Notes under the pieces: model-generated
The model's database searches: none
What the model saw: the letters and a program-made list of their open reading frames with translations, nothing else
What the model was told of the DNA's origin: nothing
Program-made: the position numbers and the translations under genes
Assembly (NCBI GenBank): GCA_016781085.1
Contig: JADDQZ010000062.1
Span: 1-38,255 of the forward strand
Source of the DNA: Actinomycetota bacterium
GTDB lineage: Bacteria; Actinomycetota; Thermoleophilia; Solirubrobacterales; Solirubrobacteraceae
Reading direction: 5' to 3'
Length of the DNA stretch: 38,255 bases
Shown here: positions 1 to 38,255 of the stretch, piece by piece
Layout: each line of letters opens with the position of its first letter
Numbering within the stretch: position 1 is the stretch's first letter

Positions 1-1
1 G

Positions 2-103
2 ATCGGCCGGAAGGCCTCGCACGGGTGCATCCGCATGCTGATCCGCGACGTCAAGGAGCTCTACTCGCGCGTCGACGTCGGCGCTCCCGTCTTCATCGGC
101 TAG
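2..103 (+). CDS. L,D-transpeptidase (YkuD family), C-terminal fragment
   Basis: Only the last 33 codons are in the window; the gene begins upstream of base 1. The visible peptide starts IGRKASHGCIRM and ends GAPVFIG. The S-H-G-C-x-R-M string is the catalytic signature of L,D-transpeptidases, in which the Cys attacks the tetrapeptide stem of peptidoglycan to form 3-3 cross-links or attach proteins. The distance from the Cys to the C-terminus fits the end of a YkuD domain, so nothing seems to be missing at the 3' end. The enzyme would act outside the membrane; its signal or anchor would be in the missing N-terminal part. The family call rests on this one motif. Confidence 0.85.
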   Translation: MGRKASHGCIRMLIRDVKELYSRVDVGAPVFIG

Positions 104-148
104 CGCGGCCGTGCCGTGACGGCGCCCGCCGGCAATCTGCCCTCGTCG

Positions 149-165
149 CGGAAGCTGGGCCGGTC
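149..165 (+). repeat. 17-bp direct repeat, copy 1
   Basis: The 17-mer beginning CGGAAGCTGG and ending GCCGGTC recurs exactly at 554-570. The flanking bases differ, so the identity ends sharply on both sides. A chance 17-base match within 900 bp is unlikely even at high GC. It may be a remnant of element insertion or of a recombinase binding site. Confidence 0.7.
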
Positions 166-553
166 GTCGAGCTTCGCGCCTCCTGTTGCGCGCAGCGGTG
201 GAAAGAGTGACGAGCGCGGCGCTCGCGGACGGGACGGCGAGCCGGGCACGTCACGGTGGCGGCAACCACGCGTAGACGGCGAAACCCGATACCGCTGCGC
301 GCGGCGAGAGACGGCGCGTGCAGCAACTCGGCCTTCTCACAGGTCAGACCATGCTTAGCTCGGGCGACTCGGCGAGTCCCAGCCGCACCGGCGTCATGGC
401 GACCCATCTCTATGCGCCTTTGGCCCGAGTGGCGGACTTCTGATCCACAGGGCGTTGAGGACTCACTTCGAAGCGCGCGGTACGCGCACCTGCCTTCCCG
501 AACGGGACCGGCATCGACGAAAGCACCACAGAACCCGCCCGTCCGCCGGGGAT

Positions 554-570
554 CGGAAGCTGGGCCGGTC
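554..570 (+). repeat. 17-bp direct repeat, copy 2
   Basis: Second exact copy of the 17-mer at 149-165, starting 405 bp further on, in the same orientation and inside the same gene-poor stretch upstream of the integrase. Confidence 0.7.
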
Positions 571-884
571 CTAGAGGAAACGGAGCGAGGTTGCACGAGC
601 GACGCGTACTAGAGGCGCGAGTTTCTCCGTAGGCGCGCCCGTCCACTTGCCGCGGCGGGAGGTGGCGCGCCGTTCTCCGTCCGGCTGAAAGCCGATCATG
701 TGTTTGTGCGGCTCCCTCGCCTGAACCAGCACATCGACGCGTTCAGGGTGGGGGGCGAATTTCGCCACGTCAGCCCTATCCGGAGTGTCCGGCTATTCCT
801 TGCCGGTGGGGGCGCGGGGCGGCGCAGCGATCGTCGCCCCGCCCTCCGCGCTGCAATCGACTCGTCGCTGCTGGACGCTGCCTG

Positions 885-913
885 TTGACCCGGAACGCGA
901 GGCGGCCTAGGGT
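885..913 (+). promoter_or_regulatory. Candidate sigma-70 type promoter upstream of integrase remnant
   Basis: TTGACC at 885-890 and TAGGGT at 908-913 are separated by 17 bp, close to the housekeeping sigma consensus. Transcription would start around 920, leaving a leader of about 65 nt before the ATG at 987. This is a sequence match only. Confidence 0.5.
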
Positions 914-986
914 GCAAGACGAGACAATCAAAGAGTGGGGCCGCACCGCGTCAACGGCCGGCCCCCGGACCACGAGGCGATGACTC

Positions 987-1419
987 ATGGCCACCCAGGA
1001 CCGTAACGGTTCGCTCGTCGGCACCGTCGCCGACGAGGACATCGCGGGCAAACTGAGGAACGTCCTCGACCAAGACGACGTGGGGTTCGGCTTCCTCGGC
1101 GTCGTCGGGCAGATTCCCGAGCGTGCCGAAGGCGAGTACCTCAGCACGTTCGAGCTCGACCTCCGGGGATTGGGGCGCGCTCTACGGTCTGGCGTTCGGG
1201 ATCGCCCGTGCGCAGGACCCTTTCGAAACCATCGAGCAGGTCGCCGAACGCGCCGGGCGAGTGGCGCGTGAGGTCTACGACGACCGGTACGGCGCACTGG
1301 AGCGCCCGAAGGTCGATCCGATCGTTCGAGCAGTGGTACGCGAGTACGTCAAGACCGATCTGCCGTCGGGGCCGCTCTATAAGGCCCTACACGACCTTGC
1401 TGAGGTAGTCGGTAGCTTG
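987..1419 (+). pseudogene. Small element-borne protein, frameshifted, function unknown
   Basis: An ATG at 987, preceded by GAGG about 9 nt upstream, opens a frame reading MATQDRNGSLVGTVADEDIA and continuing sensibly to about residue 60 (EYLSTFELDL). At the G-run 1165-1168 the sensible reading passes to the next frame (DWGALYGLAFGIARAQDPFE onward). One G too many in that run explains the change; with it removed the peptide reads DLRDWGALYG. The downstream part is acidic and helical-looking, and it runs without a stop into the integrase frame. The original stop is therefore lost, or this was an N-terminal extension of the integrase. I do not recognise the family. Its position directly before an integrase suggests an element accessory or regulatory protein; that is inference. 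Confidence 0.5.
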
Positions 1420-2639
1420 ATGGCCGGGTCCACGACGCCTGGCAGGACCAGCGCAGACAAGACGCGCCGCTCCTACGGGACAGGACGCGTCTACACGCGC
1501 GAAGAGATCAACGGCCGCGAGACGTACTACGGCTCCTGGTGGGCCGGAGACAAGCGCGTAAACCGCAAGCTGGGGGCGAAACGTGCCCCCGGCGAGCGGG
1601 ACGGGCTAACCGCCACGCAAGCGGAAGCCGAGCTGCGGCGCCGGATGGCCGATGACGGCGCGACCGCGAAACTCGGTGAGCGCATCGACATCGCCGAGCT
1701 CGGGCGGCGGTACCGACGACACCTCGAGGCCCAGGGCCGCAAGAAAGCCACGCTGACGGCCGTGGACAGCACTCTTAACATCTGGATCAACCCGGTGCTA
1801 GGGGATCGGGAAACGAGCCGTGTGACCCCCGAGGACGTGGAAGACCTCATGCGGACGATGGGGCAGCGGCTCGGACCGAAAAGCATCCGAAACCACATTG
1901 GGACGCTCTCGGCGATGTACCGCCACGCGATGCACCCCCGGCGCAAGTGGGCCACCGTGAACCCTTGCGAAGCGATCGATCTGCCGGCGCGAGAAGACAG
2001 CGAAGAGATTCGGTTTCTGACGCCGGATGAGGTGGAGCAACTGGCTAACGCCGCGGTTCCCGGGGAGCACCAGTCGTTGGACCGTGCGTTGTACCTCACG
2101 GCGGCGATGACGGGCTTACGGCAGGGCGAGCTGATCGCCCTCCGCTGGCAAGACGTGGATTGGCGCGCGCAACGCATCCGCGTACGCCGCTCGCACGTCC
2201 TGGGAGAGTTCGGGACACCCAAGAGCAAGCGGTCGACGCGTAGCGTCCCGATGAGCACCCGAGTCGCGGGCGAACTCGATCGCTGGCATCAGGAAACGAA
2301 GCACAAGGCGACACGGCGCTCGTCTTTGCGGAACCGGCCACGGGAGAACCGCTGCGCCGGGGGGCGTTGATGCGTCGCTACCGACGGGCGCTCAAAGCCG
2401 CGATGCTGGAACCGACGCACCGCTTTCACGACCTCAGACACGCCTTTGGAACCGCAATGGCGGGTGCCGGTGTGCCGATGCGGACCTTGCAGGAGTGGAT
2501 GGGGCACCGGGACATCTCAACGACGCAGCTGTACGCGGACTACGCGCCGAACCCCCAAGAGGCGGCGCTTGTCGAAGCGGCGTTCGCGGCGACGAGCCGC
2601 CCCGGCGTCGCTCAAGGTTCCAATATCGTTCCAATCTGA
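1420..2639 (+). pseudogene. Tyrosine recombinase / phage-type integrase, frameshifted
   Basis: From the ATG at 1420 the product opens with a basic element-integrase N-terminus (GTGRVYTREEING, GSWWAGDKRVNRKLG), then a SAM-like core-binding domain, then the catalytic domain. The first catalytic Arg lies in TGLRQGELIALRW. After about residue 295 the meaningful reading moves one frame back: the first frame runs to a stop at 2368-2370, while the other frame supplies DTALVFAEPATGEPLRRG, the HDLRHAFGT box (His and second Arg), GHRDISTTQ and the Tyr nucleophile in LYADYAP, ending at 2639. One missing G in the GG at 2307-2308 explains the shift (AAG GGC GAC expected). Repaired, it would be a normal protein of about 406 residues with all catalytic residues. 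It is either a recently dead integrase or a sequencing error. Confidence 0.85.
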
Positions 2640-2963
2640 GCGAAGCTAAGAGACCTAAGCCGACCGGAACCGCGCTAGAGAGCCAAGCAGCAGGCGACGT
2701 AACCCCCTGGTAGGGTTTCGAGCCCAGTATCGCCCATCACCGGGCCCGCAATTCGGCCGGGCGGGCTCTTCGGGGCAGAGACTGACGTCTCTCAACAGTC
2801 AGTACCTATGGTGGCTGAGCCAGACGTGGCCGGTGCGAACCTAGCGCCAGTCGGCATCAGTGCCGGTGCAATGGCGATGCCGGAGCCTGGCGCCGTAAGT
2901 CCGCGATCGGACTATTCTGGGCCGGGTCTTTAGTCCCTTTCCCGCCCGGCCGATTCTCAAACC
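2640..2963. other. Gene-free stretch: possible attachment-site remnant and hairpins
   Basis: I see no gene in these 324 bp. At 2713-2739 the sequence resembles the T-arm and 3' end of a tRNA: GGG, a loop containing TTCGAG, CCC, then ATCA where CCA would be. The T-loop carries one extra T and no upstream tRNA body is visible, so it could be an attR-like remnant rather than a gene. 2744-2766 can form a 6-bp GC stem. AGAGAC/GTCTCT at 2777-2792 competes with ACTGAC/GTCAGT at 2781-2803. A TATTCT box at 2913-2918 could serve the gene at 2964. Confidence 0.45.
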
Positions 2964-3941
2964 ATGACGTTGCCTGTGCGCTCTTTCCTGCTTACCCTCA
3001 TCTCGCTCGCCTTCGTCGTGCTCGCTCCCGCGCACGCGCAGGCAGCCGTCACGATCGGCATCGGCGATCAGAAAGCCGAGATGTGGCAAGACCCTCGCTT
3101 GAAGTCCTTGGGCCTCAAACATGCCCGCCTCGTCGTCGCCTACGACCGCATCCTGCGTAAGGATTTCACCTTCTACGACGCTTGGATAGGTGCCGCGCAG
3201 GTTCGTGGTGTAGACGTGGTTGTGGCCTTCAACCACTCGAGCCGGTCACACAAGGCGCTTCCGTCCGTCGCTCAATACCGCCGGGTGATTCGCAATTTCC
3301 GCGCGCGCTACCCGCACGTGAGAACGATGACGACTTGGAATGAAGCCAATCACCTGACGCAGCCAACTTTCCGCAACCCCAAGCGCGCCGCTCAGTACTA
3401 CAACGCGCTACGCCAGGAGTGCTCTGGCTGCAAGATCGTGGCGGCCGACGTCCTTGACCAATCGAACATGGTGCCCTGGTTGAAGACCTTCAAGCGCTAC
3501 GCGGTCCGACCCAAGGTCTGGGGCTTGCACAACTACAAGGACGCCAATCGGAACCGGCCGTTTCGCAACAGCGGCACAGCGCAATTCCTGCGCACGGTCA
3601 AGGGCGAGGTGTGGCTGACCGAGACCGGCGGGATCGTCCGCTTCGCCAAGGGCACGACCTTCCGTGGGGGTGTTGCGGCGGAGAAGGCGGCGGCCAGGGC
3701 GACTGCCCGCACCTTCGCGCTCGCCAACATGAGTTCGCGGATCAAGCGCGTCTACCTCTACCAGTGGAGCGCCGACCCGCGTTTCATCAACTGGGACTCC
3801 GGCCTGGTGGACAGCGTCGGTCGCGCTCGCCCCGCACTGCACGTCTTGCGAGCTCAGGTCAACCGTCAACGGCGCTCTCGAGGGCTGCCCGCGGTGCCGC
3901 CCCTGGCCGCCAAGCTCGGCGTCCGACTGCCGTTGTTCTAG
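2964..3941 (+). CDS. Secreted glycoside-hydrolase-like protein (clan GH-A TIM-barrel type)
   Basis: A protein of 325 residues with a typical Sec signal: MTLPVR, a hydrophobic stretch to about residue 20, and likely cleavage in APAHAQA-A near 27. The mature part fits a (beta/alpha)8 glycosidase of the GH5/GH39-like clan. TTWNEANH carries the Asn-Glu pair expected for the acid/base (E127), and EVWLTETGG carries the expected nucleophile at the end of strand 7 (E220). The spacing of about 93 residues is reasonable for the clan. It would act outside the cell on polysaccharide or glycoside; the substrate cannot be read from sequence. It is transcribed alone and converges with the minus-strand gene at 4004. 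The exact GH family is uncertain, because clan-A motifs are shared widely. Confidence 0.75.
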   Translation: MTLPVRSFLLTLISLAFVVLAPAHAQAAVTIGIGDQKAEMWQDPRLKSLGLKHARLVVAYDRILRKDFTFYDAWIGAAQVRGVDVVVAFNHSSRSHKALPSVAQYRRVIRNFRARYPHVRTMTTWNEANHLTQPTFRNPKRAAQYYNALRQECSGCKIVAADVLDQSNMVPWLKTFKRYAVRPKVWGLHNYKDANRNRPFRNSGTAQFLRTVKGEVWLTETGGIVRFAKGTTFRGGVAAEKAAARATARTFALANMSSRIKRVYLYQWSADPRFINWDSGLVDSVGRARPALHVLRAQVNRQRRSRGLPAVPPLAAKLGVRLPLF

Positions 3942-4003
3942 CCCACCCCGACACTGTTCTTGGCGATTCCAATCGACTTCCGGCACGGGCGCTTGCAAGT
4001 TCC

Positions 4004-5959
4004 TCAGAGCTCAAGCGCCATGCTGGGTGCCGCCAGTACAGTGGCCAGGCGCCACAGGTAGTAACGACTCATGCCGTCGAGCGCCGAGGGGTCGCGGGTC
4101 AACAACGACTCGACGCGTTGCTGATCTAGCAAGGACCACACAGGATGCTCGCTGCCTGAGCGAACTAGATCGCGCAGCCCGGCATGCATAGAAGCGAAGT
4201 GATCGATGGCGCCGGGCGCCGGAACGATGACCGCCGCCGCATCGGCTGGCGATGACGGGGAAAGGCCTCCCGCTTGCACTTCGACGACCTCCCGCTGTGT
4301 CACCTCGTTGGCTGGCCGCCGTGCCGCGGCAAGCCGAGTCGACACCGCCATGCGCGCTCGCTTGAGTCGCGGCGTTGCACGCCGATGCGCTTGCCTTTGC
4401 GCCTTGCGCGCCAGCAAGAGTGCGCGGCGGGCTTGGCGAGCGAGCTCATGTTCACGTGCCGGCCACGGTGGCTGGCCTGCAAGCGGGATGTCGACGAGCT
4501 CGGGTGCCAGTTCCTCGAGCGAGCGCAGGTGAAAGCTCTCACGGGCACGGTCACGGACTGAGCCTGCAAGCTCGTGGGGCAGCATCCGAGCGCTCCACAG
4601 CGGCGCTGTCGTGTCACGCACGAACTCCACGCACCCGTGCGTCGGACCCGCCCAGGTCCCCATGCGTCGGAGCAGATAGAAAAGGTCCGGAACGTCCCGG
4701 GCTGCTGCGCCGGCGTCGAGGGCTTCTTCCACGAACTGGGCGATTTGGGCTCGCACCCGGCGGGCTCCGTCCTCGCTGAGCGGCTCGCGTCGCCCGGGCC
4801 TGCGCCCCACAAACGCCCGGTACAGCGCTTCTATCAGCGTCTTGTGCGAATGGCCGCGAACTTGCGCGTAGTACCCGCGCGCGATCTCGCCGCCTTGGCC
4901 TGAATGCCACAGCGGCAACGGTCCGGGCAGCGGTCCGTGCGGAAAGCCTGCCGCGTCGGCGAGCGTGGCTGTGCCGGAGGACTGAAGCTCGACAAGTTCG
5001 GCCGCACGGCGCCAATCGGTGAACACGCTGCCGTGCGGATCCGATGGAAGAAACTCGTGGTGGCGTCCCGTCATCGACGAGAGCAGCCGCCCCGCGAGCA
5101 CGTCTGGATCGTCGGCCGCGCCGCCGGTGACCGTGTGAAAGTCGATACCCGCCGCCAGAGCCGCCGCGAGCACCAGTCGGGAGTCTCGCCCAGCGGTTGT
5201 GGGCACGACGTTAGGCCGGTCCGGCCAATCGGCGAGCGCCGCGACGTTCGTCACAAGCGTCTGAGACGCTGCGGTGACGTCAAGCGGCTGCCCCAGCATC
5301 CCGACGATCTCCGAAAGCGCCAGCAGCGGGCGCCGCCGATACCCATCCGGTCCGAAGGAATGCATCGTTGCGCGTGAGAGTCGGCGCACTCGCTTCCAGA
5401 CGGGGTCGCCGGATAGCGACCAGCCCCCACCTAGAACCGACGCGAGCACGTCGAGGTCGAGCGAATCGGCTGACGACAAGTCACGCAACAATTCGGCGCT
5501 ATTGGAGATCCACGTGACGGGTCCGTCTTCGGCGGCGAACAGGGGGTAGGCCCCCATCGGATCGCAGAAGACTTCCAGTGTCTGCTCGCGGTCGTCGTAC
5601 CGCAGGACCGCGCACCGGCCGTCAAGCCGGGTCTCCCATTTTGCGGTCGCCTGGAAATAGAAGCGAGGATCCAGCGGCGTACGCCCGTCCGCGCTCGAGT
5701 TGTCGTCGCTCCACAAGATTGGCCGCCCCGACCAGAGCGCAAGACGCGACGGCTCTGTGGCCGCGTAGCTGACGCCGCCAACGCGGTCGGGACTGTGCGC
5801 TACCCACGCCGCCGTCGCCCGGCGCGAGGGCGCATGCCAGGTGTTCCGAGGATCGTCGGCGAAGAAGGGGACCCGGTCGAGCAGAGCGTCCAGCGCTCTT
5901 CTTGCCTCGTCGTCAGGGATCGGAGCGGTGCAGGACCAGCCGACGACGAAGAGATTCAC
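4004..5959 (-). CDS. Asparagine-synthetase-like amide-forming protein lacking the N-terminal Cys
   Basis: A protein of 651 residues from a GTG start at 5959, 22 nt after the upstream aminotransferase stop, giving MNLFVVGWSC. The N-terminal 160 residues look like a class II glutamine amidotransferase fold (RLDGRCAVLRYDDRE, FCDPMGAYPLF, ISNSAELL), but residue 2 is Asn, not the Cys nucleophile, so glutaminase activity is unlikely. An AsnB-type ATP-pyrophosphatase domain follows, with a PP-loop variant TTAGRDSR near 254-261 in place of SGGxDS. AsnB relatives adenylate a carboxylate and form an amide or isopeptide bond; this one may use free ammonia or an amine substrate. The C-terminal part is Arg/Ala-rich and helical. 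It forms a two-gene minus-strand unit with the aminotransferase. The substrate is unknown. Confidence 0.75.
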   Translation of the reverse strand: MNLFVVGWSCTAPIPDDEARRALDALLDRVPFFADDPRNTWHAPSRRATAAWVAHSPDRVGGVSYAATEPSRLALWSGRPILWSDDNSSADGRTPLDPRFYFQATAKWETRLDGRCAVLRYDDREQTLEVFCDPMGAYPLFAAEDGPVTWISNSAELLRDLSSADSLDLDVLASVLGGGWSLSGDPVWKRVRRLSRATMHSFGPDGYRRRPLLALSEIVGMLGQPLDVTAASQTLVTNVAALADWPDRPNVVPTTAGRDSRLVLAAALAAGIDFHTVTGGAADDPDVLAGRLLSSMTGRHHEFLPSDPHGSVFTDWRRAAELVELQSSGTATLADAAGFPHGPLPGPLPLWHSGQGGEIARGYYAQVRGHSHKTLIEALYRAFVGRRPGRREPLSEDGARRVRAQIAQFVEEALDAGAAARDVPDLFYLLRRMGTWAGPTHGCVEFVRDTTAPLWSARMLPHELAGSVRDRARESFHLRSLEELAPELVDIPLAGQPPWPAREHELARQARRALLLARKAQRQAHRRATPRLKRARMAVSTRLAAARRPANEVTQREVVEVQAGGLSPSSPADAAAVIVPAPGAIDHFASMHAGLRDLVRSGSEHPVWSLLDQQRVESLLTRDPSALDGMSRYYLWRLATVLAAPSMALEL

Positions 5960-5981
5960 GAGGGCGCATCCTACGGTCGCG

Positions 5982-7052
5982 TCAGGCCGCCGAAAGCAGC
6001 GTCTGGAGATCGTCGGGGTGGTTCCACGCCCCGACGGACGCGCGCAGATACGGCGTGTTGGGGAGATCACGGACCACCACCGCGGCGTCTGCGAGCCGCT
6101 GTCGCGTGGCAGTGGGCTCGTCGTCCTCCCAGGCGACGAGCGTCGTCGCCCCGCGCGGCGCAACCCGGCGGCCACGCGCGCGCAGGGCGCTGGCTAGCTC
6201 CTCGGCCAGTCCAGCGGCGCGATCAAAAACGGTGGTCCAGCCACCGCTACCCAGCGTGTCATAGGAGGCGACGTTGAAGGCAACGCTTTCGCGCGCCAGC
6301 GACGGGGTGTCGTGCCGGGATGCGTCCGATTGCAGCGGCGCGTCGATGCCTTTGCCCGGCTGTGCGAACGAGGTGTAGCTAGGGGCGATGGTCAGCAGAC
6401 GTTCGAGCAATTCCGGGCTCACGTAGAGCAAGCCGGTGCCGTCGGCGCCGCACAGCCACTTCTGGCCGGCCGCCGCGTAGGCGTCGCAATTAAGCGCGCG
6501 AACGTCGACCGGCACGGCTCCCGCTCCTTGCGCTCCATCGAGTATCACGGGCACCGGTACTTCGGCCAGCGCGCGGTCTGCCAGCTCACCGCCGAGCCAG
6601 CCGACGTGTGAGCAAGCCACCAGCGTGGTCGCCTCGGTCACATGTTGGGCCAGGCGCGCCAGCGGTCCAAAGCGAATCTTCGCGCCGCGTGCCCGCGCGG
6701 CTTTCAAGGGTCCCAGTAACCCTGGGTGCTCTTGGTCGGAAGTGAGGATCTCGTCGCCGGGACCGATCTCGAGTCCAGCGAGCACGCGTCCCAGCCCTTC
6801 GCTGGTTGAAGTCGTGAGGGCGATCTCGGCTGCATCGCAACCGAGCAACGAGGCGTAACGAGCGCGCAACTGGTGTTGAAGCTCGGTGCGGCGAGCGTAG
6901 TGCGCCGCTGTGCGCCCTTCGTGCAGAGCGCTGTCGAGCTCACGCTGAGCGGCTTGCACGGCGGCTGTCGGGACGGGTCCGTTGGTTCCCGCGTTCAAGT
7001 AGGCCACGCGTGCGAGGACGGGAAAGCTCGAGCGCAGCGCGGCCGGGTCCAT
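5982..7052 (-). CDS. Class V aminotransferase / cysteine-desulfurase-like PLP enzyme
   Basis: A protein of 356 residues from an ATG at 7052. Fold-type I PLP features are in order: AYLNAGTNGPVP at the N-terminus, the SDQEHPG region, the cofactor-ring Asp in ILDGAQGAG, and the Schiff-base Lys in AAGQKWLCGADGTG. The family includes cysteine desulfurases, kynureninase-like enzymes and EgtE-type C-S lyases; the sequence alone does not separate these. No obvious mobile catalytic Cys loop of the IscS type is seen, which argues mildly against a housekeeping desulfurase. A TAGGCT box ends 7 nt before the ATG, so the mRNA is probably leaderless. It is divergent from thrS and leads the unit with the AsnB-like gene, suggesting that both act on one small-molecule product. 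Confidence 0.8.
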   Translation of the reverse strand: MDPAALRSSFPVLARVAYLNAGTNGPVPTAAVQAAQRELDSALHEGRTAAHYARRTELQHQLRARYASLLGCDAAEIALTTSTSEGLGRVLAGLEIGPGDEILTSDQEHPGLLGPLKAARARGAKIRFGPLARLAQHVTEATTLVACSHVGWLGGELADRALAEVPVPVILDGAQGAGAVPVDVRALNCDAYAAAGQKWLCGADGTGLLYVSPELLERLLTIAPSYTSFAQPGKGIDAPLQSDASRHDTPSLARESVAFNVASYDTLGSGGWTTVFDRAAGLAEELASALRARGRRVAPRGATTLVAWEDDEPTATRQRLADAAVVVRDLPNTPYLRASVGAWNHPDDLQTLLSAA

Positions 7053-7059
7053 TTGCGGG

Positions 7060-7065
7060 AGCCTA
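7060..7065 (-). promoter_or_regulatory. -10 box for leaderless aminotransferase mRNA
   Basis: On the minus strand TAGGCT is followed by 7 nt and then the ATG at 7052. With a -10 box here, transcription would begin at or next to the A of the start codon. No clear -35 is seen. Confidence 0.5.
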
Positions 7066-7121
7066 TCGGCGCGCTCGAGCGCCCGACCGACGCTGTGTAA
7101 GCGGCTCGTTTGCGGCTCGCC

Positions 7122-7127
7122 TAGGAT
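7122..7127 (+). promoter_or_regulatory. -10 box for leaderless thrS mRNA
   Basis: TAGGAT is followed by 8 nt and the thrS ATG at 7136, with no Shine-Dalgarno sequence between. It is divergent from the aminotransferase promoter 56 bp away. Confidence 0.55.
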
Positions 7128-7135
7128 CGACGTCC

Positions 7136-9052
7136 ATGCACGTGACCCTTCCTGACGGCAAGCGCCTCGATTTGTCAGAGCAGGCGACCGGCGCGGATGC
7201 GGCGGCCGCCATCGGCGCTGGGTTGGCGCGTGCGGCGCTGGCGATCAAGGTGGACGGAGAGCTGCGGGACCTGTCGGCGCCCTTGTCCGATGGCGCCGAG
7301 ATCTCGATCGTCACAGGCCGCGACGCCGACTCGCTGGAGCTCGTCCGTCACGACTGCGCGCACGTCCTCGCTGCCGCCATCCTCGAGCTCTATCCCGGCA
7401 CACGGATTTCGATCGGCCCCCCGATCGAAGACGGCTTCTACTACGACTTCGACTTCCCCGAAGGCGTGTCCATCTCAGAGCACGACTTCGGCGCGATCGA
7501 AGCGAAGATGGCCGAACACATCCGTGCCGACGAGCCGTTCGTGCGCGACGACATCGATGTGGACACCGCGTTGGAGCGGTTCCGTGAGGAGGATCAGCCT
7601 TACAAGGTCGAGCTGATCGAGGACCTCATGGCCGCCCAAGGCGTTCAAACCGTTTCCCTCTACACCAACGGTCCCTTCACCGACCTCTGCCGTGGCCCGC
7701 ACGCTCCTTCCACCAAGCGGATCAAGGCGTTCAAGCTGCTCAGCGTCGCAGGCGCTTACTGGCGCGGTGACGCCAAACGCCAGATGCTCACCCGCATCTA
7801 CGGCACCGCCTTTTTAGACAAGGCCGAGCTCGCGGCGTATCTGGAGCGGCTCGAGCAGGCGCGCGCCCGCGACCACCGCAAGCTTGGTCGTGAGCTGGAC
7901 CTCTTCCTGTTCTCCGAGCTTTCGCCCGGCTCGCCGTTCTGGCAGCCGAACGGGATGGCGATCTGGAACGCGCTGACCGAGTTGTGGCGCTCAGAGAACG
8001 CCGGACGCGGCTATCGCGAGGTGCGCACGCCGATCCTCTACGACGTCGAGCTTTGGAAGCAGTCGGGGCACTGGGACAAGTACCGCGACAACATGTACTT
8101 CACGGACGTCGAAGGCAGGCAGATGGGGCTCAAGCCCATGAACTGCCCGGCGCACATCCAGTTGTACAAGTCGGCGCGGCGCTCCTACCGGGACCTGCCG
8201 ATCCGCTACTCCGAAGCGGGCCTCGTGCACCGGCACGAGCCCAGTGGGACCCTGCACGGTTTGATGCGTGTGCGCCACATCACCCAAGACGATGCCCACA
8301 TCTTCTGCACCGAAGAGCAGGTGCAGGAGGAAGTCGCAGGCTGCCTTGACTTCGGCTTCTTCCTCTACGAGACGTTCGGCTTCGAGCCGAGGCTCGAGCT
8401 TTCCACGCGGCCCGAGCAGCGGATCGGCTCAGACGAGATGTGGGATCGCGCCGAGGCAGCGTTGGCCGGCGCGCTCGACGCCAAAGGCCTCGAGTACGAA
8501 GTGAACCCGGGTGACGGCGCCTTCTACGGCCCGAAGATCGACCTGCACATGACCGACTCGATCGGTCGCTCTTGGCAGCTCGGGACCGTCCAACTCGATT
8601 ATTCGATGCCTGAGCGCTTCGACATCGGCTACACCGGTGCGGACAATGCCGATCATCGGCCGGTCATGATTCATCGCGCTCTGCTGGGCTCCTTTGAGCG
8701 CTTCATCGGCATCCTCGTGGAGCACTACGCCGGCGAGTTTCCGCTGTGGCTGGCGCCCGTGCAGGCAATCGTCCTGCCTGTGTCGGACCGCTTCGCCGAG
8801 TACGGGTCCGAAGTCGCCAAGGCGCTGGGGACAGCAGGCCTTCGGGCCGAGCTGGATGCACGCACGGAATCCGTCGGGCGCAAGATCCGCGATGCTGAGC
8901 TGCGCAAGGTTCCCTACATGCTGGTCGTCGGAGAACGGGAAGCCGAGCAGCGAGCCGTCGCCTTGCGCCGCCACGGCGAAGGAGACGTGGGCACGCTGGA
9001 GCTGGCCGACGCCGTCGGGCGGCTCGCGTCTGAGGATCACAAGCGGCAGTGA
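7136..9052 (+). CDS. thrS: Threonyl-tRNA synthetase
   Basis: A protein of 638 residues, the usual length for bacterial ThrRS, which charges tRNA(Thr) in the cytoplasm. Domains in order: TGS (MHVTLPDGKRLDLSEQATG, about 1-60); the editing domain with HDCAHVLAAAI and GFYYDFDFPEG; the class II catalytic core with GLKPMNCPAHI (zinc Cys), RYSEAGLVHRHEPSG and MRVRHITQDDAHIF; and the C-terminal anticodon-binding domain from about WLAPVQAIVLPVSD. The frame stays open upstream to 7010, but the TGS domain begins right at the ATG at 7136, which also fits the TAGGAT box. A 7-bp hairpin follows the stop. All expected catalytic parts are present. Confidence 0.97.
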   Translation: MHVTLPDGKRLDLSEQATGADAAAAIGAGLARAALAIKVDGELRDLSAPLSDGAEISIVTGRDADSLELVRHDCAHVLAAAILELYPGTRISIGPPIEDGFYYDFDFPEGVSISEHDFGAIEAKMAEHIRADEPFVRDDIDVDTALERFREEDQPYKVELIEDLMAAQGVQTVSLYTNGPFTDLCRGPHAPSTKRIKAFKLLSVAGAYWRGDAKRQMLTRIYGTAFLDKAELAAYLERLEQARARDHRKLGRELDLFLFSELSPGSPFWQPNGMAIWNALTELWRSENAGRGYREVRTPILYDVELWKQSGHWDKYRDNMYFTDVEGRQMGLKPMNCPAHIQLYKSARRSYRDLPIRYSEAGLVHRHEPSGTLHGLMRVRHITQDDAHIFCTEEQVQEEVAGCLDFGFFLYETFGFEPRLELSTRPEQRIGSDEMWDRAEAALAGALDAKGLEYEVNPGDGAFYGPKIDLHMTDSIGRSWQLGTVQLDYSMPERFDIGYTGADNADHRPVMIHRALLGSFERFIGILVEHYAGEFPLWLAPVQAIVLPVSDRFAEYGSEVAKALGTAGLRAELDARTESVGRKIRDAELRKVPYMLVVGEREAEQRAVALRRHGEGDVGTLELADAVGRLASEDHKRQ

Positions 9053-9071
9053 CTGTGTTGCCGCCTGATCG

Positions 9072-9089
9072 CGCCGTCGGGAGACGGCG
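9072..9089 (+). terminator. Hairpin after thrS, weak terminator candidate
   Basis: CGCCGTC and GACGGCG form a perfect 7-bp stem around a GGGA loop, 19 nt after the thrS stop. There is no U-tract, so it may be a rho-assisted or pausing structure instead. Confidence 0.4.
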
Positions 9090-9097
9090 GGGGATGC

Positions 9098-9127
9098 TTG
9101 CCTTGACGTCCGCTCCGTCGCTATGCT
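9098..9127 (+). promoter_or_regulatory. Candidate infC promoter
   Basis: TTGCCT at 9098-9103 and TATGCT at 9122-9127 are 18 bp apart. Transcription would start near 9134, leaving a leader of about 60 nt before the infC ATG, unlike the leaderless layout of its neighbours. A leader would leave room for translational control, but I cannot identify a known element in it. Confidence 0.45.
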
Positions 9128-9194
9128 TACCGATGTTGATCACGTTTTATTTCCAGCGCCGGTTCGCTTGACAAGCCGCGCCTCCAACTGACAC

Positions 9195-9749
9195 ATGCCG
9201 GTTCCGCGTAGATTTGACCGGCAACCGCCCGAGCGCGACAACACGCGCGTCAACGAGCGGATTCGCGTGCCTCAGGTGCGCCTCATCGACGAGAAGGGCC
9301 AGCAGGTGGGCGTCATGGCCACCAACGACGCCCTCACGTACGCGCAGCAGCGTGAACTCGACTTGGTCGAGGTAGCGCCGGACGCCAAGCCACCGGTATG
9401 CCGGGTGCTCGATTACTCGAAGTACAAGTACGAGCAGGCGCAGAAGCTCAAAGCTGCGCGCAAGCATCAGCAGCAGATCACCGTGCGAGAGATCAAGCTT
9501 CGCCCAAAGATCGCCCAGCACGATTACGACACCAAGAAGAACCACGTCACGCGTTTCTTGAACGCCAAAGACAAGGTCAAAGTGACGATCATGTTCCGCG
9601 GCCGGGAGATGGCTCACCCGGAGCGCGGCGAGATGCTGCTCAACAGGCTGGCCGAAGAGCTCAAGGAACTGGCCGTCGTGGAACAGCGCCCTCAGCAGGA
9701 CGGGCGCAACATGACGATGATGCTCGGGCCGCTCAAGAGCGCCACCTAG
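9195..9749 (+). CDS. infC: Translation initiation factor IF-3
   Basis: A protein of 184 residues, normal for IF-3, which binds the 30S subunit, keeps it apart from 50S and proofreads initiator tRNA and start codon. The N-domain opens NERIRVPQVRLIDEKGQQVG. It contains the ALTYAQQRELDLVEVAPDAK stretch and YSKYKYEQAQK before the lysine-rich linker; the C-domain has EIKLRPKIAQHDYDTKK and VTIMFRGREMAHPERG. The start is an ordinary ATG at 9195, not the AUU used for autoregulation in enterobacteria. A strong 12-bp hairpin follows the stop, and rpmI begins 257 bp later with its own promoter-like box, so infC seems to be transcribed alone here. Confidence 0.97.
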   Translation: MPVPRRFDRQPPERDNTRVNERIRVPQVRLIDEKGQQVGVMATNDALTYAQQRELDLVEVAPDAKPPVCRVLDYSKYKYEQAQKLKAARKHQQQITVREIKLRPKIAQHDYDTKKNHVTRFLNAKDKVKVTIMFRGREMAHPERGEMLLNRLAEELKELAVVEQRPQQDGRNMTMMLGPLKSAT

Positions 9750-9754
9750 CGTTC

Positions 9755-9782
9755 AGCACGGCGCGCGCGTGCGCGTCGTGCT
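9755..9782 (+). terminator. Strong hairpin after infC
   Basis: A 12-bp stem (AGCACGGCGCGC pairing with GCGCGTCGTGCT, one G-U pair) surrounds a GCGT tetraloop, 5 nt after the infC stop. Only two T follow the stem, so it is a stable hairpin with a poor U-tract; termination is likely but not certain. Confidence 0.55.
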
Positions 9783-9989
9783 TTGCCATTGCTTGCTGCG
9801 CGCCACCGCAGCGGTGGACGCAAGCGCTGGCAGATTTTGATGGCGGGCACTGCGGTGCAGAAGGTGCGACCGGATCGCCGCGCGGCTCGACCGGCTTGCA
9901 ACGTCTACACCGGGCTAGCGGTCCCAACGGCAATGCCTCTCGCGTCGACGTCGCGCCTGAGGCACACCGCAGGCTGACGACGCTTCTCC

Positions 9990-9995
9990 TATACT
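9990..9995 (+). promoter_or_regulatory. -10 box for rpmI-rplT
   Basis: TATACT, the best -10 match in the window, ends 11 nt before the rpmI ATG at 10007. Transcription would start within about 5 nt of the start codon, so the mRNA would be leaderless or nearly so. No -35 is evident. Confidence 0.5.
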
Positions 9996-10006
9996 GACGC
10001 CCTCGT

Positions 10007-10210
10007 ATGCCGAAGATGAAGTCTCATTCGGGCGCCAAGAAGCGCTTCAAGAAGACCGGCAGTGGCAAGCTGCAGGCTCGTCACGCCTTCTCGAGCCACA
10101 TTCTCGAGAAGAAGTCGCCGAAGCGCAAGCGTTCGTTCGCGCTCGATGTCGACATATCGCCGGCTGACCGCAGTCGCGTGAAGTCTCTGCTCGGGGGCAA
10201 CGGGCGATGA
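10007..10210 (+). CDS. rpmI: 50S ribosomal protein bL35
   Basis: A protein of 67 residues, very basic, beginning [20 protein letters not shown], the signature N-terminus of bL35, followed by [20 protein letters not shown]. It is a structural protein of the large ribosomal subunit. Its stop overlaps the rplT start (ATGA at 10207-10210), so the two are translationally coupled as in most bacteria. Unlike many genomes, infC is separated by 257 bp and a hairpin. Confidence 0.97.
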
Positions 10211-10569
10211 GCCGCGTCAAGCGCTCCGTCAGCGCACGCAAGAAGCGCCGTGCCACGCTCGAGCTGACCAAGGGCTACCGCGGTCAAGCGAACTCCTCCT
10301 ACCGGCGCGCCAAAGAAGCGCTCATGAAGGCGGAGCAGTACGCCTACCGCGACCGCCGCAACCGCAAGCGCGACTTCCGCCGCCTGTGGATCACCCGCAT
10401 CAACGCGGCCGCGCGTCAGAACGGCATGAGCTACGGCACGTTCATGCATGGCCTCAAGCTTGCCGGAATCGAGTTGGACCGCAAGGTCCTCGCTGACATC
10501 GCCGTGCGCGACGCCGACAGCTTCCGCCGATTCGCCGACCACGCCCGCGAGGCGCTGGCAGCCGCCTGA
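10207..10569 (+). CDS. rplT: 50S ribosomal protein bL20
   Basis: A protein of 120 residues, the normal size. [20 protein letters not shown], then [20 protein letters not shown] and [20 protein letters not shown], are classic bL20. It binds 23S rRNA early in 50S assembly and in some bacteria represses its own operon by binding the mRNA leader; no long leader for such control is visible here because the promoter box lies just before rpmI. The start overlaps the rpmI stop, and a strong intrinsic terminator follows. Confidence 0.97.
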
Positions 10570-10593
10570 CGGCTTTCGGCACTTCGGTCTTAC

Positions 10594-10625
10594 GGGCGCC
10601 CCTCGAAAGAGCGGCGCCCTTTTTT
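10594..10625 (+). terminator. Intrinsic terminator after rplT
   Basis: GGGCGCC (10594-10600) pairs with GGCGCCC (10613-10619), an inner CCTC-GAAA-GAG can extend the stem, and six T follow at 10620-10625. This is the clearest rho-independent terminator in the window; it closes the rpmI-rplT unit. Confidence 0.85.
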
Positions 10626-10642
10626 GTTTACAGGCCCCTTTC

Positions 10643-11365
10643 GTGACCATCACCAGCTCCCACAACGAAAACCTCAAGGAGATCCGCAAGCTCGCGGGCC
10701 GCCGCTGGCGCGACAAGCTCCAGCGCTTCGTCGCCGAAGGCGAAGACCTCCTGGAAGCGGCCGAAGTCGCCGGCTGGGAGCCCTTGGAGCGCTACGTCGC
10801 CGACGGAAGTGGTTTGGCCGGCATCCCGGTCGCGCCGCACGTCTTGGCCGAGATCTCGCAGCTGGGTTCGGGCACGCGCGCTCTCGCTGTGTACGCCCAG
10901 CGCTGGGAAAAGGCTCCGGTCGGGCCGCGGTGCCTTGCGCTGTGGGGGGTCGGCGACCCCGGCAACGTCGGCACGGCGCTGCGCTCTGCCCGGGCCTTCG
11001 GGGCGTCGTGCGTGGCGCTCGGCCCGGGAACGGTCGATCCGTACGGGCACAAGGCCGTACGCGCGTCGATGGGAGCGCTGTTCTCCGTGCCGCTCGTGCG
11101 GGTACGCGACGTCGCCGACCTTCCCGCGCCGCGGGTGGCGCTGGTGGCCGGGCGCGGTCGTGATTTGTCCGAGCTCGCTGGCCAAGCGGGCACGCTGTTG
11201 ATCGGCGCGGAGCGCGACGGTCTCCCCGACCACGTGGTGGCCGGCTGCGACGACGTGGCCCATATCCCGATCCACGGTGATTCACTCAACGCCGCCATGG
11301 CCGCCACCGTGGCGCTCTACGAAGCGTCGCGAAGCCAGCACGCGCAGGCGGCCGCCGAGCCCTAG
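10643..11365 (+). CDS. SpoU/TrmH-family RNA 2'-O-methyltransferase (TsnR-like)
   Basis: A protein of 240 residues from a GTG at 10643, just after the rplT terminator. An N-terminal L30e-like substrate-binding part (SSHNENLKEIRKLAGRRWRD through about residue 85) precedes a SPOUT knot domain with its three motifs: NVGTALRSARAFGA, LLIGAERDGLP, and IPIHGDSLNAAMAATVALYE. Such enzymes methylate ribose 2'-OH in rRNA or tRNA using S-adenosylmethionine as dimers. The same slot between rplT and pheS holds tsnR in other Actinobacteria, so an rRNA target is likely, but the exact nucleotide cannot be inferred. The frame is open further upstream, through rplT in another frame, but that stretch is not part of the domain. 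Confidence 0.85.
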   Translation: MTITSSHNENLKEIRKLAGRRWRDKLQRFVAEGEDLLEAAEVAGWEPLERYVADGSGLAGIPVAPHVLAEISQLGSGTRALAVYAQRWEKAPVGPRCLALWGVGDPGNVGTALRSARAFGASCVALGPGTVDPYGHKAVRASMGALFSVPLVRVRDVADLPAPRVALVAGRGRDLSELAGQAGTLLIGAERDGLPDHVVAGCDDVAHIPIHGDSLNAAMAATVALYEASRSQHAQAAAEP

Positions 11366-11368
11366 ACG

Positions 11369-11374
11369 TAGGAT
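11369..11374 (+). promoter_or_regulatory. -10 box for pheS-pheT-argCJBD unit
   Basis: TAGGAT followed by 7 nt and the ATG at 11382, within 20 nt of the upstream gene's stop. This spacing favours 11382 over the ATG at 11373, which lies inside the box, and over 11391. Confidence 0.5.
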
Positions 11375-11381
11375 GGCGGCG

Positions 11382-12437
11382 ATGAGCGCGATGGACCAGT
11401 TGAAGCAGATCCGCTTCGAGGCGCAGGCGGCGATTGAAGCCGCCGCTTCTTCCGCGCAGCTTGAGCAGGCACGCGTCGAACACCTCGGGCGCAAGGCGGA
11501 GCTGCCGAACCTGCTGCGCGGCGTGGCGTCGCTGCCGCCAGCCGAACGCGGGTCCGTCGGCAAGGCCGCGAATCAACTGCGCAAGGAGCTCGAAGCCGCG
11601 CTGGAAACCCGCCAATCCGACTTGGAACGCGCTGAGCTCGACGCGCGGCTCGCGACCGACGTCGTCGACGTAACGCTCCCCGCCAGTCCGGTGGTTCCCG
11701 TCGGTCGGCTGCATCTGGTGACCGCCACGCGCCGCGAAGTCGAGGACATCTTCCTCGGCCTCGGCTTCCGTGTTGCCGAGGGTCCGGAAGTCGAGCACGC
11801 CTACTACAACTTCGACGGCCTCAACTTCAACTCCAGCCATCCGGCCCGGTTGTGGACGGACACCTTCTACGTGTCCGAAGACGTGCTTCTGCGCACTCAC
11901 ACCTCGCCGATGCAGGTGCGCGCGATGGAGCTGCACGCGCCGCCCCTGTATCTGATCATTCCCGGACGCGTCTATCGCCGCGACTCCGACGCGACGCACA
12001 CGCCGCAGTTCCATCAAGTGGAGGGTCTGGCCGTCGACGAGGACATCACGCTGGGCGATCTCAACGGAACGCTGACCACCTTCGCCCGGGCGGTCTTCGG
12101 CGACGAGCGCAAGATCCGGCTGCGCCCGCATTTCTTCCCCTTCACCGAGCCGAGCGTCGAAGTCGACGTCTCCTGCTTCAACTGCCGTGACGGCTTCGTC
12201 CGCGACGGCAGTCGCTGCCCGCTTTGCAAGGGCACGACTTGGATCGAGATCCTGGGCGCGGGCATGGTCGACCCCAACGTCTTCGAGTACGTGCGCGAGT
12301 TCGGCTACGACCCGGACCGCTACACGGGCTTTGCCTTCGGAATGGGCCTCGAGCGGATCGCCATGCTCAAGCACGGAGTGACGGACCTGCGGCTGTTCTA
12401 CGACAACGATTTGCGCTTCCTGGAGCAGTTCGGATGA
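11382..12437 (+). CDS. pheS: Phenylalanyl-tRNA synthetase alpha subunit
   Basis: A protein of 351 residues. An N-terminal coiled-coil arm (about 1-90: VEHLGRKAELPNLLRGVASL) binds tRNA; the class II catalytic domain contains GFRVAEGPEVEHAYYNFDGL, SSHPARLWTDTFYV, LLRTHTSPMQVRAM, PGRVYRRDSDATHTPQFHQ and EILGAGMVDPNVFEY. With PheT it forms the alpha2beta2 enzyme that charges tRNA(Phe). A four-Cys knuckle (CFNC at 265-268, CPLC at 279-282) sits between the last two catalytic motifs; similar Cys pairs occur in PheS of several deep bacterial lineages and probably bind zinc. Start chosen at 11382 from the -10 spacing. The stop overlaps pheT (ATGA). Confidence 0.96.
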   Translation: MSAMDQLKQIRFEAQAAIEAAASSAQLEQARVEHLGRKAELPNLLRGVASLPPAERGSVGKAANQLRKELEAALETRQSDLERAELDARLATDVVDVTLPASPVVPVGRLHLVTATRREVEDIFLGLGFRVAEGPEVEHAYYNFDGLNFNSSHPARLWTDTFYVSEDVLLRTHTSPMQVRAMELHAPPLYLIIPGRVYRRDSDATHTPQFHQVEGLAVDEDITLGDLNGTLTTFARAVFGDERKIRLRPHFFPFTEPSVEVDVSCFNCRDGFVRDGSRCPLCKGTTWIEILGAGMVDPNVFEYVREFGYDPDRYTGFAFGMGLERIAMLKHGVTDLRLFYDNDLRFLEQFG

Positions 12438-14923
12438 AGCTGCCGCTGATCTGGCTGCACGACTACTGCCGTCCCGACGTGTCGGCCTCTGAGCTGGCCT
12501 CGCGCCTCGCGTTGACCGGTACCGAAGTCGACCGGATTCTCCATCACGGCGTGAGCGAAGCCGACTGCTTCATCGTCGGCCGCGTGCTGTCGGCCGAGCG
12601 TCATCCCGATGCCGACCGCTTGTCGGTCTGCATCGTGGCCACGGGGGAGGGTGACACGGCTCAGATCGTCTGCGGAGCGCCCAACGTCGCGGCGGGGCAG
12701 ACCGTCGCCGTCGCCCAGCCGGGCGCGGTCATGCCCGACGGGACCAAGCTCGGCAAGGCGAAGCTGCGCGGTGTCGAGTCCTCGGGGATGATCCTCGCCG
12801 AAGACGAGCTGGCAATCGGTTCCGACCACGCCGGGATCATGATTCTCGACGAGGACCTGGTGCCGGGTACGCCGCTGGCAGAGGTGCTGCCCATCTCCAC
12901 CGACGTGCTCGAACTTGAGATCACGCCGAACCGGCCGGACTGCCTGTCGGTCTACGGCGTCGCGCGCGAGGTCCACGCAGCGACCGACGCGCCGCTCACA
13001 GCGCCGCCGTGGCAGGAGGACTCCGGCTCGGCCGGCCGGGTCCCCGGGTTCGACGCGCGCGTGGAGGCCGGGGACCTGTGCCCGCGCTTCACGCTGCGGC
13101 TGTTCGAAGACGTCAAGATCGGCCCTTCTCCTCCCTGGCTGAAGGCGCGCCTGTCGGCCGCCGGCCAGCGGCCGATCTCCAACGTCGTCGACATCACCAA
13201 CTACGTGATGCTGCTGACCGGCCAGCCGATGCACGCCTTCGACGCCGACACCGTCGCGGGCGGGATCCTGACCGTGCGCCGCGCGCGGGAAGGGGAGACG
13301 CTGACCACGCTCGACGGAGTGCAACGGCCGCTGGATCCGGATGTGTGCCTGATCGAAGACGCCGCCGGCCCGACCAGCATCGCCGGGGTCATGGGCGGCG
13401 CGCGCTCGGAGGTCTCCGAGTCCACGACGCGCGTGCTGATGGAGGCGGCGACCTGGAACGGCCCCAACATTCAACGCACGTCGACGCGCCTGGGTCTGCG
13501 CACGGAGGCGTCCGGGCGCTTCGAGAAGCAGTTGTCGCCGGAAGCGGCGATGGAGGCCCAAGCGATCGCCACCAAGCTGATGGTCGAGCTCTGCGGCGCG
13601 CGGGTGGTCGAGGGCACGATCGACGTTCTTGAGCCGGTGGGCTCGGCGCCATTCGACGAGATCGAACTGGCCGACCGGACGGTCGAGCGGATCCTCGGCG
13701 TGGCCATCCCGCGCGAGGAATGCGCCGCCATCCTCACGCGGCTCGGTTTCGAGACGCGCGACGCGGGCGAGGGCCTCAACGTCCGCGTTCCCCACTGGCG
13801 CCGCGATGACGTCGCCCGCGAGGCGGATCTCGTCGAAGAAGTGGCGCGCATCTGGGGGCTTGACCGCCTGCCGGTGACGCTCCCATCCCGGCGAGACGCC
13901 GTTGGTCGCCTGGACGTCGCGCAGCAGCTGCGGCGGCGGGCTGAAGACGTGTTGACCGGTTGCGGCCTGAGTGAGGCGATCGGCTGGAGCTTCGCGGCGC
14001 CTTCGTTTCCCCAGCGCCTTGGGCTGGCCGACTCCGATCCGCGGTCTCGATTCGTGACGCTGGCCAACCCGATGTCTGAGGACCAGTCCGTGCTGCGCAC
14101 GACGCTGCTGGTGTCGCTGCTCGACAACGTTCGAACGAACCGCGCTCGCGGAAATCACGACGTCAAATTGTTCGAGTGCGGCACGGTTTATGTTCGTCGC
14201 GAAGCCACGGACGCCGCAGCGCACTCCGGTCCGGGCGCTTCCGAACGAGATGCGGCCGTTGCGCCGTCAGCCCAGCGTGACGCCGTTCTTCCCGTGGAAT
14301 CGACCCATGTGGCGGCGCTGCTGACCGGCAGCCTGCGGCCGGTGTCGTGGCGCGAACCGCAGCCTCCCCAAGCCGACTACTTCGCGGTCAAGGGCGTGCT
14401 TGCGGCGCTGCTAGACGCGCTTCGCGTCCCCTGGGAAGTGCAAGCCGCGAGCGAGCCGTTCCTGCATCCCGGCCGTAGCGCCCGCATCCTGATCGGCGGC
14501 CTGGACGCTGGATGGCTCGGAGAGCTTCACCCCACGATCGTGGGCGGGTGGGACATCGCCTCGGCGGCCGGCTTTGAGCTTGATTGGGCGACAGTCGCGC
14601 AGGCGGCGGTCCATGTGCCGCACTACCGCGACGTGACCTCGTTTCCCGCCGTGCGACAGGACCTGGCCGTCGTCGTGTCCGACGACGTCACCGCGGAGGA
14701 AGTGCTCGACCAGCTGCGCTCGGCCGGTGGAAAGCTGCTGCGCAAGGCCGAGGTGTTCGACGTCTATCGCGGCGAGCAAGTGGGAGAGGGCCGCGCGTCG
14801 CTGGCCATCCGCCTCGAGTTCGGCGCCGACGACCGCACGCTGACCGACGAAGAAGTCGGCGTGCGGCGCGCGAAGATCGTTTCCACGCTCGCCGAGCGCC
14901 TGGGTGGTGAGCTGCGTGGCTGA
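12434..14923 (+). CDS. pheT: Phenylalanyl-tRNA synthetase beta subunit
   Basis: A protein of 829 residues, typical for bacterial PheT. In order: MKLPLIWLHDYC start; an EMAP/OB tRNA-binding domain (about 40-150: VLSAERHPDADRL, CGAPNV, GVESSGMILAEDEL); a B3/4 editing domain (ITPNRPDCLSVYG, SNVVDITNYVMLLTGQPMHA); a B5 domain; a catalytic-like core (LANPMSEDQSVLRTTLL); and a C-terminal ferredoxin-fold anticodon domain (FPAVRQDLAVVVSDDV). An Ala/Asp-rich insert around residues 598-620 is a less conserved spacer. It starts within the pheS stop and ends within argC, so it bridges the translation and arginine genes in one coupled transcript. Confidence 0.97.
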   Translation: MKLPLIWLHDYCRPDVSASELASRLALTGTEVDRILHHGVSEADCFIVGRVLSAERHPDADRLSVCIVATGEGDTAQIVCGAPNVAAGQTVAVAQPGAVMPDGTKLGKAKLRGVESSGMILAEDELAIGSDHAGIMILDEDLVPGTPLAEVLPISTDVLELEITPNRPDCLSVYGVAREVHAATDAPLTAPPWQEDSGSAGRVPGFDARVEAGDLCPRFTLRLFEDVKIGPSPPWLKARLSAAGQRPISNVVDITNYVMLLTGQPMHAFDADTVAGGILTVRRAREGETLTTLDGVQRPLDPDVCLIEDAAGPTSIAGVMGGARSEVSESTTRVLMEAATWNGPNIQRTSTRLGLRTEASGRFEKQLSPEAAMEAQAIATKLMVELCGARVVEGTIDVLEPVGSAPFDEIELADRTVERILGVAIPREECAAILTRLGFETRDAGEGLNVRVPHWRRDDVAREADLVEEVARIWGLDRLPVTLPSRRDAVGRLDVAQQLRRRAEDVLTGCGLSEAIGWSFAAPSFPQRLGLADSDPRSRFVTLANPMSEDQSVLRTTLLVSLLDNVRTNRARGNHDVKLFECGTVYVRREATDAAAHSGPGASERDAAVAPSAQRDAVLPVESTHVAALLTGSLRPVSWREPQPPQADYFAVKGVLAALLDALRVPWEVQAASEPFLHPGRSARILIGGLDAGWLGELHPTIVGGWDIASAAGFELDWATVAQAAVHVPHYRDVTSFPAVRQDLAVVVSDDVTAEEVLDQLRSAGGKLLRKAEVFDVYRGEQVGEGRASLAIRLEFGADDRTLTDEEVGVRRAKIVSTLAERLGGELRG

Positions 14924-15923
14924 AGTGAGCGTCGCGGTCATCGGCGCCTCGGGTTACGCCGGCGCGATTGCCGCCGGGCTGCTGCACCGGCATCCGGGCT
15001 TCGATTTGCGCCACGTGACCGCCCGCACCGAGGCGGGGATGAAGCTGGGCGAGCTTCACCCGCGCACGCGCGTGCCGCTCGTCCTGGAGCCCTACGACGT
15101 CGATGTCCACGGTGAAGTCGACGCCGCCATCGTGGCCTACCCGCACGGTGCGGCGGCGCCGACGGTGGCCGAGCTGCATGCGCGTGGGGTGCGGGTGGTC
15201 GATCTTTCCGCCGACTTCCGCCTGCGTGACCGCGGGACCTACGAGCAGTGGTACGGCGAGCATGGCGCTCCCGAAGTATTCGAGACGGGCGACGCGGTGT
15301 ACGGCTTGCCGGAGCTCTACCGCGACGAGGTTGCCCAAGCCCGCATCGTCGCCAACCCGGGTTGCTATCCGACGGCGGCGCTGCTCGCGCTCGCGCCGCT
15401 GGCGCGGGAGAAGCTCATCTCTGACGTGGTGATCGACGCCAAGTCGGGCATCTCTGGCGCCGGCCGCAGCGCGACAGCGACGACGCATTTCGTTTCCGCC
15501 AACGAGAACTTGACGCCGTACAAGGTGGGCGCTCATCGGCACACGCCGGAAATCGAGCAGGAGCTTGGAGTGCTCGGCAGCGAGCTGGCGATTTCCTTCA
15601 CTCCGCATCTTGTGCCCTTGGCCCAGGGCGAGATGACGTCCTGCTACGTCACGCCGACGCGACCGGTTGGGCAGGCTGAAGTCAGCGAGCTCTTCCGCGC
15701 CGCTTATGCCTCCGAGCCTTGGGTGGAGCTCAGCGAGGCGCCGCCCGGCGTGCTTGAAGTCCGCGACACCAACTTTTGCCGCATCTCGGTTCACGTCGAC
15801 CCCCGCACCAGCCGCGTCATCGTCTTCGCGACGATCGACAACCTGTGGAAGGGAGCGGCGTCGCAAGCGGTTCAGAACCTCAACCTGATGTTCGGCCGCG
15901 ACGAAGCAGAGGGACTGCTTTGA
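14916..15923 (+). CDS. argC: N-acetyl-gamma-glutamyl-phosphate reductase
   Basis: A protein of 335 residues. It reduces N-acetylglutamyl 5-phosphate to the semialdehyde with NADPH, the third step of arginine synthesis. The Rossmann motif VAVIGASGYAGA is at the N-terminus, the catalytic Cys is in ANPGCYPTAALLAL (about C150), and the general-base His region is AHRHTPEIEQEL. A GTG at 14916 is preferred because it puts the Rossmann strand right at the start and overlaps the pheT stop (14921-14923); GTG codons at 14904 and 14907 would only add a few residues. The 3' end overlaps the argJ start. Confidence 0.95.
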   Translation: MAEVSVAVIGASGYAGAIAAGLLHRHPGFDLRHVTARTEAGMKLGELHPRTRVPLVLEPYDVDVHGEVDAAIVAYPHGAAAPTVAELHARGVRVVDLSADFRLRDRGTYEQWYGEHGAPEVFETGDAVYGLPELYRDEVAQARIVANPGCYPTAALLALAPLAREKLISDVVIDAKSGISGAGRSATATTHFVSANENLTPYKVGAHRHTPEIEQELGVLGSELAISFTPHLVPLAQGEMTSCYVTPTRPVGQAEVSELFRAAYASEPWVELSEAPPGVLEVRDTNFCRISVHVDPRTSRVIVFATIDNLWKGAASQAVQNLNLMFGRDEAEGLL

Positions 15924-17158
15924 ACGCGCCGGCTGAGTCGCGCTGGGTGTCCTTTCCGCCGTACGTCGCCCGGCGGCCAAGAGCACTGCCCGGCGGCTTC
16001 CGTGCGACCGGCGTGGCGTGCGGGATCAAGCCTTCGGGCGACTTCGACCTCGGGGTGTTGGTGTCCGACGAGGCCGCAACTACCAGCGCCGCGCGCTTCA
16101 CCCGATCAGGCGTCCTGGCCGCTCCCGTGATCGTCACGCGCGACCGTTGCCGGCTGGATGCAATCCGCGCAGTGGTGGTCAACTCGGGCAACGCCAACGC
16201 CGCCACGGGCGGGCGCGGCTTCGACGCGGCAGTGCATATGCAGGGAGCGGCGGCGATGGTCACCGGCGTCGATGCCGGCACGGTGGCGGTCGCCTCCACC
16301 GGTGTAATCGGCGTTCAGCTGGACGGCGGGAAGGTCGTGCGCGGTCTAGCGGCTGCCCGGCCGACCCTCACTGCCGACGGCGCGGATGAGTTCTCTCGCG
16401 CCATCCGCACCACCGATGCGTTCGCCAAGGAAGCCATGCTCGACGTCGAACTCCCGAGCGGCACAGTGCGCCTGAGCGCCCAGGCCAAGGGGGCCGGGAT
16501 GATCTCTCCCGCGTTCGCGACCATGCTGTGCTTCGTCCAAACCGATGCGGCGATGAGCGCAGAGACGTGCGATCTCCTCCTTGGAGTCTGCGTAAAGCGC
16601 TCATTCGACCGCATCTCGGTCGACGGCCAGCTTTCGACCAACGACACCGTGATCCTCATGGCTTCCGGTGCCAGCGGCGTTTCAGTGCGGCCGGAAAGCG
16701 AGGACGAGCTGCGCCTGGGGCAGGCGCTCGACGCCTTGCTGCGCCACCTCGCGGTCCTGATCGTCCGTGACGGAGAGGGCTCCCGGCGCATCGGGCGTGT
16801 CGTGGCGGAGGCCGCCGACGAGCGCAACGCGGTGCGCGCCGCCCGCGCCGTCGCCAACTCGCCGCTGGTCAAGACAGCGCTCTACGGCGGTGACCCCAAC
16901 TGGGGGCGGATCGCTCAAGCCGTGGGCGCTGCGCTGGCCGACCAGGCTCCCGTGGCGCTCGACATCTGGATCGGCGACGTTCAGGTCTGTGCCCGCGGTG
17001 CGGCGATCTCGCATGACGCTGAGCTACTCGCCGCCGCTGCCACGGGCGAGGAAGTCGATTACCGCGTCGGCTTGGGCGGTGAAGGGGCGCAGGCGGAGGT
17101 CTTCTTCTCCGACCTCTCGTATGAGTACGTCCGGATCAACGGGGAGTACACGACATGA
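15920..17158 (+). CDS. argJ: Bifunctional ornithine acetyltransferase / N-acetylglutamate synthase
   Basis: A protein of 412 residues from a TTG at 15920 that overlaps the argC stop (TTGA), preceded by a GAGGG-type ribosome site. It moves the acetyl group from N-acetylornithine to glutamate, closing the cyclic arginine pathway. Family motifs: GGFRATGVACGIKPSG near the N-terminus; VVNSGNANAATGGRG; the self-cleavage site VAS-TGVIG with nucleophilic Thr about 127; and KGAGMISPAFATML. The precursor cuts itself before this Thr into alpha and beta chains. A GTG at 15948 is a possible shorter start, but TTG gives the coupled arrangement seen at every other junction in this run. Confidence 0.94.
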   Translation: MNAPAESRWVSFPPYVARRPRALPGGFRATGVACGIKPSGDFDLGVLVSDEAATTSAARFTRSGVLAAPVIVTRDRCRLDAIRAVVVNSGNANAATGGRGFDAAVHMQGAAAMVTGVDAGTVAVASTGVIGVQLDGGKVVRGLAAARPTLTADGADEFSRAIRTTDAFAKEAMLDVELPSGTVRLSAQAKGAGMISPAFATMLCFVQTDAAMSAETCDLLLGVCVKRSFDRISVDGQLSTNDTVILMASGASGVSVRPESEDELRLGQALDALLRHLAVLIVRDGEGSRRIGRVVAEAADERNAVRAARAVANSPLVKTALYGGDPNWGRIAQAVGAALADQAPVALDIWIGDVQVCARGAAISHDAELLAAAATGEEVDYRVGLGGEGAQAEVFFSDLSYEYVRINGEYTT

Positions 17159-18042
17159 GCTCAGCATCGTTGCCGCCGGTGACGCAGGCCGTCTCGGAGA
17201 GGATTGCGACGCTGCTGGAGTCGCTGCCCTACATCCGTGAGTTTCACGGCAAGACGGTGGTGATCAAGTACGGCGGCGCCGCGATGACCGACGCCCAGTT
17301 GCGCGAGGACTTCGCGCGGGACGTGGTGTTGCTCAAGTACGTCGGGATGAATCCGATCGTCGTCCACGGCGGCGGACCGGACATCACCGAATACATGCGC
17401 CGGCTCGACATGCCTGTCGAGTTCATCGGGGGCCTCCGCGTGTCAGACGAGCAGACCGTCGAGATCGCCAAGATGGTGCTCGTCGGCAAGGTCAACAAGG
17501 ACATCGTCCTGCGGTTGAATCGCCACGGCCAGCCGGCGGTCGGCTTGTGCGGCGACGACGGCTCGCTGTTCCGCGTCACGACGATGGAAGGTCCCGAAGG
17601 CGAGGATCTTGGCTATGTAGGGCACATCGACCGCGTCGAGCCCGCGGTCATCCGCCACATCGCCGCCGACTACATCCCAGTCATCGCTTCAGTCGGAGCC
17701 GACCGCGCCGGCAACCCGCACAACGTCAACGCCGACGAGGCCGCAGCCGCCGTCGCGCGGGCGCTGGGCGCGTACAAGGTGATCTTCTTGACCGACGTCC
17801 GGGGCTGGCTCGCCGACGCCGCGGACGAGGACTCGATCATCCGCCAATGCAACGCCGACGAAGTCGAACACGCCCTGATCGACATCTCCGGCGGCATGCG
17901 TCCGAAGCTCCAGGCCTGTATTGACGCCATCCACGGTGGCGTGCCGGCCGCGCACATCGTGGACGGGCGGCTGCCGCATTCCCTCTTGCTCGAGCTCTTC
18001 ACCGACGCCGGTATCGGCACGAAGGTGTTTCCCGCCCCATGA
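17155..18042 (+). CDS. argB: Acetylglutamate kinase
   Basis: A protein of 295 residues of the amino-acid kinase fold. It phosphorylates N-acetylglutamate, the second step of arginine synthesis. Motifs: VVIKYGGAAM (phosphate-binding Lys), PIVVHGGGPDI (substrate loop), GLRVSDEQTVEIAKMVLVGK, the NVNADEAAAAVARALGA nucleotide region and LIDISGGMRPKLQA. An N-terminal helix (MSSASLPPVTQAVSERIATL) of the type that mediates hexamers in arginine-inhibited kinases is present, so feedback inhibition by arginine is likely but inferred. ATGA overlaps join it to argJ before and argD after. Confidence 0.97.
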   Translation: MSSASLPPVTQAVSERIATLLESLPYIREFHGKTVVIKYGGAAMTDAQLREDFARDVVLLKYVGMNPIVVHGGGPDITEYMRRLDMPVEFIGGLRVSDEQTVEIAKMVLVGKVNKDIVLRLNRHGQPAVGLCGDDGSLFRVTTMEGPEGEDLGYVGHIDRVEPAVIRHIAADYIPVIASVGADRAGNPHNVNADEAAAAVARALGAYKVIFLTDVRGWLADAADEDSIIRQCNADEVEHALIDISGGMRPKLQACIDAIHGGVPAAHIVDGRLPHSLLLELFTDAGIGTKVFPAP

Positions 18043-19184
18043 CTCTCTCGCTTTCAGATCGCGCGCTTGTGCAGAGCTACGCGCGCTATCCCGTCACTTT
18101 CGTCTCAGGCTCGGGCTGCACGCTCGTCGACTCAGACGGCCACGAGTACATCGACCTGCTCGCCGGCGTCGGCGTATGCAGCGTCGGGCACTGCCACCCG
18201 GACATGGTCTCGGCTGTGTCAAAGCAGGCCGCCCGGCTGATGCACGTCTCGAACCTCTACTACACCGAGCCGATGATGAAGCTGGCCGAGCGACTCTCGG
18301 ACTCTTCTCTCGGCGGCCGGGTCTTCTTCGCTAACTCGGGCGCCGAAGCCAACGAGGCGGCTCTGAAGCTGGTCCGCAAGGCACGTCCTGGCGGTGATGT
18401 GGTGGTGCTGCACGGTGCCTTCCACGGGCGCACCTACGGCGCGCTGTCGGCGACGCCGCAGGAAAGCAAGCAGGCGCCGTTCGCTCCGCTGGTGCCCGGA
18501 TTCAAGCCGGTCGGCGCCCAAGCGGACGCGATTTCGGCTGCCGTCGACGACAACACTGCGGCGGTATTGCTCGAGCCGATCCAGGGAGAGGGTGGGGTCC
18601 ACCCGCTTTCCGACGAGGTGCTGGTCGCTGCCCGCGAAGCTTGCGACCGTGTCGGCGCGGCGCTCGTCTTTGACGAGGTGCAGTGCGGAGTCGGCCGCAC
18701 CGGCACGCTTTGGGCGTTCGAGCAGACACCGGTCAAGCCGGACGCGATGACGCTGGCCAAGGGACTCGGCGGCGGACTGCCGATCGGAGCGCTCGTGACC
18801 GGCCCGAAGCTCGCCGACGTCTACGCCGCCGGCGATCACGGCTCGACGTTCGGCGGCAACGTCGTGGTGTCAGCGGGCGCCAATGCGGTGCTAGACATCA
18901 TTGAAGACCCGTCTTTCCTCGAGCAAGTGCAGGAGCACGGCATTCGTCTGCAAGAGGGGCTGCGTGACTTGCCCGGCGTGTTGTCGGTACGCGGCCGCGG
19001 GTTGATGGTCGCGGCGGAAGTCTCGTCCGAAGCGCCGGAGCTGGTCCGCCGCGCCTTGCTCGAGCAGCGACTCGTGCTCAACGCCACGGGACCGTCCACA
19101 GTGCGCTTCCTGCCGCCGTTGATCATTTCCGGCGAGGAGATCGACGAGGCGGTGCGGCGGTTCGGCGAAGTGCTGGCGGGGTGA
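18039..19184 (+). CDS. argD: Acetylornithine aminotransferase
   Basis: A protein of 381 residues, a class III PLP aminotransferase that converts N-acetylglutamate semialdehyde to N-acetylornithine. Motifs: YIDLLAGVGVCSVGHCHPD at the N-terminus, FANSGAEANEAALKLVRKA for phosphate binding, FHGRTYGALSATPQE, FDEVQCGVGRTG with the ring-nitrogen Asp, and the Schiff-base Lys in MTLAKGLGGGLPIGAL. Its start overlaps the argB stop. The usual actinobacterial followers argF and argR are not next; argG begins 42 nt later with its own promoter box. Confidence 0.96.
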   Translation: MTLSLSDRALVQSYARYPVTFVSGSGCTLVDSDGHEYIDLLAGVGVCSVGHCHPDMVSAVSKQAARLMHVSNLYYTEPMMKLAERLSDSSLGGRVFFANSGAEANEAALKLVRKARPGGDVVVLHGAFHGRTYGALSATPQESKQAPFAPLVPGFKPVGAQADAISAAVDDNTAAVLLEPIQGEGGVHPLSDEVLVAAREACDRVGAALVFDEVQCGVGRTGTLWAFEQTPVKPDAMTLAKGLGGGLPIGALVTGPKLADVYAAGDHGSTFGGNVVVSAGANAVLDIIEDPSFLEQVQEHGIRLQEGLRDLPGVLSVRGRGLMVAAEVSSEAPELVRRALLEQRLVLNATGPSTVRFLPPLIISGEEIDEAVRRFGEVLAG

Positions 19185-19189
19185 CGGCG

Positions 19190-19219
19190 TGGACGTCAAT
19201 GCGCAGCGCGGCATAGGCT
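19190..19219 (+). promoter_or_regulatory. Promoter for leaderless argG mRNA
   Basis: TGGACG at 19190-19195, 18 bp, then TAGGCT at 19214-19219, then 7 nt to the GTG at 19227. This is one of the few leaderless candidates with a tolerable -35. It makes argG transcriptionally separable from argCJBD. Confidence 0.5.
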
Positions 19220-19226
19220 TGTCGGC

Positions 19227-20495
19227 GTGACCGACCAGACTCGAGCGACTAACTTCAAGAACGCCTCCTACCTCGCGGATCCAGAAGACGTCCGACGAGT
19301 CCTGCTCCTGTACTCGGGTGGTCTAGACACAAGCGTGATGCTCAAGTGGATTCAAGACGAGTACAACGCCGAAGTCGTCGCTCTCACGGTTCATCTCGGT
19401 CAGCCGGGCGAGGATTTCGACGAGGTCCGTGAGAAGGCGCTGACGCTGGGCGCGGTCGAGGCGCACGTCGTCGACGCCCGCGAGGAATTCGCCCGTGACT
19501 ACGTAGCGCCGGCGATCAAGGCCAACGCTCTTTACGGCGGTGGCTACCCGCTCTTCACCGCGCTCGGGCGGCCGTTGATCGCCAAGCTCGCCGTCGACTA
19601 CGCACACCGCTCGGGCTGCGACACGATCGCGCACGGTTGCACCGGCAAGGGCAACGACCAGGTTCGAATCGAAGCCACCGTGGCCACGCTCGACCCGGAT
19701 CTGAAGGTGATTGCGCCGGTGCGTGGCTGGCAGATGGGCCGCGAGGAAGAAATCGAGTACGCGCGCCGCAACGGCATCCCGATCAAGGGCGGAACGCAGG
19801 CCGCGCCCTATTCGATCGACGACAACCTGTGGGGCCGCTCGTCTGAAGGCAAGTGGATCGAAGACCTCTCCCACGCTCCCAAAGAAGACGTCTTTCAGCT
19901 GGTTACGCGGCCCGAGGAAGCCCCCGACGAGCCCGAGCGAGTCACGGTAACCTTCGAGCGCGGAGTCCCGGTGGCACTCAATGGCGAGCGGCTGGAACTC
20001 GTCGAGCTGCTTTATCGCGCCGCCGTGATCGGCGCACGCCACGGCGTCGGGATCGTCGACCACATCGAAGACCGCATCGTCGGGCTCAAGGTCCGCGACA
20101 TCTACGAGGTGCCGGCCGCGGCGATCATCCTGCCCGCTCATCAAGAGCTCGAGAAGCTGGTGGGAACCATCCACCAGAACCAGTTCAAGCCCCAACTCGA
20201 TCGCCAGTGGGCTTATCTGGTCTACGCAGGGTTGTGGTACGAGCCGCTGCGCCAAGACCTCGACGCCTACATGCAAGCCGTCAACGCACAGGTCAGCGGC
20301 ACGATCGGCCTCAAGCTCTTCAAGGGCCTGGCTCGCGTGGAGACGCGCGAATCGCGCAACGCCGTCTATGACCAGTCGCTCGCCTCGTTCGGGGAATCGG
20401 GCGGGTTGTTCTCCCAGCAGGCTTCACCTGGGTTCATCGAGTTGTGGTCGTTGCAATCCCGGATGGCTCACCGGGTCCGTGAGGAAAACCCGTGA
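19227..20495 (+). CDS. argG: Argininosuccinate synthase
   Basis: A protein of 422 residues from a GTG. It joins citrulline and aspartate with ATP hydrolysis to AMP. Motifs: the PP-loop LLYSGGLDTSV, YPLFTALGRPLIAK, DTIAHGCTGKGNDQVRIEA, and the tetramerisation-side C-terminus (LKVRDIYEVPAA, KLFKGLARVETRES). The product needs ornithine carbamoyltransferase (argF) upstream and argininosuccinate lyase (argH) downstream in the pathway; neither is in the window. The stop lies inside a possible GTG for the following small gene, but that gene has a better ATG further on. Confidence 0.96.
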   Translation: MTDQTRATNFKNASYLADPEDVRRVLLLYSGGLDTSVMLKWIQDEYNAEVVALTVHLGQPGEDFDEVREKALTLGAVEAHVVDAREEFARDYVAPAIKANALYGGGYPLFTALGRPLIAKLAVDYAHRSGCDTIAHGCTGKGNDQVRIEATVATLDPDLKVIAPVRGWQMGREEEIEYARRNGIPIKGGTQAAPYSIDDNLWGRSSEGKWIEDLSHAPKEDVFQLVTRPEEAPDEPERVTVTFERGVPVALNGERLELVELLYRAAVIGARHGVGIVDHIEDRIVGLKVRDIYEVPAAAIILPAHQELEKLVGTIHQNQFKPQLDRQWAYLVYAGLWYEPLRQDLDAYMQAVNAQVSGTIGLKLFKGLARVETRESRNAVYDQSLASFGESGGLFSQQASPGFIELWSLQSRMAHRVREENP

Positions 20496-20536
20496 GAAGC
20501 CGACGCGAGCGCGCAGGTACGCGAGGAGGAAGCTCG

Positions 20537-20695
20537 ATGCTCTATTCCATGTTGGGAAGAGTCACTTGGAAACTCGTCAAACGGCGCGCGCGCCGGGGCC
20601 GCAAGACGCGCAGTCGCGGTCCGCTGGCAGCGGCGATCGTGGCGGGATCGGTCGGAAGCGCGCTCTTGCGGGGACTGTTCGGCAAGGACTCCTGA
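20537..20695 (+). CDS. Small basic protein with one hydrophobic segment, unknown
   Basis: A protein of 52 residues from an ATG with a strong ribosome site (GGAGGA, 6 nt spacing), unlike its leaderless neighbours. An earlier in-frame GTG at 20492 overlaps the argG stop but has no comparable site. The product reads MLYSMLGRVTWKLVKRRARR, a short very basic stretch, then a hydrophobic Ala/Gly/Val segment (PLAAAIVAGSVGSALLRGLFG) that could be a single short membrane helix or amphipathic anchor. I know no family for it. It is 41 nt after argG and probably cotranscribed with it. A positively charged cytoplasmic face beside a membrane segment would fit a membrane-associated microprotein; that is inference. 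Confidence 0.6.
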   Translation: MLYSMLGRVTWKLVKRRARRGRKTRSRGPLAAAIVAGSVGSALLRGLFGKDS

Positions 20696-20776
20696 TCCGC
20701 GCCCGTTCGCGGTCTGCGCGCACGGAAACGGCCGTGGCCGCTCCGTGCCGCCGGGTGTTGTGGAAGCATCCCGATC

Positions 20777-23173
20777 GTGACCGAGTCTTCTCGCTTTGCG
20801 CGCTTTACTTCGGCGTCGCGCGACGTCACCGTCGTGGAATGGCTGGATTCCGGCTCGGGCGCGGAGATGCTGCGAGTCGAGGGGCCGCGACGGTCGGATG
20901 GCTCTGAGCAACCGCCATTCGCGCTTGTCGTGCGCCGCGACGGCGACGCGCGCCGGCTTGATCCGCTGCCGACCGTCACGGCGGGGCGCGATTGGTGGGG
21001 AGTCGCCTTCCTCCTGGAGCCGCAGGAACTCAAGCTGGCGGACGAGATAGTCCTGCAGTGGTCAAACGGCGACGAGCTGGCCCTGACAGGCGCCGATGTC
21101 GCAGCGATGCGTCAGGACGGCGGTGGCCAGGATGCCGTTTCTGATCGCCGGCCGGCTCAAGTGATTCAGCAAGAGGAGCTCAACAAGCGCCGGGCGCAAC
21201 GGGCCGCCGGTGTTCCGAAGTCGCCGGGGGAGGAAGTCCTCGAGTCCTCGGCGCAAGCCGAGGGTACGGACGCGTCCGGAGAGGAAGTAGTCCCAGACGC
21301 GTCCGGCGAGGAGGTCATCCCAGACGCGTCGTCGCAAGCGAGCTCAAAGCCTGCGGTGCCAGGCGATCAAGCGGCTGATCGCGGGCCTTCGGCGCCATTG
21401 GCAGGCGCCGAAGGCCCGGACTTCGAGCGCGAGTCTGTGGCGGCGGACGCGGAAGCCGAGCTGGCCCTGCTGCGCCAGCGTCTTGAAGGCTTGCTGCAGG
21501 ACAACGACGACCTGCAAGCGGCGCACGGGATGACGCTGGAGCGGTTCAGGTCCACGCTGGGCGAACGTGACGACCTCAATCATGCGCTCAACGTCCAGCG
21601 CCAGCGGCGCAAGGACGCCGAAAAGGCAGCCCGCAAGCGCAAGGGAAAGCTCGTTGCGATCAAGCGGCAGTTGAGCGAGCTCATGCTCAGCGCCAAAGAA
21701 ACGGAGCAGCGCCACGCCGGCGAGCTACAGGATGTGCTTGAAAGACTGCGCGCTGCACTTGACCAGCTATCGGAAGAAAAGCAGGCACGCGCGGAACTCG
21801 AACAGCAGCTGCAGCGGGCGCGCAGGGACCTCGCGCGATTGTCTGCGCGCGCGGCGACAGGCGCCTTTCGGCGGGATCTCGACGACTTTGAAGCCGACAC
21901 GCCACTACCCGACCGTCCCGCCGCAGCGGTGCTGTCTCAGCCGCCGGCGGATCCGCCCGAGCAGTCAGTGATGCGGGCGGCGGACTTTCCGCGCGATGAA
22001 TCGCAACTCCAACTGCCTCGGCCACTCGCTGACTCCGACCTGCTGCGGCGCATAAGCGAACAAGCCAGTATCGCCGCTCGGGGAGTCCAGCCGTCGCGGG
22101 AGAGCCGGATCGCGGCGGACATCGATGCCGCAGCAGAAAACTTGCGAGCGGCGGCCCCGGAACCCACGGCCGAAACGGCATCCCAGACCGCTTCTGAGCA
22201 AGCGAGGACGCCGCAGGAGCGAGTCGGGTTCGTTTCCCGAGCGACAAGCGTCGAGCCGCCCCCCGGCGTGCAAGCGCTTTCCGCGGCTCTGCTGCGCCCG
22301 CTGTCCGTCGGAATACGCGAGGTGGAGCACAAGGCCGCTGAAGTGCAAGCCGTGGCACGGTCGCTGGAGCTCGTCACGGTGCCCGCGGTGGCGAGGTCCT
22401 TGCCGGACCGGCGGGGGGCACGCAATCAAGCCGGGCCGGTGCGGACGCTGGGGCGCATGCGCAGCGCGCTGGTGAGGCTTGCACAAAACGATTCCTTCGC
22501 TGCCGGTCGGTTGATCGCCGCCCTACTACCAGCGCAAGCTGCGTGGGTCGACGACTCCCTGGACTATGACTTGACGATCCGCGAACTTGGCACGTTCGCC
22601 GTGGTGGTCGAGAACGGAAGCGCCACGGTGAGTCGCCTTCAACGCCCGCGCGGCCGCAAGCAGGCAGAGATGCACGTCTCAGCCCCCGCGCTCGCCCTCG
22701 CGGAGCTCTTGGCCGGCCGCTCCAGGCGCGTCGGACGCGTTCTGTCCGCCGTCCGACTGCGCGGGCCCCGGCAGCGCCTGGAGCCTTTGCTGGAGCTCGG
22801 CCGGGCAAAGCCGACGCTGATCGACGTGGCCCGAGCGGGCGCTCACCTGGACCCAGCGCTCGTCCTGAAAGCATTGCCCTATGCGATCGATCCCGAGTGG
22901 ATCGGCGGGCGCCGCTTCTCCATCGCCAGCGAGTTCACCAGTTCCTCGTCGCAGCGCTGGCTGATCCGGGTAGAAGGTGAGCGCGGTCTGCGAGTCGTGA
23001 GCCGGTCCAGCGATGGTGAGCCGGATGCGTCCGTGCGGATGAGCCACGCGGCCTTTGACCGCCTGATGCGCGCTGAACCGCAGATCCCCGGTGACAAGCC
23101 GATGATCCGCGGCGATTACACCGCCGTTGAGCTCCTGCGGACGTGGTGTGAACGCGCTCGTCTGAGCGGCTGA
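20777..23173 (+). CDS. Large coiled-coil protein with two C-terminal SCP2-like domains
   Basis: A protein of 798 residues from a GTG. No family covers the whole of it in my knowledge. Residues 1-110 look like a small beta domain (VVEWLDSGSG, FALVVRRDGD, RDWWGVAFLL). 115-215 is an acidic disordered linker with a 9-residue tandem repeat (DASGEEVVP, DASGEEVIP, DASS). About 220-358 is a long charged coiled coil. 360-560 is low-complexity, Ala/Pro/Glu-rich. About 570-680 (DDSLDYDLTIRELGTFAVVV, APALALAELLAGRS) and 690-795 (WLIRVEGERG, MSHAAFDRLM, MIRGDYTAVELLRTW) each resemble the SCP2 sterol-carrier fold used to hold lipids. There is no signal or membrane helix, so it is probably cytoplasmic. It sits between the argG group and dnaE, with no clue to a partner. 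Confidence 0.7.
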   Translation: MTESSRFARFTSASRDVTVVEWLDSGSGAEMLRVEGPRRSDGSEQPPFALVVRRDGDARRLDPLPTVTAGRDWWGVAFLLEPQELKLADEIVLQWSNGDELALTGADVAAMRQDGGGQDAVSDRRPAQVIQQEELNKRRAQRAAGVPKSPGEEVLESSAQAEGTDASGEEVVPDASGEEVIPDASSQASSKPAVPGDQAADRGPSAPLAGAEGPDFERESVAADAEAELALLRQRLEGLLQDNDDLQAAHGMTLERFRSTLGERDDLNHALNVQRQRRKDAEKAARKRKGKLVAIKRQLSELMLSAKETEQRHAGELQDVLERLRAALDQLSEEKQARAELEQQLQRARRDLARLSARAATGAFRRDLDDFEADTPLPDRPAAAVLSQPPADPPEQSVMRAADFPRDESQLQLPRPLADSDLLRRISEQASIAARGVQPSRESRIAADIDAAAENLRAAAPEPTAETASQTASEQARTPQERVGFVSRATSVEPPPGVQALSAALLRPLSVGIREVEHKAAEVQAVARSLELVTVPAVARSLPDRRGARNQAGPVRTLGRMRSALVRLAQNDSFAAGRLIAALLPAQAAWVDDSLDYDLTIRELGTFAVVVENGSATVSRLQRPRGRKQAEMHVSAPALALAELLAGRSRRVGRVLSAVRLRGPRQRLEPLLELGRAKPTLIDVARAGAHLDPALVLKALPYAIDPEWIGGRRFSIASEFTSSSSQRWLIRVEGERGLRVVSRSSDGEPDASVRMSHAAFDRLMRAEPQIPGDKPMIRGDYTAVELLRTWCERARLSG
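21269..21331 (+). repeat. Tandem 27-bp repeat within coiled-coil protein gene
   Basis: Two full 27-bp units and the start of a third (GACGCGTCC beginning at 21269 and 21296, partial at 21323) encode DASGEEVVP, DASGEEVIP and DASS. Copy number could vary between strains by slippage. Confidence 0.7.
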
Positions 23174-23237
23174 CAGCTCGGAATAGCCGCGCCCGCAACC
23201 AGCGGGAAAAGACACCGAAAACGTCCGGGCGGGCGTC

Positions 23238-23243
23238 TAGGTT
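23238..23243 (+). promoter_or_regulatory. -10 box for leaderless dnaE mRNA
   Basis: TAGGTT followed by exactly 7 nt and the dnaE GTG at 23251, with no Shine-Dalgarno sequence. No -35 is clear. Confidence 0.5.
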
Positions 23244-23250
23244 CTCCCGC

Positions 23251-26200
23251 GTGACTCCACCGGCCTGCGCGCATCTGCACGTCCACTCCGAGTACTCGCT
23301 GCTCGACGGCGCCTGCAACATCGACAAGCTCGCCGCGCGAGCGGCGGAGTTCGGCCAGCCCGCTCTTGGGCTCACCGATCACGGCGTGATGAACGGTTCC
23401 GTGGAGCTTTACAAGGCTTGCCGCAAGCACGGGGTCAAGCCGGTCGTCGGACTTGAGGCCTACTACGTCGATGACCGCAAGATCCGTCAAGGCCGCATCG
23501 AGCGAAATCACCTCACGCTGCTGGCGTCATCCGACCAAGGTCTGCGTAATCTCGTGAAGCTGTCGTCGGCAGGTTTTCTGGAGGGCCTGCACCAGGGCAA
23601 GCCGGGCGTCGACATGGAGATGCTCGACTCCTATTCAGACGGCGTCATCGCGCTCACCGGCTGCCTGGCGTCGCGTTCGAGTGCCCGCATCCTCGAGGGG
23701 CGTGAGAAAGACGCCCGCGCTTACATCGACGATTTGATCGGCGTCTTCGGCGCCGACGATGTCTACCTCGAAGTTCAGCGCAACGGGCTCGAAGAGCAGG
23801 AACGTGTCAACGAGGCGATGGTGCGCTTCGCGAGAGAGCTAAACCGCCCGCTCGTGGCCACGGCCGACGTCCACTACCTCAGGCGCGAGGACTTCCAGCA
23901 TCACGCCGCGCTTTTGTGCGTCCAAACCAAGTCGACACTGGCTCAACCGAAGATGAGCTTCTCGACGAACGAGTTCTACTTGAAGAGCCCGGAAGAAATG
24001 GCGGAGGCTTTCGCCGACATGCCGGGTGCCATTGAGACGACACTCGAGATCGCCGAACGCTGTGACAGCACGATCGAGCTGGGCAAGCAGTTGATTCCTC
24101 GCTACGAGACGCCGAGCGGACAGCCAGAGAAGGAATACCTGAGGACCCTGGTCGAGGACGGCATGAGGCGGCGCTATGGCGACCCGCCGCCCGCCGAAGC
24201 GATCGAGCGCATGGAAATGGAGCTCGGCGTCATCGACAAGATGGGCTTCAACGCCTATTTCCTGATCGTCTGGGATTTCGTCAACTTCGCCAAGCGCAAC
24301 AAAATCGCGGTCGGCCCCGGGCGCGGATCGGCGGCTGGGTCGCTCGTCGCCTACTGCCTCCAGATCACCGATGTCGATCCGTTGCGCTACGACCTGCTGT
24401 TCGAGCGGTTTCTCAACGCCGAGCGTGTGTCCATGCCCGACATCGACATCGATTTCTCGGTGCGCGGGCGCGAGAAGGTCATGCGCTACGTGATCGACAA
24501 GTACGGGACCGATCGCGTCGCGCAGATCATCACCTTCGGTCGGATGTTCCCGCGGGCGGCGACCCGAGACGCCGCCCGCGTCCTCGGCCATGAGTATGCG
24601 GTCGGCGATCGTCTGGCCAAGCTGATCCCGGATCCCCAGCAGGGTCGCGCCCCCTCGTTCAGTGACTGCTTGCAACCGGAAAGCGAGCTTTCCGCCGAAG
24701 TGGCTCGCGATCCCGTCGCCAAGCAGATCATCGATGTCGCCCAGGGACTCGAAGGCATCGTCCGCAACGCGTCAATCCACGCTGCCGCGGTGGTCATCTC
24801 CGACCGTCCCTTGACCGACATCGTCCCGCTGCAGCTCGCCGACGGCGGAACGGACGAGAACGGGGACCGCGTCTACCGCACGGTGACGCAGTTCTCGATG
24901 AAGCCGATCGAGGAGATCGGCTTGCTCAAGATGGACTTCCTCGGCTTGCGCAACCTCGATGTGATCGAGGACACGCTGGACATCATCGAGCGCTCGCGGA
25001 GCGAGCGCATCGACATGGCCACGCTCGCGCTCGACGACACCAAGACCTTCGAGATGCTGGCTCGGGGCGATTCGATCGGCGTCTTTCAGTTTGAGTCCGA
25101 AGGCATGCGTGAGGCGCTCAAGCGGGTGCAGCCGACGGAATTCGAGGACCTCGTGGCGCTCGTGGCGCTCTACCGACCCGGCGCCATGGATCAGATCCCG
25201 ACGTACGCGCGCGGCAAGCGCAATCCGGAAAGCATCGCTTTCATCGACGACCGGCTGCGGTCGATCACCGAGGCGACCAAGGGCGTGATCCTCTACCAAG
25301 AGCAGTCGATGCAGATCGCCAAGACGCTCGCCGGCTTCTCGGGCCCGAAGGCCGACGATCTGCGCAAGGCGATCGGCAAGAAGAATCGCGAAGCGATGGC
25401 CAAGCTCAAGCCGGAGTTCGTCGAGGGTTGTCGCGGGTCTGGAACGAGCGAAACGGTCATCGAACAGCTGTGGGCGACCAACGAGAAAAGCGCCGACTAC
25501 TCCTTCAACCGCTCACATGCGGCCTGCTATGCGCTGATCTCGTACCGGACGGCGTGGCTACGAGCCAATTATCCGGCCGAGTACATGGCGGCGCTGATCT
25601 CTTCGGTGATGGACACCAAGGACAAGGTGCCTTTCTTCGTCAACCAGGCGGAAAGCATGGGCATCGAAATCCTGCCCCCGGATGTGAACTTGTCCGACCA
25701 CGAGTTCATCGTCGTCGAAGGCAACATCCGCTTCGGCCTGGACGCGGTCAAGGGAGTTGGACACGCGGCTGTGGAAGCGATCAAGCGAGCGCGTGAAGAG
25801 GGCGGCCCCTTCACCTCATTGTGGGACTTCTGCGAGCGCGTCGACTGCCGCTCGGTCAACCGCAAGGCGATCGAAGCGCTGATCAAGTGCGGCGCTTTCG
25901 GTTCGACGGGGGCCACTCGCCGCGGCATGCTCGACGTGCTCGAGGCTGCGCAGGGAGCCGGCAACAAAAGCCAGCAAGACGCGCAAATCGGCCAAGGATC
26001 GATTTTCGATCTGGCGGGCTTCGGTGACGCTCCGTCCGCCTTCGCCAAGCCGGCCTATCCACCGATCCCCACGCACGAGTTCGATCGCCAGGAGCTGCTC
26101 GCCATGGAGCGCGAAGCCATCGGCGTCTTTATCTCCGAACATCCGCTCAAGCGCGTGCGTGATGCGCTGCTCGCCAAAGCCGACTGCTGCTGCGCTGAAA

Positions 26201-26772
26201 TCATCAACCGCAAGGACGGCGAGTGGATCAAAGTCGGCGGCATGATCTCTGCTGCCAAGAAGATTCCGACTCGCAATGGCTCCAAAGTCATGTTCGCCAC
26301 GCTCGACGACCTCGACGGAACGGTTGAGATCGTGGCGTTCGAGAAGACGCTCGCCGCCGCCGAAGGTGCGTTGAGCGTCGATGAGATCGTCATGGTCCGC
26401 GGTCGCGTCGATCATCGAGAGGCGGGCAAGGTCTGCGTCGTCCTCCAAGACGTCGAGCGCTTCAATCCGAGCGACGCGGAAATCCAACGCGCGCGCGTGG
26501 ACGCCGCCAAGGCAGCCGAACCGCCTCCTGCGCTGGTGCTGCGCCTTGATGCCGCGCGTCTTCCCGCCGCCGTCATCGACGACTTGAAGCGCTTGTTCGT
26601 CGACTATGCGGGCGAAAGCGATGTCGTGCTCGAGATGCACACCCGCTCCGGGCGCCGCCGGCTGCGTTTGGGGCAGGAATATCGGGTCGCAGCGCGCAAC
26701 GCCGCCTTGAAGGCCGAGCTCGATCGCCTCCTCGGATCGGCAGCTGCTCCTGCGGTCGGCGCTGCCGCCTGA
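23251..26772 (+). CDS. dnaE: DNA polymerase III subunit alpha (DnaE-type)
   Basis: A protein of 1173 residues, the main replicative polymerase. The N-terminal PHP domain (1 to about 280) keeps its metal-site pattern (AHLHVHSEYSLLDG, LTDHGVMNG, TADVHYL), so it may retain exonuclease or proofreading activity, as is known for actinobacterial DnaE1. The palm has VGPGRGSAAGSLVAY and the catalytic Asp cluster MPDIDIDFS (D399, D401), with the third Asp in KMDFLGLRNLD. Fingers and an OB-fold (WIKVGGMISAAKK, VEIVAFEKTL, about 990-1075) follow, and the C-terminus ends in an Ala-rich tail. It has its own leaderless-type promoter. It converges on nfo with only 16 bp between. Size and PHP make DnaE1 more likely than the mutagenic DnaE2. 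Confidence 0.96.
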   Translation: MTPPACAHLHVHSEYSLLDGACNIDKLAARAAEFGQPALGLTDHGVMNGSVELYKACRKHGVKPVVGLEAYYVDDRKIRQGRIERNHLTLLASSDQGLRNLVKLSSAGFLEGLHQGKPGVDMEMLDSYSDGVIALTGCLASRSSARILEGREKDARAYIDDLIGVFGADDVYLEVQRNGLEEQERVNEAMVRFARELNRPLVATADVHYLRREDFQHHAALLCVQTKSTLAQPKMSFSTNEFYLKSPEEMAEAFADMPGAIETTLEIAERCDSTIELGKQLIPRYETPSGQPEKEYLRTLVEDGMRRRYGDPPPAEAIERMEMELGVIDKMGFNAYFLIVWDFVNFAKRNKIAVGPGRGSAAGSLVAYCLQITDVDPLRYDLLFERFLNAERVSMPDIDIDFSVRGREKVMRYVIDKYGTDRVAQIITFGRMFPRAATRDAARVLGHEYAVGDRLAKLIPDPQQGRAPSFSDCLQPESELSAEVARDPVAKQIIDVAQGLEGIVRNASIHAAAVVISDRPLTDIVPLQLADGGTDENGDRVYRTVTQFSMKPIEEIGLLKMDFLGLRNLDVIEDTLDIIERSRSERIDMATLALDDTKTFEMLARGDSIGVFQFESEGMREALKRVQPTEFEDLVALVALYRPGAMDQIPTYARGKRNPESIAFIDDRLRSITEATKGVILYQEQSMQIAKTLAGFSGPKADDLRKAIGKKNREAMAKLKPEFVEGCRGSGTSETVIEQLWATNEKSADYSFNRSHAACYALISYRTAWLRANYPAEYMAALISSVMDTKDKVPFFVNQAESMGIEILPPDVNLSDHEFIVVEGNIRFGLDAVKGVGHAAVEAIKRAREEGGPFTSLWDFCERVDCRSVNRKAIEALIKCGAFGSTGATRRGMLDVLEAAQGAGNKSQQDAQIGQGSIFDLAGFGDAPSAFAKPAYPPIPTHEFDRQELLAMEREAIGVFISEHPLKRVRDALLAKADCCCAEIINRKDGEWIKVGGMISAAKKIPTRNGSKVMFATLDDLDGTVEIVAFEKTLAAAEGALSVDEIVMVRGRVDHREAGKVCVVLQDVERFNPSDAEIQRARVDAAKAAEPPPALVLRLDAARLPAAVIDDLKRLFVDYAGESDVVLEMHTRSGRRRLRLGQEYRVAARNAALKAELDRLLGSAAAPAVGAAA

Positions 26773-26788
26773 GGACTTCGACGTCAGG

Positions 26789-27658
26789 TCAGCTTCGGCG
26801 CGCCTTGAGTCCGTCTTGTCGCAACCGGCGGGCGACTTCGATGTCCTCGAGCTCTACTTGCTTCCCGCGGACGCCGGGGCCCTCGAAGATGCACGGCAAC
26901 CCGTCAAAACGGGGTTCCGACAAGAACGCGGCGCAGCCGACTTCTCCCAGCTCCCCGTCGCCGAGAGCAGCATGTCGGTCGACGTTGGCTCCCATCGGGA
27001 CGCGCGAGTCGTTGACGTGCAGCGCACGTAAGTGCTCGAGGCCGACGATCGCGTCGAAGTGGTCGAGCACAGACGCGAGTCCTTCGGGCGTGCGGATGTC
27101 GTAGCCGGAGGCAAGCAAGTGCGCGGAGTCCAGGCAGACTCCGAGCCGGTCGTGTCCGCCGGCCATTTCGAGAAGCGTTGCGAGTTCCTCGAAAGACCGT
27201 CCCAGCGTGCCGCCGGCTCCGGCGGTGTTTTCGAGGGTCAGCCGGCAGGCGTCGGATTCCTTCAGCGCTTCCGCGATCACTCTCGCGGCGCGGTCGAGCG
27301 CTGCGTCGACCGAGTTTCCGTTCTTCAGCGCGCTGCCGGGATGCAGCACCACGGCGGCCGCCTTGAGGGCGTCGCCGGCGCACAGGGACGCGGTCAGCGA
27401 AGTGAGCGATTTGGCTGCGATCTCCTCGTCTTCGCTGGCGCAATTGATCAGGTAGACGGCGTGGATGACAAGTGCGTCGATGTCTGACTGCGCCATGGCG
27501 GCGTGGAAATCGCTGATCTCCTGCTCGGAGTAATCGCGGGGCTTCCAGGCGCGCGGGTTCTGGTTGAAGATCTGGATCGCCTGGCACCCGCGCTCGGCGC
27601 CGCGTTCGACGGCTTTCGCTGGTCCACCGGCGGGGGAGACGTGCGCACCGATCAGCAC
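26789..27658 (-). CDS. nfo: Endonuclease IV (AP endonuclease)
   Basis: A protein of 289 residues from a GTG at 27658 giving MLIGAHVSPAGG, the canonical Nfo N-terminus; the frame is open 72 nt further upstream, but that part has no homology pattern. It is a TIM-barrel trinuclear-zinc enzyme that nicks DNA 5' of abasic sites in base-excision repair. Motifs: IQIFNQNPRAWKP, VIHAVYLINCAS, VVLHPGSALKNGNS, LTLENTAGAGGTLGRSFEEL, GVCLDSAHLLASGYDI and HVNDSRVPMGANVDRHAALG carry the His/Asp/Glu zinc ligands. It is slightly longer than E. coli Nfo at the C-terminus. The gene is antiparallel between dnaE and gltX and probably transcribed alone. Confidence 0.95.
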   Translation of the reverse strand: MLIGAHVSPAGGPAKAVERGAERGCQAIQIFNQNPRAWKPRDYSEQEISDFHAAMAQSDIDALVIHAVYLINCASEDEEIAAKSLTSLTASLCAGDALKAAAVVLHPGSALKNGNSVDAALDRAARVIAEALKESDACRLTLENTAGAGGTLGRSFEELATLLEMAGGHDRLGVCLDSAHLLASGYDIRTPEGLASVLDHFDAIVGLEHLRALHVNDSRVPMGANVDRHAALGDGELGEVGCAAFLSEPRFDGLPCIFEGPGVRGKQVELEDIEVARRLRQDGLKARRS

Positions 27659-27782
27659 GGCATCCCAGCAGCGTCGGGTGAAACGTCGGAGGGCGACGGC
27701 AAAGAAGAAGTCACCGAGGCAGCATGGCACTCAGCGACCGCCCGGTGCTTGATCGCCGGCGGCTCTCGCCTGCGTCGTCTGG

Positions 27783-27788
27783 CATGCT
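27783..27788 (+). promoter_or_regulatory. Possible -10 box for gltX
   Basis: CATGCT followed by 7 nt and the gltX ATG at 27796. The spacing matches the other leaderless candidates but the hexamer is weaker. Confidence 0.3.
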
Positions 27789-27795
27789 CCGGGTC

Positions 27796-29136
27796 ATGCG
27801 CGTTCGCTTCGCCCCTTCGCCGACGGGCGTCCTCCACATCGGCGGTGCGCGGACCGCGCTATACAACTGGCTGCTCGCTCGCGGCCAGGGCGGCGAGATG
27901 CTGCTCCGCGTCGAAGACACCGACCTCGAACGCTCCACGCCCGAGAACGTCGAGCAGATCTTCGAAGCCTTGCGCTGGCTGGAGATCGACTGGGACGGCG
28001 AGCCGGTCTTTCAGCACGAGTGCGCCGATCGTCACGCGGAGCAAGTTCAGCGCCTGATCGACTCCGGTCACGCCTACCGCTCCAAAGCTGGGCCGGCGGA
28101 AGTGGCGGAGTTCAAGCAAGAACACGCAAACCGGGGCTTCCGCGGGGCAGACGAAGGGGAGGGCGCGGTGCGGTTGCGCGTTCCCGATGAGGGCCACACC
28201 GTCGTGCGCGACGTCATCCGGGGCGAAAGCGCCTTCGAGAACGCTTTGCAAGACGATCTCGTGATCGCCCGGGCCGACGGGACGCCCGTCTACCACCTTG
28301 CCGTCGTAGTCGACGACGCCGATATGGACATCACGCACGTCATCCGTGGTGCCGACCACTACTCCAACACGCCAAAGCACCTGCTGATCCAGCAAGCGCT
28401 CGGCGTCGAAACTCCGGTCTACGCCCACGTGCCGCTGCTGCACGGCGCCGACGGCAAGAAGCTCTCCAAGCGGCACGGCGCCGCTTCAGTGCAGGAGCTC
28501 CGCGAACGCGGCTACCTGCCTGAAGCCGTCCGCAACTACATCGCGCTGCTGGGCTGGGGCCTCGACGAAGAAACGACGCTGATCAGCACCGAAGAGCTCA
28601 AAGCCGCGTTTTCCCTCGAGCGCGTGTCCCGCTCGCCCGCGGTCTTCGACGAACAGAAGCTGCGCTGGATCAACGGGCGTTACCTCCGTGAGCTTCCGGT
28701 CGACGAGCTCACGCGGCGCCTGGAAGATCTCACCGGCCGCGCCGGGCTGCGCGATGCCGCCGCCATCACGCAAGAAAAGATGTCGACGCTCGACGAGTTC
28801 TGGCCGCTTGCGCGGTCGTTCTTCGAAGGCCCTGTCGACGATTCGCGCGCTAGGGAGAAGGTGCTGGGAAAGGTGGGCAGTCTCGACAACCTCCGCGCTG
28901 CGCGGGGGGCACTGGCAGAAGTGCCAGAGCCGTGGACACCCGCCGAACTAGAAGCGCGCCTGGGATCGGTCGTCGAACAACTCGGCGTCAAGGGCGGGCA
29001 GGTCTATCAGCCGGTGCGCGTGGCGGTCACCGGCACCACCGTATCCCCGGGAATCTTCGAAACTTTGGCTGTGATGGGTCGCGCTGAGACACTGGCGCGC
29101 ATTGATCGAGTGCTGGCCGCGTCTTCTGAGCCCTAG
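27796..29136 (+). CDS. gltX: Glutamyl-tRNA synthetase
   Basis: A protein of 446 residues, class I. MRVRFAPSPTGVLHIGGART contains the HIGH-type motif directly at the start, which fixes the ATG at 27796. LLRVEDTDLERSTPENVEQI, RGADHYSNTPKHLLIQQAL and the KMSKS equivalent DGKKLSKRHGA follow; the C-terminal helical anticodon domain runs from about residue 300. It charges tRNA(Glu), and in many Actinobacteria also tRNA(Gln) before GatCAB amidation; no glutaminyl-tRNA synthetase or gat genes are in view, so that is open. It is shorter than the E. coli enzyme by about 25 residues but complete in motifs. Confidence 0.95.
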   Translation: MRVRFAPSPTGVLHIGGARTALYNWLLARGQGGEMLLRVEDTDLERSTPENVEQIFEALRWLEIDWDGEPVFQHECADRHAEQVQRLIDSGHAYRSKAGPAEVAEFKQEHANRGFRGADEGEGAVRLRVPDEGHTVVRDVIRGESAFENALQDDLVIARADGTPVYHLAVVVDDADMDITHVIRGADHYSNTPKHLLIQQALGVETPVYAHVPLLHGADGKKLSKRHGAASVQELRERGYLPEAVRNYIALLGWGLDEETTLISTEELKAAFSLERVSRSPAVFDEQKLRWINGRYLRELPVDELTRRLEDLTGRAGLRDAAAITQEKMSTLDEFWPLARSFFEGPVDDSRAREKVLGKVGSLDNLRAARGALAEVPEPWTPAELEARLGSVVEQLGVKGGQVYQPVRVAVTGTTVSPGIFETLAVMGRAETLARIDRVLAASSEP

Positions 29137-29240
29137 CGAGCCGGCGAGCGCTCTGGCGCGGGATTCCGGCGCGTCTCAGAACTGACCGGGCTCGTCGCCT
29201 TACGCTTGCCACAAGCGCGCTCACAGCCGATAGCGATCGG

Positions 29241-30401
29241 GTGCTGGTCGAACCCGCTGAAGATCTTCCTCTTGCTTCCGATGATGAGGGCATGACGCCT
29301 CTCGCCTTGGCATCTTCCCCCGCCGCTGCCGCGGCCCCCGGCGTCCCCGCGAAGCAGGACACCGCCCACGGACGTCCGCGTGCCAATCACGGACACGGCG
29401 CTCGGCTCACGGCTGCCTTCGCCGCGCTCGAGCGCTTCCCGGCTCTCGCCGAGTCCCGCAACCGGGTGCTGTCGCTGGTCTCCGAAGACCGTCCTTCGAC
29501 CAACGACGTCGTCGCTGCCATCGAATCTGACGTCGCGCTCGTCATCGCCGTGCTCCGGCAAGCCAACCAGGTGGCCGCCAAGCGCCAGAAGCCCGTCGAG
29601 AACATCGTCGAAGGCGTCGAAGTGCTGTCGCCCGAGCACGTGCAGGAGCTCGCTCGCAACACCGCCACCTTCGAGTTCTTCGAGCGCGCCAAGGAATGGG
29701 ACGTCGCACCCGAGCGCTTCCGTCTGCACTCGGTCGCCGTTCAGCGCGCCGCCGATCGTCTCGCGGCTGAAGCGGGCTACCCGCATCGCGACCGGCTGCT
29801 GGTCACGGCGTTGCTTCACGACATCGGCAAGCTCGTGCTGATGCAGGCCTATCCCGGCTATCCGCGTCTTATCCACGCCGGCGCCCGCACTCCCGAAGAG
29901 CGCCTGCATCGCGAGCGCCGAGAGCTCGGCGTCGATCACGCACTGGTCGGCGGCGTGCTGGCACGGCGCTGGAATCTGCCGAACTCGATCGCTTCGGCGA
30001 TCGAGCGCCATCACAGCGAAGATGCCGAAGGCGAAGCCGCGTGGGTGCGCCTGGCCGACATGGTCGCTCACTACTCGCACTCGCAGCCAGTCTCCTCACG
30101 TGAGCTGTTGAGCGCCGCGCGGGCCGTAGGCTTCGGTCCGACCGAACTGCGCGCCGTCCTCTACGACCTGCCGTACTCCAACAACGAGCGTCCGCGCGCG
30201 GTTGAGCCTTGCCCGCTGTCAGCGCGCGAGCTAGACGTCCTCAAGCGGCTCGGCCAGGGCATGGTCTACAAGCAAATCGCCCACGAGCTCACGCTGTCCA
30301 CCAGCACGGTCCGCACGCACCTCCACAACATCTACGGCAAGCTGGGCGCGGTCGACCGCGCTCAAGCGGTGCTTCACGCCACCGAGCGCGGCTGGCTCTG
30401 A
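29241..30401 (+). CDS. HDOD/HD-domain protein fused to a LuxR-type DNA-binding domain
   Basis: A protein of 386 residues from a GTG at 29241; an ATG at 29292 is an equally possible start, as the first 50 residues are low-complexity. The middle has an HDOD-like helical region (AIESDVALVIAVLRQAN, VEVLSPEHVQELARN), then an apparently intact HD site (LHSVAVQRAADRL, LLVTALLHDIGKLVLM, DHALVGGVLARRW, IERHH). The C-terminal 65 residues are a LuxR/GerE helix-turn-helix (LSARELDVLKRLGQGMVYKQ, STSTVRTHLHNIYGKLG). HDOD proteins act in signalling, often around cyclic nucleotides; fusion to LuxR suggests a one-component transcription regulator sensing a ligand through the HD domain. Target genes are unknown. 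It overlaps the convergent VanZ-like gene by 28 bp. Confidence 0.8.
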   Translation: MLVEPAEDLPLASDDEGMTPLALASSPAAAAAPGVPAKQDTAHGRPRANHGHGARLTAAFAALERFPALAESRNRVLSLVSEDRPSTNDVVAAIESDVALVIAVLRQANQVAAKRQKPVENIVEGVEVLSPEHVQELARNTATFEFFERAKEWDVAPERFRLHSVAVQRAADRLAAEAGYPHRDRLLVTALLHDIGKLVLMQAYPGYPRLIHAGARTPEERLHRERRELGVDHALVGGVLARRWNLPNSIASAIERHHSEDAEGEAAWVRLADMVAHYSHSQPVSSRELLSAARAVGFGPTELRAVLYDLPYSNNERPRAVEPCPLSARELDVLKRLGQGMVYKQIAHELTLSTSTVRTHLHNIYGKLGAVDRAQAVLHATERGWL

Positions 30402-30763
30402 GCCGCCACCTGTGACCGCCGCCGGCTGAGCCAGGCGGCGGAAAGTGCGCCGGCGATCCCGACGCCCGCCGCGTCGATCGCGACATCGAACGGTGATCCG
30501 ACTCTCCCGTCGACGAAAGACTGATGCAGCTCGTCACTGGCGGCGTAAGCCAACGCCAAAGCCACGGTGGCAAGCAGATGGCCGTAGCCCAGGGCTCGCC
30601 ACAGCAGAAACCACAGCAGCCCGAACTCGAGCATGTGCGCGCACTTGCGCAGCACGAGGTCCCAGGCGCCGAGTCCCGAATGCAAACTCGGTTGGGCCGA
30701 GGCGAAGAAGATCAGCGCCATGAGCGCCAACGGCGGCACCCATCGAGAAAGAACGGTAGACAA
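30374..30763 (-). CDS. VanZ-like small integral membrane protein
   Basis: A protein of 129 residues from a TTG at 30763, giving MSTVLSRWVPPLALMALIFF. The frame is open to 30979, but that extension overlaps the Rrf2 gene and has no hydrophobic logic; the TTG lies 8 nt after a TAGGAT box. Four hydrophobic segments alternate with the family motifs FFASAQPSL, RKCAHMLEFGLLWFLLWRAL, YAASDELHQSFVDGRVGSPFDVAIDAAGV. VanZ-like proteins are common in Gram-positives; the name comes from teicoplanin resistance, but most have no known function, and no resistance role should be inferred. The C-terminal 28 bp overlap the end of the HDOD/LuxR gene on the other strand. Confidence 0.8.
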   Translation of the reverse strand: MSTVLSRWVPPLALMALIFFASAQPSLHSGLGAWDLVLRKCAHMLEFGLLWFLLWRALGYGHLLATVALALAYAASDELHQSFVDGRVGSPFDVAIDAAGVGIAGALSAAWLSRRRSQVAAQSQPRSVA

Positions 30764-30771
30764 GGCAAGCC

Positions 30772-30795
30772 ATCCTAGGAGCCGGTCACTAGGAT
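30772..30795. promoter_or_regulatory. Divergent symmetric promoter between VanZ-like and Rrf2 genes
   Basis: ATCCTAG at 30772-30778 and CTAGGAT at 30789-30795 are perfect inverted arms separated by 10 bp. Each arm contains a TAGGAT -10 box: on the minus strand 8 nt before the TTG at 30763, on the plus strand 7 nt before the GTG at 30803. Both mRNAs would be leaderless. The -35 region of each promoter falls on the other's -10 box, so simultaneous firing looks hindered. The symmetry could also be an operator, for example for the Rrf2 protein. Confidence 0.6.
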
Positions 30796-30802
30796 CGCCG
30801 AC

Positions 30803-31195
30803 GTGATCTCGATCACTTCGAAGTCTCCTTATGCCCTGCGCGCGCTGACCGAGCTCGCCCGCGCCGGGGGAGCAGGGCCCGTTCCGCTGGCTGAGCTCGC
30901 CCGGCGCCGCGACGTCCCGCTGCAATTCCTCGAGCAGCTCTTTGCCGTGCTGCGGCGCGCCGGATTGCTGAAATCTCAACGCGGCGTCAAGGGCGGTTAC
31001 TCCTTCGCCCGCGATCCCTCACAGGTGACGGTGCTCGAGATCGTCGAACTGCTCGATGGCCCGGTGGGCGCGGACGCGGAGTCAATCTTCGCCGAAGCGG
31101 CCGCCGCTGCCCGTGCTGTGCTTTCGCAGGTCACGGTCGCCGACCTTGTCGAGCGGGAGAACCGCGCGGCAGGCGCGAGCATGTTCTACATCTGA
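30803..31195 (+). CDS. Rrf2-family transcription regulator without cysteines
   Basis: A protein of 130 residues from a GTG. The N-terminal winged helix-turn-helix reads SKSPYALRALTELARAGGAG, VPLQFLEQLFAVLRRAGLLKS, RGVKGGYSFARDPSQVTVLE, all typical of Rrf2/IscR/NsrR/CymR. There is no Cys in the whole protein, so it cannot carry an Fe-S cluster as IscR or NsrR does; that places it nearer CymR-type members, which in Firmicutes control cysteine metabolism through complex formation with CysK. A cysK gene lies about 3.7 kb downstream, which makes a cysteine link attractive but unproven. It probably binds its own divergent, symmetric promoter. Confidence 0.85.
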   Translation: MISITSKSPYALRALTELARAGGAGPVPLAELARRRDVPLQFLEQLFAVLRRAGLLKSQRGVKGGYSFARDPSQVTVLEIVELLDGPVGADAESIFAEAAAAARAVLSQVTVADLVERENRAAGASMFYI

Positions 31196-31284
31196 GCCCG
31201 GGCACGGCAGACCGCCGATCGATGCCCGCGGCGAGGCGGAGCTGCCGCCGCCCCTGCCCCGGCTGCCAATAGGCCGCGGCCTCC

Positions 31285-32394
31285 ATGCCGCGGCTTCCCA
31301 GCCTGACCAGCTTGCGTTGGTTCGCCCGTCTCTGGTCTTCGTCAGCCACGCTGAGTCCCTGCTCAAGGGAACGCCCTGGGAAGCGCGGTTGGACACCATC
31401 AGCACAGCGGGCGCGGCGGGCGTCAGCTTCTTCTTCGTCTTGTCGGTTTCGTGCTGGCCTGGAGCGACCGGCTTGTGCCCGTGCGCGAGTTCTATCGCCG
31501 CCGGTTCGCGCGCGTCGTGCCGGCCTACGTGGTCGCTGCGTGCATCGGAATAGCCCTCGACGTCTGGCAGTACGGCAGCGAGACGTTCGCTCGCGGCTTG
31601 TTCACGCTGACGCTGCTGCAATCGTGGATCCCGGGCGAGCGCTTCTCCTATGCCGGCAACTCGGTCGGCTGTCGCTTTCAACCGAGGTCTTCTCCTACGC
31701 GCTGTTCCCCTGCTGATCAAGCTGGTGTCCGAGCTGAGTCGACGCAGACTGATTGCGCTTTTGTGTTCCGTGCTCGGGCTCTCGATCGCGTGGCAGCTCG
31801 TGCTACGAGGCGACTACTCGGAGACCGTGTCGTGGGCGCCCTACATCGCGCCGCCCTACCGGGCACTCGAGTTCGTCGCCGGTATGTGCCTTGCTCGCAT
31901 GCTGATGACGGGCGTCCGCCTGCGCTTGCCGGTTCTCGCGCCCGTCGCCCTGGCCGTCGCGGCGCTGCTGGCCGGCGGCATTTCAGGCCGGGGATGATGG
32001 CGACCGTCGCCATACCTGTCATCCCGTTCTGTCTGCTGATCTTCGCCACCGCCGAGGCTGATCTGGAGGGACGGCGCACAGGCCTGAGGCATGCGCTGCT
32101 GATCCGACTGGCCCAGTGGTCCTACGGCTTCTTCTACCTGGTCCACCAACTCGTGACTCGCACCGTGACCGATTTCCTGGAGCACGAGACATACGCGCCG
32201 ACGCTGTTCGCGGCGTATGCCGCGTCTACGTGCTGGCGCCGTTCGGCGCTTATCTACTGTTCCGCCTCGTCGAGCACCCACTGGAGCGGCGGATCCGCAG
32301 GCGTGCGCGCACCGCCATTGCGGTGCGGGGCCCCCGGAACACGGAGCGCTTAGAGCGACGGCGGCTGATCGACGCGACAGTGGGCGGTCCCTGA
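31285..32394 (+). pseudogene. Acyltransferase 3 (OafA/YrhL-like) gene with six -1 frameshifts
   Basis: The pieces in order are MPRLPSLTSLRWFA (frame of 31285), VFVSHAESLLKG...GVSFFFVLS, VLAWSDRLVPVREFYRRRFA...YAGNSVG, LSTEVFSYALFP, LLIKLVSELSRRRLIALL...AGGISGR, MMATVAIPVIPFCLLIFATA...FAAYAA and YVLAPFGAYLLFRLVEHPLE to the stop at 32392-32394. Each junction is a one-base loss (near 31332, 31446, 31671, 31710, 31993, 32223). Restoring one base at each gives a continuous protein of about 371 residues with the FVSHAE catalytic-His region and about ten membrane segments. The family O-acylates cell-surface sugars or exported compounds. As written it cannot be made. It is either a decayed gene or a locally error-prone consensus. 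Confidence 0.85.
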
Positions 32395-32396
32395 CG

Positions 32397-32430
32397 CCGA
32401 CGGGTCGCCCCTGTCGGGCCGACCCGTCGG
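32397..32430. terminator. Bidirectional hairpin between converging genes
   Basis: CCGACGGGTCG (32397-32407) and CGACCCGTCGG (32420-32430) form a perfect 11-bp stem around a 12-nt loop, just after the acyltransferase stop and 21 bp before the end of the minus-strand subtilase gene. No U-tract is present on either side. Confidence 0.6.
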
Positions 32431-32451
32431 AGCCACCGGCGCAGCAGCGCG

Positions 32452-34386
<1,935 letters not shown>

Positions 34387-34611
34387 ACGCGTGCGCGACT
34401 CGTCGCTATTGGTGGTTGCCGCGACGGCTGATGCAATGGAAAGCAGAACTGCCTCAGGGGGGGGAGGGGGACGCTTCGCCGGACTGTAGTGCCCGAGGCG
34501 GCGCTCGCTATGGAACATACGTCCACTGCCGGAACGATGACTAATGAGCCGCATTACGTAACCCGCCAGCGACGGTGAACGAAAGCGCGGGAACTCCCGC
34601 CGATCTATCGA

Positions 34612-34833
34612 TCAGTCATCATCGGGACGCCAGCGGTAAGGCCGCCCGCGGGTCGTCGTGTACCAGCCGACGAAAGCCGCGAATTCGATCGACAAGGCGA
34701 TCACCGTGTGGCCCAGCGCGATCAACCAGTACGAGTCACGCGCGGCGAACACCGCCGCGATCGAGTTGCCGAGGACCGCAACCTGTGCGAAGGCGATGAA
34801 GCCGTACAGGACGGCTCGGCGTGACCGGCTCAT
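34612..34833 (-). CDS. Small two-helix membrane protein, unknown
   Basis: A protein of 73 residues from an ATG at 34833 (MSRSRRAVLYGFIAFAQVAV); 33 nt of upstream open frame are not needed. Two hydrophobic segments, LYGFIAFAQVAVLGNSIAAVF and WLIALGHTVIALSIEFAAFVG, are joined by AARDSY, and the C-terminus is polar (YTTTRGRPYRWRPDDD). The basic N-terminus suggests both ends in the cytoplasm. It matches no family I can name. It is divergent from cysK, with 51 bp between the starts, so the promoters share this gap; a functional link is not shown. Confidence 0.65.
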   Translation of the reverse strand: MSRSRRAVLYGFIAFAQVAVLGNSIAAVFAARDSYWLIALGHTVIALSIEFAAFVGWYTTTRGRPYRWRPDDD

Positions 34834-34884
34834 GCCCTGATCCTCAGGACCCGAACCGCAGGGCACGGTAGCCTGAAGGAGCTA

Positions 34885-35841
34885 ATGGGCGTTATCCCGA
34901 TCAACATTGCGGAACATGTGGGTCGAACTCCCATGGTGCAGTTCACGCGGCTTTCGGGACCAGAGTGCCACGCCGAGCTCTTCGGCAAGCTGGAGATGTT
35001 CAATCCTGGCGGGTCGGTGAAGGATCGCGTAGGCGCCGCGATGATCGAGGAAGCCGAAGCGCAAGGCCGGATAGAGCCCGGCCGCACGACGATTGTCGAA
35101 GCGACCAGTGGCAACACCGGCATCGCGCTGGCTTTCGTTTGCGCGGCAAAGGGCTACGACCTCGTGTTGACGCTTCCGCAGGGCATGAGCCGAGAACGCG
35201 AGCGGATGCTGCGGCTCTACGGCGCGCAAGTGCACATCACCGAGTCGTTGGGCGGCATGGACGAGGCGATGGCCGCCGCGCGTGCCCTGGCCCGCGACGA
35301 CGACTTCTGGCTTCCAGACCAGTTCTCCAATCCCGCGAATCCGCGTGCGCACGAGAAGACGACAGGACCGGAGATATGGGAAGCGCTCGATGAGCGAGTC
35401 GACTATCTCGTGGCCGGGGCCGGCACTGGTGGGACGATCACCGGCGTCGGCCGCTTCCTGAAGGCGCGCAACCCGAAAGTGCAGTTGATCGCCGTGGAGC
35501 CTGCGTCTTCGCCCGTGTTGTCCGGCGGGCGGCCCGGTCCTCACAAGATCCAAGGCATCGGACCTGGCTTCGTGCCTCCCGTGCTGGAGCGCGAGCTGAT
35601 CGACGAAGTGGTGGCGGTCGACGACGAGGACGCGTTGGAAACAGCGCGTTTGGCGGCGTCGCGCGAAGGGGTGCTCGTGGGCATCTCCTGCGGTGCAGCG
35701 CTACACGCGGCGATCCAAGTTGCCAGCCGGGAAGAAGCACGGGGCAAGCGCATCGTCGTGGTGCTTCCAGACTCCGGTGAGCGCTACGTGTCGACGCCGT
35801 TCTTCGCTCCCGAACCCGCGCTCGCGGGGAAGGCGACCTGA
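34885..35841 (+). CDS. cysK: Cysteine synthase (O-acetylserine sulfhydrylase)
   Basis: A protein of 318 residues, a fold-type II PLP enzyme that makes cysteine from O-acetylserine and sulfide. Motifs: NPGGSVKDRVG with the Schiff-base Lys (K46), the substrate loop EATSGNTGIALAF, the phosphate loop AGAGTGGTITGVG, and the ring-nitrogen Ser in VGISCGAAL. The ATG at 34885 has a good AAGGAG ribosome site, unlike most starts here. CysM and cystathionine beta-synthase are close relatives, but the length and the lack of a CBS pair favour CysK. The next frame (ThiF-like) opens at its stop and cysE lies 1.5 kb on, so this is a cysteine gene group. Confidence 0.93.
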   Translation: MGVIPINIAEHVGRTPMVQFTRLSGPECHAELFGKLEMFNPGGSVKDRVGAAMIEEAEAQGRIEPGRTTIVEATSGNTGIALAFVCAAKGYDLVLTLPQGMSRERERMLRLYGAQVHITESLGGMDEAMAAARALARDDDFWLPDQFSNPANPRAHEKTTGPEIWEALDERVDYLVAGAGTGGTITGVGRFLKARNPKVQLIAVEPASSPVLSGGRPGPHKIQGIGPGFVPPVLERELIDEVVAVDDEDALETARLAASREGVLVGISCGAALHAAIQVASREEARGKRIVVVLPDSGERYVSTPFFAPEPALAGKAT

Positions 35842-36695
35842 GCGAGGACGCGAGCCGCAGTCGCCGCGGCTTCCTGCGCGAGCTGGCGCAGGCCGCCACG
35901 AGTGGCGCGCGGAAAGCGCCAGAGCGCACACAGCGCGATGCGGGAGCCGGCACGGGTAGCGAGCCGGTTCAGGGACCGAGCCCGCCCGCGTCCGCGTCGC
36001 TCGATATTCCCGACGAGGAAGGGCTTCGAAATCACAGCGCTCTCGTGATTGGCGCTGGAGCGCTTGGGTCTCCGGTCGCGGCTTACCTCGCCGGAGCCGG
36101 TGTCGGGCGACTCGGCATCCTCGACGACGCCACGGTGTCAGCGAAGGACCTCCATCGTCAGCACCTTCACTTCGCGCCCGACCATGGTGTCCCCAAGGCG
36201 CACAGCGCCGCTGCCAAGCTGACGTACCTCAATCCGGAGATTGTGGTGGAACCCTACAACGTACGTTTCGGAGCCGACAACGCAGAGGGCCTGTTGCTTG
36301 ACGCCGACCTCGTCATCGACTGCTCCAACGATCCGGCAACCGAAGAAATCGTGAACCGCAGCTGCTGTGCGGCCGGGCGTTCATTCGTCGCGGCGGCGTA
36401 CGGGCAGCGGAGCGGGCGGGTCTTCTCGTTCGTTCCCGGTGCCGGGGGGTGCCGCGTTTGTGCGGGCCAGGCGGGCCATGGGTTCACGGACGTGGAGGAC
36501 GCGCCGCCCGATCAGCCAACCTGGCTTGGACCCTTGGCGGGAACCGTCGGCTCTCTGCAGGCCCTGGTCGCTCTGGACGTGCTCGCGCATGGTCGTGACA
36601 GCGCGTGGCGGGGATGGACGCGGATCGACTTGGTCGAACCAGGCCTGTACCGCCAGCGGCTCCAGCCCCGCAGCGACTGCCCGTACTGCGGGTAA
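35838..36695 (+). CDS. ThiF/MoeB-type E1-like adenylyltransferase
   Basis: About 285 residues. No ATG, GTG or TTG exists in this frame between the cysK stop and a GTG at 36045, which would cut into the first Rossmann strand; a CTG at 35838 overlapping the cysK stop (CTGA) is therefore the best start. The core has ALVIGAGALGSPVAAYLAGA, the Arg/Gln region LHRQHLHF, and VIDCSNDPATEEIVN. Two Cys pairs (CRVC and CPYC, the last at the C-terminus) should bind zinc as in MoeB/ThiF. Such enzymes adenylate the C-terminal Gly-Gly of a sulfur-carrier protein for thiolation. Next to cysK, a CysO-like sulfur route to cysteine is plausible, but no carrier protein or Mec-type peptidase is visible nearby. The first 65 residues are polar and begin with a RRGFLR motif. 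Confidence 0.8.
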   Translation: MSEDASRSRRGFLRELAQAATSGARKAPERTQRDAGAGTGSEPVQGPSPPASASLDIPDEEGLRNHSALVIGAGALGSPVAAYLAGAGVGRLGILDDATVSAKDLHRQHLHFAPDHGVPKAHSAAAKLTYLNPEIVVEPYNVRFGADNAEGLLLDADLVIDCSNDPATEEIVNRSCCAAGRSFVAAAYGQRSGRVFSFVPGAGGCRVCAGQAGHGFTDVEDAPPDQPTWLGPLAGTVGSLQALVALDVLAHGRDSAWRGWTRIDLVEPGLYRQRLQPRSDCPYCG

Positions 36696-36779
36696 CTCGG
36701 GCTTTGGCGGCAACACCAACGCTCAAGGAAGCAGGGATGTCCAGCGTCCGCCGGGGGCGTTTGCGTTGTAACCCGTACG

Positions 36780-36785
36780 CATACT
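36780..36785 (+). promoter_or_regulatory. Possible -10 box for cupredoxin gene
   Basis: CATACT about 28 nt before the ATG at 36814. This leaves a short leader with AGGA 8 nt before the start. The 118-bp gap from the ThiF-like gene fits a separate promoter. Confidence 0.35.
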
Positions 36786-36813
36786 TTCGCGCCCTCGCGA
36801 GCAGGACGGATGC

Positions 36814-37227
36814 ATGAAAGGACTCTTGATCTTCGGGGCCGCCCTCGGACTCCTCATCCTGGGACTCGGTATCTGGGTGGCGACGCCTCAAGGAGGGGGT
36901 GGGCTGGGTAACGAAGGCGACTCCGCCAACATCAACGAAGCCAATCAGGACGACACGGTGTCAGACCGTGACGATGGGGTCGTCTACATGCGCAACCGTC
37001 AGTTCAAGCCCAAGATGGCTCGGGTACTGAGTGGTACCAGCGTCACCTTCACCAACCGCGATGACGTAACGCACGGCGTCGACTTCAAGGACAAGCGCCT
37101 CAAGGACCGTCCGAAAATCGCACCGGGTGGTTCTTACGCCGTCGAGGCGCCGGCTAAGGGCCGCTACGCCTATCGCTGCCCGATCCACCCGGAGATGAAG
37201 GGCACGATCGTCGTCAGTAAGGGCTGA
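36814..37227 (+). CDS. Membrane-anchored or secreted cupredoxin (type 1 copper)
   Basis: A protein of 137 residues. The N-terminal hydrophobic segment (MKGLLIFGAALGLLILGLGI, to about 23) is an uncleaved anchor or signal. The soluble part is a cupredoxin barrel: FKPKMARVLSGTSVTFTNRD, then the ligands His87 in DVTHGVDF, Cys122 and His125 in YRCPIHPEM, and Met128 in the same loop, exactly the plastocyanin/amicyanin set. It would carry single electrons on the outer face of the membrane or hold copper. The short CPIHPEM loop resembles amicyanin-type and EfeO/halocyanin-like domains. The position in a cysteine gene group is odd; no oxidase or redox partner is near. Confidence 0.88.
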   Translation: MKGLLIFGAALGLLILGLGIWVATPQGGGGLGNEGDSANINEANQDDTVSDRDDGVVYMRNRQFKPKMARVLSGTSVTFTNRDDVTHGVDFKDKRLKDRPKIAPGGSYAVEAPAKGRYAYRCPIHPEMKGTIVVSKG

Positions 37228-37306
37228 GCCGCCGCAAGCCAGGCGCCTCGCCCGGCTAAGCGCGGAGCGCGGACCATAGAGCGCTGGCGAGAACCAGGCA
37301 GGCCGC

Positions 37307-37312
37307 TAGCCT
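37307..37312 (+). promoter_or_regulatory. -10 box for leaderless cysE mRNA
   Basis: TAGCCT followed by 6 nt and the cysE ATG at 37319, with no ribosome site between. Confidence 0.45.
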
Positions 37313-37318
37313 TGCCGC

Positions 37319-38059
37319 ATGGTCGGGCTACGCGCGCTGCGCCGAGTTGCGAGCGAGCTGCGGTGCGACGTCGCCGCCGCACGCAACCGTGATCCTGCGG
37401 CCAAGGGCGTCTCGACCGTCGAGATCCTGGCCGCATGGCCTGGTGTGCACGCCCTCCTGGCTCATCGCGTCGCCCATGCCTTGCATGGCGCGGGCGTGCC
37501 CGTGTTGCCGCGGGTGATCGCCTATGTGTCGCGGTCGGCGACCGGCATCGAGATACATCCCGCGGCACGAGTTGGCCGGGCGCCGTTCATCGATCACGGC
37601 ATGGGAGTGGTGATCGGCGAAACCGCCGAGATCGCCGAAAACGTGACGATGTATCAGGGGGTGACGCTCGGGGGCACGGGATTTGCGACCGGCAAGCGCC
37701 ACCCCACCGTCGAAGCGAACGTGACCATCGGCTCCGGCGCGAAACTGCTTGGACCAATTCGTATCGGGCACGGGGCCAAGATCGGCGCCAACGCAGTCGT
37801 CATCCACGACGTGCCTGCCAACTCCACCGTAGTCGGCAATCCGGGGCATCCCGTCCGTGTTGAGGGACGCCGGCCAGAAGGACCGGACGCCGACTGGGTG
37901 CACTTGCCCGACCCGATCGCCGATGCGATCAAGACTCTTTCCGCCCGGATCGCCGAGCTGGAGCGAGAAGTGGGCGATCTGCGCGGCCGTGAGCGCCGCG
38001 TTGAGGCGGAGATTGTTGCGCTGCGCCCCGCTCAAGGACCCAATCCGGCCGGAGGGTAA
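37319..38059 (+). CDS. cysE: Serine O-acetyltransferase
   Basis: A protein of 246 residues. It acetylates serine with acetyl-CoA to give O-acetylserine, the CysK substrate. An N-terminal helical part (ALRRVASELRCDVAAARNRD, LLAHRVAHAL) is followed by left-handed beta-helix hexapeptide repeats with the catalytic FIDHGMGVVIGETAEI, then TMYQGVTLGGTG, KRHPTVEANVTIGSGAKLLG and the closing NSTVVGNPGHPV. The usual short C-terminal tail that inserts into CysK is replaced by about 60 extra residues, including a helical coiled coil (IADAIKTLSARIAELEREVG), so the CysE-CysK complex may form differently or not at all here. The stop codon overlaps the next gene's -10 box. Confidence 0.93.
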   Translation: MVGLRALRRVASELRCDVAAARNRDPAAKGVSTVEILAAWPGVHALLAHRVAHALHGAGVPVLPRVIAYVSRSATGIEIHPAARVGRAPFIDHGMGVVIGETAEIAENVTMYQGVTLGGTGFATGKRHPTVEANVTIGSGAKLLGPIRIGHGAKIGANAVVIHDVPANSTVVGNPGHPVRVEGRRPEGPDADWVHLPDPIADAIKTLSARIAELEREVGDLRGRERRVEAEIVALRPAQGPNPAGG

Positions 38060-38062
38060 AGT
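38057..38062 (+). promoter_or_regulatory. -10 box for the gene at the window end
   Basis: TAAAGT, overlapping the cysE stop codon, is followed by 7 nt and a GTG at 38070, the same geometry as the other leaderless candidates. Confidence 0.45.
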
Positions 38063-38069
38063 TGGCGGC

Positions 38070-38255
38070 GTGGCGTGCACCGCCGCCAAGAAAATTGACT
38101 TCATGCGATTCGTCGTGCCGGCGCTCATCCTGATCTGCGCTCTCGTGGCTCCCGCCTCGGCTTTCGCGCAGGAAACGGTTGAAACCGCGGTGGACGCGCT
38201 CACGCGCGATCCGGTGTTCGTGCACCCGGACGCCCGAAGCGACATATCGGTCACG
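38070..38255 (+). CDS. Secreted or membrane protein, N-terminal fragment
   Basis: 62 codons before the window ends. From the GTG at 38070 the product reads MACTAAKKIDFMRFVVPALI; an ATG at 38103 would give a more compact signal peptide (MRFVVPALILICALVAPASA, cleavage before or after FAQ). The mature start has ETVETAVDALTRDPVFVHPD, a pattern like the N-terminus of actinobacterial secreted or membrane proteins with an ALxxDPVYV motif. Nothing more can be said about function because the rest lies outside. The GTG start is supported by the TAAAGT box 7 nt upstream. Confidence 0.7.
   Translation, partial: MACTAAKKIDFMRFVVPALILICALVAPASAFAQETVETAVDALTRDPVFVHPDARSDISVT

What the first reader, a model, noticed from the sequence alone, without database searches (positions are those of the whole stretch)
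20777..23173. Coiled-coil protein ending in two SCP2-like lipid-binding domains, beside dnaE
The layout (small N-terminal beta domain, acidic repeat linker, about 140-residue coiled coil, long disordered part, two tandem SCP2-like folds) matches no described protein I know. SCP2 domains usually hold lipids; joining two of them to a long coiled coil suggests a scaffold tying a lipid or membrane surface to another structure. It is the best candidate here for an undescribed function.
Basis: partly seen in the sequence, partly recalled or inferred. Interest (0 to 1): 0.6.

Follow-up and report, generated by a model that had tools for sequence, protein, structure and literature searches.

The report
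Coiled-coil scaffold with tandem SCP2 domains
An uncharacterised Solirubrobacteraceae protein joins an immunoglobulin-like domain and a long coiled coil to two lipid-binding (SCP2) domains; it belongs to a modular family whose other members often end in a membrane helix, so it is probably a scaffold that docks on a membrane or carries a lipid.

Summary
ORF 20777-23173 (+, 798 aa) is a real gene: Ig-like beta domain (residues ~18-104), acidic repeat linker, proline-free coiled coil (~215-360), disordered part, then two SCP2 domains (~559-676 and ~681-796). AlphaFold gives two complete alpha/beta SCP2 units (pLDDT 84, pTM 0.81). Foldseek and profile searches hit SCP2, alkylsulfatase SCP2 and UbiJ-SCP2. 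Domain 1 passes Pfam's SCP2 cut-off in four homologues.

Homologues with the didomain lie between argG and dnaE in 13 genera of the family, mostly after an unannotated ~52-aa membrane ORF (window 20537-20695).

(1) In two sister families the same didomain is fused to an R2-like ligand-binding oxidase. (2) The Ig-like domain also heads giant coiled-coil proteins beside tmk/holB, most of them tail-anchored. (3) Some argG-dnaE versions replace the SCP2 pair with a short basic tail. SCP2 thus occupies the slot of a membrane anchor.

Best explanation: a membrane- or lipid-docking coiled-coil scaffold. Structure and modularity are shown computationally; ligand, partner and localisation are inferred. 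No Pfam/NCBIfam family or paper found covers this architecture. New variant of a known kind.

The parts
20537..20695 (+). unannotated small ORF, 52 aa, cationic with one hydrophobic segment (MLYSMLGRVTWKLVKRRARRGRKTRSRGPLAAAIVAGSVGSALLRGLFGKDS); sits after argG in about 30 related loci
   Evidence: HMM built from 8 members (window included, so its own score is by construction); about 30 loci hit directly after argG; hydrophobicity
20777..23173 (+). the gene: Ig-like domain, coiled coil, tandem SCP2; 798 aa
20828..21088 (+). N-terminal Ig-like beta-sandwich domain (residues 18-104)
   Evidence: AF2; recurs in paralogues
21161..21205 (+). degenerate copy of the family motif VVDxxVLAERRARRAE at the head of the coiled coil (window: VIQQEELNKRRAQRA)
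21267..21346 (+). acidic DASGEEV(V/I)P repeat linker
   Evidence: sequence
21419..21856 (+). coiled coil, residues 215-360
   Evidence: no proline, 3.5-residue periodicity
22119..22166 (+). second short motif (AAENLRAAAPEP; family AAERLRAxAP) before the didomain
   Evidence: direct comparison of translations
22451..22804 (+). SCP2 domain 1 (residues 559-676), ends in a basic strand/helix
   Evidence: AF2; Pfam SCP2 in homologues; charge
22817..23164 (+). SCP2 domain 2 (residues 681-796)
   Evidence: Pfam SCP2 22.5 bits; PDB profile hit 6e-5; AF2 and Foldseek
19227..20495 (+). argG (conserved upstream neighbour)
   Evidence: synteny
23251..26772 (+). dnaE (conserved downstream neighbour)
   Evidence: synteny

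Best explanation
The protein is the lipid-facing member of a Solirubrobacteraceae family of modular scaffolds. It most likely forms an elongated coiled-coil oligomer. The N-terminal Ig-like domain docks onto a protein partner. The C-terminal pair of SCP2 domains docks onto the cytoplasmic membrane and/or holds a hydrophobic ligand (acyl lipid, quinone or similar), doing for this member what a C-terminal transmembrane helix does for its giant coiled-coil paralogues. Shown by computation: the ORF, two SCP2 folds, the Ig-like domain, the coiled coil, synteny, and interchangeable C-terminal modules. Inferred: oligomerisation, membrane docking, ligand, partner. The 52-aa membrane ORF upstream is a candidate partner, on synteny only.
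For: Two SCP2 units in the AF2 model and Foldseek/profile hits. Paralogues with the same Ig-like domain and coiled coil end in a hydrophobic C-terminal helix: 1793, 1981, 2534 and 1713 aa proteins (L186, L187, L189, L191) and a 343-aa one, L183. A protein with the same domain before a transmembrane segment and wall-hydrolase domains occurs in L184. Versions of the argG-dnaE gene lacking SCP2 end in short basic tails, net +4 to +9. The SCP2 pair is fused to an R2-like ligand-binding oxidase in sister families; R2lox binds a fatty acid (PMC6399176) and one is an alkane monooxygenase (PMC10867098). Basic segment at the end of SCP2 domain 1 in all 20 members, net +3 to +10. A conserved small membrane ORF directly upstream.
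Against: No experiment. No ligand cavity was examined. Several giant paralogues were read as stop-to-stop ORFs without curated starts, and two of the long ones (L188, L190) lack a C-terminal hydrophobic helix. The basic tails are only weakly amphipathic (hydrophobic moment 0.05-0.28). The gene is absent from the argG-dnaE interval in several genera, so it is not essential family-wide. The window copy has a degenerate VLAERRARRAE motif.
Confidence: 0.5

Rival explanations
1. UbiJ-like accessory factor: the SCP2 pair carries a hydrophobic biosynthetic intermediate inside a soluble enzyme complex and the coiled coil recruits partner subunits; membrane docking is secondary.
For: UbiJ joins an SCP2 domain to a C-terminal coiled coil that binds UbiK2, and serves the Ubi metabolon (PMC9499169). 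Foldseek hits UbiJ-SCP2. The same didomain fused to an R2lox-type oxidase suggests substrate presentation.
Against: No lipid or quinone biosynthesis gene was recognised among the conserved neighbours. Domain order is reversed relative to UbiJ, and the Ig-like domain and long coiled coil are absent from UbiJ. No NCBIfam match to a ubiquinone factor.
Confidence: 0.25
2. The SCP2 domains are degenerate and serve only protein-protein (or nucleic-acid) contacts; the protein is a cytoplasmic coiled-coil scaffold with no lipid role.
For: Domain 1 is highly diverged in the own family: none of the six own-family copies tested passes the SCP2 cut-off in domain 1, one of them (L026) reaching 17.1 bits. 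The basic segment in domain 1 could bind nucleic acid.
Against: Domain 2 keeps clear SCP2 similarity. The didomain is retained in a lipid-oxidase-like fusion. Several paralogues are membrane-anchored.
Confidence: 0.2
3. The conserved location next to dnaE is only inherited gene order and says nothing about function (this can be true together with any of the above).
For: argG and dnaE stay neighbours when the gene is absent (g18, g25 and g2 genomes).
Against: A second branch of the same family sits beside tmk, and mostly holB, in five genera.
Confidence: 0.75

Closest known systems
UbiJ (SCP2 plus coiled coil, UbiJ-UbiK2 complex)
   Same: SCP2 domain combined with a coiled coil; SCP2 fold matched by Foldseek
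   Different: One SCP2 at the N-terminus and a short C-terminal coiled coil in UbiJ; here two SCP2 at the C-terminus, a long coiled coil and an Ig-like domain (PMC9499169)
SCP2 (PF02036): SCP-2, MFE-2 SCP-2L
   Same: fold and, for domain 2, sequence
   Different: Tandem and fused to a coiled-coil chassis
Alkyl sulfatase C-terminal domain (PF14864, SdsA1 type)
   Same: best Pfam and Foldseek match for the SCP2 region
   Different: No sulfatase domain here
MDMPI C-terminal domain (PF07398)
   Same: weak match to domain 1 (0.004; best homologue 6.5e-7)
   Different: No maleylpyruvate isomerase catalytic domain found
R2-like ligand-binding oxidase (R2lox)
   Same: relatives of this oxidase in sister families carry the same tandem SCP2
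   Different: The window protein has no oxidase domain

Membership tests
SCP2 superfamily (PF02036 fold) | SCP2 sequence profile over curated cut-off | tested here: met
   Domain 2: 22.5 vs 21.3 bits in the didomain fragment, below cut-off in the full protein (18.6); domain 1 over cut-off only in R2lox-fused homologues
SCP2 superfamily (PF02036 fold) | SCP2 alpha/beta fold | tested here: met
   AF2 and Foldseek; predicted, not solved
SCP2 superfamily (PF02036 fold) | binds a lipid or sterol in an internal cavity | not testable with these tools
   needs ligand assay or structure
UbiJ | N-terminal SCP2 followed by short C-terminal coiled coil | tested here: not met
   Order reversed, two SCP2
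UbiJ | profile match to a ubiquinone factor in NCBIfam | tested here: not met
   Only SMC, PqiB and ASRP coiled-coil hits far below cut-off
Alkyl sulfatase | metallo-beta-lactamase-type catalytic domain | tested here: not met
   No such Pfam hit
Mycothiol-dependent maleylpyruvate isomerase | N-terminal catalytic domain | tested here: not met
   No such Pfam hit
SMC proteins | ATPase head and hinge | tested here: not met
   Only coiled-coil match, 12.3 bits vs cut-off 567
Solirubrobacteraceae Ig-like/coiled-coil family (defined here) | Ig-like N-terminal domain followed by coiled coil | tested here: met

The most novel reading that the evidence does not exclude
The Ig-like/coiled-coil family is a lineage-specific cytoskeleton-like system tethering the replisome or chromosome to the cell membrane: one branch (tandem SCP2) encoded next to dnaE, the other (giant, mostly tail-anchored coiled coils) next to tmk and holB.
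Probability: 0.07. Interest if true: 0.85.

Novelty: new variant of a known kind. Interest (0 to 1): 0.48.

Why it matters
If right, it defines an undescribed family of membrane-associated coiled-coil scaffolds in Solirubrobacteraceae, a little-studied actinobacterial lineage, and adds a tandem SCP2 module that is shared between scaffolds and an R2lox-type oxidase. The R2lox fusion gives a testable route to the ligand.

Tried and rejected
Ig-like domain against PDB: no significant match, best E 0.03. SMC, PqiB and Golgin matches were rejected as coiled-coil composition. Literature: nothing on R2lox with SCP2, Solirubrobacter with SCP2, Solirubrobacter coiled-coil scaffolds, or tandem SCP2; only open-licence papers are held. 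Promoter scan found none in 20400-23400, and the only terminator-like hits are on the minus strand and near chance; operon structure is therefore unresolved.

Full report
Observation. ORF 20777-23173 (+) encodes 798 aa between argG (ends 20495) and dnaE (starts 23251). Full-protein Pfam hits for the C-terminus are Alkyl_sulf_C and SCP2, just below cut-off. In the didomain fragment SCP2 rises to 22.5 bits against a cut-off of 21.3, and domain 1 shows a weak MDMPI_C match.

Homologues. A protein search of 61 genomes found 21 with matches. In the same family the gene lies between argG and dnaE. Of 43 oriented loci with both anchors, my count is 21 with the didomain (13 genera; in L040 split by an apparent frameshift), 2 with a single or strongly diverged SCP2 region (L138, L143), 6 with the motif and coiled coil but no SCP2 (L120, L123, L124, L134, L144 and, by eye, L132), and 14 with neither, though L137, L141 and L142 carry another coiled-coil ORF there. 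A profile of 20 didomains (A1) found full-length matches only in the own order when 299 genomes of the class were sampled; matches elsewhere in the class covered single SCP2-like regions, and in the phylum sample the one match outside the class, G476, did too. Named records from the contig scan are Solirubrobacteraceae or Solirubrobacterales (plus one titled only Actinobacteria bacterium), including the complete genome of Paraconexibacter antarcticus. Sampling scored only a limited number of candidates per genome, so absences are soft.

Fold of the C-terminus. AF2 of residues 551-798 with 8 sequences: pLDDT 83.9, pTM 0.81, helices and strands in two repeated a-a-b4-a-(a)-b-a units. Foldseek against PDB: alkylsulfatases 1.7e-6 and up, human SCP-2L TMt 0.67-0.72 at 2.7-3.2 A, UbiJ-SCP2 TMt ~0.5. 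hmmsearch of A1 against PDB sequences: rabbit SCP2 6e-5. Domain 1 alone is above the Pfam SCP2 cut-off in four R2lox-fused homologues. Domain 1 and domain 2 profiles align in register, E 1.9e-4. The tandem SCP2 claim therefore rests on sequence in homologues and on a confident model, not on window domain 1 sequence alone.

Second context of the didomain. In L027, L028, L033, L034 and L038 (sister families f2, f3) the didomain is followed by a ferritin-like domain; in L027, the one tested, NCBIfam matches R2-like ligand-binding oxidase at 4.3e-34, below the equivalog cut-off, and Pfam Ribonuc_red_sm at 34.9 bits, above cut-off. Both ExxH motifs are visible in the translation. In L027, L034 and L038 these genes lie near reading frames that look like cytochrome oxidase subunits and an enoyl-CoA hydratase, by reading of translations only.

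N-terminal half. AF2 of residues 1-148 gives an Ig-like beta-sandwich (pTM 0.58, core pLDDT mostly 76-89) with no significant PDB match. Profiles of this domain find it in other proteins of the same family: giant ORFs with long coiled coils and a C-terminal hydrophobic helix (L186 1793 aa, L187 1981, L189 2534, L191 1713), a 1583-aa one without such a helix (L188), a 3857-aa one ending in a basic tail (L190), a 343-aa tail-anchored one (L183), and, in a sister family, a protein with SLT and M23 domains (L184). The window genome has a second copy at G000:C59. Five giant genes (L186, L187, L189, L190, L191) lie beside tmk, four of them with holB found too.

Upstream small ORF. 20537-20695 encodes 52 aa, cationic with one hydrophobic stretch. 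The HMM was seeded with the window sequence, so its own score is circular; the independent support is its recurrence directly after argG in about 30 loci, including g18 loci that lack the big gene.

Interpretation. Across the family, Ig-like domain and coiled coil form a chassis whose C-terminal slot holds a transmembrane helix, a basic tail, or the SCP2 pair. The simplest reading is that the slot contacts the membrane or its lipids. The fusion of the same SCP2 pair to an R2lox-type oxidase argues that the pair can handle hydrophobic ligands, since R2lox binds a fatty acid (PMC6399176) and a Geobacillus member is an alkane monooxygenase (PMC10867098). Ligand, partner and localisation are not shown. 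The dnaE neighbourhood is weak evidence, because argG and dnaE remain neighbours when the gene is missing.

Noticed in passing
window 20537-20695: Unannotated conserved 52-aa cationic single-hydrophobic-segment ORF between argG and the finding.
   Followed up: partly
L027, L028, L033, L034, L038: Tandem SCP2 fused to an R2-like ligand-binding oxidase domain, in L027, L034 and L038 near apparent cytochrome oxidase genes; no paper found on such a fusion.
   Followed up: partly
L186, L187, L189, L190, L191: Giant (1713-3857 aa) Ig-like plus coiled-coil proteins beside tmk (and mostly holB); four of them have a C-terminal hydrophobic helix.
   Followed up: partly
L184:1403-4135 (-): Ig-like domain, then a transmembrane segment, then SLT transglycosylase and M23 peptidase domains.
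   Followed up: partly
L040: The gene is split in two frames (frameshift or assembly error).
   Followed up: no
G000:C59 (L179, L192): Second Ig-like/coiled-coil gene in the window genome, with a run of N inside.
   Followed up: no
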